Part shown: in pieces, positions 1-64,000 of the stretch | Layout of the letters: each line of letters starts with the position of its first letter | Numbering within the stretch: the first letter of the stretch is position 1 | NCBI RefSeq assembly: GCF_947487805.1 | Contig: NZ_CANKXW010000006.1 | Span: 124,001-188,000 of the forward strand | DNA length: 64,000 nt | Direction of reading: 5' to 3' | Source: an uncultured Tateyamaria sp. | Lineage (GTDB): Bacteria; Pseudomonadota; Alphaproteobacteria; Rhodobacterales; Rhodobacteraceae | Program-made: the position numbers and the translations under genes | Notes under the pieces: model-generated | The model's input: the letters and a program-made list of their open reading frames with translations, nothing else | What the model was told of the DNA's origin: nothing | Databases searched by the model: none

Positions 1-31
1 ACTCGACCCCAACATGAAAAGGAGTAACCCC

Positions 32-280
32 ATGAAAACGGGTGTAATTATTGGCGCTGTCGTCGCCGTCGCCGCCATCGCATTTGGTACATACATGATC
101 GACATCGACCAGACCGAAGAGGCGCGCCTGCCCGATGTCGACGTCTCTGTCGAAGGTGGCAATCTCCCCGAATTCGAGGCCGATGTGGGTGATATCGAAG
201 TGGGCAGCGAAGAGGTCACCATGACCGTCCCCACAATCGACGTCCAGAGCCCCGAAGAAGATGCGGCTGACGAAAGCTAA
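32..280 (+). CDS. Small single-pass membrane protein, unknown function
   Basis: Encodes 82 residues. The ATG at 32 is preferred over the ATG at 14 because AAAAGGAG (17-24) sits 7 nt before it. Residues about 4-22 (start MKTGVIIGAVVAVAAIAF) form one hydrophobic segment, followed by an acidic tail rich in D and E, probably outside the membrane. A clear terminator follows (307-339). I do not recognise a family. It stands alone ahead of other small membrane proteins, so an envelope or stress role is only a guess from context. Confidence 0.7.
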   Translation: MKTGVIIGAVVAVAAIAFGTYMIDIDQTEEARLPDVDVSVEGGNLPEFEADVGDIEVGSEEVTMTVPTIDVQSPEEDAADES

Positions 281-306
281 CCTCGTCAACTCGTCAACCG
301 CTACCC

Positions 307-339
307 AAGGCGCTTCCCTCTCCGGGAGGCGCCTTTTTT
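307..339 (+). terminator. Rho-independent terminator
   Basis: Stem AAGGCGCTTCCC/GGGAGGCGCCTT with one G-U pair, followed by six T. It ends the small membrane-protein gene just upstream. Confidence 0.85.
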
Positions 340-479
340 CATGCCTCTACGCATGGCGCCCACCGGTTTCTTAGCCACAAGCCTCTGAAATCCGGAACCT
401 TTTTACCATTCATGCGTTGTTAATGAGAAGGCGGCGCGCATGTGGTGCCCGCCAGATCACAAATCCGGAGGATTTTCCC

Positions 480-641
480 ATGCTTGGTTGGGCCATCACA
501 TTTCTTGTCATCGCTTTGATTGCTGCCGTTCTTGGTTTCGGTGGCGTGGCCGGTGCCGCGACAGGTATCGCGCAGATCCTGTTCGTCGTGTTCCTGGTTC
601 TGTTCGTCGGTTCGCTGATCATGCGCGCCATGCGCAGCTGA
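480..641 (+). CDS. DUF1328 (YtjA-type) small membrane protein
   Basis: 53 residues ([20 protein letters not shown]...) with two hydrophobic helices joined by a Gly/Ala-rich turn ([14 protein letters not shown]). This matches the DUF1328/YtjA family of tiny inner-membrane proteins, usually 50-60 residues and without a known function. GGAGGA at 467-472 lies 7 nt before the ATG, which rejects the longer reading that starts at 417. A terminator follows at 670-720. Family assignment is by recall of the pattern. Confidence 0.88.
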
Positions 642-669
642 CCGCGCGACACAGACGCGATTCAAACCG

Positions 670-720
670 CACCCCGACCGTCACCCGACATGGGTTGGCA
701 CTTATGGTCGGGGTGTTTTT
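670..720 (+). terminator. Rho-independent terminator
   Basis: Stem CACCCCGACC/GGTCGGGGTG with a 26-nt loop and a T5 tract. Ends the DUF1328 gene; it runs close to the 3' end of the converging DUF202 gene. Confidence 0.7.
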
Positions 721-740
721 GCGTCTGGTGTCCCGGTCCG

Positions 741-1118
741 TCACAGCAGCCAGAGGATCACGCCGGTTGCCACGGCTCCCAGCGTCAGAATGCTCGCCAG
801 AATCGTCATGCGGCGATGGGACTGTGCCTCGACGTCATGGTCATCCATGCGCTTTTCCGTCGCCCGACAGGTCGACACGGCCGCCCAGAAGATCAGGACC
901 GCGGCCAGTATAAACAACTCGGACACAGTCTTTGCCACGATGGGATAGTCTGTGTCCTTGAACACCGCCTTGAGGCCAAGCGCGAGCGCGACACAGGCCA
1001 TTCCCGTCCGCATCCACCCCGCAAAGGTGCGCTCATTCGCCAGCAATGTCCGATCCTCCGCCCATCGTGTGCGCGTATCGGCCAATTCGGTCCGATCAGG
1101 GTTCGACGAGTCAGACAT
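741..1118 (-). CDS. DUF202 (YidH-type) membrane protein
   Basis: 125 residues. The N-terminal part carries the DUF202 signature (LANERTFAGWMRTGMACVAL, residues about 26-45), followed by three hydrophobic segments at about 37-50, 67-81 and 106-124. DUF202/YidH proteins are small inner-membrane proteins of unknown function. It is transcribed alone on the minus strand, divergent from nothing obvious and converging on the DUF1328 gene. The start at 1118 is the only in-frame ATG before the conserved region. Confidence 0.85.
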   Translation of the reverse strand: MSDSSNPDRTELADTRTRWAEDRTLLANERTFAGWMRTGMACVALALGLKAVFKDTDYPIVAKTVSELFILAAVLIFWAAVSTCRATEKRMDDHDVEAQSHRRMTILASILTLGAVATGVILWLL

Positions 1119-1157
1119 TCGGGCATCTCCGGATCAGGGGTAGGTGCAACGCAAAGA

Positions 1158-1185
1158 GGCCGGGACAGCGAAACGCATCCCGGCC
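1158..1185 (-). terminator. Stem-loop after the membrane-protein operon
   Basis: Perfect 8-bp stem GGCCGGGA/TCCCGGCC just after the stop of the 1210-2004 gene, read on the minus strand. The following tract is only TCTTT, so it is a weak intrinsic terminator. Confidence 0.5.
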
Positions 1186-1209
1186 TGTTTCAGTATTTAT
1201 CGGGGCAGA

Positions 1210-2004
1210 TCACCGCACAGGGCGTACTTCGTCACTGTTGACGGTTGCAGCCAGTTCGCTGCGGACCGCCGACATTCCGGAATGCACGGCGGCCTTGCCA
1301 CGCGCTTCCAGAGCCGAGATCTCGTCGCGCAGGGTGCGTTCCGCCTCACGCATCAGCTGGTCGCGCTTGGCACCCATCAGCTCGGCTTCGCGGCGTGTGC
1401 CGGGCAGCAATGCACCCAGCAAGGCGCCGGCGCCGGCAACCGCGATCATCGTCATCCACGGCCGTTCGGCGTGGGTCTTGCGCGCGGTCTCGGTCAGACG
1501 GGACGCATGCCGCTCCAGCCCTTCCTGCGCGGTCACAGCCTTCAGGCGGGCGGCACGCACGCGGGCGCGGGCGTCCGGCCCCAGCTTGTCCAACCCGGCA
1601 TCCAGCTTGACGCGCAACGCTTGTGCGCGACCGGGGCCGACATCCACGCTGTCCGCTGCGATCCGTGCCTTCTGCTTCAGGCGCGCATCGGCCTTTTCCA
1701 CGCGTTGCTCGAATTCGGAGGACAACGGTGCCGCCGCCGAGGCGCGCGGCGCGGGCGCAGGTTTCGCTTTTGGCGCAAAGAGCAACGCAAGACCCGTCCC
1801 GATCAGGGCGAGGCTCGCAGGATGCGCACGTGCACCCTTCAGTCCCTGCCCTACCACGGTGCGCGCCACATCCGACAACTGCCCGGTCGCGGCACGGCCC
1901 ACCTCGTCGGGGAACCGCGTGCTCAACAGCGCGCTGAGCGCATGGGTCAGCCCGTCGCGGTGGGCGTTGGCATTGGCAATTTCGCTGTTCATATCACGAG
2001 ACAT
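1210..2004 (-). CDS. Alanine-rich membrane-associated protein, third gene of a DUF883/holin operon
   Basis: 264 residues, very rich in Ala and Arg. A hydrophobic stretch near residues 64-77 (SLALIGTGLALLFAP) and a second near 184-200 (MIAVAGAGALLGALLPG) flank a charged, probably helical middle. The N-terminal part resembles DUF3618-like proteins, but I am not certain of the family. CGGAG lies 8 nt before the ATG. The start overlaps the end of the preceding holin-like gene by 11 nt, so the two are translationally coupled. Context (YqjD/YqjE-like partners) suggests an envelope or stress role. Confidence 0.7.
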   Translation of the reverse strand: MSRDMNSEIANANAHRDGLTHALSALLSTRFPDEVGRAATGQLSDVARTVVGQGLKGARAHPASLALIGTGLALLFAPKAKPAPAPRASAAAPLSSEFEQRVEKADARLKQKARIAADSVDVGPGRAQALRVKLDAGLDKLGPDARARVRAARLKAVTAQEGLERHASRLTETARKTHAERPWMTMIAVAGAGALLGALLPGTRREAELMGAKRDQLMREAERTLRDEISALEARGKAAVHSGMSAVRSELAATVNSDEVRPVR

Positions 2005-2386
2005 GGGTGTTCTCCGTTACAATACGTAGTGTTTTGGCGGCATGGGCCGCCGTTTGCGTGGGCGCGATCGCCTTGGGCGACAGGCGCGTTACGCCAATCC
2101 AAAGGCACAGGCCCGCGATGACGCCAAGCACGCCTGCCGTCGCCAGCGCGGCCAGCCATCCGGCCAGACCCAGCGCCGACAGACCCAGAAAGACCGCACC
2201 GGTCAGCGCGAACATGGCGCAAAGCGCACCGCCCAGGCCCACAGCGGCCAAAATGATGCCCGTGCGCGCCGCGCGCAGGTTCTTGGCCAGCTCGATCCGG
2301 GCGAGACGCCATTCGCTGGTCACCAGCCCGCGCAGGTGCGCAGCAGCGGTGCCCAGATGTGTCAGGGGTGTCGCGTTGTTCTGCAT
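1994..2386 (-). CDS. Phage-holin-like (YqjE/DUF1469-type) membrane protein
   Basis: 130 residues with two long hydrophobic regions (about 42-68 and 75-98) and an amphipathic N-terminus (LRGLVTSEWRLARIELAKNL) typical of Phage_holin_3_6/YqjE proteins. The ATG at 2386 has GAGGAG 8 nt upstream and overlaps the stop of the preceding gene as TGATG; a GTG at 2389 is an alternative. The pairing of a DUF883/YqjD protein with a YqjE protein is known from enterobacteria and many proteobacteria, where YqjD associates with membranes and ribosomes in stationary phase. Confidence 0.82.
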   Translation of the reverse strand: MQNNATPLTHLGTAAAHLRGLVTSEWRLARIELAKNLRAARTGIILAAVGLGGALCAMFALTGAVFLGLSALGLAGWLAALATAGVLGVIAGLCLWIGVTRLSPKAIAPTQTAAHAAKTLRIVTENTHVS

Positions 2387-2817
2387 CACAGACGCTCCTC
2401 ATGTCCGATCCACGGATCACCGGCCAGCGTTTCGCGATCTGGCGCAGGGCCCGCCTTGAGGAACCGAGCGGCGGCAAAACCGACCAGCGCTGCACCGCCA
2501 AGAGCCAGCACCGGATGACGTTTCGCCAGATCGCTCACGTCGCGCGCGACAGAATTCAGGTCCGCGCCGCGCAAATGTTCGGCAACCTGGCCCAACACGT
2601 CCACGGCCTGACCCAGAACCGGGTCCACCGGGCTGTCGCCGGGCAGTTCGTCGCGCGCGGCTGCGGTCGCATCGGCCACGTTCTCAACCCGCTCTGCCAC
2701 GGTGTCGGTGGCGTCGGATACGGCGTGAGATGCGCTTTGCTTGATGTCGGCGGCGACCTGCGCCCCGGCATCGGTCATCTTGTCTTTGATATCATTTGCA
2801 TCAGTCGTCTGGGTCAT
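2386..2817 (-). CDS. DUF883 (ElaB/YqjD-like) protein
   Basis: 143 residues starting MTQTTDANDIKDK. A long charged amphipathic helix is followed by a C-terminal glycine-containing membrane anchor (HPVLALGGAALVGFAAARFLK, about residues 104-124), the layout of ElaB/YqjD proteins. The ATG at 2817 is preferred over the upstream one at 2946 because GGAG lies 9-12 nt before it and the upstream extension has no family character. First gene of the three-gene minus-strand operon 2817-1210. Confidence 0.82.
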   Translation of the reverse strand: MTQTTDANDIKDKMTDAGAQVAADIKQSASHAVSDATDTVAERVENVADATAAARDELPGDSPVDPVLGQAVDVLGQVAEHLRGADLNSVARDVSDLAKRHPVLALGGAALVGFAAARFLKAGPAPDRETLAGDPWIGHEERL

Positions 2818-2992
2818 TTCGCAAATCTCCTGCAACATGGGTGAACGGCCAGTGGCCGGTTGAAAGATCAACGACACAGCGGCCGTTTTGTTCCACGCCC
2901 CTGTCACCGACGCACCGTTCAGGGTGTCGGAACATTTCCGCCCCACCCCGCGTTGTCACTCCGAAGTCACTGAACGCGAAAGGAGCACGCAC

Positions 2993-3160
2993 ATGTCTGC
3001 GCCTGATACGAATATCGAAAAACAAACACGCCGCCACAGCCCCGCCCTGCTGGGCATCGGCACCGTCGTGGTGGCCATTCTGGCCTTTATCCTGCTGGCC
3101 CCTCTGGCCCCGGATGATGACGCCACACCGCCGCCAGTGGCCGCCACCGAAACAAACTGA
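2993..3160 (+). CDS. Small single-pass membrane protein
   Basis: 55 residues: a polar N-terminus, one hydrophobic helix (LLGIGTVVVAILAFILLAPL, residues 19-38) and a short acidic/proline tail. GAAAGGAG (2977-2984) precedes the ATG at 2993. It reads away from the DUF883 operon across about 175 nt of shared upstream sequence. The next small gene begins 9 nt after its stop, so the two are probably co-expressed. No family recognised. Confidence 0.7.
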   Translation: MSAPDTNIEKQTRRHSPALLGIGTVVVAILAFILLAPLAPDDDATPPPVAATETN

Positions 3161-3169
3161 GGACACATA

Positions 3170-3319
3170 ATGGATATCTCTCTGCTTGCCGTTCTTTTTC
3201 TCGTCACTGCGGGTGCTGTCATCGTCTTTGCGCTGGTCAGCAAATCCAAGGTCGAGGACCGGATTGAAGACCCCGACGCGCCGAAATCGACGCTCGCCAA
3301 GGACGCGCCCGACCACTAG
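3170..3319 (+). CDS. 49-residue membrane microprotein
   Basis: Short ORF reading MDISLLAVLFLVTAGAVIVF then a charged tail ending APDH. GAGGA (3159-3163) overlaps the stop of the preceding small gene and lies 6 nt before the ATG. One N-terminal hydrophobic helix (residues 3-23) is followed by a soluble lysine/aspartate tail. A strong terminator sits directly after (3342-3376), which supports a real two-gene transcript. Function unknown. Confidence 0.65.
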   Translation: MDISLLAVLFLVTAGAVIVFALVSKSKVEDRIEDPDAPKSTLAKDAPDH

Positions 3320-3341
3320 GCCGGACGCAAAAACAAGAAAG

Positions 3342-3376
3342 ACGCCGCCGCACCCCTCGTGCCGCGGCGTTTTTTT
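3342..3376. terminator. Terminator between convergent genes
   Basis: Stem ACGCCGC/GCGGCGT followed by T7 on the plus strand; the other side (TTTCTTGTTTTT on the minus strand) could serve the formate/nitrite-channel gene as well. Confidence 0.8.
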
Positions 3377-4217
3377 ATGACCGCACTTCGGGTTGGATCT
3401 GGGCCCAGACCAGCAGCGTGAAAATCACCGTGCCGCCGATCACATTGCCCGCGAGAACGGGCAGAAAGAACCCGAATACCGCCTGCAACAGACCCAGTTC
3501 TCCCTGCACCATCAGATAGGCCATCTCGACCGACCCGGCGACGATATGCGTGAAATCCCCAAGCGCGATCAGCCAGGTAAAGAGAAAGATCAACACCACC
3601 TCGTTGCCCTTGGCCGTGGGCAGCATCCACACCAGCGCCGCGATCAGGACACCTGCAGGGATGCCGCGCATCATCCCGTCAAAGGCCGCCATGCCCGTCG
3701 CGTGTTGGCTCAGCTCCATCATCGCCGCCGCGACTTCACCCGACAGGACCGGCGCATAGGCCAGAAACGCCGCAACGCCAAAGGCCCCGATCACATTCGC
3801 GCCCAGCACCAGCGCCCACAGCTCGACCATGCGCCACGCCCCGGCACCCGATCCCGAAATCAGCACCGGCGCGACGGTGGTGATCGTGTTTTCCGTAAAC
3901 AACTGCATCCGGCCCAGGATCACGAGCATGAAACCGAACGTATATCCCATGTTCTCGACGACATACCGCCACTCCGCATCGGGCAGCCAGGACCGCAACA
4001 GCGCCTCGCCCAGCACGGAAAAGGAAATGAGGATGCCCGCGGCAATGCCAGAGAACAGCAGTGCCCGGTTGGGCCGCAACAACTCTTCTTCACCATTGCG
4101 CCGCACCGCTTCGAAAATCAGCTTGGGCGACAGCATCCCCGCCTCTTCGACGGCACGATCGTCACCGTCATGTTCGATCAGGTCGTCGTTTTCGAGGTCA
4201 TCGACGGGCAGGGACAT
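3375..4217 (-). CDS. Formate/nitrite transporter family (FNT) channel
   Basis: 280 residues. After a charged N-terminus of about 50 residues comes a six-helix pattern with FNT landmarks: NRALLFSGIAAGILISFSVL in helix 1, NMGYTFGFMLVILGRMQLFTENT around residues 89-111, and GNVIGGTVIFTLLVW in the last helix. It matches the FocA/NirC/YfdC superfamily of pentameric anion channels in the inner membrane; the long acidic N-terminus is more like the YfdC branch. The substrate cannot be told from sequence. It is monocistronic, converging on the microprotein genes. Confidence 0.88.
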   Translation of the reverse strand: MSLPVDDLENDDLIEHDGDDRAVEEAGMLSPKLIFEAVRRNGEEELLRPNRALLFSGIAAGILISFSVLGEALLRSWLPDAEWRYVVENMGYTFGFMLVILGRMQLFTENTITTVAPVLISGSGAGAWRMVELWALVLGANVIGAFGVAAFLAYAPVLSGEVAAAMMELSQHATGMAAFDGMMRGIPAGVLIAALVWMLPTAKGNEVVLIFLFTWLIALGDFTHIVAGSVEMAYLMVQGELGLLQAVFGFFLPVLAGNVIGGTVIFTLLVWAQIQPEVRS

Positions 4218-4365
4218 GGGCAGCCTCCGGTTAGCGTGCGTCGGACGTCAACGCGCAGGCGGTGCCATTGGTTCCAACGCGGCCACTCTGAAAAAAACAT
4301 GGGCGCCGATGGAACCGATCCTGACGGGCCGCGTTGATCCCCCGTCAACACACTACGGAGGCAAC

Positions 4366-4578
4366 ATGTCCTTCCAAACCGGAGATACCGTCAAGTGGAG
4401 CTGGGGCGATGGCACGGCGACCGGCACGGTGAAACAGATTTACACGGACGACGTGACCAAGACCATCAAGGGCACGGACGTCAAACGCAACGCAAGTGAC
4501 GACGATCCCGCCTACCTGATCGAACAGGATGATGGCGACCGCGTCCTCAAGAGCGGCTCGGAGATCGAAGCCGCATAA
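4366..4578 (+). CDS. DUF2945 (HVA1/TUDOR-type) small protein
   Basis: 70 residues starting MSFQTGDTVKWSWGDGTATG. The G-D-x-V-x-W-x-W start and the Y-L-I-E-Q-D-D-G-D-R-V-L-K-S ending match the DUF2945 (hypervirulence-associated, TUDOR-like) family of small soluble beta-rich proteins. CGGAG (4356-4360) lies 5 nt before the ATG. Followed after 21 nt by the PLDc_N-type membrane protein, probably in one transcript that ends at 4841-4874. Physiological role unknown; relatives often sit among general stress genes. Confidence 0.85.
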   Translation: MSFQTGDTVKWSWGDGTATGTVKQIYTDDVTKTIKGTDVKRNASDDDPAYLIEQDDGDRVLKSGSEIEAA

Positions 4579-4599
4579 ACGATCGAAAGGATTGTAAAA

Positions 4600-4794
4600 A
4601 TGGGTATCGAAGTGGCCGGCATCGGCGGTTTCATTCTTCTTATTCTGACCATCTGGGCGCTGGTGTCGATCATCAGCTCAGGCGCGTCGACGGGCAAAAA
4701 GGTTCTGTGGTGCCTGTTCGTCCTGATTCTGCCCCTGATCGGCTTCATCGTATGGCTGATCGCAGGTCCGCGCGGGCGCGTCGCCACTGCGTAA
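4600..4794 (+). CDS. PLDc_N-domain small membrane protein
   Basis: 64 residues with two hydrophobic helices (about 7-28 and 35-55) and the typical cardiolipin-synthase N-terminal segment: W-A-L-V-S-I-I-S-S then K-K-V-L-W-C-L-F-V-L-I-L-P-L-I-G. Stand-alone PLDc_N proteins lack the catalytic HKD domains, so it is unlikely to be an enzyme. AAAGGA precedes the ATG. It follows the DUF2945 gene closely and ends at a strong terminator. Confidence 0.85.
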   Translation: MGIEVAGIGGFILLILTIWALVSIISSGASTGKKVLWCLFVLILPLIGFIVWLIAGPRGRVATA

Positions 4795-4840
4795 CGAGTC
4801 CCCTCCCGGGTGTCGTCTGCCAATGCCACCCGGATCCCCA

Positions 4841-4874
4841 AGCCCGCCGCCTGTCCCGCGGCGGGCTTTTTTTA
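4841..4874 (+). terminator. Rho-independent terminator
   Basis: Perfect 10-bp stem AGCCCGCCGC/GCGGCGGGCT with a 7-nt loop and T7. Separates the small-protein transcript from the convergent LysR gene. Confidence 0.9.
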
Positions 4875-4881
4875 TGCGCTC

Positions 4882-5793
4882 CTACGGCAGCGCCACACCC
4901 TCGATGATTACCTGTCGCAGCGCATCCGCCGCGGGCGTCGGCGTCTGCCCCATCCGCGTCAGCAGGCCAATGGGCCGCGCCACCTCCGGCGACGTCACGG
5001 CACAACAGCGCACCCGCGACGGCGGCACCCCGTGCAGTGCCGTACGCGGCAGCGGCGCGATACCCACCCCTTGCGCCACCAGGTCCAGCGCCGTGGCCGT
5101 GCGCCCCACCTCGTAGGTCCACGCAACCGGCGTGCCCGTGCGCGCCAGCGCCTCGTCGATCAGCAGGCGGTTGCCCGTTCCCCGCGCCGGCAGGATCAGC
5201 GCGGCACCGCTCAGATCCGCCCATGACAGCTGATCCCGCGCTGCCAACGGGTGATCCGGCGGCAAGGCCAGCACCATCGTGTCGTCAAACAGAAACGCAA
5301 ACTCCGTCGTGGGTTCCAGCATCGGAATCGCGCCGATCCCGAAATCCGCATCCCCCTGTGCCACGGCCTCGGCCACGTCATTCGCCGCCAGATCCAGCAC
5401 CCGCACCCGCGTCCGGTGCCCGGCTTCAGCAAACCGGCGCAGGCTGGGTGCCACCAGCCCCGCCACCAGCGTCGGCAGACAGGCCAGCGTCACCGTCTGC
5501 GCCCGCTGATGGGCAAAGGCGGCGCTGTCGTCGCGCATGGCCAGCATCGTCTCGCGCGCATCCGCGAGGATCGCCTCGGCCCGCAGCGCCAATCGCTTGG
5601 CCGCAAGCGTCGGACGCACCTCGCGGGTGGTCCGGTCAAACAGCACCGTGCCAAGTGCGTCTTCCAGCTTTTGCACCCGCCGCGTCACCGACGACTGCGA
5701 CAGGTGCAGCCGCTCTGACGCCAGATGAAACGACCCCGTGTCCCGGACGGCCAGAAACGCTTCGAGGTCGAGGAAATCGTAATTGATCCGCAT
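4882..5793 (-). CDS. LysR-family regulator, probably of tcuAB
   Basis: 303 residues. N-terminal winged helix-turn-helix (residues about 5-64: LEAFLAVRDTGSFHLASERL then LSQSSVTRRVQKLE) and a C-terminal LysR substrate-binding domain (about 92-295). It is divergent from the tcuA-like gene, with 78 nt between the two start codons, the usual arrangement of a LysR activator and its target operon. By context its co-inducer could be a tricarboxylic acid such as tricarballylate or a relative, but that is inference. Confidence 0.88.
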   Translation of the reverse strand: MRINYDFLDLEAFLAVRDTGSFHLASERLHLSQSSVTRRVQKLEDALGTVLFDRTTREVRPTLAAKRLALRAEAILADARETMLAMRDDSAAFAHQRAQTVTLACLPTLVAGLVAPSLRRFAEAGHRTRVRVLDLAANDVAEAVAQGDADFGIGAIPMLEPTTEFAFLFDDTMVLALPPDHPLAARDQLSWADLSGAALILPARGTGNRLLIDEALARTGTPVAWTYEVGRTATALDLVAQGVGIAPLPRTALHGVPPSRVRCCAVTSPEVARPIGLLTRMGQTPTPAADALRQVIIEGVALP

Positions 5794-5871
5794 GGCGCAT
5801 CAATCATGGATCAAGATGCATTAGTCAAATCAAACCCGACCCGCTATCCCATGGACAAAGAGGGGACAGGC

Positions 5872-7257
5872 ATGCAAACGGATCCGGACATCGTGATCAT
5901 CGGCGGCGGCAACGCAGCCCTTTGCGCGGCCATCACCGCCGCCGAGGCCGGCGCGCGCGTCCGCATTCTCGAGGCCGCCCCCAAGGCCTACCGTGGCGGC
6001 AACTCGCGCCACACCCGCAACTTTCGCTGCATGCACACCGGGCCGCTCGGCCCACTCGTCGACAGCTATGGCGAGGACGAATATTTCGCTGACCTAATAA
6101 AGGTCACAGACGGCAAGACCGACGCTCATCTCGCCCGCATGGTGATCCGCGAGTCAGAGGCCTGCCTGCCCTGGATGGAGGCGCATGGCGTCCGGTTTCA
6201 ACCGTCGCTGTCGGGCACCCTGTCGCTGGCGCGCACCAACGCCTTCTTTCGCGGCGGCGGCAAAAGCCTCGTGAACGCCTATTACCGCACCGCAGAGGCG
6301 CTGGGGGTCGAGGTGCTCTATGAGGCGCCCGTTGCCCATCTGGAACTGGACGGCGACCGGATCGTGCGCGTGGATTATGACCACGGCGGCGCCCGCCACC
6401 ATGTATCGCCCGCCTCTGTCATCGTGGCGTCAGGCGGGTTTCAGGCCGACACCGACTGGCTGGCCCGCGCATGGGGACCCGCGGCCAAGAATTTCCTGAT
6501 CCGCGGCACCCCGTTCAACCGCGGCGTCGTGCTGGCGGATCTGCTGGATCAGGGCGTCGAACAGGTGGGCGACCCCACCCAGTGCCACGCCGTCGCCATC
6601 GACGGGCGCGCGCCGAAATACGACGGCGGCATCGTCACGCGGCTCGACTGCGTGCCCTTCTCCATCGTCGTGAACAAGGACGCCGACCGCTTCTATGATG
6701 AGGGAGAGGACGTCTGGCCCAAACGCTATGCGATCTGGGGCCGCCTCGTCGCAGCGCAACCCGATCAGGTCGGCTATGTCATCATCGACGCCAAATCGCT
6801 GAACCTGTTCATGCCGTCGGTCTTTCCCCCGATCAAGGGCGACACGATCGAGGATCTGGCCCGCAAGATGGACCTGCCCCCCGACCGGCTGCGCAACACG
6901 GTCGACACGTTCAACGCGGCCTGCGGCGACACCTCCGGCTTTCACCCCACCGAACTGGACGGCGTGGCCACATCGGGCCTCGTCCCGGCCAAGACGAACT
7001 GGGCCCGCCCCATCACAGAACCGCCCTTTTACGGCTACAGCCTGCGCACCGGCGTCACCTTTACTTATCTCGGCCTCAAGGTGGACAGCCGCGCGCAATG
7101 CGCGATCGGCAACCGCCCCATCGGCAACCTGTGGGCCGCAGGCGAAACCATGGCCGGGTCGATCCTGGGCCAGGGCTACCTTGCTGGGTTCGGCATGACC
7201 ATCGGCACCGTTTTTGGCCGCATCGCAGGCAGAGAGGCCGCAGCCCATGCAAACTGA
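5872..7257 (+). CDS. tcuA: FAD-dependent tricarballylate dehydrogenase-like protein
   Basis: 461 residues starting MQTDPDIVIIGGGNAALCA, with the dinucleotide-binding GGGNAA at residues 11-16 and a C-terminal FAD motif (IGNLWAAGETMAGSILGQGYLAGFGM) of the fumarate reductase/TcuA flavoprotein family. TcuA oxidises tricarballylate to cis-aconitate. An upstream in-frame ATG at 5851 exists, but 5872 follows GAGGGGACAGG and begins right at the FAD fold. It overlaps tcuB by 11 nt and lies next to a LysR gene, which supports the tcuRAB assignment. The exact substrate is not proven; no tcuC transporter is present here. Confidence 0.85.
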   Translation: MQTDPDIVIIGGGNAALCAAITAAEAGARVRILEAAPKAYRGGNSRHTRNFRCMHTGPLGPLVDSYGEDEYFADLIKVTDGKTDAHLARMVIRESEACLPWMEAHGVRFQPSLSGTLSLARTNAFFRGGGKSLVNAYYRTAEALGVEVLYEAPVAHLELDGDRIVRVDYDHGGARHHVSPASVIVASGGFQADTDWLARAWGPAAKNFLIRGTPFNRGVVLADLLDQGVEQVGDPTQCHAVAIDGRAPKYDGGIVTRLDCVPFSIVVNKDADRFYDEGEDVWPKRYAIWGRLVAAQPDQVGYVIIDAKSLNLFMPSVFPPIKGDTIEDLARKMDLPPDRLRNTVDTFNAACGDTSGFHPTELDGVATSGLVPAKTNWARPITEPPFYGYSLRTGVTFTYLGLKVDSRAQCAIGNRPIGNLWAAGETMAGSILGQGYLAGFGMTIGTVFGRIAGREAAAHAN

Positions 7258-8314
7258 CCTTTTGACCGAAGCGCGCCGCCAGGCCGAAATCTGCAATGCC
7301 TGCCGCTATTGCGAAGGTTATTGCTCCGTCTTCCCTGCCCTGCACCGCGAACGGGCGTTTTCCGACGGTGACCTGACACAGCTGGCCAATCTCTGCCACA
7401 ACTGCCGGGGCTGCTATTACGCGTGCCAGTACACGGCCCCCCACGAATTCGACCTGAACCTGCCCAAGGCGCTGGCCGAACTGCGACAAGACAGCTGGAA
7501 GGACCACGCATGGCCGCGCGGCTTTGCCCACCTGTTCGACCGCAGCGGCGGGGCGATTGCCATTGGCCTCGTGCTGGGCTTTGCCCTGCTCTTTGCCGCG
7601 GCCCAGCTACTGCAACCGGCCTCGGGCGACGGGTTCTACGCCTATATGTCCCACACGCTGATGGTCGCGATTTTTGCCCCCGCCTTTGTGCTGCCCCTGC
7701 TGGCGCTGGCGGTGTCGCTGCGCCGTTACTGGCGCACCGTGGACGGACCGCGCGTGGCGCTGGCCGATATCGGGGCCGCCATGCGCTCCGCCGGACAGAT
7801 GAAAAACCTCGCGGGCGGGCACGGCGACGGCTGCAATTTCGAGGACGAAGACCGCTTTACCCACGCCCGCCGCCACGCCCACCAAGCGGTGCTCTTCGGC
7901 TTCCTGCTCTGCTTTGCCTCCACCAGCAGCGGCACGGTGCTGCACTATCTCTTTGCGCTGGAGGCCCCCTATGCCTGGTACAGTCTGCCCAAACTGCTGG
8001 GCGTGCCGGGTGGCGTGTTGCTCTGTATAGGATCCGCGTGGCTGGCATGGCTCAAGACCAAGGCCGACCCGAACCTCGGCGCCGCAGACGCCTGGGGCGG
8101 CGAGATGGCCTTCGTCCTGCTGCTCTTTGCGGTGGGGTTCACCGGTCTGGCGCTTTATGCGCTGACGGGCACGGGGGCTGTCGGCTGGATGCTGCCCCTG
8201 CATCTGGGCGCCGTGCTGACGCTGTTCCTGCTCACGCCCTATTCAAAGATGGCGCACGGGTTCTACCGCATGACCGCCCTGACCAAAGAGGCCGCGACGC
8301 AGGCGCGCGGCTAG
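7247..8314 (+). CDS. tcuB: TcuB-like iron-sulfur/membrane electron-transfer protein
   Basis: 355 residues. Two ferredoxin-type 4Fe-4S clusters are visible: Cys16, 19, 22, 26 and Cys50, 53, 56, 60. They are followed by about six membrane helices between residues 100 and 340. This is the layout of TcuB/CitB proteins, which reoxidise TcuA and pass electrons to the quinone pool. Translation is coupled to tcuA by an 11-nt overlap. The 3' end converges on the Dabb gene with only 4 nt between. Confidence 0.87.
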   Translation: MQTDLLTEARRQAEICNACRYCEGYCSVFPALHRERAFSDGDLTQLANLCHNCRGCYYACQYTAPHEFDLNLPKALAELRQDSWKDHAWPRGFAHLFDRSGGAIAIGLVLGFALLFAAAQLLQPASGDGFYAYMSHTLMVAIFAPAFVLPLLALAVSLRRYWRTVDGPRVALADIGAAMRSAGQMKNLAGGHGDGCNFEDEDRFTHARRHAHQAVLFGFLLCFASTSSGTVLHYLFALEAPYAWYSLPKLLGVPGGVLLCIGSAWLAWLKTKADPNLGAADAWGGEMAFVLLLFAVGFTGLALYALTGTGAVGWMLPLHLGAVLTLFLLTPYSKMAHGFYRMTALTKEAATQARG

Positions 8315-8318
8315 GCCC

Positions 8319-8627
8319 TCAGACCTCGATATCCAGCACGATCAACCCGTCGACACCGCCCTCTGCATGGGCGACCAGCTGCGCGCCAAGCACCTTGTGC
8401 TCGGGGTGCTCGGCATAGGTCTGCAAAGCGTCCCAGCTGTCAAAGTCGATGGTAAACCCGTGCTTGTACCCGCGTTCGATCTGCTCGGGGCTGTGTGACG
8501 CACCACCCACAAACCCGCGCGCGCCCGGCAACCTGTCGACCAGCGCCGACAGGCCTGCATAGATGCTTGCGATCGTGGCCGCATCAGTGCCCGGCGCGAA
8601 CCGGGTCAGAACCATGTGCCGGATCAT
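8319..8627 (-). CDS. Dabb (stress-responsive alpha/beta barrel) family protein
   Basis: 102 residues starting MIRHMVLTRFAPGTD, with the Dabb pattern: an N-terminal beta strand (RHMVLTRF), the segment GFVGGASHSPEQIERGYKHGF, and the middle DFDSWDALQTYAEHPEHKVL. Dabb proteins are dimeric ferredoxin-like barrels with varied or unknown roles. It lies 9 nt downstream of glpK and is probably co-transcribed with the glycerol genes, although no glycerol role is evident. Confidence 0.88.
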   Translation of the reverse strand: MIRHMVLTRFAPGTDAATIASIYAGLSALVDRLPGARGFVGGASHSPEQIERGYKHGFTIDFDSWDALQTYAEHPEHKVLGAQLVAHAEGGVDGLIVLDIEV

Positions 8628-8636
8628 CCCGGCATC

Positions 8637-10109
8637 CTAAACGGCTTGGGTCGCGGCAATGGCGCGCTGCCAGCGGGCGTAGCCTTCGGCGCGGGCGTCC
8701 TCGGACATCTCCGGCGCGAACCGGGCCTCGCGCGCCCACGTGGCGGCAAACCCGTCCATGTCGGGATAAATCCCTGCGCGCATACCGGCCAGCCACGCGG
8801 CCCCCAGCGCGGTGGTCTCAAGCCCCGCGGGCCGATCCACCGGCGCGCCCAGCATGTCCGACAGGAACTGCATCGCCCAGTCATTGGCGCTCAGCCCCCC
8901 ATCGACACGCAGCACCGCATCGCCCCCATCGGGCCAGTCCGCACGCATCGCCTCCCACAGATCGCGGGTCTGAAAGCCGATGCTTTCCAGCGCGGCCCGC
9001 GCCATGTCCGCAGGGCCGGTGTCGCGGGTCAGACCAAAGGTGGCGCCCCGGCAATCGGGGTTCCAATAGGGCGCGCCCAGCCCGGTAAAGGCGGGCACAA
9101 GGGTGACGTTACCACTGCCCTGTGCGGCCAGCGCCTGCGTCTCGCTGGCCGTCTGGATCACGCCCAGACCGTCGCGCAACCACTGCACCACGGCACCCGC
9201 GATGAAAATCGAGCCCTCCAGCGCATAGGTCGGCTTGCCGTCCAGCTGATAGGCGACGGTGGTCAGCAATCTGTTTTGCGAGGTCACAGGCGTGTCGCCC
9301 GTGTTCAGCAGCGCAAAGCACCCGGTGCCATAGGTCGATTTCAGCATCCCCGGCGCGAAACAGGCCTGCCCAATCGTCGCCGCCTGTTGGTCCCCCGCCA
9401 CGCCATAGATTGGCGTCTGACCGCCCAGCCGGTCGGTCACACCGAAATCCGACGCGCAATCGCGCACCTCCGGCAGCATCTCGACGGGGATGTCCAGCAT
9501 CGCGCACATCTCGGGGCTCCACGCGCCCTTGTGGATGTCATAAAGCATCGTGCGCGCCGCGTTCGTCGCGTCCGTGACGTGGTTGGCGCGGTCCGTCATG
9601 TGCCAGATCAGGAAACTGTCGACCGTCCCAAACAGCAGCTTGCCCGCCCGCGCCCGGTCGCGCGACCCCTCGTGTTGGTCGAGGATCCACTTGACCTTGG
9701 TGGCCGAGAAATAGGGATCGAGCAGTAGCCCGGTGATCGCCGTCACCTGATCGCCATGGCCCTCGGCCCGCAGCCCCTCGCACATCGCAGCCGTGCGCCG
9801 ATCCTGCCAGACAATCGCATTGTGCAACGGTTCGCCTGTTTCCGCGTCCCAGATCACGGTCGTCTCACGCTGGTTGGTGATGCCGATGGCGGCAATGTCC
9901 GCCGCGCCCAGACCCGTCTTTTCCATCACCGCTTTGCAGGTGGATTTCACCGTATCCAGCAGGTCCTGCGGATTGTGCTCCACCCAGCCACTGTTCGGGA
10001 AATGCTGCGTAAACTCCTCCTGCGCAGAGGCAACAGGGCGCATGTCACCGTCAAAGATGATCGCCCGCGAGGACGTGGTGCCCTGATCAATGGCGAGAAT
10101 ATGGGTCAT
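8637..10109 (-). CDS. glpK: Glycerol kinase
   Basis: 490 residues, the usual length. The N-terminal phosphate-binding motif [10 protein letters not shown] (residues 7-16) and the C-terminal signature around [20 protein letters not shown] (about 340-360) and [20 protein letters not shown] identify the FGGY kinase GlpK. It phosphorylates glycerol to sn-glycerol 3-phosphate in the cytoplasm. Its ATG overlaps the stop of glpD by 4 nt (ATGA), so GlpD and GlpK are made from one mRNA. Confidence 0.96.
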
Positions 10110-11641
10110 GCGGCGCTTTCCTTCATCCAGTCGTCAACGGCCGTGCGTTGTTCGGGCGTCAGGCGCAGACCCAGCTTGGTCCGCCGCCACAACGCATCCT
10201 CCCCACGGACCGCGTATTCGCGGGCCATCATCCATTTCAGCTCGGCCCCGGTCAATGTCGCACCGAAATCCGGGCCCAGATCCTCGGCCGTTTTGGCGGT
10301 GCCCAGCACCTCCCACGCCTCGGTCCCATAGGCGCGGATCAGGCGCGCCGCCCATTTGTCGTCCAGAAACGGATACTCCGCCACAAGCCGCGCGCGCAGC
10401 GCAGGCACATCCGACACCTTGAAATCACCACCGGGCATCGGCACCCCGGCGGTCCACGCCTCGCCCAGCCCCATCTTGGCCAGCGCCTGTTCGGCCAACT
10501 TGCGATAGGTGGTGATCTTGCCGCCAAACACGCTCAGCACCGGCGGGCCGTTTTCATCCAGCGCCAGCACGTAATCCCGCGTGGCCGCCGTGGCCGACGA
10601 CGCCCCGTCATCATAAAGCGGGCGCACACCCGAATAGGTCCACACCACATCCTCGGGCGTCACGGGCGTCTCGAAATACTCGGACGCGAAATTGCACAGG
10701 TAATCGCGTTCGGTATCCGAAATCGCGGGCTTTGTGTCCGGGTCCGTATGGTCCGCATCCGTCGTCCCGATCAGGGTGAAATCCTGTTCGTAAGGAATGG
10801 CAAAGATAATGCGCCCGTCGGTCCCTTGAAAGAAGTACGCCTTGTCGTGCTCATAAAGCCGCTTGGTCACGATGTGGCTGCCACGCACAAGGCGGATGTT
10901 GTGCTGGCTGTTCTGCCGCATCACGCCGGTCAGGATGTCAGCCACCCACGGACCACCCGCGTTCACCAGCGCCTTGGCACGGTAAGTGCCCTGCTCCGTC
11001 TCGATCCGCCAGGTGTCGCCGTCGCGCGCGGCCTGCGTCACCGCACAACGGGTCAGGATCGTTGCCCCCCGCGCCTCGGCATCACGTGCGTTCAGCATGA
11101 CCAAACGCGCATCCTCGACCCAGCAGTCACTATATTCATAGGCCATCTTGAACCGCGACTTCAGGCCTTTGCCCTCGGGTGCGGTGGTCAGGTCCAGCGT
11201 CTTGGTGCCGGGCAAAATCTCGCGCCCGCCCAGATTGTCGTAGAGAAACAAGCCCAACCGCACCAGCCACGCAGGCCGCCGCCCTTTTTCGATCCACGGC
11301 ATCACAACGCGCAACAGACGCGAGGTGGGCGTGTCACTGTCAAACCGCATGTCGGGCGCATATGGCAGGACAAAGCGCATGGGCCAACTGATATGCGGCA
11401 TCGCCTTCAACAGCACCTCACGCTCTTTCAGCGCCGATTTGACCAGACCGAATTCGAAAAATTCCAGATAGCGCAGACCGCCGTGAAACAACTTGGTCGA
11501 CGCCGACGACGTCGCCCCGCCCAGATCACCGGCCTCGGCCAGACCCACGGACAGGCCCCGCCCGGCGGCATCCCGTGCAATCCCGGTGCCGTTGATGCCA
11601 CCGCCAATAATGAACAAATCAAAGACTTTTTCGTCCGACAT
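10106..11641 (-). CDS. glpD: Aerobic glycerol-3-phosphate dehydrogenase
   Basis: 511 residues from the ATG at 11641, chosen because GGAGGG lies 7 nt upstream and the protein starts directly at [20 protein letters not shown] (FAD motif GGGING at residues 13-18); an upstream ATG at 11671 is possible but lacks spacing for its ribosome site. Membrane-associated flavoenzyme that oxidises glycerol 3-phosphate to dihydroxyacetone phosphate and feeds quinone. First gene of glpD-glpK. Neither glpR nor a glycerol transporter is in the window. Confidence 0.95.
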
Positions 11642-11705
11642 GCCCGAACCCTCCGCCATCATCCCAACCATCTCTTAAAACTTTAGTAAGGAATCTTCAA
11701 TTGTG

Positions 11706-11717
11706 AGCGTTAACGCT
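11706..11717. promoter_or_regulatory. 12-bp palindrome upstream of glpD
   Basis: Perfect palindrome AGCGTTAACGCT about 65 nt upstream of the glpD start, overlapping the lysE-family stop codon. It looks like a LacI-family-type operator, but there is no direct support for a regulator. Confidence 0.3.
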
Positions 11718-12339
11718 GCGGCGTGATGTCCTTGAGTCCCAACAGAACCGCGGCGCCGATCATCAACGCGCCACACATGCGATTGATCCACACAAAAGAC
11801 AAGCGTGCCAATCGCGCGGCCACACGGTCCCCGGCCCAACCCCACAGGATCAGGGTCGCGCCGTCCACGATGATATAGGTGAGACCGAGGATCAAAAGCT
11901 GTGGCAGAACGGCGGCGGATGGGTCGATGAACTGCGGAAACAGGGCCGCGAAAAACAGCACGGCAAAGGGGTTGGTCATCGACGTCACGAACCCCATGCG
12001 GAACAACCGGCCCGGTCGGGCCGAGGCGGCGGCACCCCGCGTGCCCGCACCTTCACGTGACAGCATCAGGCGCACACCGATCCAGACCAGATACGCCACG
12101 CCCAGCCACTTGATCCAGCCAAAGGCCACGGCAGAACTGGCAATCACTGCCGCCAGACCAAAGGCCGCCGCCGTCATCTGAACTGCATTGGCGCTCAGAT
12201 CCCCGGCAATCACCCATAGGCTGCGGCGCAGCCCGTGTTTCATCGCATTCGATACAATCAAAAGCTGGCTGGTGTCAGGCGGCGTGGCAAAGAACACGGC
12301 CACCGCCGCCAGGTACAGCAGATAGGTCTCGGCGCTCAC
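11710..12339 (-). CDS. LysE/RhtB-family amino-acid exporter
   Basis: 209 residues, about six membrane helices. The N-terminal PPDTSQLLIVSNAMKHGLRRSL motif and VTSMTNPFAVLFFAALFPQFI in the middle are typical of LysE/RhtB exporters. The start overlaps the stop of idi by 4 nt (ATGA), so it is translated from the bchG-bchP-idi message. Substrate unknown. Its place at the end of a pigment operon is unexpected and may be only hitch-hiking. Confidence 0.88.
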   Translation of the reverse strand: MSAETYLLYLAAVAVFFATPPDTSQLLIVSNAMKHGLRRSLWVIAGDLSANAVQMTAAAFGLAAVIASSAVAFGWIKWLGVAYLVWIGVRLMLSREGAGTRGAAASARPGRLFRMGFVTSMTNPFAVLFFAALFPQFIDPSAAVLPQLLILGLTYIIVDGATLILWGWAGDRVAARLARLSFVWINRMCGALMIGAAVLLGLKDITPQR

Positions 12340-12869
12340 GCCTGTTCCAGATCAGTGCCGAAAATCACGTCCGCATGTTCGGACAGATAGATACGCAGCC
12401 ACGGCGTGAACCGTTCCGGATTACGCGCCACGACATCGCGCAGGGCGTGGAACTCGATCCACTCCACGGCCATCACCTCGTCAGGGTTCGGCACAACCTC
12501 CAGATCGTCGGGCGCATGACCCACATAGACATCGACCACCTCGTGCTCGATAAGGCCGCCACCCACATCCGCGCGATATTCCAGATGGTGCCGGTGGTCC
12601 AGCGCCAGCCCCGTGATCCCCACTTCTTCCTCCAGCCGCCGCACAGCGCAATCGCCGGGGGCCTCGTCCCAATCGGGATGGGTGCAGCACGTATTCGCCC
12701 ACAGGCCCGGCGTGTGGTACTTGCCCATCGCCCGTTGCTGCAAAAGCACCTGCGTGCCCCGGATCACGAACACCGACACCGCCTTGTGCTTGAGGCCCTT
12801 CACATGCGCCTCCAGCTTTTCGACCGGAACGAGGGTGCCATCGACCCAGGCAGGGATCATGATGCTCAT
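12336..12869 (-). CDS. idi: Isopentenyl-diphosphate delta-isomerase (type I)
   Basis: 177 residues. Type I IDI landmarks: LWANTCCTHPDWDE (catalytic Cys, around residues 63-76) and the Nudix-like R-R-L-E-E-E-V-G-I (about 84-93). It interconverts IPP and DMAPP and so supplies precursors for phytyl and carotenoid synthesis. The ATG at 12869 overlaps the bchP stop (ATGA); a second ATG 9 nt further in is less likely. PGC-linked idi of this type is known in Rhodobacter relatives. Confidence 0.93.
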   Translation of the reverse strand: MSIMIPAWVDGTLVPVEKLEAHVKGLKHKAVSVFVIRGTQVLLQQRAMGKYHTPGLWANTCCTHPDWDEAPGDCAVRRLEEEVGITGLALDHRHHLEYRADVGGGLIEHEVVDVYVGHAPDDLEVVPNPDEVMAVEWIEFHALRDVVARNPERFTPWLRIYLSEHADVIFGTDLEQA

Positions 12870-14044
12870 ACGTGGTTCGCCTTCACCAGACCCGTCAGGT
12901 GGGCCATGTTCTTGATGCCGATCTTGATGTGGGCCATGGGCCGCGCCTTGACCAGCTTCTTGTTCATATACGCTTCAAACGTCAAACGCTGCACATCAAT
13001 ATCGTGGCACAGCGACACAAAGCGCTCGCGCCGGTCATCGCTGCGGTAATAGGCGTTCTGCATCGAGGCAAGCACCCGGAACACCGTCTTGTGCTCGCGC
13101 ATGAACAGCTTGCGGGCCAGTTTCAGATCCTTGACCCGGCCCGAGGCGAGCGTGGCCGCGCAGGCCGTCGCCGCCACCCGGCCCCCGACCATCGCATAAT
13201 AAATCCCCTCACCCGAAGACGGCGCAACTACCCCTGCCGCGTCACCGGCCAGCACCACGTCCTTGCCATTGTCCCAGCAATCGAGCGGTTTCAACGGAAT
13301 GGGCGCGCCTTCCTTGCGCAGGGTCTCGCATTGATCGAGGCCACTCGCCACGCGCAGCGCCGCCGTCGCCTCCTTGAGGTTCACCGATGACAATTCAGAC
13401 CCCATGCCGACACTGGCGCTGTCCCCATGGGGAAACACCCAGCCATAGAAATCCGGGCTGATCGCCCCGTCATAGATCACGTCACAGCGCACCGGGTCGT
13501 ACACTTCGGTCTTGGGCGGGGCCTTGATGATCTCGTGATAGGCAAAGACCAACGGCACCTTGTCCGCATCCTTCACCTCGGCCAGACCCACACGCGATTT
13601 CGCGCCATCCGCCCCGATCACCAGCTTGCAGGGCAGTTCGTGGTATTCCTGTGTGGCCTTGTCACGATAAATGACAACAGGCGTGCCCTCGGGCCGTTCG
13701 ATCCGCACAAAGGTGCCAGTAAACCGCTCGACTCCCGCCGCCTCGGCGCGGGCACGCAGGAACGGGTCGAAATCCTTGCGGTCCACCATCCCGACATAGC
13801 CGTTTTCAATGGGGATATCGACGTGCCGACCCGTGGGCGAAATCATCCGCGCAGTCGTCACCTTGGTCAGCAGCTGATCCTCAGTCACGTGGAAATCCTG
13901 CATCAGGCGCGGCGGAATGGCCCCACCGCAGGGTTTGATCCGCCCCTCGCGATCCAGCAGCGCCACCTTGTGACCCGAGCGCACCAGATCCTCGGCAGCC
14001 GTGGCACCGGACGGTCCACCGCCCACAACAACTACATCATACAT
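12866..14044 (-). CDS. bchP: Geranylgeranyl (bacteriochlorophyll) reductase
   Basis: 392 residues from MYDVVVVGGGPSGATAAEDL (FAD motif GGGPSG at residues 8-13). BchP reduces the geranylgeranyl tail of bacteriochlorophyll to phytyl. The ATG at 14044 was chosen over 14074: it lies 5 nt after the stop of the MFS gene, GGGGGAA is placed 9 nt upstream, and the flavin fold begins at residue 2. Operon order bchG-MFS-bchP-idi is the standard PGC order. Confidence 0.95.
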   Translation of the reverse strand: MYDVVVVGGGPSGATAAEDLVRSGHKVALLDREGRIKPCGGAIPPRLMQDFHVTEDQLLTKVTTARMISPTGRHVDIPIENGYVGMVDRKDFDPFLRARAEAAGVERFTGTFVRIERPEGTPVVIYRDKATQEYHELPCKLVIGADGAKSRVGLAEVKDADKVPLVFAYHEIIKAPPKTEVYDPVRCDVIYDGAISPDFYGWVFPHGDSASVGMGSELSSVNLKEATAALRVASGLDQCETLRKEGAPIPLKPLDCWDNGKDVVLAGDAAGVVAPSSGEGIYYAMVGGRVAATACAATLASGRVKDLKLARKLFMREHKTVFRVLASMQNAYYRSDDRRERFVSLCHDIDVQRLTFEAYMNKKLVKARPMAHIKIGIKNMAHLTGLVKANHV

Positions 14045-14048
14045 ATCG

Positions 14049-15305
14049 TCATTCCCCCGGAACCAGGTTTGCATCTTCCATCTCTGCCCCGCGCATCACT
14101 GACGCCGCCATCACGGCAGCGGCCAGGAACAGGACAGCCTCAAGCGTGAACACCGAGGCATAGGCCAAGGCGTCCGGCAAAATCAGGCGTGTGAGGTCCA
14201 GCATCGCGGTCGCGACCAGCCCGGCCAGCCCCGCGGCAATCGCCTGCGCCGCGCCAAAGACACCCATACGGGTGCCCGTGCTGCGCGCATGGGCGGCGGC
14301 CAGTTGCATCATCGACCCAACAGCACCCACAACAAACAGCCCGTTGCCCAGACCCAATACAATCGTGCTCGGGATCAGCGGCAAACCCGCACCCAGACCC
14401 AACAGGCCAGCGGCGGATATCACACAGCCCGCAATCGCCCACACGCGCAGCGATCCGATGCGCAGTTGCGACAACACACCTGCGCCGATCATACCCATCA
14501 ACGCGGCGCCATCCTTGCCCCCAGACAGCTTGGTGCTGTCCTCCGGGCTCAGTCCGTGGACATGCCCGGCAAAGGGCTCAAGGATCAATTCAGACAAATA
14601 GAACGCAAGGATCGACAGGAACACGAACCCGGTAAAACGGCGCGCAACAGGGTCACCCCAAGTCTGGCGAAGGGCGGCGCGCAACGGAGTATCGTCCCGC
14701 TCAACCGCCCCAGTGGCTTTCGCCTCGACACCCGCTGTGGCAAGGACGGACAGAACAAAGGCGATCACCACAACCACCGCGACCACAGATACCAGCCTCG
14801 CGGGGCTGTAGGGTTCCAATGCAATACCGGTGCCGATGGAGGCCGCAATCGCGCCTGCAATCAGGAACAGCCACGCTGTTGTCGCCACGCCCCCTTTGCG
14901 CGCGCCCGATGCGCTAGCCAGCAAGGCCAGAAATGACGTGCCCGCCGCCCCGATGCCCAGACCAATGGCGATGTAGGAAACAAGCCAAACAAACAGCGCC
15001 ATGGGCACGGATGTCTCGGCCACCGAAATACCCCAGGCCGCGCCAAGTACACCTGCCCCGGTGACGGCCATACCGCCAAGGATGAACGGCGTCCGCCCAC
15101 CCTTTACGTCCGACCTGTGGCCCCAGACGGGGCGCGTCAACTGCACACCATAATGCAGGGCGACCAGCAAACCGGGCAGCAGCGCAGGCAGCGCCAGCTC
15201 GACCGTCATCAACCGGTTGAACAGGTTCACGGGGAGTGCGGCAAGTCCACCGATGGCGGCATTGACCAGACACAGCCGCACCAACATGCCCCAACCCGCA
15301 CTCAT
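14049..15305 (-). CDS. PucC-family (BCD) MFS protein of the bchG-bchP operon
   Basis: 418 residues with about twelve membrane helices. N-terminal NLFNRLMTVELALPALLPGL and RPVWGHRSDVKGGRTPFILG are typical of the bacteriochlorophyll delivery (BCD) branch of the major facilitator superfamily, which includes PucC and LhaA. The gene between bchG and bchP in Rhodobacter is called orf428 or bch2. Probably involved in moving or delivering bacteriochlorophyll; no direct evidence of substrate. The start overlaps the bchG stop by 4 nt. Confidence 0.88.
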   Translation of the reverse strand: MSAGWGMLVRLCLVNAAIGGLAALPVNLFNRLMTVELALPALLPGLLVALHYGVQLTRPVWGHRSDVKGGRTPFILGGMAVTGAGVLGAAWGISVAETSVPMALFVWLVSYIAIGLGIGAAGTSFLALLASASGARKGGVATTAWLFLIAGAIAASIGTGIALEPYSPARLVSVVAVVVVIAFVLSVLATAGVEAKATGAVERDDTPLRAALRQTWGDPVARRFTGFVFLSILAFYLSELILEPFAGHVHGLSPEDSTKLSGGKDGAALMGMIGAGVLSQLRIGSLRVWAIAGCVISAAGLLGLGAGLPLIPSTIVLGLGNGLFVVGAVGSMMQLAAAHARSTGTRMGVFGAAQAIAAGLAGLVATAMLDLTRLILPDALAYASVFTLEAVLFLAAAVMAASVMRGAEMEDANLVPGE

Positions 15306-16201
15306 GCCAGCCCCCGCAGGGCAAAGGCGGCAATCATCATGCCAGAGACATAAAGCAACACGCCCGTTCCATTATACCACGGCGCCTTGGCGCGCGGGTC
15401 GCGGAACATGATCGTCATCGCCCAGAATTGCAGCACCAACACCAACGCGACCCCCGCCGCATGGGCGGGCCGGTCCCACAGGGTCAGCAGCGCAATCACC
15501 ACCGCCTGCGGCACTGCCATCACGACACAAGCCACCTGCGCCGCCCGGCGCGGGCCCAGCGTGACGGGCAGTGAATTGACCCCCATCTGGCGGTCGCCCT
15601 CCAGCGCCTTGAAATCATTCAGCGTCATGATGCCATGCGCGCCCAGACCGTATAGCAGCGCAACCACCAGCACTTCCCAGCGCGGCGCGCCCGCGCTCAG
15701 CACGGCGGCCCCGGTCACCCACGGCAATGTCTCGTAACTCAGACCCACAAGGCCCGGACCCCACCAACCCGACCGTTTGAGCCGAACAGGTTCAGCGGAA
15801 TAGGCCCACGCAGCGGCGACACCAACGACCGTCGCGGCAAAGCCCCACGGCCCCAACTGCCAACCCACGAACAGCGACAGCGCCGACATGGCCAGCGCGA
15901 TCCACAGACCCCAGCGGCCCGGAATGCGCCCCGACGGGATCGGGCGGTCGGGTTCGTTGATGGCATCCACATGGCGGTCGCACCAATCGTTCGCGGCCTG
16001 TGACATGCCGCAGACGATGGGCCCGGCCAGCAAAATGCCCAGCAGCACCAGATGCCACTGCCCCGCCACGGCGGCACCAGAGGCAATCAGACCGCACACA
16101 TAGGCCCACATCGGCGGGAACCACGTGATCGGCTTGATCAGACGCAGGGCGGCGGCGGGTTCGGGAAATCGACGCGCAGGTAAAGTCTGGCTTACATCCA
16201 T
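15302..16201 (-). CDS. bchG: Bacteriochlorophyll synthase
   Basis: 299 residues, UbiA prenyltransferase fold with about eight helices. The first aspartate motif NDWCDRHVDAINEPDRP is at residues 71-87; a second (NDFKALEGDRQMG) is near 213-225. It esterifies bacteriochlorophyllide a with geranylgeranyl or phytyl diphosphate in the membrane. A PpsR site (16203-16220) touches the start codon, so the mRNA must start upstream, inside the ppsR 3' end, or the true start is slightly internal. Heads the bchG-MFS-bchP-idi operon. Confidence 0.94.
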   Translation of the reverse strand: MDVSQTLPARRFPEPAAALRLIKPITWFPPMWAYVCGLIASGAAVAGQWHLVLLGILLAGPIVCGMSQAANDWCDRHVDAINEPDRPIPSGRIPGRWGLWIALAMSALSLFVGWQLGPWGFAATVVGVAAAWAYSAEPVRLKRSGWWGPGLVGLSYETLPWVTGAAVLSAGAPRWEVLVVALLYGLGAHGIMTLNDFKALEGDRQMGVNSLPVTLGPRRAAQVACVVMAVPQAVVIALLTLWDRPAHAAGVALVLVLQFWAMTIMFRDPRAKAPWYNGTGVLLYVSGMMIAAFALRGLA

Positions 16202-16202
16202 G

Positions 16203-16220
16203 TGTCAACTATGGCTGACA
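16203..16220. promoter_or_regulatory. PpsR/CrtJ-type operator at bchG
   Basis: TGTCAACTATGGCTGACA fits TGT-N12-ACA. It lies between ppsR and bchG, 1 nt before the bchG ATG, where it could block transcription of the bchG operon. Confidence 0.8.
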
Positions 16221-16247
16221 CTTTGAGTCGGTGCAAGAGCGTCGGCG

Positions 16248-17669
16248 CTAGCCGTCCTTGCTCAGCAATCCGAACTTGCGCAACTTGACATACAGCGACT
16301 GTCGCGACAGGCCCAGCATCTCCGCAGCGGCCACACGGTTGTTGCGCGTCAGGGTCACGGCCGTCTCGATACACATCTTTTCGACCACGTCCGTCGTCTC
16401 GGCCACGATCTCTTTCAGAGACGCCGAGCCCACCAGATCCATCACGTTGCGCCCCGGATCGGGCAAGGTGTCGCCGGGGCCAGTGTCGGCCTTGCGCACC
16501 GCCTCAAGGCGGCTGACATCGCGGATGATCAGGGCAACGGCGGGGTTCTGCGGGTCGTCCAGCTTGGTCGCGGACACCTCAACCGGCACGCGCGCGCCCA
16601 GATCATTGATCAGCCGCGTGGCATAGACGCGCATCTGTCCCGACTTTGCGGCGTTGTCCAACAGGACACCCATGTCGATCTGCCCGCGCACCAGGAACTC
16701 GGACAGCAGTGTGCCCACCACATCGCTCAGATGCGCGGCCCCGACCAGATCAAGGAACGCCTCGTTGACCGACAGAACCGACCCCGCCGGATCCATGAAC
16801 ACGATGGCATCCGACGTCGCGCGGAACAAAGCGGCGGCATGGCTGGCGGCGGCATCCGGCTGCGCTTTGGCCGCATCACTGCTGACCAGACGGCACATCA
16901 GCACCCGCTGCCCGCCCGCGCGGAACACCACCGGATGCGCATCCAGCTGCTGACGCGTCCGCGTCGCCTTCAGGCGCACAGGCCCCGCATCATCCGACAG
17001 CGTCGCATTCAAAAGGCTCTCGGTCAGCTCCGTGCCCGACCGATCCGAAAACAGGCTGGCAAAGGTGGCCCCGACCAGCGCCTCGGGCTTCAGCCCCAAC
17101 AGCGCGGCAGCCAGATCATTGGCATCCTCGACGCGCCCGGTCTGCACCGACACGAACACCACGGCGTCCTCCACATTGCCCATGACAATGCGATACCGCG
17201 TGTCGAACTCGCGCCGCGCCTCGTAGCCCTGCTCCAGCGCGATCTGCGCCTGCACCAACTGCTGCTGCGTCTCGGCGATGGGGCGCAAATCCCGGCCCAG
17301 CAACAGAACGGCGTTCTCCTGCCCGAACCGGTGGAACGTATACCGCACCGGATACTGCCACTGTGCATTGTCCGAATGGTTCAGCTCCAGCGACTTCTTC
17401 GGCGCCACCCCGGCCAAATAGGCACTGTGCGCATGCTGGAACTTGTCGATACTGTCATCGGTCAGGAACTCGACCAACGGCCGCCCCTCCCAATGGGACA
17501 GGTTCCCGAAACTGTCATCCTGCCCGTTGATCAGCACCGACAGGATCGTGCCCTCGGCGGACACCACCAAGGCGATATCCGACGCCGCCACGATAATACT
17601 GCTGAGAAACTCAGGTTCGATCAGGGGCACGGAGCCGCTGGTCCAGAAACTGCTGGCGCCTGTGGTCAT
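16248..17669 (-). CDS. ppsR: Redox/light-responsive repressor PpsR (CrtJ)
   Basis: 473 residues. PAS-type domains occupy about 20-130, 155-260 and 280-390; a glutamine-rich linker helix (ETQQQLVQAQIALEQGYE) lies at 133-150; a Fis-type helix-turn-helix (AAAEMLGLSRQSLYVKLRKF) ends the protein. Cys259 (VLMCRL) and Cys433 (KMCIETA) correspond to the two redox-relevant cysteines of Rhodobacter PpsR. Represses bch, crt and puc-type genes under oxygen. Its ATG overlaps the ppaA stop (ATGA). Confidence 0.96.
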   Translation of the reverse strand: MTTGASSFWTSGSVPLIEPEFLSSIIVAASDIALVVSAEGTILSVLINGQDDSFGNLSHWEGRPLVEFLTDDSIDKFQHAHSAYLAGVAPKKSLELNHSDNAQWQYPVRYTFHRFGQENAVLLLGRDLRPIAETQQQLVQAQIALEQGYEARREFDTRYRIVMGNVEDAVVFVSVQTGRVEDANDLAAALLGLKPEALVGATFASLFSDRSGTELTESLLNATLSDDAGPVRLKATRTRQQLDAHPVVFRAGGQRVLMCRLVSSDAAKAQPDAAASHAAALFRATSDAIVFMDPAGSVLSVNEAFLDLVGAAHLSDVVGTLLSEFLVRGQIDMGVLLDNAAKSGQMRVYATRLINDLGARVPVEVSATKLDDPQNPAVALIIRDVSRLEAVRKADTGPGDTLPDPGRNVMDLVGSASLKEIVAETTDVVEKMCIETAVTLTRNNRVAAAEMLGLSRQSLYVKLRKFGLLSKDG

Positions 17670-18448
17670 CTGCCGCTCAGCGCCTTTTTGCGCTTCGTGC
17701 AGAAGCCAACAACATCCGTAGCTGTGTTCGTCACAAGATCGACGCCTGTTTGGTCCCGTATCCCGTCCGCATTCCCACGCAATGGCCCACCCAAGGCAAG
17801 GACAGGCACGCGCTCGACGGACGATTTGATCTTTTTAACCGTTCTGCTGACGCTTTCAAGGGCAGCTATCCGCGCGCAAGAGATCAGGACCATGTCCGGC
17901 TGATCGCAAATGACCCGCGTCGTGATCTGCCGCCGCGTCTCGGAAATCGACACCGCGACCTCGCAGCCAAGCCGCCGCAACTGTGCCGCCAGAACGCAGG
18001 CCCCCAGGAAATGCTGCTCGCCCTCGGGCACCACGACCAGCGCCTGCAAGGCAACCTCGCGCGCAATCCCCGTCCGTTCCACCGTCACCGCCGCTTCACC
18101 CAACAGCACCTGCAACCGCAGCGCACCCACCGTGACCCCGGCAAAATCCAGATCCGAGCTTTTCCACAGGTCGCCCAGCATCTCGGCGGCCTGCGGGATA
18201 TAAAGATCAATCACCGCATCCAGCGTCAGGCGAAACCCGCGCAATTCATCCAGCACCTGAACCGGGTCAAACCCCGCAGGGGCCACACAGGCCCGCACCA
18301 GATAATCCACCGCCACCTGCCGCGCGCCCGCCGCGCTGACCGTCTGGCGCTCGCACAACATCGAAATGACCTGCGCCGCCAATGGCTCCAGATCGGCTGA
18401 CGCTACGTCAGCCTGTCGGGTCCGGCCATATTGTTCGTCATGCGTCAT
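17666..18448 (-). CDS. ppaA: PpaA/AerR cobalamin-binding antirepressor
   Basis: 260 residues. N-terminal helical region (20-120) then a B12-binding-type Rossmann domain (about 134-250) with PEGEQHFLGA; His146 matches the cobalamin ligand of AerR. In Rhodobacter this protein binds B12 and modulates PpsR/CrtJ. GAGG lies 6 nt before the ATG at 18448. It is divergent from bchF across a 306-nt region that holds two PpsR sites and precedes ppsR in one operon. Confidence 0.93.
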   Translation of the reverse strand: MTHDEQYGRTRQADVASADLEPLAAQVISMLCERQTVSAAGARQVAVDYLVRACVAPAGFDPVQVLDELRGFRLTLDAVIDLYIPQAAEMLGDLWKSSDLDFAGVTVGALRLQVLLGEAAVTVERTGIAREVALQALVVVPEGEQHFLGACVLAAQLRRLGCEVAVSISETRRQITTRVICDQPDMVLISCARIAALESVSRTVKKIKSSVERVPVLALGGPLRGNADGIRDQTGVDLVTNTATDVVGFCTKRKKALSGR

Positions 18449-18538
18449 GGACTACCTCGATCGGTTCAAACGCAATGGACAACTCTGGCGCGTCAGAGTC
18501 GGGAATACGGCTAAAACTGTCTGCCTGTACAAGTCTAT

Positions 18539-18556
18539 TGTCAACCTCGTTTGACA
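18539..18556. promoter_or_regulatory. PpsR operator, ppaA/bchF intergenic, distal
   Basis: TGTCAACCTCGTTTGACA, TGT-N12-ACA. It lies 90 nt upstream of the ppaA start and about 200 nt upstream of bchF. With the site at 18682 it could allow looping or cooperative binding. Confidence 0.85.
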
Positions 18557-18681
18557 GTATTTCCCCCCGGATTCCGGCTCACGCCCGTGGTTTCTTGCCT
18601 GAAACCCCACCTATGATGGATTTTGCTGCGTCGACTGCCACAGATGCCCGCAAAAACAGCCCGCAAAGCGCCTCACGCATG

Positions 18682-18699
18682 TGTAACTTTTAATTGACA
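18682..18699. promoter_or_regulatory. PpsR operator, bchF-proximal
   Basis: TGTAACTTTTAATTGACA, TGT-N12-ACA, 55 nt upstream of the bchF start. Its right half contains TTGACA, which could double as a -35 element for the bchFNBHLM-puh superoperon. The rest of the 306-nt intergenic region holds no convincing gene. Confidence 0.85.
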
Positions 18700-18754
18700 C
18701 TTTTCGTCTCCCGCCCGTAGTTTCAGACAGGCAATGACGAAAGAGAGCCCCCCA

Positions 18755-22142
<3,388 letters not shown>

Positions 22143-25100
22143 GACTGGCATAACGGGGCGCATGCCCGGCTACCGCGTGGTGATCATCACGCTGGACAGT
22201 CACGCCGCGGGGCCTGCGCGGCGGGCGATGGAGCGGCTTGCCTCGGATTATCCCGGTCTGGATTGCCAGATCCATGCCGCCGCCGAATGGGGCGAGACCC
22301 CCGGCAGCTTTGAGGCCGCCGAAGAGGCGGTGCGGCACGGCGACATCATCATCGCAAACCTGCTTTTCCTCGAAGAGCACGTGGCGCGCATCCTGCCCGC
22401 CCTGCGCGCGCGGCGCGATCACTGCGACGCGATGGTTGGGGTTGTGGCCGATGCCGAGGTGGTCAAGCTGACCCGCATGGGCACGCTGGACATGACCGCG
22501 CCGCCCAGCACCATGGGCAAGCTGATGAAACGGCTGCGCGGATCGTCCAAGCCCAAGACCGAGGACGGCGCCAAGAAGATGCAGATGCTGCGGCGTCTGC
22601 CCAAAATCCTCAAGTTCATTCCCGGCAAGGCGCAGGACCTGCGCGCCTGGTTCCTTGTGATGCAGTACTGGCTGGGCGGGTCGGACGACAATGTCCGCGC
22701 GATGATCCAGTTCCTGCTGAACCGCTATGCCACCGACACAGGCTGGCAGGACGCGCCCGAGGCGGCTCTGCCCATCGATTACCCCGATACCGGCCTCTAT
22801 CATCCCGACCTGCCGGGCCGCATCACCACCGACGCGGCGGATATTCCCGGACCCGCAGGGGCCGCGATGACCGTGGGCGTGGTCATGTTGCGGTCTTATG
22901 TGCTGGCCGGGGACACCGATCATTATGACGGCGTGATCCGCGCGCTCGAGGCGCGGGGGCTGCGGGTGTTGCCTGCCTTTGCCGGGGGGTTGGATGCGCG
23001 CCCGGCGGTCGAGACCTATTTCATGGGCCAGGTCGACGCGATGGTGTCGCTGACCGGGTTCAGCCTTGTGGGCGGGCCTGCCTATAACGACAATGACGCC
23101 GCTGTGGACATGCTGGCGCGGCTCGACGTGCCTTATCTCGCCGCCCATTCGCTGGAATTCCAGACGCTGGGGCAGTGGGCCCAGAGCAGCGGTGGCCTTG
23201 GCCCGATCGAGACGACGATGCTGGTGGCCCTGCCGGAACTTGACGGTGCGACGTGCCCCACGGTCTTTGGCGGGCGGTTGGGGCCAGAGGGCTGCAACGG
23301 TTGTGCGCGGGGCTGCATGGCCGGGGCGGAACCCAAGGCGATGGTGCCCTGCTTTGAACGCGCCGAGGTGTTGGCGGACAAGACGCTGAAACTGGCACAG
23401 CTGCGCCGCCGCGCGAATGCCGACAAGAAGGTGGCGATTGTCCTCTTTGGCTTCCCGCCCAATGCAGGTGCGGTTGGCACTGCGGCTTACCTTTCGGTAT
23501 TTGAAAGCCTTTTCAACACGTTGCATGCGATGAAGGCGCGCGGTTACCAGCTTGAGGTCCCGGCCACGGTCGAGGATCTGCGCGCGCAAGTGATCCAGGG
23601 CAATGCCGCGCAATACGGGCAGCAGGCCAATGTGGCCGCCCATGTGGATGCCGACACCATCGTGCGCACCCAGCCCCATCTGGCCGAGATCGAGGCGACA
23701 TGGGGCCCGGCACCGGGCCGGGTGCAATCGGATGGGCGCGGTGTATTTGTGCTGGGCGCGGATCTGGGCCACGTCTTTGTCGGCGTGCAACCGGCCTTCG
23801 GCTACGAGGGCGACCCGATGCGCCTGCTCTTTGAGCACGGCTTTGCCCCCACACACGCCTTTGCCACGTTCTACCAGTGGCTGCGCGACGGCTATGGTGC
23901 GGATGCGGTGCTGCATTTCGGGATGCACGGGGCGCTGGAATTCATGCCGGGCAAACAGGCGGGTGCCAGTGGCCGTGACTGGCCCGACCGCCTGATCGGG
24001 GCGCTGCCCAACATCTATCTCTATGCGGCCAACAACCCGTCCGAGGCGTCGCTGGCCAAGCGGCGGTCGAACGCCGTCACGATCACGCATCTGACGCCAC
24101 CGCTGGCGCAATCCGGCCTCTACAAGGGCCTGGCGGAGTTGAAGGATTCGCTGACCCGCTGGCGCGAGATGAACGGGGATGACCCCGCGCGGACCGAGTT
24201 GGAGGCGTTGATCGCCGAACAGGCGGTGGCCGTGGACATGGGCGGCACCCCCGCCGACACGCTCTGGCTCAAACTGCTGGAGACCGAGGACGCGCTGATC
24301 CCTGACGGGCTGCACGTGGTGGGCCAACCGCTGAGTGATGCAGCGCGGAGTGAATACCTCGACCTGATGCGCCACGCGGATGACGACGCGCGCGCACGGG
24401 CGGATGGGCTGTTGCGGCAGGACAGTGAATTGGACGCGCTGATGACGGCGCTTGATGCCCGCTATATCGCGCCGGTGCATGGCGGCGACCTGATCCGGTC
24501 GCCCGACATCCTGCCCACGGGCCGCAACATCCACGCCTTTGATCCTTTCCGCATGCCCACGGCCTTTGCCTGCCGCGAGGGTGAGAAACAGGCGCAACTG
24601 CTACTCGACACGCACCCGACCCTGCCACGCTCGATTGCGCTGGTGCTCTGGGGATCGGACAATATCAAATCCGACGGCGGGCCGATTGCACAGGCGCTGG
24701 CGCTGATGGGCTGCACGCCACGGTTCGACAGCTTTGGCCGTCTGGCGGGGGCCGACCTGATCCCGCTGGAGGATCTGGGCCGCCCGCGCATCGATGTGAT
24801 CATGACCCTGTCGGGGATTTTCCGCGACCTGCTGCCGCTGCAAACCCGCATGCTGGCCGAAGCCGCGCTGAAATGCGCCCAAGCCGACGAGCCGCTGGAC
24901 CAGAACTATGTCCGCGCCCACGCGCTGGCCTATGCAGAGGCGCAGGGCGTCGATCTGGCGACGGCTGCCTTGCGCGTCTTCTCCAATGCCGAAGGCGCCT
25001 ATGGGTCGAACGTGAACCAGCTGGTCGACAGTTCGGCCTTTGGGGACGAGGACGAGCTGGCTGACGCCTACGAGACCCGCAAGAGCTTTGCCTACGGCGT

Positions 25101-25688
25101 CGATGGCAAGTCGGCGGCCAACCCCGCGCTGCTGCAAAAGGCGCTGGCGGATGTCGAGGTGGCCTATCAGAACCTCGAATCCGTCGAACTGGGCGTGACG
25201 TCGGTGGATCACTATTTCGACACGCTGGGCGGCATTGCACGCGCGGTGAAACGCGCCCGCGGGTCCGAGGCGTCGGTCTATATCGGCGACCAGACGCGCG
25301 GCACGGCGCGGGTGCGGACCCTGCGCGATCAGGTGGCGCTGGAAACGCGCAGCCGGGCGCTGAACCCGAAGTTTTTCGAGGGCCTGCTGAAACACGGCGC
25401 CGAAGGCGTGCGCCAGATCGAGGCGCATGTGACCAACACCGTGGGCTGGTCCGCCACCACTGGCCAGGTCGACGACTGGGTTTACCAGCGAATTTCCGAG
25501 ACCTTCGTGCTGGACGAGGACATGCGCAAACGCATCGCCGATCTGAACCCCACCGCCTCCAGCCGCATGGCCAACCGCCTGCTCGAGGCCTCGGACCGCG
25601 ACTATTGGCAGCCCGATGCCGAAACGCGGGCCGCGTTGCAGGAAGCGGCGGACGCGCTTGAGGACAAGCTTGAGGGGGTCGCTGCCGA

Positions 25689-26683
<995 letters not shown>

Positions 26684-26725
26684 TGAAAACAGCAATGCAA
26701 TACTGCACCGGGTGCCGCTCTCATA

Positions 26726-26743
26726 GCTCTTGCAAGCAAGAGC
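26726..26743. promoter_or_regulatory. Perfect inverted repeat in the bchL-bchM gap
   Basis: GCTCTTGC-AA-GCAAGAGC, an 8-bp dyad with a 2-nt centre, in the 100-nt gap between bchL and bchM. No T tract follows, so it is not a simple terminator; it may be a protein-binding site or an RNA-processing element. Confidence 0.35.
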
Positions 26744-26783
26744 AATTGCCGCGCACTGCTCACTTCCCGCAGGAGTGCGGAAA

Positions 26784-27467
26784 GTGACGATGTATGACCA
26801 AACCCGCGCCCGCGTCGAAGACTATTTCGACCGCACGGCGACCAAGACATGGGAGCGTCTGACCTCGGACGCGCCCGTGTCGCGCATTCGGGAAACCGTG
26901 CGCGCGGGGCGGGAGCGTATGCGCGACCTGATGCTGAGCCGCCTGCCCGACGACCTGCGTGGCGCGCGGGTGCTGGATGCGGGCTGTGGCCCCGGCATGG
27001 CAACGATCGAGCTGGCCCAACGCGGTGCAACTGTCGTGGCCGCCGATATCTCGCCGCAACTGATCGACATTGCGCGCCTGCGCCTGCCGCACGAGTTGCA
27101 GGGACAGGTCACATTCCACGCAGGCGACATGCTGGACCCGAAACTGGGCCGCTTTGATGCCGCCATCGCCATGGACAGCCTGATCTACTACACCGCCGAC
27201 GACATCGGCACGGCGCTGTCGGCGCTGGAACCGCGCGTCTCTGGCCCGATCGTTTTCACCGTCGCCCCGCGCACGCCCGCTCTGATGGCGATGTGGTACG
27301 CAGGCAAGGCGTTCCCCCGCTCCGACCGGTCGCCTGTAATGATCCCCCACGCACACCCGAAACTGGCCCGTGCCGCGAAATCCGCAGGCGTCCGCCGCCG
27401 GTTGCGCCCCGTCGACCGGATCACATCCGGCTTCTACATCTCCGAAGCGATGGAGCTGCGCCCATGA
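26784..27467 (+). CDS. bchM: Magnesium protoporphyrin O-methyltransferase
   Basis: 227 residues if the GTG at 26784 is used: AGGAG is 8 nt before it, against 14 nt for the ATG at 26790 (protein MYDQTRARVEDYFDRTATKT). SAM-binding motif VLDAGCGPGM is near residues 60-69. It methylates Mg-protoporphyrin IX at the C13 propionate. The TGA overlaps the ATG of lhaA. Confidence 0.93.
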   Translation: MTMYDQTRARVEDYFDRTATKTWERLTSDAPVSRIRETVRAGRERMRDLMLSRLPDDLRGARVLDAGCGPGMATIELAQRGATVVAADISPQLIDIARLRLPHELQGQVTFHAGDMLDPKLGRFDAAIAMDSLIYYTADDIGTALSALEPRVSGPIVFTVAPRTPALMAMWYAGKAFPRSDRSPVMIPHAHPKLARAAKSAGVRRRLRPVDRITSGFYISEAMELRP

Positions 27468-28888
27468 ATGCGCTGAAAAACCTCTCGCTCCGGGCCCTGC
27501 CCTTTGCCGATGCCGCATCGGACAGCCTGCCGCTGGATCAGCTGCTGCGCCTGTCGCTGTTTCAGGTGTCGGTGGGCATGGCGAGCGTGATGCTCTTGGG
27601 CACGCTGAACCGCGTGATGATCGTGGAACTGAGCGTGCCCGCCATGATCGTGGCGGTGATGATCGCCCTGCCCGTGCTGATCGCGCCGTTTCGGGCCCTC
27701 TTGGGGTTCAAGTCCGACAATTACCGGTCATCCATCGGCTGGAAACGGGTGCCCTACATCTGGTTCGGATCGCTGTGGCAGTTCGGTGGGCTGGCGGTCA
27801 TGCCCTTTGCGCTGCTGGTGCTGGGTGGCGACGTGGTGCACGACATTCCCTTTGCCGGTCAGGTGCTGGCGGCGCTGGCGTTCCTGATGACGGGGCTGGG
27901 TCTGCACATGACACAAACCGCCGGGCTGGCGCTGGCCAGTGACCGGGCGACGGATGAAACGCGCCCCCGTGTGGTCGCGCTGCTGTATGTAATGTTCCTT
28001 GTGGGCATGGGGATTTCCGCGCTGATCATTGGCGGACTTCTCAGCAATTACAGTGACTTACGCCTGATCCGCGTGGTGCAGGGGGCCGCCGTGATCGGCG
28101 TGGCCCTGAACCTTGTGGCGCTTTGGAAGCAAGAGGCCGTGCGCCCGATGTCCCGCGACGAGCGCGCCGCCCCCCGGCCGCTGTTCCGCGATGCCTGGGC
28201 CGATTACGCCCGCGGCGGACAGGCCGGGCGGCTCTTGGCCTGCGTCTTTGTCGGCACCATGGCGTTCAACATGCAGGACGTGCTGCTGGAACCCTATGGC
28301 GGCGAAATCCTGGGGCTGTCCGTTTCGGCCACGACGCTTTTGACCGCGCTCTGGGCGGCGGGCGCGCTGGCGGGTTTTGCCTGGGCCGGGCGGCGGCTCG
28401 CGGCGGGCTCCAACGCCTACCGGCTGGCGGGCGCGGGCATCCTTGCGGGTGTCTGGGCCTTCAGCCTCGTGATCTTTTCCGCCCCCATGCAGACCAGCGC
28501 GCTCTTTTACGCTGGTGCCACGCTCATCGGCTTTGGCGGCGGGCTCTTTGCCGTCTCGACGCTGACGGCGGCCATGACCATGCCCGCCCAAGGGGTCGCA
28601 GGCCGCGGCCTTGCATTGGGCGCATGGGGCGCGGCACAGGCCACGGCGGCGGGCGTCGCCATCGCCATGGGCGGCACCCTGCGCGACTGGATCGGGGCGC
28701 TCGCCACCTCCGGCGCTTGGGGCGAGGCGCTCAACAGCGCCGCCACCGGATATTCGTTTGTCTACCACGCAGAGATTGGCCTCCTGTTCGTCACTCTCGT
28801 CATCCTGGGACCGCTTGTGCGCACTTCGGGTCCCCTCACCCAAGCGGAAAGGCCGCAGCCCATGGGGCTTGCGGACTTCCCCACATGA
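27464..28888 (+). CDS. lhaA: LH1 assembly protein LhaA (PucC/BCD-family MFS)
   Basis: 474 residues, about twelve membrane helices. N-terminal LPLDQLLRLSLFQVSVGMAS and RALLGFKSDNYRSSIGWKRV (near residues 73-92) are typical of LhaA/F1696, which helps assemble LH1 and may deliver bacteriochlorophyll. Its position between bchM and puhA is the conserved one. ATGA overlap with bchM; followed after 25 nt by puhA with its own strong ribosome site. Confidence 0.94.
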   Translation: MNALKNLSLRALPFADAASDSLPLDQLLRLSLFQVSVGMASVMLLGTLNRVMIVELSVPAMIVAVMIALPVLIAPFRALLGFKSDNYRSSIGWKRVPYIWFGSLWQFGGLAVMPFALLVLGGDVVHDIPFAGQVLAALAFLMTGLGLHMTQTAGLALASDRATDETRPRVVALLYVMFLVGMGISALIIGGLLSNYSDLRLIRVVQGAAVIGVALNLVALWKQEAVRPMSRDERAAPRPLFRDAWADYARGGQAGRLLACVFVGTMAFNMQDVLLEPYGGEILGLSVSATTLLTALWAAGALAGFAWAGRRLAAGSNAYRLAGAGILAGVWAFSLVIFSAPMQTSALFYAGATLIGFGGGLFAVSTLTAAMTMPAQGVAGRGLALGAWGAAQATAAGVAIAMGGTLRDWIGALATSGAWGEALNSAATGYSFVYHAEIGLLFVTLVILGPLVRTSGPLTQAERPQPMGLADFPT

Positions 28889-28913
28889 CCTTGTCCAGGA
28901 AAGGAACCCCTAC

Positions 28914-29684
28914 ATGACTGAGACATTTTTCGGAGAATTCGACCTCGCGTCCCTGACGCTCTGGCTGTTCTGGATCTTCTTCGCCGCGCTGATCATCTGG
29001 ATCCAGCGCGAGAACATGCGCGAAGGCTACCCGCTCGAGGATGACGAGGGCAACGTATCCTCCAACCCCTCCATGTGGCCCCTGCCCGCGGACAAGACGT
29101 TCGATCTGCCCCACGGGCGCGGCTCCGTGACCGTACCGTCGGGCCAGCCGCCCGAACGCGACGAGATCCCGATGAAACGCGTGGGCCCCGGCAATGGCTA
29201 CCCGCTGGAACCCACGGGCGATCCCATGCTCGACGGTGTCGGCCCTGCGTCCTGGGCCCCGCGCCGCGACATCCCCGAGCTTGACGGCCACGGCCACCCC
29301 AAGATCATCCCGATGTCCGCAAACGAGGCCTTCCGCCACGCCGCAGGGCGTGACCCGCGCGGCCTGCCCGTGATGGCGGGCGACGGCGAGATCGTGGGCC
29401 GCGTTACCGACATGTGGGTCGACGAACCCGAACAGCTCGTGCGCTATCTCGAATACACGCTGGACCCCAAATGGGGCACAGGCAACCGCCTCGTGCCGCT
29501 GACCATGGCCCGCATCTGGCGCGACCACGTCAAGGTCCGCAGCCTCTACGGCAAACACTTCGCCACCGTGCCGCAACACGCCAGCAGCACCCAGGTGACC
29601 ATGCTCGAAGAAGAGAAGATCTGTGGCTACTACGGCGGCGGCACCCTCTATGCCGACAGCGCCCGTCAGGAACCCAAGCTCTGA
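28914..29684 (+). CDS. puhA: Photosynthetic reaction centre subunit H
   Basis: 256 residues: one membrane helix (about residues 12-32, LASLTLWLFWIFFAALIIWI), then the cytoplasmic PRC-barrel domain with DMWVDEPEQLVRYLEY and the C-terminal EEEKICGYYGGGTLYA. It caps the L-M core and channels protons to QB. AGGAAAGGA precedes the ATG. Order lhaA-puhA-puhB-puhC is standard. Confidence 0.97.
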   Translation: MTETFFGEFDLASLTLWLFWIFFAALIIWIQRENMREGYPLEDDEGNVSSNPSMWPLPADKTFDLPHGRGSVTVPSGQPPERDEIPMKRVGPGNGYPLEPTGDPMLDGVGPASWAPRRDIPELDGHGHPKIIPMSANEAFRHAAGRDPRGLPVMAGDGEIVGRVTDMWVDEPEQLVRYLEYTLDPKWGTGNRLVPLTMARIWRDHVKVRSLYGKHFATVPQHASSTQVTMLEEEKICGYYGGGTLYADSARQEPKL

Positions 29685-29756
29685 TGAAACCGACACCGGG
29701 CGCGCCAGACACGTGCGCCCGGCCCTGAACGATGACCAGAAAGGGGAATGTGCGCC

Positions 29757-30389
29757 ATGTCCCATGACGACTTCGAAATCGAGCCGGTGAACGGCCTCCC
29801 CGAACGTCCCCCCGAGGGCGAGGAGATCCTGTGGCAAGGCAGACCCTCGACATGGGCACTGGCGCGCGAGGCGCTCAACCTCAACTGGATCATCGGCTAT
29901 TTCGCCGTGCTCACCGCATGGCGCTTTGTCACCGTGGTCGACCTCATGCCACTCGGCCAGGCCATCGCGGCCACCCTGCCACTGGTGGCTCTGGGAGCGG
30001 TGGTCTGCGGCCTCCTGCTGCTGACCGCGCTCATCCAGGCGCGCGCCACCGTCTACACGGTCACAACGTCCCGCGTCGCCATGCGCATCGGCGCGGCGCT
30101 GACGCTCACGCTCAACCTGCCCTACCGCGAACTGGGCAACGCCGCCCTTGACCTGCGCAAGAACGGCACCGGCACCATCGCGCTCGACACCACGGGTGCC
30201 ACGAAACTCAGCTATCTGGTGATCTGGCCCCACGCACGGCCCTGGCACCTGTCCAAACCGCAACCGGCCCTGCGCTGCATCCCCGACGCCGAAAACGTGG
30301 CACAGATCCTCGCCAACGCGGCCGAGGCGCGGATCAGCACCCCGCAGGTCGTGCGCACAACACCGCTCGACGCGGTCGCGGCGGAGTAA
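29757..30389 (+). CDS. puhB: Photosynthetic complex assembly protein PuhB
   Basis: 210 residues from the ATG at 29757; AAGGGGA is 10 nt before it, whereas the ATG at 29748 is too close. Motif GLPERPPEGEEILWQGRPST near residues 12-31 is followed by two or three hydrophobic segments and a PH-like domain (TVYTVTTSRVAMRIGAALTL). Known in Rhodobacter as a reaction-centre assembly factor. Confidence 0.93.
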   Translation: MSHDDFEIEPVNGLPERPPEGEEILWQGRPSTWALAREALNLNWIIGYFAVLTAWRFVTVVDLMPLGQAIAATLPLVALGAVVCGLLLLTALIQARATVYTVTTSRVAMRIGAALTLTLNLPYRELGNAALDLRKNGTGTIALDTTGATKLSYLVIWPHARPWHLSKPQPALRCIPDAENVAQILANAAEARISTPQVVRTTPLDAVAAE

Positions 30390-30394
30390 GCACG

Positions 30395-30862
30395 ATGAAC
30401 AACACTGCCTCCCCCCGCATCCACGCCCAGGAAGACGAGCTGGTCCCCCGCATCCTCGTGCGCGCCGTGCTCGCACTCCTGCTGATCATCCTGTCGCTGG
30501 TCACCATCGCCACGCTCACGGGCCGCCCACTGGAAAGCACCCCGGCCCAGACCGAGATCCTCAACGAACGCGCGCTCTTCATCACCGGCGACGCCTCGGG
30601 GGCCGCCCGCGTGCTCGATGCACATGGCAGCGTGCTCGCCGATTTCGCCGCGGACAAGGGCGGCTTTGTCGCCGGCATCGAACGCGTGCTGCACCGCGAA
30701 CGCGCCAAGGTGGGCGCAGACCCATCCGCGCCCGTGCTGCTGCGCCTGCGCGCAGGCAACCGCCTGTCGCTATACGACCCCGAAACCAACTGGTCGGCCG
30801 AGCTCATGGGCTTTGGCGCCGACAATCTCCGCACCTTCGCCAGGTTGCTGGACCAACCCTAA
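30395..30862 (+). CDS. puhC: Photosynthetic complex assembly protein PuhC
   Basis: 155 residues; one hydrophobic helix at about 19-42 (ILVRAVLALLLIILSLVTIA) and a periplasmic domain with the core LNERALFITGDASGAARVLD and GGFVAGIERVLHRERAK. PuhC affects reaction centre and LH1 organisation in Rhodobacter. Starts 5 nt after puhB. Confidence 0.92.
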   Translation: MNNTASPRIHAQEDELVPRILVRAVLALLLIILSLVTIATLTGRPLESTPAQTEILNERALFITGDASGAARVLDAHGSVLADFAADKGGFVAGIERVLHRERAKVGADPSAPVLLRLRAGNRLSLYDPETNWSAELMGFGADNLRTFARLLDQP

Positions 30863-30883
30863 CCCCGGAAAGGAAGCCACCTC

Positions 30884-31180
30884 ATGGGACTACTGACAAA
30901 GGACATCGAACGTGCCCCCTGCACGGTTGAAATCAGCCACAAATTCGAAAGCCTGCACGCCCACGTGCGGTTCAACAACGGCGCCGTCATCTATCCCGGT
31001 GACGAAGTGCAGGTGAAAGGCCCCGAGATCATGGCCCCCTTCGGTGAAATCGTCACCGAAGACCGCGAGGCGGTGATCTTTCGCGCGTCCAAACTGGAAC
31101 GGCTCTGGACCCGCCTCACCGGCGATCTCGAAGTCATGGAACTGTGCGAGTTTTCCTTCTCCGAAGAGGTGACACTATGA
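30884..31180 (+). CDS. Conserved small protein between puhC and acsF, unknown function
   Basis: 98 residues, soluble, starting MGLLTKDIERAPCTVEISHK. It has a beta-rich look with YPGDEVQVKGPEIMAPFGEI in the middle and an acidic C-terminus. AAAGGAAG precedes the ATG; the stop overlaps the acsF ATG (ATGA). As I recall, a small ORF of this kind lies just before acsF in related PGCs, which hints at a role with the aerobic cyclase, but I know of no assigned function. Confidence 0.8.
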   Translation: MGLLTKDIERAPCTVEISHKFESLHAHVRFNNGAVIYPGDEVQVKGPEIMAPFGEIVTEDREAVIFRASKLERLWTRLTGDLEVMELCEFSFSEEVTL

Positions 31181-32280
31181 ACGCCCCTGTCAAACACACA
31201 TCCGACATCACCGACGCCGAGGAATCGCTGAAACTGCAACAATCGCAGGCCATCACCGACAGCGACGGCGCCACGGAACTGGCGATGCAGAACACCCTGC
31301 TGACCCCGCGCTTCTACACCACCGATTTCGACGAAATGGACGCGATCGACGTGACCCCCGTGCGCGCCGACTGGGACGACCTGATTGCCCAGATGGTCTC
31401 TGACCCCAACAAGGGCCATTTCAAGAAAAACGCCGACTGGGACACGGTCGACTGGGACGGGATGGAACCGCAGCTGAAAAAGGAATTCATCGACTTCCTG
31501 GTCAGCTCCTGCACCGCCGAATTTTCGGGCTGCGTCCTCTACAAGGAAATGAAACGCCGCGGCAACAATGCCGACATCACCCAGCTCTTCCAGCTGATGG
31601 CACGGGACGAGGCGCGGCACGCGGGCTTCATCAACGACGCCCTGCGCGAGGCAGGCATCGCGGTCAATCTGGGCTTTCTCACCCAGAAAAAGAAATACAC
31701 CTATTTCCGGCCCAAGTTCATCTACTACGCCACCTACCTCAGCGAAAAAATCGGCTACGCCCGCTACATCACCATCTTCCGCCACCTCGAGGCCAATCCC
31801 GAACACCGCTTCCACCCGATCTTCAAATGGTTCGAGGAATGGTGCAACGATGAGTTTTCACACGGCGAAGCCTTCGCACTGCTGATGAAGACGGACCCCA
31901 AACTGACCTCCGGTCTCAACGTGCTGTGGATCAAATTCTTCCTCACCGCCGTCTACGCCACCATGTACGTGCGCGACCACCAGCGCCCCGCCTTCCACAA
32001 AGCGCTCGGCGTCGATCCCGACTGGTACGCGCACGAGGTCTTCACCAAGACATCGATCCTCAGCCAGCAGATCTTCCCGATCACCCTCGACATCGACCAC
32101 CCCCGCTGGCAACGCGGGCTGGAACGGCTGCAAAAGGCCAATGTCGACATGGCAGGCGCCAAGGGCCTCAGGAAAATCACCGCCCAGATCCGCGCCGCAG
32201 CCGCCTTCGTGTCACTCTTCACGATCCCGTCCAAAAAACACCAGGTCCCGGCCTCGGTGCGCATGGAACCGGCCTACTGA
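31177..32280 (+). CDS. acsF: Aerobic Mg-protoporphyrin IX monomethyl ester cyclase
   Basis: 367 residues, diiron protein. Iron-ligand helices are visible at TAEFSG (Glu115), DEARH (Glu145-His148) and NDEFSHGE further on. It forms the isocyclic E ring using O2, which fits an aerobic phototroph; no anaerobic cyclase bchE is present in the window. Coupled to the upstream 98-residue ORF by ATGA. A repeat element separates it from puhE. Confidence 0.96.
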   Translation: MNAPVKHTSDITDAEESLKLQQSQAITDSDGATELAMQNTLLTPRFYTTDFDEMDAIDVTPVRADWDDLIAQMVSDPNKGHFKKNADWDTVDWDGMEPQLKKEFIDFLVSSCTAEFSGCVLYKEMKRRGNNADITQLFQLMARDEARHAGFINDALREAGIAVNLGFLTQKKKYTYFRPKFIYYATYLSEKIGYARYITIFRHLEANPEHRFHPIFKWFEEWCNDEFSHGEAFALLMKTDPKLTSGLNVLWIKFFLTAVYATMYVRDHQRPAFHKALGVDPDWYAHEVFTKTSILSQQIFPITLDIDHPRWQRGLERLQKANVDMAGAKGLRKITAQIRAAAAFVSLFTIPSKKHQVPASVRMEPAY

Positions 32281-32311
32281 TGCAGGCCCGCGCACATATC
32301 CTCCCCCCGGC

Positions 32312-32371
32312 TTCATTGTTCGGAAAATATGCCGGGGGAACGCCACAGGCGTGGGGGCAGCGCCCCCTGCC
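32312..32371 (+). repeat. TTCATTGTTC-AAATATGCCGGGGG repeat between acsF and puhE
   Basis: Begins TTCATTGTTCGGAAAATATG followed by CCGGGGGAAC, with a downstream GGGGGC/GCCCCC stem. It fills the 112-nt gap inside an operon and is the same family as 62906-62960. Confidence 0.85.
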
Positions 32372-32392
32372 CGGCCCGGAGTGTGCGCCCAC

Positions 32393-33205
32393 ATGACCCC
32401 CTGGATCGCCGCCCTCATTGCCCTCTTCGTCTGGTGGTTCTCCACCGGCACGATCCTGATGGCGGTGAAATATGCCGACCGCGCGGGCCCTTCCGTGCGC
32501 GCACGCACCACATGGGCCACGCTGCCGCTCATGGCCGCCGGTGCCTATGGCGCATGGTGGTCCATGACCCAGACGGACATCTTCGGCGTCTACGTGGCCT
32601 TCCTGTCGGCGCTGGCGCTCTGGGGCTGGATCGAACTGGCGTTCCTGACGGGCGTGATTACCGGGCCCAACACCAACCCCCTGCCCGACCACACGCCCGA
32701 ATGGGAACGGTTCATCCGCGCCTGGGGCACCGTCGCCTATCACGAAATGCTGCTCGCCGCGACCGTCATCGCCCTGGCGCTGACCCAGTACGAAGCGGCA
32801 AACCCCTTCACCTTCTACACCTTCGCCGTGCTCTTCTTTGCCCGCATCTCGGCCAAGCTGAACCTCTTTCTCGGCGTCCCCCGCATCCACGTGGAATTCC
32901 TGCCGCAGGCGCTCTCGCACCTGCCCAGCCACTTCCGCACACGCGGCATGAACTGGCTCTTCCCGATCTCGGTCACCGCGCTGACCTTTGCCGCCGCCTG
33001 CTGGCTCGAACGGCTCTACGCCGCGGACACCACCGGGCACATCACGGGCTTTGCCCTGCTGACGGCCCTCACGGCGCTGGCCGCACTTGAACACTGGGTG
33101 ATGGTCCTTCCCATCCCCGATGAACGGCTCTGGCGGTGGATGCTGCCTGCGCCCAAACCAACACCAGAACAACAGACCAACCAAGGGGGACATCATGGAC
33201 TTTGA
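32393..33205 (+). CDS. puhE: Photosynthetic complex assembly protein PuhE (DUF3623)
   Basis: 270 residues, about seven membrane helices, starting [19 protein letters not shown]. Motifs [20 protein letters not shown] and [19 protein letters not shown] are typical of PuhE (orf274 in R. capsulatus). Role in modulating bacteriochlorophyll or assembly is known only loosely. The upstream open frame from 32141 is read-through of acsF. Overlaps hemA by 11 nt. Confidence 0.93.
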
Positions 33206-34409
33206 TGCACTGTTCCAAGGCCAGATCGACGCGCTCAAGGACGAGGGCAACTACCGCATCTTCGCGGAACTGGAACGCCGGGCCGGCGCATTCCCGCGCG
33301 CCAAATGCCACGATGACGACGCACCGGACGAAGTCACCGTGTGGTGCTCCAACGACTACCTCGGCATGGGCCAGCACGAAAGCGTCACACGCGCCATGAA
33401 AGACGCCGTCGACCTCTACGGCGCGGGCGCAGGCGGCACGCGCAACATCTCAGGCACCAACCACGCCCACAAACTGCTCGAGGCCGAGCTGGCCGACCTG
33501 CATGGCAAGGAAAGCGCGCTGCTCTTCACCTCCGGCTACGTGTCGAACTGGGCCGCGCTCTCCACGCTGGGCAGCCGACTGCCCGACGCCGTGATCCTCT
33601 CGGATGAACTCAACCACGCGAGCATGATCGAAGGCATCCGCCACGCCCGCTGCACCAAGGTCATCTGGAAACACAACGACCCCGAAGATCTCGACCGCAA
33701 GCTCGCAGCGCTCCCCGCCAACGCCCCCAAGATCGTGGCCTTTGAATCCGTCTATTCCATGGACGGCGACATCGCCCCCATCGCCGAAATCCTCGACGTC
33801 TGCGAAAAACACGGCGCGATGAGCTATATCGACGAAGTGCACGCGGTGGGCATGTACGGCCCCCGCGGTGGCGGCGTGGCCGAGCGTGAGGGCCTGATGG
33901 ACCGCATCACCCTGATCGAAGGGACACTGGGCAAGGCCTACGGCGTTGTCGGCGGCTACATCACCGGGTCCGAGGCGATGTGCGACTTCATCCGCTCATT
34001 TTCCTCCGGGTTCATCTTCACCACCGCCCTGCCCCCTGCCGTAGCGTCGGCCGCGCGCACCTCGATCCAGCACCTCAAGCAGTCCGACCAGGAACGCAAA
34101 CTGCAACGCGAACGCGTGGCCTACCTGCGCAAACGGCTGGACCAGGAAGGCATCCCGCATCTCGACAACCCGTCCCACATCATCCCCGTGATGATCAAGG
34201 ACCCGGTGAAATGCCGGATGCTGTCGGACTACCTGATGCAGCGCTACGGCATCTACGTCCAACCCATCAACTACCCCACCGTGCCCAAGGGCACCGAACG
34301 GCTGCGCTTTACCCCGTCGCCGCTGCACACGGTCGAGGACATCGAACACCTCGTCTACGCGCTCAAGGATCTGTGGAAACAATGCGCCATCAGCCACGCG
34401 GTGGCCTGA
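33195..34409 (+). CDS. hemA: 5-aminolevulinate synthase
   Basis: 404 residues, PLP enzyme of the alpha-oxoamine synthase family. The PLP lysine is Lys247 in [22 protein letters not shown] (residues 77-90) and [13 protein letters not shown] (213-225) are characteristic. It condenses glycine and succinyl-CoA, the first step of tetrapyrrole synthesis in alphaproteobacteria. AAGGGGGA precedes the ATG. Linked to the puh operon as in Rhodobacter. Confidence 0.96.
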
Positions 34410-34423
34410 TCAAACCGTCTCGA

Positions 34424-34454
34424 GGGGGGAAATCCCGTTCACTTTTCCCCCCTT
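34424..34454 (+). terminator. Stem-loop after hemA
   Basis: Stem GGGGGGAAA/TTTCCCCCC with an 11-nt loop just downstream of hemA. It lacks a true T tract, so it may terminate partially or protect the hemA message. Confidence 0.4.
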
Positions 34455-34462
34455 GCCGCGCA

Positions 34463-34488
34463 TCAAGTCAAAGTTACTGTTGACTTGA
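34463..34488. promoter_or_regulatory. Inverted repeat upstream of cycA
   Basis: TCAAGTCAA and TTGACTTGA separated by 8 nt, 47 nt before the cycA start. It is a perfect 9-bp dyad, unlike the TGT-N12-ACA sites. It overlaps a possible TTGACT -35 element, so it is probably an operator. Confidence 0.5.
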
Positions 34489-34535
34489 AGGGCAAACCGC
34501 TACGTTCATGACAAAGAACCACGAAGGAGACACCC

Positions 34536-34976
34536 ATGTTCCGCACACTCGCCATCATGGCCGCCACAACCCTCGCCGCCCCGGCCTTTGCCGACGGTCA
34601 CGCCTCGGGCGACGCCGCCGCCGGTGAAAAAGCATTCCGCCAGTGCATTTCCTGCCACGTCGTCGTCGACGACGCAGGCGAGACACTCGCCGGCAAAAAG
34701 GCCAAGACCGGCCCCAACCTCTACGGCATCGTGGGCGGCAACTTCGGCATGGTCGACGGCTTCCGCTATTCCGACATCAACCAGCTCGCCGCTGGCATGG
34801 AAGACCTCAAGGTCACCGAAGAAGTCTTCGTGGCCTACGTTCAGGACCCCACCGGTTACCTGCGTGAGGCAACAGGCGACAGCGGCCGGTCGAAAATGAC
34901 CTACAAGGTCCGCAAGGAAGAGGACGCGGTGAACATCTACGCCTACCTCGCCTCGCTCCAGCCCGTCGCCGAATAA
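34536..34976 (+). CDS. cycA: Cytochrome c2-type soluble electron carrier
   Basis: 146 residues with a signal peptide (cleavage likely after AFA, residue 19), heme motif CISCH at 37-41 and axial Met121 (SKMTYK). Periplasmic class I cytochrome c that can reduce the photo-oxidised reaction centre (through PufC) and work in respiration. GAAGGAG lies 7 nt before the ATG. It has its own upstream palindrome and terminator and closes the hemA side of the superoperon. Confidence 0.92.
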   Translation: MFRTLAIMAATTLAAPAFADGHASGDAAAGEKAFRQCISCHVVVDDAGETLAGKKAKTGPNLYGIVGGNFGMVDGFRYSDINQLAAGMEDLKVTEEVFVAYVQDPTGYLREATGDSGRSKMTYKVRKEEDAVNIYAYLASLQPVAE

Positions 34977-35006
34977 TCGCACCCTTCACAGGGTCAAAGA
35001 CATCAA

Positions 35007-35039
35007 AGCCGCCGGTGAGGTCCTCCCGGCGGCTTTTTT
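35007..35039 (+). terminator. Rho-independent terminator of cycA
   Basis: Perfect 9-bp stem AGCCGCCGG/CCGGCGGCT followed by T6. Confidence 0.9.
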
Positions 35040-35067
35040 GCGTCCTCCAGTGGCGCTCCTGACGGCA

Positions 35068-35136
35068 GGTGGGCACATTGCCCACCCTACCCCCTACAGG
35101 CACCGCTTGCGTAGGGTGGGCAATGTGCCCACCACC
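35068..35136. repeat. Pair of GGTGGGCA-type palindromic repeats
   Basis: GGTGGGCACATTGCCCACCC then, 20 nt later in the opposite sense, GTAGGGTGGGCAATGTGCCC. Each unit is itself a palindrome and the pair forms a large hairpin. Same family at 41818, 45198 and 55290. Confidence 0.85.
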
Positions 35137-35147
35137 CCCTCAGGGTC

Positions 35148-35648
35148 TCAGGCCAACATCGGCAGGTCCGTGGCCTCCGGCTCTGCCCCCGCCGCCGTCA
35201 GCATCCCGTGGATCTGTCCCCGGTGGTGGGTCTGGTGGTTGAACAGATGGGCAAAGCAGACCGTCGCAGGCTTCTCCACCCGCACCTCTCCCCCACCCGG
35301 ATACCACGCGATGACCTCGTTCAGGTCATCTGCATCCAGCGCATCGGCCCAGGCCTCGATGGTGGCATCCTGCGCCGCCCGCCGCGCCTTGAATACATCC
35401 CAGTCGCCCGGTTCGGTCAGCGAGACGTCCATGTCCCGCTCGGGCCGCGTATTGCCCGCAAATCGCGCCAGCCACAGCGCGTCGTCCCACAACAGGTGAT
35501 TGAACGTGGCCGCGATGGAGCCAAAAAACGCCCCCCGATCCATCCAGCGTTCGGACGGGGCCAACCCATCCGCCGCCGTCACCAGCGATCCATTTTGCCA
35601 TGTGTTGTACCGCGCCATCAGGCGCAGGTGGGTCAGCATCGCATCCAT
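35148..35648 (-). CDS. DinB-family protein
   Basis: 166 residues of the DinB/YfiT four-helix-bundle fold. Metal-ligand histidines are seen at FNHLLWDD (about residue 50) and FNHQTHHRGQIHGML near residues 136-150. DinB proteins are often metal-dependent thiol transferases, but the substrate is unknown. Start MDAMLTHLRLMARYNTWQNG at 35648. It lies between cycA and the replication initiator and reads away from the putative origin; nothing suggests a photosynthesis role. Confidence 0.88.
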   Translation of the reverse strand: MDAMLTHLRLMARYNTWQNGSLVTAADGLAPSERWMDRGAFFGSIAATFNHLLWDDALWLARFAGNTRPERDMDVSLTEPGDWDVFKARRAAQDATIEAWADALDADDLNEVIAWYPGGGEVRVEKPATVCFAHLFNHQTHHRGQIHGMLTAAGAEPEATDLPMLA

Positions 35649-35696
35649 ATGTCAGCCTCCCGTGCGCCCGCCAAAAGGGCACCCTTTACGTCCAAT

Positions 35697-36392
35697 TCAC
35701 GTAATGATCCGCACCTCGGTCACATCCCCATCCACCTCGCGACAGGCCCCCAGCAGCCGCCGTTCCAGATGGGTCTGCACATAGGCCCCGTGAAACCGCG
35801 ACGGCGCTCGCAGGGTCAACCGTCCCCCGGCCCGCTCCACACGCTCCAGCCCCGCAATCCACGACGCATAAAGTCCCGCATCCTCGCCATGCAGCACCGC
35901 CTGCGCCAGCGCCCATTCCGTGCCCGCGCTCAGATCCGGCGCACGCACATCCCCCTTCACGGGCATCGGCACCACCTTGGCCGTCTCCGGCTCTGCCGCG
36001 CCCATCCGCAATTCGAAATCCGGCCCGACAGCGGCCCAATACGCCTCCGTATCCTGCAACATGCGTTCCAGGTCCAACCCGTGCTCCGTCACCCTGCCCC
36101 GTGCGCCCTGCCGTTTGACCACCAGCCAGCCCCGCGCGCGCAGCAGCGCCATCTCCCGCTTCACCGTCCGCTCGTCCACCGACCATAGACGCGCAATTTC
36201 GCGCTGCCCCACCGCCAGTTCATCCCGCGCCCAGTTGTAGCGCGCCGTCATCAGCGTCAGCAGCCGCAGAACCCGCCGTTGGTCATGTTTGCCCTGCGCC
36301 AGCGCATAGGCACCCAAGGCTGTGATGATGTCATATTTGCGCGCAGACGCGCCCCGGCCCACCGGCCTCAGCGTTTGCATAACTGCCCTCAT
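35697..36392 (-). CDS. DnaA-like plasmid replication initiator (wHTH plus DnaA N-terminal-like domain)
   Basis: 231 residues. The N-terminal half (about 20-110) looks like a winged helix with ELAVGQREIARLWSVDERTV then KREMALLRARGW. The C-terminal 75 residues (EWALAQAVLHGEDAGLYASW, then RLTLRAPSRFHGAYVQTHLE) match the pattern of the DnaA N-terminal oligomerisation domain, W-x-x-pl, L-x-L-x-aP-x-F. There is no AAA+ P-loop. Such DnaA-like initiators next to parAB define a plasmid type known in Rhodobacterales. It is divergent from parA across the putative origin. The start could also be the ATG at 36380. Confidence 0.75.
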   Translation of the reverse strand: MRAVMQTLRPVGRGASARKYDIITALGAYALAQGKHDQRRVLRLLTLMTARYNWARDELAVGQREIARLWSVDERTVKREMALLRARGWLVVKRQGARGRVTEHGLDLERMLQDTEAYWAAVGPDFELRMGAAEPETAKVVPMPVKGDVRAPDLSAGTEWALAQAVLHGEDAGLYASWIAGLERVERAGGRLTLRAPSRFHGAYVQTHLERRLLGACREVDGDVTEVRIIT

Positions 36393-36857
36393 TTCTCGAA
36401 AATGTCCGGGCTGCCCCGGATCACACCTGCCGACGGTTGGTTTTCCACGGTTCTGGCCGCTTTTCCGTCTCTGCCTCTGATTTGCGTCCGATCCCCCGAT
36501 TCTGTCAAGGGGGCATGTGGATAACCCCTGTTCCCAATCCTGTTTCGAATAGAAATCTGGGTATTATTGGTATTGGGGGACACATAGGCTGTCCCCTATT
36601 TTCGCCCCTTTGTCACCCTATGGGATGTGGTCCGCAAAAACCTGTCCCCAAAATATGGCGGCGGTCGCTGCGTTCACCGAATCTCCATATTCCCGCAGTC
36701 CCACAGGACTCACACCCATTCTGTCCCCGCGGGGACAACCATAATCCCCTTTTGCTTTTTCCGCAAAACCGGCGTAAATCTGGAATTGAGCAGAATTAGC
36801 GTCCCCGCGGGGACAAACACCACCTGTCCCCGCGGGGACACGCATCACAGGCAGCGC
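36393..36857. other. Putative replication origin and partition-site region
   Basis: 465-nt gap between the divergent initiator and parA with no credible gene. It holds a perfect DnaA box (TGTGGATAA, 36516-36524), an A/T-rich stretch (about 36541-36575) in a GC-rich genome, two outward-facing half sites GGGGACA and TGTCCCC (36576-36596), another TGTCCCC at 36643, and three copies of the palindrome TGTCCCCGCGGGGACA (one with one mismatch). This is what a plasmid origin with an adjacent centromere looks like, but function is inferred. Confidence 0.6.
36722..36840. repeat. Three TGTCCCCGCGGGGACA palindromes (putative parS) before parA
   Basis: Perfect copies at 36722-36737 and 36825-36840; the copy at 36800-36815 has C instead of the first T. 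They lie in the 5' untranslated region of parA. Confidence 0.85.
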
Positions 36858-38162
36858 ATGTTCACACATTCCGACCTCGCCCAACTCCAGGCCCAGTCCC
36901 TGAAAATGCAGGGCTTCATCCGCCAGCAAACCTACTCGCCCCAAAGCGAAAAGACCCTGCGCCGCTTCTCCAGCTGGGAGGTGGCGGAACTCATCTTCAA
37001 GGCCAACCAATCCACCCTGCGCGGCCGCCTCGCCGCCGACCCCTCCCTGCCCCAAGGCACAGTCGAGGAGGACGGCCGCCAACGCTGGTACTCCCTCGAC
37101 GAGATCAACGAGTTGCGCCGCCGCATCAAGGTCAACCGCAAGACCCTGATGCCCTACCGCCCGGCGAACAAACGCGCCATCCGCGCCGCCATCGCCAACT
37201 TCAAAGGGGGGGCCGGTAAATCCACCACCGCCCTGCACTTCGCCCACGCCGCCGCCCTCGACGGCTACCGCGTGCTCTGTGTCGACTTCGACCCGCAGGC
37301 GACACTCAGCCACTCCATGGGCCTCTCGGACGTGGCCGAGGAATACACCGTCTGGGGCATCATGGCCCGCGACTTGGGCCATGAAACCGACCGCATGAAC
37401 TCCGCCCTTCAGGGCGCGGAATCCGGCACCGCCCTGCCCCAGCGCAAACTGCCCGCGGCGATCACCGACATGGGGCTGAACGACCTGCGCGCCTCCGACT
37501 TCATCAAGCCCACGAACTGGCCCACCATCGACATCGTGCCGTCCTGCGCCAATGCGGCCTTTGTCGAATTCGCCTCCGCCCAGTACCGGCACATCAACCC
37601 CGAATGGTCGTTCTTTGCCGCTGTCTCTCGCTTTCTCGATCAACTCAGCCCAGACGCATACGACCTCATCATCTTCGACTGCCCACCGGCCATCGGCTAC
37701 CAATCCATGAACGCAGTCTTTGCCGCCGACGTGCTCTACATTCCGTCCGGCCCCGGCTACTGGGAATACGATTCCACCACATCCTTCATCGGCCAGCTCT
37801 CCGAGGCGCTCGAGGATCTCAGCCGCTTCAACGGCCTTGTCCCCGCGGGGACAATGGGCCTGCCCAAGTCGTTCCTCGACCTCCGCTTCCTGCTGACCCG
37901 CTACGAGCCGGGCAACGAATTGCACCGCGCCATGCACGGCGCGTTCCAAAAAGTCTTCGGCGACCGCGTCTGCGAACACCCGATCGAGATGACCCGCGCC
38001 GTCGAACAATCGGGTCGCTTTCTCAGCAGCATCTATGAAATTGATTACCGGGACATGACCAGAGAGACCTGGCGCCGCGCCCGCGCGTCTTTCGACCGGG
38101 CGTACGACGAATTCAAAACAAATCTGGGCCAGGCCTGGGACAATCTGGAGGATGAGGCATGA
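36858..38162 (+). CDS. parA: Plasmid partition ATPase ParA
   Basis: 434 residues. An N-terminal helix-turn-helix region (about 30-90, FSSWEVAELIFKANQSTLRG) is followed by the deviant Walker A motif KGGAGKS (116-122) and DFDPQATLS, as in type Ia ParA/RepA partition ATPases with a DNA-binding extension. The ATG at 36858 starts after the palindromes; the upstream open frame from 36627 would translate the palindromes and is rejected. One palindrome (37838-37853) lies inside the gene and encodes LVPAGT (about 327-332). Overlaps parB by ATGA. Confidence 0.88.
   Translation: MFTHSDLAQLQAQSLKMQGFIRQQTYSPQSEKTLRRFSSWEVAELIFKANQSTLRGRLAADPSLPQGTVEEDGRQRWYSLDEINELRRRIKVNRKTLMPYRPANKRAIRAAIANFKGGAGKSTTALHFAHAAALDGYRVLCVDFDPQATLSHSMGLSDVAEEYTVWGIMARDLGHETDRMNSALQGAESGTALPQRKLPAAITDMGLNDLRASDFIKPTNWPTIDIVPSCANAAFVEFASAQYRHINPEWSFFAAVSRFLDQLSPDAYDLIIFDCPPAIGYQSMNAVFAADVLYIPSGPGYWEYDSTTSFIGQLSEALEDLSRFNGLVPAGTMGLPKSFLDLRFLLTRYEPGNELHRAMHGAFQKVFGDRVCEHPIEMTRAVEQSGRFLSSIYEIDYRDMTRETWRRARASFDRAYDEFKTNLGQAWDNLEDEA
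37838..37853. repeat. TGTCCCCGCGGGGACA palindrome inside parA
   Basis: Perfect 16-bp copy, translated as VPAGT in ParA. Confidence 0.9.
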
Positions 38163-39211
38163 GCAAGCGCCGCGTATTCGACATCGACTTTGAACCCGGC
38201 AGCGACGCGCCCGAACCTGCGGCCCCTGCCCCGGAGCCTGCGCGCCGTGGTCCCATGGCCTCTGCCATCTCGGAAAACGCCGAGGCGCTGACCGAACGCG
38301 CCGCCGCCGAGGCTGCGATTCGCGCCGAGAATGACCGCCTCGCCCATGAATACGTCTCGCTGAAACGCGACGGTGCCATCGTGGCGCGCGTGCCCCTCGG
38401 GGACGTCGCCATGACCAAGCTGACGCGCGACCGTGGCACCGGCAACGATCCCGATTTCGAAGAGCTGAAAACCTCGATCCGCGACCTGGGCCTGTCCAAC
38501 CCGATCCAGGTCGAGGACACCGGCGAAGGCTATGAACTGATCCAGGGCTTCCGCCGTCTCAAGGCGCACAAGGCGCTGTTCGAGGAAACCGGCGACGACC
38601 GGTTCGCCACCATCCCCGCCGTGCTGGTGGCCAAGGGCGAGGCGCTGGAAAAACTCTATCGCCGGATGGTCGACGAAAACCTGATCCGCCGCGACATCTC
38701 CTTTGCCGAGATGGGCCAGCTCGCCGCCGCCTATGCCAGCCAGATGGGGCTGGAGGTCAGCGACGCCATCGCCACGCTCTACGCCTCTGCGGGCCGCCAG
38801 AAACGCAGCTACATCGCCCATTTCGCGACGCTGATGTCCCTCATGGGACACAAGCTGCAATACCCCGAGGCGATCCCCCGGTCGCTGGGTCTGCGCCTCT
38901 CCAAGGCTTTTGTCGAAACGCCCAAAGTGCGGCAGCAGCTTGATGCGGTTCTGAACGCGCACCAACCCGAAACACCCGAGGCAGAGCTTGCCTTGCTCAG
39001 CCAGGTGTTGATGCCGCCCGCGGACAAGGCCGCGGCCGGGCCATCCGCCTCGTCCAAGACGACGCTGAAACTCAGCCGCAAGGAAGGCGCGGTCAAGGTT
39101 ACCGGGGCCAAGGGCAAGATCGAATTGCAGATGGATCGCGATTTTGGCGCGGTCGATCCCCGGCGGCTCGAGGTGGCGGTGCGGGCGATGCTGGACGAGT
39201 TGGGGCTGTGA
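38159..39211 (+). CDS. parB: Plasmid partition protein ParB (RepB-like)
   Basis: 350 residues. ParB/Srx-type N-terminal domain at about 85-165 (PDFEELKTSIRDLGLSNPIQ, then YELIQGFRRLKAHKALF) and a helix-turn-helix region (ISFAEMGQLAAAYASQMGLE) at about 180-200; the C-terminus (from about 300) probably dimerises. Expected to bind centromere sites; the palindromes flanking and surrounding the gene are the obvious candidates. ATGA overlap with parA; two palindromes follow its stop within 50 nt. Confidence 0.88.
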   Translation: MSKRRVFDIDFEPGSDAPEPAAPAPEPARRGPMASAISENAEALTERAAAEAAIRAENDRLAHEYVSLKRDGAIVARVPLGDVAMTKLTRDRGTGNDPDFEELKTSIRDLGLSNPIQVEDTGEGYELIQGFRRLKAHKALFEETGDDRFATIPAVLVAKGEALEKLYRRMVDENLIRRDISFAEMGQLAAAYASQMGLEVSDAIATLYASAGRQKRSYIAHFATLMSLMGHKLQYPEAIPRSLGLRLSKAFVETPKVRQQLDAVLNAHQPETPEAELALLSQVLMPPADKAAAGPSASSKTTLKLSRKEGAVKVTGAKGKIELQMDRDFGAVDPRRLEVAVRAMLDELGL

Positions 39212-39212
39212 T

Positions 39213-39258
39213 TGTCCCCGCGGGGACACGCGCGCATTGATCTGTCCCCGCGGGGACA
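39213..39258. repeat. Two TGTCCCCGCGGGGACA palindromes after parB
   Basis: Perfect copies at 39213-39228 and 39243-39258, 14 nt apart, between the convergent parB and bchO genes. Confidence 0.9.
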
Positions 39259-39267
39259 GATGCGTCT

Positions 39268-40140
39268 CTAACCCGTCATATCCTGGATAAGTTCGAGGAT
39301 CAGGCCCGCCACTTCGGCGGGCTTTTCTTCGTGCGCAAGGTGGCCGAGGCCCGGCAGGTTCGTGACGGTCGCATCGGCCATATCGCGCGCGGCATCCAAC
39401 GATACGGTGGGCGGCACGGTCTTGTCCCGCTCGCCCACGATAAACCGCACCGGCCCGTCATGTCCCGGCAGGGCGCGCAACAGCGGCGGCAGCTTCCATT
39501 GCGACATCATCAAAAGCGTGCCATTCACATGGTCCCGGTCGCCCACAAGGCAGCGGTACAGCTCCAGCCCTTCGGCATCCAGATTAGACCCTGTTGAGCC
39601 GATCAGAGCCTCGATCCGTGCAGGGTTGGCCGATGCGCCAGAGAACAGGCTGGCCGTGAACGGCATCGCCGCCAGCGCCTTGGCCATCACCGGAAAGACA
39701 AGGCCGGCCAGCCCCGGAAACTCACCCAAGGCGGCGTTGATCCCGATGACATTTGGCGTCTGTCCCCGCGGGGACAGATCGGCTTGCGCCATGCGCAGGG
39801 CAATCGCACACCCCGCCGAATGCCCGACGATTGTGGTGGGGCTCCAGCCCTCCTGCCCGCACAGCGCCGCGATGTCCGTGGCCATCGGGTCCAGCCCGCA
39901 ACGATGCCGCGCGCCCAGCTGTGTGAACCCCTGTCCCGGCAGGTCCAGCGCCACCACGTGATGCGAGGCCGCCAGCAGCGGGATAATGTGCCGGAACGAA
40001 TGCGTCGACCCGCCCGCGCCGTGCAGCAACAGGATCGTGTCACCCATCCCCGTTTCCTGGATATGCCACCGATGCACCGGCCCCTGTCCCCGCCGGGACA
40101 GCGTGGCGTTTGGCCAGGTGTCGATGTGATCCCACTGCAT
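39268..40140 (-). CDS. bchO: BchO, alpha/beta hydrolase of the bchID operon
   Basis: 290 residues. Alpha/beta hydrolase fold with oxyanion loop LLLHGAGGSTHSF (38-49), nucleophile elbow GHSAG (Ser108) and a C-terminal LGHLAHEEKP histidine. BchO is associated with magnesium chelatase genes, role not settled. Residues 122-127 (LSPRGQ) come from a perfect copy of the palindrome (39761-39776) and residues 14-19 (LSRRGQ) from a one-mismatch copy (40085-40100). Lies 3 nt downstream of bchD in crtA-bchI-bchD-bchO. Confidence 0.9.
   Translation of the reverse strand: MQWDHIDTWPNATLSRRGQGPVHRWHIQETGMGDTILLLHGAGGSTHSFRHIIPLLAASHHVVALDLPGQGFTQLGARHRCGLDPMATDIAALCGQEGWSPTTIVGHSAGCAIALRMAQADLSPRGQTPNVIGINAALGEFPGLAGLVFPVMAKALAAMPFTASLFSGASANPARIEALIGSTGSNLDAEGLELYRCLVGDRDHVNGTLLMMSQWKLPPLLRALPGHDGPVRFIVGERDKTVPPTVSLDAARDMADATVTNLPGLGHLAHEEKPAEVAGLILELIQDMTG
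39761..39776. repeat. TGTCCCCGCGGGGACA palindrome inside bchO
   Basis: Perfect 16-bp copy, translated on the minus strand as SPRGQ. Confidence 0.9.
40085..40100. repeat. One-mismatch palindrome inside bchO
   Basis: TGTCCCCGCCGGGACA, one base from the consensus, near the bchO start. A more decayed version may be at 40295-40310 in bchD. Confidence 0.6.
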
Positions 40141-40143
40141 CGC

Positions 40144-41790
40144 TCAGTCGTCCAGGGCGGCGGTGACGGCCCCGGTAAGCTTGTGCGCATCGGCGCGGGG
40201 CAGGGCGATGTAGGGTGCGTCGAGCGTGATGGCGAGGGCTTGCAGCGTGGGCTGTGGCCGGTTGGACATGTCGATCACCAGCGCGGCGACTCCCTGTCCC
40301 CGTAGGGCCGCCGCCATCTGCGTCGCATCTGCGCCTGCTTGTGCGCGGTTGGCCGTCCCGTCGAGCGCGATGTTTGCGCGCCCGTCTGTGATCAGGACAA
40401 CCGTGGGGGTCAGTCCTTTGGATCGATTTTGCATCGCGGTCAGCATCGCGGTCTGGAGCCCTGTCGCGAGTGGCGTTCCCCCGCCGCCGGGCAGGGCGGA
40501 GAGGCGACGTTTGGTCTGGACCAGAGACCGCGTCGGTGGCAGCAGCGTTTCCGCCTCGGTGCCTCGGAAGGAGATCAGCGTGACGTGGTCGCGGCTGGCA
40601 TAGGCTTCGGCCAGCAGGAGTTCAATGGCACCTTTGGCCTCGCCCAGCCGGGATACTGCGGCAGAGCCCGAGGCGTCCACGCAGAACACGAGCAGACGGT
40701 CGGAGTGTTCGGCGTAGCGCTTGAGGCGGATGTCTGCGGGGGTGATCAGCAAACCAGTGCGGTCTGGTTGCTGTTGACGCCGGAGCGGTTGCCAAGGGGC
40801 TGCGGCGCGCAGGGTGGCGATCAGGTCGATGCGGGAGGTGCCGTCGAGCCGCCCGGGCCGCGAGGGGAGCGGGCGACCGCGGCGGTTGGAGGTGCGCTTT
40901 TGCCCCGCGCCGGAGCCTTGGGATGTCCGGGTTGTCCCCGCGGGGACAAGGCCGTCCAGCAGGTTTTTGGGGAGCAGGGATTTGACCGCGTCAATGAGCA
41001 TATCGCCATCGGGGAGCGCGTCGTTTTCATCGCTGTCCCCGCGGGGACAGTCGTCCTGTTCCGCTGGTGGCGGGGGTGGCGGATCGCCTGTCGTGTCGTC
41101 CTCGGGGACCACTGTCGCGCGGTGGGGGTAGACGAGGGACGCGGCGACTTTGAGGTCGGTGTCGGTGAGGTGCGTGCGGTCCATTAACACTGCATGGGCG
41201 CGGGCGGTGCGCAGGGCCAATGTAGGGGCGCGCAGAGATGTGATGCCGAAACGTGCGGCGAGAAGGGTCAGTTGCACAACGGCGTCGGCGGTTGAAATCT
41301 CTGTCCCCGCGGGGACAGAGGGGGGTGTCCCCGCGGGGACAGGGGGTCTGCGGCCCTCGGGAGCGAGGTGGAATGCGCAGCGGTCGGCGAGGGCGTCGGG
41401 GGTGCGTTCGTCGGCCTCGATGCCCTCGTCGATCAGCAAAAAACCCTTTGTTAGAGCCTGATCCGCGAGTTGGGAGAGCTTGGCCGCGAGGGCAGGGGGG
41501 CAGCGTTCGGCCATGGGAACCTGGGCGATACAGGGCATGTGAAAAAATGATTTATTTTCAATGACTTGCGAGGATGCGAGCGTCGCGCTCAGGTCGATGC
41601 CGCCGAAAAGCTGTTCGTCGGAGATGGTGATGGGCAGTTTGCGGACGGGCAGGGCGGGGCGGAAGCTGGCGAGCAGGGCGTCGCGGTCGGGGCTGGCGCG
41701 CATGCGGATGACCGCGCCGCCGAGCCCTGCGGGGTCCACGGCCAGCAGGCGCAGGGCCAGGGCGGCGTTATGCCAGCTTTCGGCGGTCAT
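40144..41790 (-). CDS. bchD: Magnesium chelatase subunit D
   Basis: 548 residues from MTAESWHNAALALRLLAVDP. A degenerate AAA-like N-terminal half, a proline/acidic linker (about 235-275) and a C-terminal von Willebrand A domain with the metal site DASGSAAVSR. Forms the ring with BchI that drives Mg insertion by BchH. Four perfect palindromes are in frame: residues about 150-163 (VPAGTPPSVPAGT), 248-252 (CPRGD) and 281-286 (LVPAGT). The start at 41790 lacks a strong ribosome site; the ATG at 41835 lies in a repeat and is rejected. Confidence 0.94.
   Translation of the reverse strand: MTAESWHNAALALRLLAVDPAGLGGAVIRMRASPDRDALLASFRPALPVRKLPITISDEQLFGGIDLSATLASSQVIENKSFFHMPCIAQVPMAERCPPALAAKLSQLADQALTKGFLLIDEGIEADERTPDALADRCAFHLAPEGRRPPVPAGTPPSVPAGTEISTADAVVQLTLLAARFGITSLRAPTLALRTARAHAVLMDRTHLTDTDLKVAASLVYPHRATVVPEDDTTGDPPPPPPAEQDDCPRGDSDENDALPDGDMLIDAVKSLLPKNLLDGLVPAGTTRTSQGSGAGQKRTSNRRGRPLPSRPGRLDGTSRIDLIATLRAAAPWQPLRRQQQPDRTGLLITPADIRLKRYAEHSDRLLVFCVDASGSAAVSRLGEAKGAIELLLAEAYASRDHVTLISFRGTEAETLLPPTRSLVQTKRRLSALPGGGGTPLATGLQTAMLTAMQNRSKGLTPTVVLITDGRANIALDGTANRAQAGADATQMAAALRGQGVAALVIDMSNRPQPTLQALAITLDAPYIALPRADAHKLTGAVTAALDD
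40933..41049. repeat. Two TGTCCCCGCGGGGACA palindromes in the bchD linker region
   Basis: Perfect copies at 40933-40948 and 41034-41049, read in different frames (VPAGT and CPRGD) in the linker of BchD. Confidence 0.9.
41302..41341. repeat. Two adjacent TGTCCCCGCGGGGACA palindromes in bchD
   Basis: Perfect copies at 41302-41317 and 41326-41341, 8 nt apart, translated as VPAGTPPSVPAGT. Confidence 0.9.
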
Positions 41791-41817
41791 CGTGTTGCGG
41801 CGTTTGTTTGGGTGTTT

Positions 41818-41841
41818 GGTGGGCAAATTGCCCACCCTACG
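41818..41841. repeat. GGTGGGCA-type palindromic repeat between bchI and bchD
   Basis: GGTGGGCAAATTGCCCACCC followed by TACG, in the 73-nt gap inside the crtA-bchIDO operon. Confidence 0.85.
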
Positions 41842-41863
41842 GCGAGGTGAGCCGCCGCGCCCG

Positions 41864-42871
41864 TCATGCGAGGACGGCGTCGACGGTGCGGGCGACGCGG
41901 GTGCTGCTGCCGGCCTCGTCGAGGGGGTCGCGGCGCAGACGGTGGGACAGGGCGACAGGTGCGATGCGGCGGAGATGGTCGCGGGTCAGCACCTTTTTAC
42001 GGTCATAGGCGGCGAGCGCGCGCGCCGTGCGCAGGAGGGTCAGCTCGCCCCGCAGGCCATCGGAGCCAAGGGCGATGCACAGCTCGGCACAGTCGTGCAG
42101 GATCGCGTCGGGGGTTTCGATCTGGGGCAGGAGCTTGCGCGCGGCGAGGATCTTGCGCCGGATCTTGGCGTCTTCTTTTGTGTAGACATCCATGAAGGCG
42201 TCGAAATCCGTATCGAAGGCGTCGCGGCGTTTGATGACTTCGATCCGTTGGGCGACGTCCTGCGGGCTGCGCACCTCGACCGACAGGCCGAAACGGTCGA
42301 GGAGTTGGGGGCGCAGTTCGCCTTCCTCCGGGTTACCGCTGCCCACCAGTACGAAGCGGGCGGGGTGGCGGATGCTGAGCCCTTCGCGTTCGACGACGTT
42401 TTCACCGGATTGGGCGACGTCGAGCAGGAGATCGACGATGTGATCCTCGAGCAGATTGACCTCATCAATATAGAGGTAGCCGCGATTGGCGCGGGCGAGC
42501 AGGCCGGGTTCGAACGCCTTTTCCCCGCGGGTCAGGGCGCGTTCGATGTCGAGCGCACCGACCACGCGGTCCTCGGTCGCGCCAAGGGGCAGGTCGATGA
42601 CGGGGGTGGGGACCTTGTGGGTCTTTTTCGTCTCTACATTGGCCCAATCGGGACAGTCGTCGTGACTGGCCGCGTTGATCGGACAGCCCTGAACGGCGGT
42701 GATCGGGGGCAGGAGGGCGGCCAGCGCACGCACGGCGGTCGATTTGCCGGTGCCGCGATCGCCAAAGACCAGAACGCCGCCGATGCCCGGATCGATCGCC
42801 GTGAGGATCATGGCGCGTTTCATGTCGTCCTGGCCCACGATGGCCGAAAAGGGGAAGGGTGTTTTCGTCAT
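41864..42871 (-). CDS. bchI: Magnesium chelatase ATPase subunit I
   Basis: 335 residues. AAA+ P-loop GDRGTGKS at 37-44, Walker B in [20 protein letters not shown] and the hairpin region typical of BchI. Works as a hexameric ring with BchD. The ATG at 42871 overlaps the crtA stop (ATGA); the open frame reaching 42958 is crtA read-through and is rejected. Confidence 0.96.
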
Positions 42872-43572
42872 TTCAACTTGTCCAGTGGGCTGGTGCCGTT
42901 CCAGGTGCCGCTGTCGCCGAGGATGGCGAAGCGGGCATAGAGTTCTTCGCGGAACCACGCGCCGTCGCGCACGGCCTGAATGGCGGCGGCGTGGGGGCCG
43001 TTGGTGCGGGCGAATTGGGCCATTTCCTGCGCGCCCGGCCAGATCGAGAATGTGACTTGGTGCAGCATGGGCACCTCGCCGATGCCGATCTTGAACACGA
43101 CATTGGGGTCAGAGCCGATCATGGCGGAGATGTCGGGCACGCGGCCCCAGAATTTTGTCAGGATGCGGGGTTTGATTGTGGCGCGGGTGAGGGCAGCGAG
43201 GGGGCCGGATTGCGGCTCTGATACCGGGGAAAAGGGGGTCTGACCGCTCCAGGCGCCACGGGACGATGTGGGGGCCAGAAAGACCGTCCAGTGTTCGGCG
43301 GCGCGGGCGCGGTAGCGTTGGAAGATGCGGGTGGTTTCCAGCCGGTGGCGCGCGGTGTCGGCGTCGGGCCATGTGCAGAGGATGGCGTAGACGGCGGGGT
43401 TCATGGTGGGTGTGAACCCCTCGCCCGTGCCGGAGCCGCAAAGTTTCCAGAAGCCCAGATCGGGGACGCGCGCCATGGCCAGGCGTGCGCCGCCCATCAT
43501 CGTCAGCGCCCAAGCCCTGTCGCGCCACCGCGCAAAGCGGAAGAAGGTTATGGTGGTGGTCTGGTTCATCAT
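42868..43572 (-). CDS. crtA: Spheroidene monooxygenase
   Basis: 234 residues from [20 protein letters not shown]. The family core [20 protein letters not shown] and [20 protein letters not shown] identifies CrtA, which oxidises spheroidene to spheroidenone with O2. An upstream ATG at 43635 would lie inside the PpsR operator (43630-43647), so 43572 (or 43569) is preferred although no strong ribosome site is seen. Its presence predicts the pink to red colour of aerobic phototrophic roseobacters. Confidence 0.92.
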
Positions 43573-43629
43573 TTCGCACTGGCAGTGTGCCGCCGGGCAC
43601 GGAATAAGCCTGTCGCGTGGAAAAGAAAT

Positions 43630-43647
43630 TGTCAACTAAACTAGACA
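43630..43647. promoter_or_regulatory. PpsR operator, crtA/crtI intergenic
   Basis: TGTCAACTAAACTAGACA, TGT-N12-ACA, 19 nt before crtI and 57 nt before crtA, so it can serve both divergent promoters. Confidence 0.88.
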
Positions 43648-43666
43648 CATCTATTGTTCTTGGCAG

Positions 43667-45193
43667 ATGACACGCCTTGATCCTCTCGAATCAAAGACCC
43701 GTGTGGGCAACCGCGCCATTGTGATTGGCGCGGGCCTTGGTGGTTTGGCCTCGGCCATGCGGCTGGGGGCCAAGGGGTATACCGTCACCGTGATTGACAA
43801 GCTGGATGTGCCGGGGGGCCGTGGGTCTGCGATTTGGCAGGACGGGCATCGGTTTGATCTGGGGCCGACGATTGTGACGGTGCCGCAGTTGTACCGAGAG
43901 CTGTGGGCGGCCTGCGGGCGGCGGTTTGAAGATGATGTGGAGCTGCGGTCGCTTGACCCGTTCTATGAGATCCGGTGGCCGGACGGGACCAGGTTTGTGG
44001 CCCAGCACGATACGGAGGCGATGCGCGCCGAGGTGGCCAAGATCGAGCCGCGCGACGTGGCGGGGTTTGACAAGTTCCTACAGGATTCGGCCAAGCGGTA
44101 TTGGTTCGGCTTTGAAGATCTGGGCCGCCGGTCGATGCACAAGCTGTGGGATCTGGTGCTGGTCTTGCCGACATTCGGGATGCTGCGGGCGGACCGGTCG
44201 GTTTATGCCCATGCGGCGCGTCGGTTCCGGAATGAAAAGCTGCGCATGGCGTTTTCCTTTCATCCGCTTTTTATCGGGGGCGATCCGACCCATGTGACCA
44301 GCATGTATATCCTCGTGAGCTACCTCGAGAAGGAGTTCGGGGTGCATTACGCCATGGGCGGTCTTGCGGGCATGGCGCGCAAGATGGCCGATGTGATCGA
44401 GGATCAGGGCGGTACGCTGCTGATGGACACGGAGGTGGACGAGATCGTCGTTGAAGGCGGGCGTGCGCGGGGTGTGCGGCTGGCCTCGGGCCTCGAGCTG
44501 GGGGCGGATGTGGTCGTGTCCAATGCGGATGCGGGGCATACGTATAACCACCTGATGCGCGATGCGCCCAAGCGGCGGTGGACGCCTTCGCGGCTGAAGC
44601 GGACGCGGTATTCGATGAGCCTGTTCGTGTGGTATTTCGGGACCAAGGGGACGCGGGGCGAGTGGGCGGATGTGGGGCATCACACCATCCTGAACGGGCC
44701 GCGCTATACCGGGCTGTTGCGCGATATTTTCATGAAGGGGACGCTGTCGGATGACATGAGCCTTTATGTGCATCGCCCGTCTGTAACTGACCCGAGTGTG
44801 GCGCCCGAGGGCGATGATACGTTCTATGTCCTCAGCCCGGTGCCGCATCTGGGCCATGGCGGCGTGGATTGGGAGACGGAGGCGGAGGTCTACAAGGCCA
44901 GGATGCTCAAGGTGCTGGAGGATCAGCTTTTGCCCGGATTGGGGTCGAAGGTCAGCACCGAGCAGGTGTTCACGCCAGAGACGTTCCGCGACCGGTACCT
45001 GTCGCCCTATGGGGCCGGGTTCTCGATCGAGCCGCGGATTTTGCAGTCGGCGTGGTTCCGGCCGCACAATGTGAGCGAAGAGGCGGAAGGGCTGTACCTG
45101 ACCGGGGCGGGGACGCATCCGGGGGCAGGTGTGCCCGGCGTGATTTCCACGGCCGAGGTTCTGGGACAGCTGGTTCCGGATGCGGTCACATGA
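43667..45193 (+). CDS. crtI: Phytoene desaturase (neurosporene-forming type)
   Basis: 508 residues. FAD motif GAGLGG at 21-26; C-terminal signature GLYLTGAGTHPGAGVPGVIS near 470-490. Proteobacterial PGC CrtI with CrtC, CrtD and CrtF feeds the spheroidene branch by desaturating phytoene, most likely in three steps to neurosporene. Only a weak ribosome site (TGGCAG) is visible. Divergent from crtA with a shared PpsR site. Confidence 0.95.
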   Translation: MTRLDPLESKTRVGNRAIVIGAGLGGLASAMRLGAKGYTVTVIDKLDVPGGRGSAIWQDGHRFDLGPTIVTVPQLYRELWAACGRRFEDDVELRSLDPFYEIRWPDGTRFVAQHDTEAMRAEVAKIEPRDVAGFDKFLQDSAKRYWFGFEDLGRRSMHKLWDLVLVLPTFGMLRADRSVYAHAARRFRNEKLRMAFSFHPLFIGGDPTHVTSMYILVSYLEKEFGVHYAMGGLAGMARKMADVIEDQGGTLLMDTEVDEIVVEGGRARGVRLASGLELGADVVVSNADAGHTYNHLMRDAPKRRWTPSRLKRTRYSMSLFVWYFGTKGTRGEWADVGHHTILNGPRYTGLLRDIFMKGTLSDDMSLYVHRPSVTDPSVAPEGDDTFYVLSPVPHLGHGGVDWETEAEVYKARMLKVLEDQLLPGLGSKVSTEQVFTPETFRDRYLSPYGAGFSIEPRILQSAWFRPHNVSEEAEGLYLTGAGTHPGAGVPGVISTAEVLGQLVPDAVT

Positions 45194-45197
45194 GGGT

Positions 45198-45222
45198 GGT
45201 GGGCATATTGCCCACCCTACGG
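45198..45222. repeat. GGTGGGCA-type palindromic repeat between crtI and crtB
   Basis: GGTGGGCATATTGCCCACCC then TACGG, filling most of the 36-nt gap between crtI and crtB. Its right edge gives the GGGGA that may serve as ribosome site for crtB. Confidence 0.88.
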
Positions 45223-45229
45223 GGACGCC

Positions 45230-46264
45230 ATGATTGACCCACGTGATCTTGAGGCCTGCACCGAGGCAATTCGCCATGGGTCGCTGTCGTTTCACGCGGC
45301 CTCGAAACTGTTGCCCAAACGGGTGCGGGATCCGGCGCTGGCGCTTTATGCGTTTTGCCGTCTGGCCGATGACGAGGTCGATCTGAAGGCGGAGAAGGTC
45401 GAGGCGGTGCTGCGGCTGCGGGACCGGCTGGATCTGGTCTATGCGGGGACGCCCAAGGATGCCGCGCCGGACCGGGCCTTTGCCGCGGTGGTGGAGCAGT
45501 TCGACATGCCGCGCGCGCTGCCGGATGCGCTGTTGGAAGGGCTCGCTTGGGACGCGGAGGCGCGCACCTACGCCACGCTCTCGGGGGTCAAGGATTACTC
45601 CGCCCGTGTCGCATCCGCCGTGGGCGCGATGATGTGCGTGCTGATGCAGGTGCGTGACGCGGATGCGCTGGCGCGGGCCTGTGATCTTGGCGTGGCGATG
45701 CAACTGACCAATATTGCCCGCGATGTAGGCGAGGATGCGGGCGAGGCGCGGCTGTACCTGCCGACGGACTGGCTGGACGAGGCGGGGATCGACCGGGATG
45801 CGTTCTTTGCCGACCCGCGCCCGACCAAGGCCGTGCGGGCCATGGTGAAACGTCTGATCGTCGAGGCGAACCGTCTTTATTACCGGTCCGAAGCCGGGCT
45901 GGGCGCTTTGCCGCGCGGCTGCCGTCCGGGGATCTATGCGGCACGCTACATCTATGCGGGCATCGGCGGGCAGCTGACGGCCATGGGCTATGACAGCATC
46001 TCGGCCCGCGCGCGCACCTCCAAACCGCAAAAACTGGGCTGGCTCGCCCAATCGGTGATGATGTCGGGGCTGAGCATGGTCACGCCGCGGTCGCCCGTCC
46101 TTTATGCCGGCGCCTTGCCGGAGGTGCAGTTTCTGGTCGATGCCGCGTCCACAGGCACACAGGCGCCGCGCAGTGACAGCCTGTTCGAGGCCCTGGCGGC
46201 GCTTGAGGCCAAACGCCAGTCGGACCGCGCCTCGCTGGTCGCACAGCGCGCGCGGGCTATGTGA
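45230..46264 (+). CDS. crtB: Phytoene synthase
   Basis: 344 residues. Aspartate-rich motifs DDEVD (47-51) and DVGED (165-169) identify the squalene/phytoene synthase family. Joins two geranylgeranyl diphosphates to phytoene. ATG at 45230 with GGGGA 4 nt upstream. Overlaps tspO by 4 nt. Confidence 0.95.
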   Translation: MIDPRDLEACTEAIRHGSLSFHAASKLLPKRVRDPALALYAFCRLADDEVDLKAEKVEAVLRLRDRLDLVYAGTPKDAAPDRAFAAVVEQFDMPRALPDALLEGLAWDAEARTYATLSGVKDYSARVASAVGAMMCVLMQVRDADALARACDLGVAMQLTNIARDVGEDAGEARLYLPTDWLDEAGIDRDAFFADPRPTKAVRAMVKRLIVEANRLYYRSEAGLGALPRGCRPGIYAARYIYAGIGGQLTAMGYDSISARARTSKPQKLGWLAQSVMMSGLSMVTPRSPVLYAGALPEVQFLVDAASTGTQAPRSDSLFEALAALEAKRQSDRASLVAQRARAM

Positions 46265-46743
46265 CGCTCATGTTCTGGCTGTTGTTCTGCATCTTTTTCG
46301 CCGCCTGCCTCGGGGCAGGGATCACCGGGGGGCTGTTCCCGCCGGGGCCATGGTACCGGGCGCTGAACAAGCCGTCCTGGACACCGCCGGACTGGGTGTT
46401 TCCGGTCACGTGGATGATCCTCTATGTCTGCATGGCCACCGCGGGCGCGCGCGCCGCGATGGCAGAGGGCAATGGCATCGCCATGGCGTTCTGGGCGATG
46501 CAGATCGCGTTCAACGGGCTGTGGACGCCGGTGTTTTTCGGATTGCGCAACATCCGCCTTGGGCTGGGGATCATCGTGATCCTGTGGCTGACGGTGCTAT
46601 GCGGCCTGCTGGCGATGTGGCAGATCGACTGGATCGCGGGCGCGCTTTTCGTACCATACCTCGTGTGGGTGACCATCGCCGCCGCCCTGAATGCGGCCGT
46701 CTGGCGGCTGAACCCCGATGAGGCCGCCAAGGGCAGCGCCTGA
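46261..46743 (+). CDS. tspO: TspO/MBR-family tryptophan-rich sensory protein
   Basis: 160 residues, five membrane helices, rich in Trp; motifs LNKPSWTPPDWVFPVTWMIL (residues 36-55) and AFNGLWTPVFFGLRN (84-98) are diagnostic. In Rhodobacter TspO (crtK) lies next to crtIB and adjusts photosynthesis gene expression in response to oxygen, probably through tetrapyrrole traffic. ATGA overlap with crtB. Confidence 0.95.
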   Translation: MTLMFWLLFCIFFAACLGAGITGGLFPPGPWYRALNKPSWTPPDWVFPVTWMILYVCMATAGARAAMAEGNGIAMAFWAMQIAFNGLWTPVFFGLRNIRLGLGIIVILWLTVLCGLLAMWQIDWIAGALFVPYLVWVTIAAALNAAVWRLNPDEAAKGSA

Positions 46744-46771
46744 CCGCAGGGCCATCGCGCCACGCTCCGTT

Positions 46772-46876
46772 GTCATCTTGCCAGGAAAACTCTCCCCGAA
46801 GGGTCGTTTTGCCATTGCAGGCGAACGGCCGAATTGCGTCCCGGCCCTTCGGGGAGAGTTTATGGGGCAAGATGAC
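46772..46876. repeat. Long inverted repeat between tspO and crtC
   Basis: Arms 46772-46803 and 46845-46876: GTCATCTTGCC then, after four mismatched bases, AAACTCTCCCCGAAGGG, inverted in the other arm (28 of 32 bases match). The 41-nt spacer holds no gene. It sits between convergent genes and could end both transcripts by structure alone; there is no T tract. Confidence 0.8.
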
Positions 46877-46879
46877 GTG

Positions 46880-47728
46880 TCAGGAGAAGGTCCAGGTCCG
46901 CCGCCGTGGCACGCGCACGGCGAGCATCGGTTTGATCAGGGGTGAGCGGAAGCGCGTGAGGTCGAGCGCTTCGTGCACGCCTGTCGTACGGGTGCCGTTC
47001 AGCGTGGTTTCGACGGCTGAACGGGAATAGAAGGGCGCGTCCAGCATGTTCTGGACCTGCCGCGCGCGCGTGCCTGCGTCACCACGGGTCTCGCGCCGGA
47101 CTGCCCAGAGGGATCGGCGCATTGGCGATTTGGGCGGCAGGGGGATTTCGGTGGCAGCGCCCGTGTCGTCAAATGCGAACCCTGCGGCCAGTTCCGATCC
47201 GTCGAGGCGCGTGGCGTCGTAGAAACAGGTGGCCCCGTTGCCCGTGGGGTAGCGGCCCCAGGTCCAGTAGCTGAAGTCCTCCTCGAGCGCGCGGGTGCCG
47301 AAATTGGCGTCGAAGTAGCCTTCGCCCTGCCATTGCCAGCCTTTGCGGTCGATCTGGACGTCGATCCGCGATCTTGGCGCAAAGGGGCGCCAGATATGCG
47401 CGCCGTCCGGGGTCAGTGGCAGTTCGACCGAGGTGAGCGCGGACGGGGTGATCGTGATCTGGCCGGTGATGCGCGAGATCAGGGGGGGTGAGGACACCTC
47501 GTTGATGTCGATGATCAGCTGCCCGCCCTGCCAGCGCATGCGGGAGGGGCCGACCTCGAACCGGGACGCGGTTTGGCGCAGGGCGGATTGGCCCCGGTCG
47601 GTCATGGTGAACCGGCCCCCCGGCCCGTAAGTGGCGACGTTGATGCAAACGTGGTTTTGCGGGTTCTTGCGCCCGGACCATTTGTACCAGGGTGAGAAGA
47701 CCGAGCCGATAAAGCCGATGACGGACAC
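46880..47728 (-). CDS. crtC: Hydroxyneurosporene synthase (carotenoid 1,2-hydratase)
   Basis: 282 residues from a GTG at 47728 (SVIGFIGSVFSPWYKWSGRK), close to the 281 residues of R. capsulatus CrtC. Characteristic GYFDANFGTRALEEDFSYWT appears about 140 residues in. Adds water to the neurosporene end group. No ATG, GTG or TTG occurs in frame between here and about 48097, yet the codons just upstream encode the conserved NGYAWWYVDGLSDCG, so the true start is uncertain. It lies 20 nt after the crtD stop. Confidence 0.85.
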   Translation of the reverse strand: MSVIGFIGSVFSPWYKWSGRKNPQNHVCINVATYGPGGRFTMTDRGQSALRQTASRFEVGPSRMRWQGGQLIIDINEVSSPPLISRITGQITITPSALTSVELPLTPDGAHIWRPFAPRSRIDVQIDRKGWQWQGEGYFDANFGTRALEEDFSYWTWGRYPTGNGATCFYDATRLDGSELAAGFAFDDTGAATEIPLPPKSPMRRSLWAVRRETRGDAGTRARQVQNMLDAPFYSRSAVETTLNGTRTTGVHEALDLTRFRSPLIKPMLAVRVPRRRTWTFS

Positions 47729-47748
47729 CGCGCGGGTGCCGCAATCGC

Positions 47749-49302
47749 TCAGGCCGTCGACATACCACCACGCATAGCCGTTCGGGCAGACGTCGATATT
47801 GAAGTTTGGTCGTTCAAGATCGCCTCGGCCGCGTGCCGGGCGGAGAGTGTCGCCATCGGGACACCGGCCCCCGGATGGGTCCCGCCCCCCGCGAGGTAGA
47901 GGTTCGGGATCTGCGTACGCGCGCGCGGCCGGTTCAGCGCCGCCGTCAGCCCGTGCGGCGTCTGGCCGTAGAGTGCGCCCAAGCTTGCCGGAAACATCTG
48001 TGCGAACACGTGTGGGGGTGTCACGGCGTCCGTCGTCGGGGTCGGGCTGAAAGTGATGCCCGCCTGTGTCATCTGTTGCGTGATCTGATGAAGCCATGGG
48101 GAGAGGTCCTCGGGCCCGGAATCGGGCGTAGTGTCGGCGGCAGTGGCCGGGGCGTTGGTGATGATCTCGAACCGTTCGAGCGGCGGTGGCGTGCCTGTCT
48201 GGCCGCGGTCGAGGGCGCAGATGTAGAAGGACGGGGTGGCGGGGATGCGGCCCGCCATGAGGTCGCGGAACTCGGCCTCGGCATCGGCGGCGAAGAACAC
48301 GTTGTGGTGGGCGAGGTCCGGGCCGTGGGGCGTGGCGGCAAAGCTGAGCACGCGGGCGGAAAAGCTGCGTTTTGCGCGGGTGGTTTGTGGTGCGACGTGT
48401 GCCGTGGAGGGGCCAAGTGCCCCGGTCGCCAGCGCGCGCGGGTCGCCTGCGTGCACCAGCACGTCGCAGGGCAGGCGCGCGCCGCCCGACAGGTGGACAG
48501 CAGACGCGCGGCCTTGTTGCACTTCGATCCGGTCGACATGGGCGCCGGTGCGGGTGTCGACGCCGTGCTGGTCCAGCAATGCGGCCAGTGCTTGCGTGAG
48601 TTTGTGCATGCCGCCCTCGACCACCCAGACGCCTTGCGCCTCGGCCTGCCAGATCAGTGACAGGAGGGCGGGGGCGTGGGTTGGGCTGCCGCCGACATAG
48701 GTGGCGTAGCGGCCAAAGAGCTGGCGCAGGCGGGGGTCGTCAAAGCTGTGTCGCAGGAGGCCGCGCAGGGTGGACAGAGGCGCCATGGCGGGGATCAGCG
48801 CGGGCTGGGCCAGCACCTTGGCGACGAGCGTCGTGATCCGGGGATCGGCGGTTTGCATCATGGGCGCGTCAAAGGCGCTGAAGAGCGACCGGGTGCGCGC
48901 GCAGAACTGGGTGAACTGTGCCGCCGCCTTGGCCCCGGCAAAGGCGCGGACGGCCCCGATACTGCGTTCGTGATCGGCGTAGAGGTCAAGCTGTGACCCG
49001 TCGGGCCAGAAGTGCCGCTCCAGCGTGTCCTGTTTGATCAGCGTCACGTGATCGTCGAGGGACGCGCCAAGCTGGGCAAAGAGGTCATCGAAGACGTGCC
49101 GCATCGTCAGCACGGTTGGCCCGGCATCGATGGGCCCGGCGGGCGACGGGATCGTGCGGATCTTGCCCCCCACCGCGTCGTGCCGTTCCAGCAGCGTCAC
49201 CGCATAGCCCGCCGCGCGCAGGCGCACGGCACAGGCGAGCCCCGCGATGCCCGCGCCGATGATCACCGCGCGCAGCGGTGCGGGGGCAGACACGTGAGTC
49301 AT
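47749..49302 (-). CDS. crtD: Methoxyneurosporene/hydroxyneurosporene dehydrogenase
   Basis: 517 residues from the ATG at 49302. FAD motif GAGIAG at 16-21; C-terminal NLYLAGGGTHPGAGVPMATL. CrtI-like desaturase acting at C-3,4 in spheroidene synthesis. The frame stays open to 49725 but that extension crosses a PpsR operator and crtE and is rejected. First gene of the crtD-crtC minus-strand unit, divergent from crtE. Confidence 0.94.
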   Translation of the reverse strand: MTHVSAPAPLRAVIIGAGIAGLACAVRLRAAGYAVTLLERHDAVGGKIRTIPSPAGPIDAGPTVLTMRHVFDDLFAQLGASLDDHVTLIKQDTLERHFWPDGSQLDLYADHERSIGAVRAFAGAKAAAQFTQFCARTRSLFSAFDAPMMQTADPRITTLVAKVLAQPALIPAMAPLSTLRGLLRHSFDDPRLRQLFGRYATYVGGSPTHAPALLSLIWQAEAQGVWVVEGGMHKLTQALAALLDQHGVDTRTGAHVDRIEVQQGRASAVHLSGGARLPCDVLVHAGDPRALATGALGPSTAHVAPQTTRAKRSFSARVLSFAATPHGPDLAHHNVFFAADAEAEFRDLMAGRIPATPSFYICALDRGQTGTPPPLERFEIITNAPATAADTTPDSGPEDLSPWLHQITQQMTQAGITFSPTPTTDAVTPPHVFAQMFPASLGALYGQTPHGLTAALNRPRARTQIPNLYLAGGGTHPGAGVPMATLSARHAAEAILNDQTSISTSARTAMRGGMSTA

Positions 49303-49357
49303 GCGAAAGAGGCCGGGCGTTCGTACATGGCGCGATTGTTGACTCGTGATCGCAATG

Positions 49358-49375
49358 TGTCCAGTATGATTTACA
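49358..49375. promoter_or_regulatory. PpsR operator, crtD/crtE intergenic
   Basis: TGTCCAGTATGATTTACA, TGT-N12-ACA, 48 nt before crtE and 55 nt before crtD. Confidence 0.82.
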
Positions 49376-49423
49376 CTTTGGTGTCTCGAATGTGTGACAT
49401 CCTGCATCTTGGGGAGCCTTGCC

Positions 49424-50305
49424 ATGGGCCTGAACACACGAATCGAAGCGGCCATCGCAGAGGCGGTTGCCGTCGGGCAGGGCAAGGGGCGCGCGACGCC
49501 GCCACGGTTGGCCAGCGCGCTGCAATACGCCACTGCACCCGGCGGGGCACGGATCCGGCCCACTATCCTGATGTCGGTCGCGATGGCCTGCGGGGACGAC
49601 CAGCCCAGGATTGCCAATGCCGCCGCCTCGGCGCTGGAGATGATCCACTGTGCCAGCCTTGTCCATGACGACCTGCCCTGTTTTGACGATGCGGATGTGC
49701 GGCGCGGCAAGCCGAGCGTGCACAAAGCCTATTCCGAACCTCTGGCCGTGCTGGCGGGCGATAGCCTGATCGTGCTGGCCTTTGAAACGCTGGCGCGGCA
49801 GTCGGGTCTGGCGCCCGACCGGGTGGCACAACTGATCATCACGCTGGCGCAGCGCACGGGCATGCCCGGTGGCATCTGTGCCGGGCAGGGATGGGAAAGT
49901 GAAACGCAGGTGGACCTGTCGGCCTATCATCAGGCCAAGACCGGCGCGCTGTTTATCGCGGCCACGCAGATGGGGGCCATTGCCGCAGGGCAGGAGGCCG
50001 AGCCGTGGTTCGAGCTGGGCGACCGGATTGGTGAGGCGTTTCAGGTGGCCGATGATCTGCGCGACGCGTTGTACGACGCGGACACGCTGGGCAAGCCTGC
50101 GGGTCAGGACGATCTGCATGGGCGGCCCAATGCGGTGACGCTGTTGGGCGTGCAGGGGGCGATCAGTCGCCTCAAGGATATTCTGGGCGGTGCGATTGCG
50201 TCGATCCCAAGCTGCCCCGGTGAGGCGCAGCTGGCCGAGATGGTGCGCATGTATGCGGAGCGTCTGACGCCCGTGGTCGCACCGAGCCGCGTGCCCGGCG
50301 AATGA
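49424..50305 (+). CDS. crtE: Geranylgeranyl diphosphate synthase
   Basis: 293 residues. First aspartate-rich motif DDLPCFDD (82-89) and second DDLRD (210-214) of trans-prenyltransferases. Supplies GGPP to CrtB and BchG. GGGGAG lies 7 nt before the ATG. Start of the crtEF-bchCXYZ-puf run; ATGA overlap with crtF. Confidence 0.95.
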   Translation: MGLNTRIEAAIAEAVAVGQGKGRATPPRLASALQYATAPGGARIRPTILMSVAMACGDDQPRIANAAASALEMIHCASLVHDDLPCFDDADVRRGKPSVHKAYSEPLAVLAGDSLIVLAFETLARQSGLAPDRVAQLIITLAQRTGMPGGICAGQGWESETQVDLSAYHQAKTGALFIAATQMGAIAAGQEAEPWFELGDRIGEAFQVADDLRDALYDADTLGKPAGQDDLHGRPNAVTLLGVQGAISRLKDILGGAIASIPSCPGEAQLAEMVRMYAERLTPVVAPSRVPGE

Positions 50306-51429
50306 GTGTCGAGGCCCATGACCTTCCCGCGTGGCCCAAGTACCGGGTGAGCGGCTGGTTGAACCGGCTGATTGCGCGGCCGGGGTTCCAGAGCTGGGCC
50401 AGCAAGTTTCCCCTGACCCGTGGTCAAGCGCGCGCCGACGGTGCGGCGCTGTTCGATGTGGTGCAGGGGTTTGTGCAGAGCCAGGTGTTGATGGCCGTGG
50501 TCGAGTTGGACCTGTTGCGCCGGTTGCGCGCGGGGCCGCAAAGTGCCGAGGCGCTGGCGCGGGCCTGTGATGTGCCCGCGGACCGGATGCAGGTGCTGTT
50601 GCAGGCGGGTGCTGCGCTTGGGTTGTTACGGCGCAAGCGCGACCGGTTTGGTCTGGCCCGCAAGGGGGCGGCGTTGATGGGCGTGCCGGGGCTGGAGGCG
50701 ATGATTCGTCACCACAAGGCGTTCTATGATGATCTGCGCGATCCGGTGGCGTTGCTGCGCGGACCGGAGGAGACGCGGTTGAGCCAGTTCTGGCCCTATG
50801 TGTTTGGCGGCGACGTGCCTGCGCCCGAGGCCGCGATCTATTCCGACCTGATGGCGCAGTCGCAGAGGCTGGTGGCCGAGGACACGCTGCGCGCGGTGTC
50901 GTTGAAAGGTGTGCGGCATTTGCTGGACGTTGGTGGTGGCACCGGCGCGTTTCTGGAGGCGGCGGGGCGTGCCGCGCCGTCCATGCAGATGACCCTGTTT
51001 GATTTGCCCGCTGTCGTGCCGGATGCGCAGGCGCGGTTTGATGCCGCCGGCATGGCGGGCCGGGTGTCCATTGTGCCGGGGTCGTTCCGCGAGGATGCCT
51101 TGCCCGGCGGGGCCGATGCGGTGTCCTTGATCCGTGTGCTTTATGATCATTCCGATGACACGGTGCGTGCGCTGCTGGCGCGGGTGCATGATGCGTTGCC
51201 CGAAGGCGGGCGGTTGATTGTGTCCGAGCCGATGGGGGGTGGCGCGCGGCCTGATCGGGCCGGTGACGTGTATTTTGCGTTCTACACTATGGCGATGCAG
51301 ACGGGCCGCGCCCGGTCCGCCGCCGAGATCGAGGCGCTGTTGCGCGAGGCGGGATTCGGCCAGATCCGCAGCCCGGCGCCTGCGCGCGCCTATGTGACCC
51401 GCGTGTTGACGGCGGTGCGTCAAGGTTGA
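50302..51429 (+). CDS. crtF: Hydroxyneurosporene O-methyltransferase
   Basis: 375 residues. N-terminal dimerisation helices, then a Class I methyltransferase domain with DVGGGTG at 209-215. Methylates the tertiary hydroxyl made by CrtC to form methoxy carotenoids. Coupled to crtE by ATGA. Strongly G-rich coding strand compared with plus-strand genes left of 37 kb. Confidence 0.94.
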
Positions 51430-51441
51430 TTCACGGGAATG

Positions 51442-51485
51442 TGTCTAATCTGATTGACACATTGGAATGTCCATCTAGAATGACA
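51442..51485. promoter_or_regulatory. Tandem PpsR operators upstream of bchC
   Basis: TGTCTAATCTGATTGACA (51442-51459) and TGTCCATCTAGAATGACA (51468-51485), 8 bp apart. The same tandem layout controls bchC in Rhodobacter, with the sites over the promoter. Confidence 0.92.
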
Positions 51486-51560
51486 CTTAACAAAATGTCG
51501 CACCCGTCTGAGTCTCTGATGCACAGGACCAAAGAGCGGCGCGCCAACAAGGAGACAGTC

Positions 51561-52496
51561 TTGGACACCACCGCCGTCCTTCTCAAGGGTCCTCGGGATC
51601 TGGATGTGGACACGCTGGCGCTGACCGCGCCGGGCGCGGGCGATCTAGTTGTCGAGGTGTCTCACTCCGGGATTTCGACGGGGACGGAAAAGCTGTTCTG
51701 GTCGGGCGAGATGCCGCCCTTTCCGGGGATGGGGTATCCGCTGGTGCCGGGCTACGAGGCTGCGGGCGAGGTGGTCGAGGCCGGTGTGCTGACCGGGTTC
51801 AAGCCGGGCGACCGTGTGTTCGTGCCGGGGGCGAATTGCTATGAGGGGGCCTTTGGCCTCTTTGGCGGTGCGTCGCGTTTGCTGGTGAGTGACAGCGAGC
51901 GGGTGACGCGGATTGATGCGGGCATGGGGCCTGAGGGTGCGCTGCTCGCGCTGGCCGCGACGGCGCGTCATGCGATGGCCGGGATGAACAAGGCGGTGCC
52001 GGACCTGATCGTGGGTCATGGTGTGCTGGGCCGGTTGCTGGCGCGGCTGACGATTGCCGCCGGTGCGCCTGCGCCCACCGTTTGGGAGATTGACCCCGCC
52101 CGCCGCAGCGGTGCGCAGGGTTACGAGGTGGTGGATCCCGAGAGCGATCCGCGCCGCGATTACACGTCGATCTATGACGCATCGGGGCAGGGCGCCTTGC
52201 TGAACGATCTGGTGGGGCGCATCGCCAAGGGTGGTGAGATCGTGCTGGCCGGGTTCTATTCCGCGCCTCTGTCCTTTGCCTTTCCGCCCGCCTTCATGAA
52301 GGAGGCGCGGTTCCGCGTGGCCGCCGAGTGGACGCGCGAAGACCTCGCCGCGACGCGGGCGCTGGTCGAATGCGGGGCGCTGAGCCTTGCGGGATTGATC
52401 ACACATACACGGGCGGCGGCAGATGCGCGCGCGGCCTATAAGCAGGCGTTCAGCGATGGCGACTGTTTGAAGATGATTTTGGACTGGGAGCACTAG
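51561..52496 (+). CDS. bchC: Bacteriochlorophyllide C3-hydroxyethyl dehydrogenase
   Basis: 311 residues from a TTG at 51561; AAGGAG lies 6 nt before it and the protein then begins [11 protein letters not shown], as in Rhodobacter BchC. The open frame to 51426 runs through both PpsR sites and is rejected. Zinc-dehydrogenase-like fold ([19 protein letters not shown]) that oxidises the 3-hydroxyethyl group to acetyl. Confidence 0.94.
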
Positions 52497-52498
52497 CC

Positions 52499-53500
52499 GT
52501 GAAAGACGAAGTACCGAACCTCAAGGATTTCGATCAGCGTCTGCGCGACGAGGCGAACGAAGATCTGGCCGATGTGCTGCCTGCCGAGGCGACGAAGGAC
52601 ACGCAGATCATCGCGATCTATGGCAAGGGCGGCATCGGCAAGTCGTTCACGCTCGCCAACCTCAGCCACATGATGGCCGAGCAGGGCAAGCGCGTGTTGC
52701 TGATCGGGTGCGATCCCAAATCCGACACCACGTCGCTGCTCTTTGGTGGCAAGGCGTGCCCCACGATCATCGAGACCTCGACCCGCAAGAAGCTGGCGGG
52801 CGAAGAGGTCGCCATCGGCGACGTGTGTTTCAAGCGCGGCGGCGTGTTCGCGATGGAGCTGGGCGGGCCCGAGGTTGGGCGCGGCTGTGGCGGCCGTGGG
52901 ATCATCCACGGGTTCGAGTTGCTGGAGAAGCTGGGGTTCCACGATTGGGACTTTGACTACGTCCTGCTCGATTTCCTGGGCGACGTGGTCTGCGGCGGCT
53001 TTGGCCTGCCGATTGCGCGGGACATGGCGCAGAAGGTGATCCTGGTGGCGTCCAACGATTTGCAGTCGCTCTATGTGGCGAACAACGTCTGTTCTGCTGT
53101 GGAGTATTTCCGCAAGCTGGGCGGCAATGTCGGTGTCGCCGGTCTGGTCATCAACAAGGATGACGGGTCGGGTGAGGCGCAGGCCTTTGCCGAGGCGGTG
53201 GACATTCCGATCCTGGCGTCGATCCCGCAAAATGATGACCTGCGCAAGAAATCCGCCAACTACCAGATCGTCGGCACAGCCGAATCCGAGTGGGGTGCGC
53301 TCTTTGCCGAGCTGGGCATGAACGTGGCTGTGGCTCCGCCTGTGCGGCCTGCGCCGCTGAGCCAGGACGGGTTGCTGGAACTGTTTGACGGGTCGGAAAC
53401 CGGCGCGGGCATCGAGCTGCAACCGGCCACGGATATGGACATGCGCGGCAAGAACGCGGCGCCCAAAGAGAGCCTGGAGGTCATTTATGACCAGGCATGA
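52499..53500 (+). CDS. bchX: Chlorophyllide a reductase iron protein subunit X
   Basis: 333 residues from a GTG at 52499, with GGGAG 9 nt upstream. P-loop GKGGIGKS at 42-49 and cluster ligands in GRGCGGRG and DVVCGG. Delivers electrons to BchY-BchZ to reduce the B ring of chlorophyllide. Overlaps a 70-residue ORF by 14 nt. Confidence 0.96.
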   Translation: MKDEVPNLKDFDQRLRDEANEDLADVLPAEATKDTQIIAIYGKGGIGKSFTLANLSHMMAEQGKRVLLIGCDPKSDTTSLLFGGKACPTIIETSTRKKLAGEEVAIGDVCFKRGGVFAMELGGPEVGRGCGGRGIIHGFELLEKLGFHDWDFDYVLLDFLGDVVCGGFGLPIARDMAQKVILVASNDLQSLYVANNVCSAVEYFRKLGGNVGVAGLVINKDDGSGEAQAFAEAVDIPILASIPQNDDLRKKSANYQIVGTAESEWGALFAELGMNVAVAPPVRPAPLSQDGLLELFDGSETGAGIELQPATDMDMRGKNAAPKESLEVIYDQA

Positions 53501-53699
53501 CTCCCTTGACCTCGAGGTACGGATCCTGAGCACCGTGCACCGCGCGGAGCACAGTCAGGAGATCACCCAGAACGGACGCCAATCGCTGCGCCAGGCGCAG
53601 GAGCGGCTGCGCCTGGCGCAGGAGCGGCTGCGCCGGACGATGGAGGCCTGTGCCCGTGCGCGCGCGCTGGCGGAGATGAGCAAGGACGTCCTGTCGTGA
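53487..53699 (+). CDS. 70-residue coiled-coil ORF between bchX and bchY
   Basis: Starts MTRHDSLDLEVRILSTVHRA at 53487 with GGAGG 6 nt upstream inside bchX. Nearly all helix-forming and charged; it contains the internal repeat QAQERLR-LAQERLR (a 21-nt DNA repeat) and ends AEMSKDVLS. Its stop overlaps the bchY GTG start (GTGA). No membrane segment or Cys cluster. It does not belong to the classical bchXYZ set of Rhodobacter as I know it. Real translation is likely from the two couplings; function unknown. Confidence 0.65.
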   Translation: MTRHDSLDLEVRILSTVHRAEHSQEITQNGRQSLRQAQERLRLAQERLRRTMEACARARALAEMSKDVLS

Positions 53700-55261
53700 G
53701 CCCCAAGGTGACATATGACGCCGCAGACGCGGTGGAGGTGACCCAAGGACACCCGCGCGAGGCAGAGATGCCAACCGCCACGGGTGTGGACGGTCTGGGC
53801 TGTCATTCCGGGTCTGAGATGGAAAAGGCCGCGCGTATGGCGGGCAATTCCGAGATGCTGGACCAGTTTGCCGCCGACTATCCGCAGGGCCCCCATGACA
53901 AGCCGCAGTCGATGTGCCCCGCCTTTGGGTCGCTGCGTGTGGGCTTGCGGATGCGCCGGGTGGCGACTGTGCTGAGCGGGTCGGCCTGTTGTGTCTATGG
54001 GCTGACATTCGTGTCCCATTTTTATGGTGCGCGGCGGTCGGTCGGCTATGTGCCGTTCAATTCCGAAACGCTGGTGACTGGCAAGCTGTTCGAGGACATT
54101 CGAGAGTCTGTTCACGATCTGGCCGACCCTGAGAAATACGACGCCATTGTCGTGACGAACCTGTGTGTTCCCACAGCCTCGGGCGTGCCGCTCCGGCTGT
54201 TGCCGGACGAGATCAATGGTGTCCGGATCGTCGGGATCGACGTGCCCGGATTTGGTATTCCCACGCATGCTGAAGCCAAGGATGTTCTGGCTGGAGCGAT
54301 GTTGAACTATGCCCGCGCCGAAGTAGAGGCGGGGCCGGTGGCTGCTCCGGTGGGTGGGAAGTCTGATCGCCCGACCGTGGCTTTGTTGGGAGAGATGTTC
54401 CCGGCGGATCCCATGATGATCGGGCAGATGCTGGCGCCTTTGGGCCTTGCTGCGGGGCCTGTGGTGCCGTGTCGGGAGTGGCGTGAGCTTTATGCCGCTT
54501 TGGACAGTGCCGTCGTGGCGGCGGTGCATCCGTTCTATACGGCGGCGGTGCGCGAGTTTCAGGCGGCGGGGCGTCCCGTGGTCGGGTCCGCGCCTGTGGG
54601 CCGGGATGGCACGGCGGAATGGCTCAAGAATATCGGCGCGGCCTATGGGTGCAGCGCCGAGCAAGTGGCCGAGGCGCAGAACGCCATCCTCCCGGCGATT
54701 TCTGGTGCCTTGGCTGCGACACCGATCAAGGGGACGATCACGCTGTCGGGCTATGAAGGGTCCGAGTTGCTGGTGGCACGCCTGTTGATCGAGAGCGGGG
54801 CGGAGGTGCCTTATGTGGGCACGGCCTGTCCGCGCACGCCGTGGAACGCCGACGATCAGGCGTGGCTGGAGGCCAAGGGCGTGAAGGTGAAATTCCGCGC
54901 GTCGCTGGAAGATGATTGTGCGGCGATGGAGGCGGTGCAGCCCGATCTGGCCATTGGCACGACGCCCGTGGTGCAGAAGGCCAAGGAGCTGGGCATTCCG
55001 GGATTGTATTTCACCAACCTGATTTCTGCGCGGCCCCTGATGGGTGTGGCGGGCGCCGGGTCGCTGGCCGAGGTGATCAATGCGGCGATCGCCAACAAGG
55101 GGCGCATGGATCACATGAAAGCGTTTTTTGAAGGTGTGGGGACCGGTGACACGGCGGGCGTCTGGGAAGGCGCGCCCAACCTGCGGCCTGATTTCCGGGC
55201 GCAGAATGCCAAGAAGCTGGAGCGTCAGGCCAAGGCGGCGAAGGCCGCGGAGATGATCTGA
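53696..55261 (+). CDS. bchY: Chlorophyllide a reductase subunit Y
   Basis: 521 residues from a GTG at 53696. Nitrogenase-like fold; Cys residues in [18 protein letters not shown] and SGSACCVYG correspond to cluster ligands. Forms a heterotetramer with BchZ. Translation coupled to the small ORF upstream (GTGA). A double palindromic repeat follows before bchZ. Confidence 0.96.
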
Positions 55262-55289
55262 TGCTGGCGCGGGTGACATACGCGCGGAC

Positions 55290-55339
55290 GGTGGGCAGAA
55301 ACTGCCCACCCTACGTAGGGTGGGCAATGTTGCCCACCA
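55290..55339. repeat. Two back-to-back GGTGGGCA-type repeats between bchY and bchZ
   Basis: GGTGGGCAGAAACTGCCCAC then CCTACGTAGGG as centre, then TGGGCAATGTTGCCCACC. The two units are inverted on the CTACGTAG centre and lie in the 91-nt gap inside an operon. Confidence 0.88.
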
Positions 55340-55352
55340 CTGGCGGTGCCTC

Positions 55353-56876
55353 ATGCTGATCATGGATCACGATCGGGCCGGGGGCTATTGGGGCGCTGTT
55401 TATGCGTTCTGTGCCGTGAAGGGGTTGCAGTGTGTGATTGATGGCCCTGTGGGCTGCGAGAACCTGCCGGTGACGTCTGTGTTGCACTACACCGATGCGT
55501 TGCCGCCGCATGAGTTGCCGATTGTGACCACTGGTCTGGGCGAGGAAGAGCTGGGACGGGACGGCACCGAGGGCGCGATGAAGCGGGCCTGGGGTACGCT
55601 GGATCCGGCGCTGCCTGCGGTCGTTGTGACCGGGTCGATTGCCGAGATGATTGGCGGGGGTGTGACCCCCATGGGCACGAATATTCAGAGATTCCTGCCG
55701 CGCACCATTGATGAGGATCAGTGGGAAGCGGCGGATCGGGCGATGACCTGGATCTTTACCGAGTTCGGTATGACCAAGGGTCGGATGCCGCCCGAGAAGA
55801 AACGCGAGGAAGGTGCGCGTCCTCGCGTGAATATCCTCGGTCCGATGTATGGCACGTTCAACATGCCATCCGATCTGGCCGAGATCCGCAGGCTGGTCGA
55901 AGGGATCGGCTGCGAGGTCAACATGGTGATGCCTCTGGGCGCGCATGTGGCCGAAATGAGAGATCTGGTAAATGCGGATGTGAACATCTGCATGTACCGC
56001 GAGTTCGGGCGCGGGTTGTGCGAGCTTCTTGCCAAGCCGTATCTACAAGCCCCGATAGGGGTCGAGAGTACCACCAAGTTCCTGCGCGCACTGGGGACCT
56101 TGGTGGGCCTCGACCCCGAACCTTTTATCCAGCGCGAGAAGCATTCGACGCTCAAGCCTGTGTGGGATCTATGGCGGTCCGTGACGCAGGATTTCTTTGC
56201 CACCGCCAGTTTCGCGGTGGTGGCGAACGAGACCTATGCCCGTGGGCTGCGCCTGTTTCTTGAGGACGACATGGGCTTGCCTTGCGCCTTTGCCACCGCG
56301 CGGGTGGCGGGCAAGAAGACCAACAACGAGGAAGTGCGGGCCTGGATGGGCCAGAAGCGCCCGTTGGTGGTGTTCGGGTCGATCAATGAAAAGATGTATC
56401 TGGCCGAGCTGAAGGGCGGGCATGGGCCGAGCCCGGCGTTCATCCCGGCGTCTTTCCCCGGTGCCGCGATCCGGCGGGCGACGGGTACGCCGTTCATGGG
56501 CTATGCCGGCGCGACCTACCTCATTCAGGAAGTCTGCAACGGGCTTTTTGATGCGCTGTTCCACATTTTGCCTCTGGCCACCGACATGGATGCCGCCGAG
56601 GCCACACCGACGACCCTGCGCCGCGATTTCCCCTGGGATGACGACGCGCAGGCCATGCTGGACCGCATTGTCGCCCAGCACCCCATCCTGACCCGAATTT
56701 CCGCGGCAAAGACCCTACGCGATGCGGCTGAGCAAGCAGCCCTCGCAAGCGGTGCGGACCGGGTTGTGATTGAAACCGTGCGCGCTCTCGATCCGGCTCT
56801 GGCCGGATCGACAGAGGACAAGGACCCTGCATTGGCCGGGTCGTCAGACAACGTTTCCGAGGGAGGAACACCATGA
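55353..56876 (+). CDS. bchZ: Chlorophyllide a reductase subunit Z
   Basis: 507 residues starting [20 protein letters not shown], the conserved BchZ N-terminus, so the ATG at 55353 is preferred over 55320, which lies in the repeat. [13 protein letters not shown] holds a cluster Cys near residue 35. The extreme C-terminus has a duplicated DPALAGS unit that looks lineage-specific. ATGA overlap with pufQ. Confidence 0.95.
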
Positions 56877-57100
56877 CTGACATGACGTCGAACCTGAGCA
56901 CCGACGCGCCGAAGAAACGCAGCGGAGAAAAGACCGAGTTCATGGTCTATTTCGCGATCATCTTTGTGGCGACGCTGCCGCTGGCGTGCCTGACATGGGC
57001 GCTGGCCGCGATCAAGTCGCGGTCGTTCACCGACAAGGGCCCGATGGCCCGCGCGTGGACCCAGGCCCGGATCATCACGCCGATGATCTTTAACGCGTGA
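56873..57100 (+). CDS. pufQ: PufQ, cytochrome-subunit-like regulator of bacteriochlorophyll synthesis
   Basis: 75 residues; one membrane helix at about 24-43 ([20 protein letters not shown]) and the basic tail [20 protein letters not shown] typical of PufQ. GAGGGAGG precedes the ATG. PufQ is needed for normal bacteriochlorophyll formation in Rhodobacter. It opens the puf operon directly after bchZ. Confidence 0.92.
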
Positions 57101-57286
57101 TCCGCGACGACCTGCATATCTGCGCCGGCCCCTCGGGCCGCGCCACCGAATGTCCCAGCCTGTGTGCGCCTGCTGTGACCCAAGACTGGACGCCTGATCT
57201 CAGGTGGACAGAGCCCGGAGGGGGTGACCCCAATGGACCCGGCCGCGGGGTGCGCGGCTTCAGCATGCAATTCCGGAGGAATTCTT
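57101..57286 (+). other. pufQ-pufB leader region
   Basis: 186 nt with GC-rich inverted repeats (for example GCGCCGGCCCCTCGGGCCGC near 57121) and the strong pufB ribosome site CCGGAGGAATTC (57273-57284). In Rhodobacter the matching region holds processing sites. A GTG-started frame at 57097-57294 is judged not to be a gene. Confidence 0.4.
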
Positions 57287-57430
57287 ATGGCTGACAACCT
57301 GTCTTTCACAGGTCTCACAGACGAGCAGGCGCAAGAGCTGCACGCTGTCTATATGAGCGGGCTCTGGCTGTTTTCAGCCGTGGCCGTCGTCGCTCACTTG
57401 GCAGTGTTCATCTGGCGTCCGTGGTTCTGA
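57287..57430 (+). CDS. pufB: Light-harvesting 1 beta chain
   Basis: 47 residues, starting [20 protein letters not shown]; bacteriochlorophyll ligand His37 (VVAHLAVF) and a second His19; C-terminal W-R-P-W-F. GGAGGAATTCTT lies before the ATG. Single membrane helix. Upstream in-frame ATGs are not used because the SD is here. Confidence 0.97.
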
Positions 57431-57444
57431 GGAGGGATTAGCAA

Positions 57445-57603
57445 ATGGCAAAGTTCTACAAGATCTGGCTCATCTTTGATCCCCGTCGTGTGTTTGTCGC
57501 ACAAGGCGTTTTCCTGTTCCTGCTGGCGGCGATGATTCACCTCGTCCTGCTGAGCACGGACCACTTCAACTGGTTCGAGCTGGCCGCGCAAAGCGCCCAG
57601 TAA
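57445..57603 (+). CDS. pufA: Light-harvesting 1 alpha chain
   Basis: 52 residues starting [20 protein letters not shown]; bacteriochlorophyll ligand His32 (AAMIHLVLL). GAGGAGGGATTAG precedes the ATG, 14 nt after pufB. With PufB it forms the ring antenna around the reaction centre. A stable stem-loop follows. Confidence 0.97.
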
Positions 57604-57631
57604 GACCCGCGCGAAGCGGATCACAAGCAAA

Positions 57632-57673
57632 GTTGCGGGCGGGGCGAACAGTGCGTCCTCGCCTGCCCGCAAC
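57632..57673 (+). promoter_or_regulatory. pufA-pufL intercistronic stem-loop
   Basis: GTTGCGGGC/GCCCGCAAC stem with further inner pairing (GGGCGA/TCGCCT). As in Rhodobacter, such a hairpin protects the pufBA segment from 3' decay and so raises LH1 over reaction-centre protein. Confidence 0.8.
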
Positions 57674-57747
57674 AAACCAACCGATTTTTCTAAGACGGTC
57701 GTTGGCGCCATGGCGGTGCCGCGCCGCCAACTGCGGAGATTGAGAAG

Positions 57748-58611
57748 ATGGCCTTGCTGTCCTTCGAGAGAAAGTATCGCGTCCGTGGCGGGACGCTGAT
57801 CGGCGGTGATTTGTTCGACTTTTGGGTGGGCCCTTTCTATGTGGGGTTCTTCGGGGTCACGACCGCCTTTTTCACCCTGCTGGGCACGGTGCTGATTTTC
57901 TGGGGCGCGTCCCAGCAAGGCACGTTCAATCCCTGGCTCATCAACATCGCACCACCCGACCTGAGCTATGGTCTGGGCATGGCGCCGCTGCTTGAAGGGG
58001 GTCTGTGGCAGATCATCACCTTCTGTGCGACGGGCGCGTTCATCTCTTGGGCGCTGCGCGAGGTCGAGATTTGCCGCAAGCTGGGCATGGGATACCACGT
58101 GCCCATCGGCTTCAGTTTTGCCATTCTGGCCTATGTTACGCTGGTCATCTTCCGCCCGCTGCTGATGGGTGCGTGGGGTCATGGGTTCCCTTACGGGATC
58201 TTCAGCCACCTCGATTGGGTGAGCAACACGGGCTACGCCTATCTGCACTTCCACTACAATCCGGCGCATATGCTGGCGGTCACGTTGTTCTTTACCACGA
58301 CGCTGGCGCTGGCGCTGCACGGGGCGCTGATCCTGTCGGCGGCCAATCCCGAAGAGGGCACCACGGCCCTGACGCCGGATCACGAAGATACGTTCTTCCG
58401 CGACTTCATCGGCTATTCCATCGGGCCGCTCGGCATTCACCGTCTGGGCTGGCTCTTGGCGATCAACGCGGTGTTCTTTTCCGCGGTCTGCATCATCATC
58501 TCTGGCCCGATCTGGACGTCCGGCTGGCCCGAGTGGTGGAACTGGTGGCTGAACCTGCCGATCTGGGGCACCGATCCGTTGCCTGTCTATCAATCCGGTT
58601 TTGGGGGGTGA
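57748..58611 (+). CDS. pufL: Photosynthetic reaction centre L subunit
   Basis: 287 residues starting [20 protein letters not shown]; five membrane helices; special-pair and iron-ligand histidines in [11 protein letters not shown] and [16 protein letters not shown]. Binds bacteriochlorophyll, bacteriopheophytin and QA/QB with PufM. GGAGATTGAGAAG precedes the ATG. Confidence 0.98.
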
Positions 58612-58615
58612 TCAG

Positions 58616-59602
58616 ATGATCGAGTATCAAAACATTTTCACGCAGGTGCAGGTTCAGGGCAATCCTGAATGGGGCATGGATGACAGCGGCGAGATGCTGC
58701 AGGAGCGCGTGGGCAAGCCGTTTTTCTCGACCCTCGCGGGGTTTGTGGGCAACGCGCAGATCGGGCCGATCTATCTGGGTTGGACCGGGATGGTGTCGCT
58801 GGCCACGGGTCTGATCTGGTTCGTGATCGTGGGTCTGAACATGCTGGCGCAGGTCGGCTATTCGATCCCCGAGTTCATCCGGCAGCTGTTCTGGCTGGCG
58901 CTGGAGCCGCCATCGCCTGAATACGGTCTGTCGATGCCGCCCTTGGACGAGGGGGGGTGGTACATCATCGCCTCGCTGTTCCTGCTGGTGTCGGTGATGA
59001 CGTGGCTGTTGCGCAGCTATCTGCTGGCGGCCGAGCACAAGATGGGCAAGCACGTGTTCTGGGCGTTCGCCTCGGCCGTGTGGCTGTTCCTTGTGCTGGG
59101 TCTGTTGCGCCCGGTTCTGATGGGATCGTGGAGCGAGGCGGTGCCTTACGGTATCTTCCCGCACCTTGACTGGACCACGGCGTTTTCGATCCGCTACGGC
59201 AACCTTTACTACAACCCGTTCCACTGTCTGAGCATCGTGTTCCTTTATGGGTCTGTCCTGCTGTTCTGTATGCATGGCGGCACCATTCTGGCGGTGACCC
59301 GCTATGGCGGCGACCGCGAGTTGGAGCAGATCTATGACCGTGGCACGGCGACGGAACGTGCGGCCCTGTTCTGGCGCTGGACCATGGGGTTCAACGCCAC
59401 GATGGAGGGCATTCACCGCTGGGCCTGGTGGTTTGCGGTGCTGACCCCGATCACCGGTGGCATTGGCATCCTGCTGACCGGCACGGTCGTGGACAACTGG
59501 TTCATCTGGGCGCAGGAGCACAATTTCGCGCCGATGTATGACGGGGCTTACGGCTACGAAGATTACGGCTCGTACGAAGCCTTCATTGGGAAGGAGAACT
59601 GA
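58616..59602 (+). CDS. pufM: Photosynthetic reaction centre M subunit
   Basis: 328 residues from the ATG at 58616; GGGGGG lies before it, and [20 protein letters not shown] is the family N-terminus. Five membrane helices; [17 protein letters not shown] carries the special-pair His. C-terminal tail ends AFIGKEN. Followed by pufC, not pufX. Confidence 0.98.
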
Positions 59603-59603
59603 T

Positions 59604-60725
59604 ATGTTTCCCAAGTGGTTTGACAAATGGAACGCGGACAATCCGACCAACATCTTTGGTCCTGCCATTGCGGTGGGTGTGGTTGGCGGGGCGATCTTTG
59701 CCGCGGCACTGATCGTGACCTGGGGCAATCCGTACCAGACGGAGAGCATGCAGACCGGTCCGCGTGGCACGGGCATGTCGGTGCCGGAATACAACGTGGC
59801 CCGCACCGCCGCCGATCCGACGATCGAGGCGTATTACACCGAAGAGCCATACATCCCCGAGGGGGGCGAAGAACTGGCCAAGGACATCTATGAGAATGTC
59901 CAGGTGCTGGGCGATCTGACGGATGACAATTTCAACCGCGTGATGCTGGCCATGACCCAGTGGGTCAGTCCCGAAGAGGGGTGCGCCTATTGTCACGGGG
60001 ATGTCGACATCTCGGAATACGGGTCTGATGATCTGTACACCAAGGTGGTCAGCCGTCGCATGATCCAGATGACCCAGAACATCAACGAGAACTGGGATGG
60101 GCATGTGAACGCCGTCGCCGAGGTCGGGGTGAACTGTTACACCTGTCACCGGGGTCAGAACGTGCCCAGCGACATCTGGTTCAACGTCACCCCTGTGAAC
60201 GAGGCGGCAGGGGGCTGGGCCGCGGTTCAGAACCGCGCCACCCCGATGAGCACATCGACATCGCTGCCGTCCTCCGCGCTCGAGGTCTATCTGACCGATT
60301 ATGACAGCGAGGTGAACGTGCACGATCTGGAAAGCCGCGTGGCCGGTGTGCCGGGGCTGACCGAGGATGTGCACACGATCCAGAAGACCGAGATGACGTT
60401 CTCCCTGATGAACTATTTCTCGAACTCGCTGGGGGTGAACTGCGTGTTCTGTCACAACAGCCGGGCGTTCTATGACGCGGCGCAATACACGCCGCAGTGG
60501 GGCATCGCCCAGCAGGGCCGCCAGATGGTGATCGAGATGAATCAGGAATACCTGATCCCGCTCAAGGACACCTATCCCGAAAACCGCCTTGGCCCGATCT
60601 ATGCCGATGCGCCCAAGGCGGCCTGCCGGACCTGCCACAAGGGCTATCAGCGGCCCTTGCAAGGTATGAACATGACCGCCGATTGGCCCGAACTGACCTC
60701 GAGCGACGCGCCGGTCTACGAGTAA
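59604..60725 (+). CDS. pufC: Reaction-centre tetraheme cytochrome c subunit
   Basis: 373 residues. Four CxxCH heme motifs: 127-131 (CAYCH), 178-182 (CYTCH), 280-284 (CVFCH), 341-345 (CRTCH). An uncleaved N-terminal membrane anchor (residues 18-40) without a lipobox Cys holds it on the periplasmic side. Relays electrons from cytochrome c2 to the special pair. AAGGAG precedes the ATG; operon ends at the terminator at 60876. Confidence 0.97.
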
Positions 60726-60875
60726 CCGTAGCGGCGGGGGCGACCCCGCCCTGCACCAAGATGGTGCCGGGTGCCGACCGTGCCCCGCACCGCCAGGCGC
60801 GGACCATTGGCTTCCTTGGTCCGGGCACGGGATCCATCGGGTCCCGGTTCCCTTCCTGTTGGCTACAGGAACCCT

Positions 60876-60913
60876 GGCGTCGTGCGTGATTCCCTCAGGC
60901 ACGGCGCCTTTTT
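60876..60913 (+). terminator. Terminator of the puf operon
   Basis: GGCGTCGTGC/GCACGGCGCC stem (one G-U pair) with a 13-nt loop and T5. A second, weaker hairpin (TTCCTGT/ACAGGAA) lies just before it. The 244-nt pufC-dxs gap holds nothing else recognisable. Confidence 0.75.
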
Positions 60914-60969
60914 GCCCCAAGGGTCCGTTGGCAAGGCGGGCGGGGCACGCGATGAAAGGATGTGCGCCG

Positions 60970-62901
60970 ATGACTGACCACAAAAGCAAGACACCCCTGT
61001 TGGACACCGTAGCGGGCCCCGCCGACCTTAAACGCCTGTCGGATGGCGAATTGTCCACGCTGGCGCATGAGCTGCGCAGCGACGTCGTCGAAGCGGTCAG
61101 CCGCACCGGCGGACATCTGGGATCCTCGCTGGGAGTGGTCGAGCTGACCGTGGGCATCCACGCCGTGTTCGACACGCCGCGCGACAAGGTGATCTGGGAC
61201 GTGGGCCACCAGTGTTACCCGCACAAGATCCTGACCGGGCGCCGCCACCGCATGGGCACCCTGCGCCAGAAGGACGGGTTGAGCGGGTTCACCAAACGGT
61301 CAGAGAGCGATTACGACCCCTTTGGCGCGGCGCATTCCTCGACCTCGATCTCCGCCGCTCTGGGGTTCACCGTCGGCCGCGACATGGGCATGCCCACGGG
61401 CGACGCGATCGCCGTGATCGGCGACGGGTCGATCAGCGCGGGCATGGCTTATGAGGCGCTGAACAACGCAGGCCACGAGGGCCGCCGCCTGTTCGTGATC
61501 CTGAACGACAACGAGATGTCCATCGCGCCCCCCACCGGCGCGATGAGCACATATCTGTCGAACCTCAGCCGCAATTCGCCCTTTGCCCCGCTGCACGCCA
61601 TCGCCGAAGGGATGGAACAGGCCCTGCCCAAACCGATGCGCGACGGCGCGCGCCGCGCCCGCGAGATGGTGACCGGTGTGGAGAGCAAGGGCACGTTTTT
61701 CGAGGAGTTGGGGTTCGACTATATCGGCCCCATCGACGGGCACGACATGGATCAGGTGCTGAGCGTTCTGCGCGGTGCGCGCGCGCGGGCGACGGGTCCG
61801 GTGTTGATCCACGCCTGCACGGTCAAGGGCAAGGGCTATGCCCCCGCCGAAGGGTCGGCGGACAAGTATCACGGCGTGTCGAAATTCGACGTTGAAACCG
61901 GCGAACAGTCCAAAGGCAAAAGCAACGCACCTGCCTACACCTCCGTGTTCGGAGAGACGCTGGCCGATCTGGCCGCGCGCGATCCGGCCATCGTGGCGGT
62001 GACGGCGGCGATGCCGGGGGGCACCGGCGTGAACAAGATGGCCGACCGGTTTCCGGGCCGCGTCTTTGATGTGGGCATCGCCGAACAGCACGGCGTGACC
62101 TTTGCCGCCGGGATGGCGGCCAGCGGGCTGAAACCCTTCTGCGCAATCTATTCGACCTTCCTGCAACGCGGATACGATCAGGTGGTGCATGACGTGGTGC
62201 TACAGGGTCTGCCGGTGCGCTTTGCCATCGACCGGGCGGGCCTCGTGGGGGCCGATGGCGCGACCCATGCCGGGTCCTTTGACATCGGCTACCTCGCGTC
62301 GCTGCCGGGCATCGTGGTCATGGCCGCCGCCGACGAGGCGGAGCTGGTGCATATGGTCACAACCGCCGCCGCCCATGACAGCGGCCCCATCGCCTTCCGC
62401 TATCCGCGCGGCAATGGGCGCGGGGTCGAGATGCCGGAACGGGGCGAGGTGCTGGAGATCGGCAAGGGCCGGATGATCCAGGAGGGCACGGATGTGGCGC
62501 TCCTGTCGCTGGGCACGCATCTTGACGCCTGCGAACGCGCCGCCGCACGGCTCGAGGCGGACGGGTTGTCGGTGTCCATCGCCGATGCGCGCTTTGCCAA
62601 GCCGCTGGACATGGACCTGATCCGTGATCTCGCCGCCCGCCACCAGTTGTTGGTCACGGTCGAACAAGGGGCCATGGGCGGGTTTGGCGCGATGGTCCTG
62701 CAAGCGATGGCCGCCGAAGGGCTGCTGGATCACGGGCTCAAGCTGCGCACGATGCACCTGCCCGACCGCTTCATCGACCAGGCCAGCCCGGACGAGATGT
62801 ACGCCGATGCGGGCCTCACGGCGGACGACATCGCAAACACTGTCCGCGACGCCATGGGCCAGACCGCCACAAATGTGATCGACCTGAAACCCGGCGCCTG
62901 A
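60970..62901 (+). CDS. dxs: 1-deoxy-D-xylulose-5-phosphate synthase
   Basis: 643 residues from [20 protein letters not shown]. Thiamine-diphosphate motif GDGS at 151-154 with the following Asn, and [15 protein letters not shown] in the transketolase-like domain. First enzyme of the MEP isoprenoid pathway. The ATG at 60970 has AAAGGA 11 nt upstream; an in-frame ATG at 60952 is an alternative. PGC-linked dxs behind pufM or pufC is common in the family and boosts carotenoid/phytyl supply. Confidence 0.94.
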
Positions 62902-62905
62902 GCCC

Positions 62906-62960
62906 TTCATTGTTCTGAAAATATGCCGGGGAGCGCGAGGGGCTGGCCCCTCGCTCCGCC
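62906..62960 (+). repeat. TTCATTGTTC-AAATATGCCGGGG repeat after dxs
   Basis: Begins TTCATTGTTCTGAAAATATG then CCGGGGAGCG with the stem GAGCGCGAGGGG/CCCCTCGCTC. Same family as 25711 and 32312; sits between the convergent dxs and TPR genes and may act as terminator. Confidence 0.85.
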
Positions 62961-62968
62961 GGTAAAAA

Positions 62969-64000
62969 TCACCCAGACGCCCCAATCCGCGCGCGCGCCG
63001 CCGCCGCCTGATCCGGCAGGCCGGACCGGTCATAAACCTCGGCCAGCATCGCATTGAGCGGTACGCCATCCGGGTCGAAGGTGCGGCGCATCTCCAGCAC
63101 TTGCTGCGCCTGCGACGTGCGTCCCGACCGGATCAGCGCGTCCAGATGGATCTGTTCAAAGAGGTCGCGCTGCGCGTGGCTGCCGCCGCCCTCGGCCAGA
63201 CGGGGCAGGGCCTTGCCCAGAAAGCGGATGCAGTCCTCGTAATCCTCTGCCGCGTGGGCCGCGATCCCGTGCGCGGCCCAGAGCGCCACGTCCCGCCAGA
63301 CCGCGCAGTCGTGGCGGCTTTCGTCCTCGGCGCGCGCCTCGATGGCTTTGAGCAGGTCCTCGCCCTCGGGCCGGCCGGTGCGCCCAAGGGCGTAGAGGTA
63401 TTGCAGCGTCAGGAACGGGCTTGTCGTGTCCGCGCCGCGTTTGGCCACGTGATCGGCCACGTCGGCCCAGCGGTCGCCCACATTGACGCCCGCGAACTCC
63501 ATCCGCGCCAGCAGTGACACCGCGCCGACCTGGTCCTGGCTGTAGTCCTTGGACAGGCCCCAGACATGGGTATCATACGCCGCCAGCAGGTCATCCGTCC
63601 GCCCCGCAGAGATGTAGAACAGCGCCAGGTGCCACCAGTTGTGTGTGTGCATGAAGCTGTTGAGGTCAGCCCAGTGATGGGCCACGGATTCCAGAAACGC
63701 GGTGCCTTCGGCCACCTGCCCGCGGGTGAGGTAGACATGCGCCAGCGCGTGATGCGCCCAGGGCTCGCTGGCGTCGATGGACAGGGCGTGGCGCGCCGCG
63801 GCTTCCGCATCGTCCAGCAGGTGGCATTCCTCAAAGCCAAAGGCGAGCATCCCATGGGCATAGGCGATGTCCGCGGCCCCCGGCTGCGCCTTTTGCGCGA
63901 CGCGCAGCATGGCCGGAAAGTCGCCCGCGTTGAACGTGTGGTACTGGCCCAGTTTCAGCATCACCATGTCGCGGGGATGGGCGCTGACCGTGGCCTCGCA
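62969..64000 (-). CDS. TPR-repeat protein (TTC38-like), 5' end cut by the window edge
   Basis: At least 343 residues in frame to the window edge; the first internal ATG is at 63967, but codons before it (SAHPRDMVMLKLGQ) still fit the family, so the gene starts outside. Contains helix pairs such as ADIAYAHGMLAFGFEECHLL, DDAEAAARHALSIDASEPWA and HNWWHLALFYISAGRTDDLL, as in tetratricopeptide repeat protein 38 relatives. Cytoplasmic, function unknown. It is not part of the photosynthesis genes. Confidence 0.82.
   Translation of the reverse strand, partial: CEATVSAHPRDMVMLKLGQYHTFNAGDFPAMLRVAQKAQPGAADIAYAHGMLAFGFEECHLLDDAEAAARHALSIDASEPWAHHALAHVYLTRGQVAEGTAFLESVAHHWADLNSFMHTHNWWHLALFYISAGRTDDLLAAYDTHVWGLSKDYSQDQVGAVSLLARMEFAGVNVGDRWADVADHVAKRGADTTSPFLTLQYLYALGRTGRPEGEDLLKAIEARAEDESRHDCAVWRDVALWAAHGIAAHAAEDYEDCIRFLGKALPRLAEGGGSHAQRDLFEQIHLDALIRSGRTSQAQQVLEMRRTFDPDGVPLNAMLAEVYDRSGLPDQAAAARARIGASG

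Follow-up and report, generated by a model that had tools for sequence, protein, structure and literature searches.

A palindromic 16-mer suggests recruitment of a plasmid partition protein to a chromosome-wide job in some marine bacteria

What reads a 16-bp palindrome that recurs around a pair of partition genes and inside the adjoining genes of chlorophyll synthesis, and does it serve only the replicon that carries it? In the window, the whole 64-kb stretch of Tateyamaria DNA that was analysed, the word TGTCCCCGCGGGGACA occurs in ten exact copies and two copies with one mismatch, which span 4.6 kb around parA-parB-bchO-bchD. Comparison of genomes points to a probable answer: the word would be parS of a DnaA-like I ParB, and this plasmid centromere system appears to be in the course of recruitment as a chromosome-wide ParB loading system.

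The genes concerned are the following.

35697..36392, minus strand: P0002, candidate replication initiator of a DnaA-like I replicon (DnaA_N, E 4.4e-4, below the Pfam cut-off)
36858..38162, plus strand: parA (P0003), Walker-type partition ATPase (AAA_31, E 3.3e-25)
38159..39211, plus strand: parB (P0001), putative binder of the word (ParB_N PF02195, E 3e-5)
39268..40140, minus strand: bchO (TIGR03056, 330.9 bits, cut-off 172.55)
40144..41835, minus strand: bchD (NF009943, 635.6 bits, cut-off 571)

The parA product also matches TIGR03453 (partition_RepA) at E 1.4e-63, under the cut-off of that model. The PF02195 score of P0001, 24.4 bits, is just under the cut-off of 26.3, and its TIGR00180 match (E 2e-7) is under the cut-off as well; residues 68-228 match the Spo0J structure 1vz0 at E 7.8e-7, and the profile also matches Noc (7ol9, E 8e-5). 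A RepA/RepB-type partition pair is present on the same contig of the source genome (L382).

In Rhodobacterales, the partition modules of DnaA-like I plasmids were reportedly described by Petersen et al. in 2011 and 2012. The stretch at 35697-39211 has the DnaA-like I arrangement, with adjoining parA and parB and a weakly matching DnaA_N-type initiator, and it shares with such modules the initiator-parA-parB order, the site in the photosynthesis cluster by bchIDO and the host group. The stretch matched on Leisingera and Phaeobacter plasmids includes a DnaA N-terminal domain-containing protein. The nearest plasmid is pDOK1-4-3 (98% of the 7.3-kb query covered, 79%); the available text of PMC6739100 classes the PGC replicons of several strains, T. 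omphalii DOK1-4 among them, as DnaA-like I. The locus is a known setting, the DnaA-like I photosynthesis replicon of Tateyamaria. The proposal of the preliminary description that a centromere has invaded chlorophyll genes was partly in print already, since the accessible portions of PMC6052148 and PMC6739100 place the replication module at one conserved position within the photosynthesis cluster in several genera. A repeated palindrome near parAB is common to relatives of this replicon. The present case departs from it in the dispersal of a parS-like word over the chromosome and in the orphan parB genes, neither of which is mentioned in those portions of the two papers; the letters of the 16-mer had no match in the literature searched.

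The copies of the array are listed below; being those of a palindrome, they have no strand.

36722..36737, no strand: exact 16-mer, intergenic, upstream of parA
36800..36815, no strand: one-mismatch copy CGTCCCCGCGGGGACA, upstream of parA
36825..36840, no strand: exact 16-mer, intergenic, 17 bp 5' of the parA start
37838..37853, no strand: exact 16-mer within parA, peptide VPAGT
39213..39228, no strand: exact 16-mer, intergenic, 1 bp past parB
39243..39258, no strand: exact 16-mer in the parB-bchO gap, 30 bp from the 39213 copy
39761..39776, no strand: exact 16-mer within bchO, peptide SPRGQ
40085..40100, no strand: one-mismatch copy TGTCCCCGCCGGGACA within bchO
40933..40948, no strand: exact 16-mer within bchD, peptide VPAGT
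41034..41049, no strand: exact 16-mer within bchD, peptide CPRGD
41302..41317, no strand: exact 16-mer within bchD, peptide VPAGT
41326..41341, no strand: exact 16-mer within bchD, peptide VPAGT, 24 bp from the 41302 copy

All twelve positions given in the preliminary description were recovered, as were the peptides VPAGT, SPRGQ and CPRGD that it had read at the copies inside parA, bchO and bchD; preservation of copies in three reading frames agrees with its view that the DNA word, and not the peptide, seems to be selected. Successive exact copies lie 24 to 1,375 bp apart, an irregularity that excludes a CRISPR or tandem array, as had been stated. Elsewhere in the 64-kb window there is no copy within two mismatches, and the only matches with three are at 13420 and 24180. 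The 14 window matches with up to three mismatches compare with a mean of 1.06 and a maximum of 3 in shuffled sequence (0 of 100 shuffles reach 14). The remaining word-rich Tateyamaria mostly preserve the array: the stretches compared, two or three of which are interrupted by contig ends, contain 6 to 11 exact copies. The variant at 40085 is identical in all but one of the 12 word-rich Tateyamaria; the exception, G004, has two mismatches there. Words with flanks like those of the copy at 37838 occur in other genera (L025, L056, L113, L123), where they probably occupy the equivalent parA position.

Beyond the window the word is widespread. The whole genome contains 66 exact copies, 56 of them outside the cluster, and 76 when up to one mismatch is allowed; the word with its letters reversed does not occur in the genome. 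The claim that there are no copies elsewhere thus holds for the window and fails for the genome. The preliminary description had also called for a genome-wide count and considered that copies spread evenly over the genome would speak against ParB sites. Read literally, such spread beyond the array is what was found, but the array holds 10 copies in 4.6 kb against ~13.5 per Mb elsewhere, and this ~160-fold gap in density, with the association with ParB described below, sustains the ParB reading.

A third-order Markov model predicts 0.0005 occurrences in 1.25 Mb of sampled DNA taken around the sites, where 69 were found. Chance origin of the word is ruled out by this expectation, the shuffles and the genome count. 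Of the 69 sampled sites, 30 are noncoding, compared with 9.5% of the same site-centred DNA (p 1.5e-13); genes, here as in the counts of genic and convergent copies below, were called by codon score with a caller trained on Tateyamaria DNA and applied to other genera too. Nine site-bearing genes of genome G000, from a set of 25 genic copies analysed there, were scanned at E<=1e-20, and six gave matches (dxs, acyl-CoA ligase, sugar kinase, mnmC2, S-formylglutathione hydrolase and nuoE), while the other three gave none at that threshold. The matched functions among these nine genes are mixed, against a common functional theme.

Among 20 Tateyamaria genomes, 12 have 22-95 copies, two have 2 and six have none, so that counts include intermediates (2, 22, 51-95). 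T. omphalii has 55 copies, of which 41 are placed on the chromosome and 4 are unplaced. From terminus to origin, both located by GC skew alone, the arm quarters hold 15, 9, 6 and 11 of the 41 (Rayleigh p 0.15), and the chromosomal copies are spaced like random points (CV 1.04). The canonical chromosomal parS pattern had no match in 385 loci, a result of little weight, as these loci cover only a minority of the chromosome origins.

The occurrence of the word follows that of the ParB subfamily. Among 394 genomes of the family, the word is present in 33 of 95 with a ParB at E<=1e-60, but in just one of the 299 others (Fisher p 8e-22); this single genome, G289, has a ParB of its own at 5e-54. Of the 29 genomes with the nearest ParBs outside Tateyamaria, 26 have the word and the other three carry one- or two-mismatch versions adjoining parB. 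Within Tateyamaria, the word is present wherever there is a ParB orthologue of at least 71% identity (14 of 14 genomes), and in none of the six genomes without one. This makes ParB-parS the best reading of the cluster, and the earlier suggestion of ParB-bound centromere sites is supported by comparison, in so far as the word tracks ParB. Few independent events underlie the association: 11 word-rich Tateyamaria form a single clade in a two-gene tree. The genomes G006 and G011 (T. pelophila) possess the orthologue yet have only 2 words each; as their ParBs group with those of the word-rich G000/G018 and G014 (supports 93/85, 89/86), this ParB does not force dispersal.

The fate of single sites was followed at three positions, for which the target side was free of word-based selection. 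An intergenic position is exact in all 12 word-rich genomes, although its flanks are 62-88% identical outside the reference. Its word is missing in seven other genomes that have the locus, where there is no alignable counterpart; in G006 the gap is followed by tgtcccc, perhaps a remnant. Two genic positions are exact in just 2 and 6 of the 12, and turnover at two of the three positions indicates that many single sites are dispensable. At these genic positions the genomes differ by substitutions and not by indels, and the gap-free alignment of word-free orthologues gives no support to insertion of a 16-bp element there. Other counts of shared positions are biased upward, since the target loci were chosen for holding words (G012 is KCTC12333 there).

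Flank information suggests a modest extended motif in Tateyamaria, both for intergenic copies (11.3 against 9.5+-0.7 in G000, 11.9 against 9.4+-0.8 in G003) and for genic ones (12.2 against 10.4+-0.6 and 9.3 against 8.2+-0.4, respectively). The extended motif is strong in Pseudorhodobacter (18.1 against 5.6+-0.3), whose words lie within longer conserved intergenic flanks and may have spread there via a repeat element.

Two other genera are rich in the word, Actibacterium sp. 188UL27-1 and Pseudorhodobacter sp. PARRP1, the latter a single metagenome assembly, with 62 and 79 copies. No cognate ParA was found in these two genomes (G106 and G289), and each has one copy within parB and another adjoining it. 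Both orphan ParBs are without the N-terminal block of the 45 other aligned ParBs, and residues that never vary over the first 72 positions of those 45 are missing from them; LSNPI, QGxRR, DENLxR and the SxxRQ region are retained. The block is presumably the ParA-facing part. Both orphans form long branches in the ParB tree, and their placement there is unsure. Of 32 sites compared between Tateyamaria and these genera, 13 have a similar stretch in the loci compared, and one of the 13 (L055) is near two Tateyamaria sites by position. Retention of parB and words without the cognate ParA and the N-terminal block in these two genomes suggests a job other than plasmid partition.

The following mechanism is proposed. 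The 16-mer would be parS of the ParB encoded at 38159-39211, the ten exact and two variant copies around parAB and in bchO and bchD would form the centromere array of the replicon, and ParA and ParB would use it for segregating the photosynthesis chromid. In 12 of the 20 Tateyamaria the exact word would also have built up on the main chromosome, in part at least through point mutations retained by selection, and ParB would then probably load at some 15 to 85 chromosomal sites as well. The orphan genera would then have lost ParA and the N-terminal block and kept parB with dozens of words. The job could be to organise the nucleoid, or to couple the chromosome with chromid, membrane or division, comparable to the path from ParB to Noc. 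We infer that ParB binds the word and clamps in a CTP-dependent manner, and likewise what its N-terminal block and the chromosomal copies do.

The chromosomal copies could instead be functionless leftovers, with only the local array serving as parS of an ordinary plasmid centromere. DnaA-like I photosynthesis chromids and the palindromic anchors of RepABC plasmids are known kinds, and both the random-like spacing in T. omphalii and the turnover of genic positions fit such an inert scatter. It is nevertheless quite improbable: 66 exact against 10 one-mismatch copies is unlike neutral decay, and the invariant intergenic copy, the noncoding excess and the parB genes kept without parA speak against it too. 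Reading of the word by another chromosomal DNA-binding protein, with the plasmid array borrowing it or coinciding with it, would accommodate the few words of G006 and G011 and the longer flanking motif of Pseudorhodobacter, and ParB binding is indeed a deduction; such a reader is very improbable given the absence of the word from six ParB-less Tateyamaria and 298 of 299 ParB-less family genomes, and the copies within and adjoining both orphan parB genes.

Action of chromosomal parS in trans, tethering the chromid to the chromosome or keeping incoming DnaA-like I plasmids out by acting as decoys, is unlikely. ParB-mediated contacts between replicons exist in Agrobacterium, according to the part of PMC9239152 available, and word-rich genomes retain the subfamily ParB even after loss of the cognate parA; the present evidence is compatible with both trans action and chromosome organisation. 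There is scarcely any chance that the palindrome acts at the RNA level by forming the stem-loop of bidirectional transcription terminators, even though in Pseudorhodobacter 23 of the 35 distinct copies examined between genes lie in convergent gaps, a type that accounts for 7,820 bp out of 28,724 bp in gaps of at least 40 bp in the same stretches. Some copies elsewhere are part of longer inverted repeats followed by T runs (L084, L066), one window copy is terminator-like (36840-36825), and the 39213/39243 stretch folds strongly as RNA (z -5.8), as would any inverted repeat. However, 55 of 100 Tateyamaria copies examined are within genes, flank complementarity of 45 intergenic copies falls from 27/45 at +-1 to 6 to 17/45 beyond, the region has only 3 terminator-like sites against 4.4 expected, and terminators would leave the ParB association unexplained.

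For the preferred reading, recruitment of a plasmid centromere system, a close parallel is Noc, the textbook partition protein turned chromosome-wide regulator, which has a 16-bp binding site and an origin deep in the history of Firmicutes. The similar step seems more recent here, in cultured marine bacteria with near relatives before and after it; if true, the function of dispersed parS, the order of site spread and ParA loss, and the binding of the photosynthesis chromid to the chromosome by the words become testable. Noc is of ParB-family origin, with palindromic sites, about 70 of them on the chromosome, and a divergent N-terminus (available parts of PMC7383237 and PMC4331003). Likewise, the present system has a ParB-family protein, palindromic sites in dozens on the chromosome (56 outside the cluster; 41 in T. 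omphalii) and a divergent N-terminus in the two orphans. Unlike those of Noc, the T. omphalii sites are not depleted near the terminus, which contradicts a terminus-avoiding pattern; the word is identical on plasmid and chromosome, the hosts are Alphaproteobacteria, the Tateyamaria ParB retains its N-terminus and parA, and the N-terminus is without a clear amphipathic helix as judged by eye. Against the curated Noc model TIGR04285 (cut-off 315), the scores are 32.7 bits for P0001 and 36.3 for the G106 orphan, with no match listed for the G289 orphan. An independent second Noc-like chromosome-wide ParB system, arising in Alphaproteobacteria from a plasmid centromere protein, is a tentative idea and may well not hold. 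Its stages would lead from plasmid only (G011, a T. pelophila, and also G006) through chromosome-wide with ParA (the 12 Tateyamaria) to loss of ParA and the N-terminal block (Actibacterium and Pseudorhodobacter).

Other ParB-family proteins offer partial likenesses. VirB is plasmid-borne with a role beyond partition, and we know of no array of dozens of exact sites on a host chromosome for VirB or KorB. The present protein resembles both in being a plasmid-borne ParB-family member for which such a role is proposed; the family assignment of KorB of RK2 and VirB of Shigella is taken from the available text of PMC12704722 (KorB also PMC7022226). The P. aeruginosa ParB binds half-parS, half sites of 7 bp with which genomes are well supplied (PMC7022226, accessible part). 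It shares the many chromosomal places, whereas full exact 16-mers far above chance are found here. HIP1 of cyanobacteria is likewise an exact over-represented palindrome within and between genes, but it is 8 bp long, far denser and linked to no partition gene.

The 16-bp palindrome TGTCCCCGCGGGGACA occurs between positions 36722 and 41341 in ten exact copies and two copies with one mismatch, and a mismatch scan of the whole window reveals no further copy elsewhere, except for two three-mismatch matches, which are at the chance level. By the gene calls, four of the exact copies are intergenic, parA and bchO contain one each and bchD contains four, and the genic copies are read in three frames, as VPAGT, SPRGQ and CPRGD. 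The copy number, confinement within the window and three peptides given in the preliminary description are thus reproduced by the rescan and the gene calls. The comparison with close relatives proposed there shows that the places of the array are largely retained in the other word-rich Tateyamaria, whose compared stretches contain 6 to 11 exact copies, while the two-copy genomes G006 and G011 keep two exact copies and some decayed ones. The one-mismatch variant TGTCCCCGCCGGGACA at 40085–40100, inside bchO, is the same in 11 of the 12 word-rich Tateyamaria, which could mean that the site is weaker or that the protein constrains it. Neighbouring copies in the window and its relatives are often 24, 30–34, 66–69 or 101–105 bp apart, in counts inflated by orthologous arrays.

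Among plasmid records, the closest is pDOK1-4-3 from Tateyamaria omphalii DOK1-4, which covers 98% of the 7.3-kb query at 79% identity and where the same genes are annotated as AAA family ATPase, ParB/RepB/Spo0J family partition protein, BchO, magnesium chelatase subunit D and BchI. According to the available text of PMC6052148 and PMC6739100, in Tateyamaria, Roseobacter, Nereida and others, DnaA-like I modules occupy one fixed place within the photosynthesis cluster. The local array is very likely the parS of such a DnaA-like I replicon, a kind of system that is already known. The 224-kb contig is colinear with pDOK1-4-3 from window position 8637 to approximately 22.5 kb past the window's end; its first 20 kb and the 20 kb preceding the window have no match to this plasmid. 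The unmatched DNA (loci L382 and L383) encodes a RepA/RepB-type partition pair, a Phd/YefM antitoxin and a Tn3 transposase, and the contig seems to be a fusion of pDOK1-4-3-like DNA with DNA carrying the RepA/RepB-type pair.

Among 20 Tateyamaria genomes, 12 contain 22 to 95 copies of the word, two (G006 and the T. pelophila genome G011) contain 2 copies and six contain none; the 14 word-bearing genomes, and no others of the 20, have a ParB orthologue (identity of at least 71%). Of 394 genomes sampled from the family, almost every one from a different genus, 34 have the word and 95 have a ParB at E<=1e-60. The word is present in 33 of these 95 versus 1 of the 299 others, the sole exception being G289, with a ParB at 5e-54. 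Outside Tateyamaria, ParBs scoring at least 323 bits are accompanied by the word in 26 of 29 genomes, and weaker ones in 6 of 65. In the three exceptions with a strong ParB (G118, G159 and G377), one- or two-mismatch versions adjoin parB. Because the word tracks ParB over genomes and near-word versions lie beside parB in these exceptions, the word is interpreted as the parS of this ParB subfamily. When 84,980 species genomes were scanned, at least 115 stretches with the word were returned; among the matches listed, most are from Tateyamaria and other Rhodobacterales, and unrelated bacteria have single or repeat-borne copies. Three copies with similar flanks lie within 142 bp in a Dysgonamonadaceae MAG (L053, 350–491), probably in a repetitive gene with no relation to ParB. 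An exact word is also found inside parB of loci L033, L037, L044, L071, L123, L127 and L137, in a variable linker right after the N-terminal FDIDF/FDINF, where it is read VPAGT; the ParBs of L113 and L132 have VPAGT or FPAGT at the same place without the exact word.

The whole source genome (G000) contains 66 exact copies and only 76 with at most one mismatch, while the reversed-letter control word has none. The array to which the preliminary description had drawn attention is indeed dense (10 copies per 4.6 kb versus about 13.5 per Mb outside), but the word is not confined to it, as 56 of the 66 copies lie elsewhere. A 1.25-Mb sample of Tateyamaria DNA, chosen around sites, contains 69 copies, where a third-order Markov model predicts 0.0005. 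These copies, from G000 and the compared genome G003, are 39 genic and 30 noncoding, noncoding DNA being 9.5% of the sample (p 1.5e-13).

Among the loci compared, fifteen G003 copies share their place with a G000 copy, a count biased by the choice of loci on both sides for carrying words. Three positions were also compared without word-based choice of target genomes. The intergenic position G003 C1:2957582 is exact in 12/12 word-rich genomes, with flanks 62–88% identical outside the reference, and the word is absent there in all seven other genomes having the locus. The genic position 2958790 on the same contig is exact in 2/12, has one mismatch in 4/12 and 3–7 mismatches in 6/12, and the genic position G000 C1:202284 is exact in 6/12 and has 2–8 mismatches in 6/12; at both, genomes differ by substitutions, with no gaps. 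This comparison (12/12 versus 2/12 and 6/12) indicates that some copies are strictly retained and others gained and lost. In a two-gene tree, 11 word-rich Tateyamaria form one clade (support 92/92), outside of which lie G014 (word-rich, 22 copies), G006 and G011. The ParB tree differs, placing G006 with G000/G018 and G011 with G014.

Judged from sequence comparison, the dispersed copies are likely to be read by the same ParB as the array, and at least some are likely to be under selection. The favoured reading is that ParB clamps would load chromosome-wide, serving to organise the nucleoid or to couple the chromosome to the chromid. In some respects the system resembles Noc early in its history, but it fails two tests for Noc, the curated Noc model and terminus avoidance. 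Noc and SlmA sites are described as avoiding the terminus (available text of PMC4331003 and PMC7383237). The closed chromosome of T. omphalii shows switches in the sign of GC skew near 1.42 Mb and between 3.06 and 3.39 Mb. Its 41 placed copies are spaced as random points, the terminus-proximal quarter of the arms containing 15 and the origin-proximal quarter 11 (Rayleigh p 0.15). Terminus depletion was looked for among these 41 copies and not found, and because copies are not missing near the terminus, their distribution argues against Noc- or SlmA-type nucleoid occlusion. A literature text search, from which the majority of subscription papers (Petersen et al. 2011 among them) were absent, gave no match to the letters of the 16-mer and, in the text available to it, no mention of the word's chromosomal dispersal.

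Beyond Tateyamaria, Actibacterium sp. 188UL27-1 (G106, 79 copies) and Pseudorhodobacter sp. PARRP1 (G289, 62 copies) are also word-rich. Their ParBs are orphans in the sense of a ParB-fold survey (PMC12704722), which, in its available text, applies the term to homologues outside a parAB operon. The Actibacterium parB adjoins bchI-bchD-bchO, in convergent order as in the window, and these three genes score 525.0, 695.5 and 322.9 bits, all above the cut-offs of 466.95, 571 and 172.55. Neither parA nor an initiator lies beside it, the next three genes being two without a family match and one of the PhzF family. The Pseudorhodobacter parB adjoins an unrelated repABC operon. Whole-genome searches found no cognate ParA in either genome: the best matches are 59% identical and beside a different parB in Actibacterium, and 46% and partial in Pseudorhodobacter, compared with 94% and 85% in two genomes having the module. 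In an alignment of 47 ParBs, the 45 non-orphans share an invariant block in the first 72 positions (KxRxFxIxF, RRGPMAxAI, END), which is missing in the two orphans, while the core motifs are retained. The same survey text reports a ParA-binding motif enriched among ParBs encoded near parA. The orphan parB adjoining bchO in Actibacterium (L304, 12288–13199) resembles a scar from the departure of a photosynthesis cluster from a DnaA-like I plasmid, which fits the reintegration scenario as given in the available text of PMC6052148.

In Pseudorhodobacter, 35 of the 37 distinct copies examined (of 62) are intergenic, 23 of these 35 between convergent genes. Unlike in Tateyamaria, the words are embedded in longer intergenic motifs, with CACAAGTC or TACAGAGAT on one side (PARRP1 loci L036, L057, L062, L069, L110, L111, L120, L306, L312, L314–L316 and L386–L405). 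In Actibacterium, 10 of the 14 copies examined (of 79) are genic, and therefore the routes of spread may differ between the lineages.
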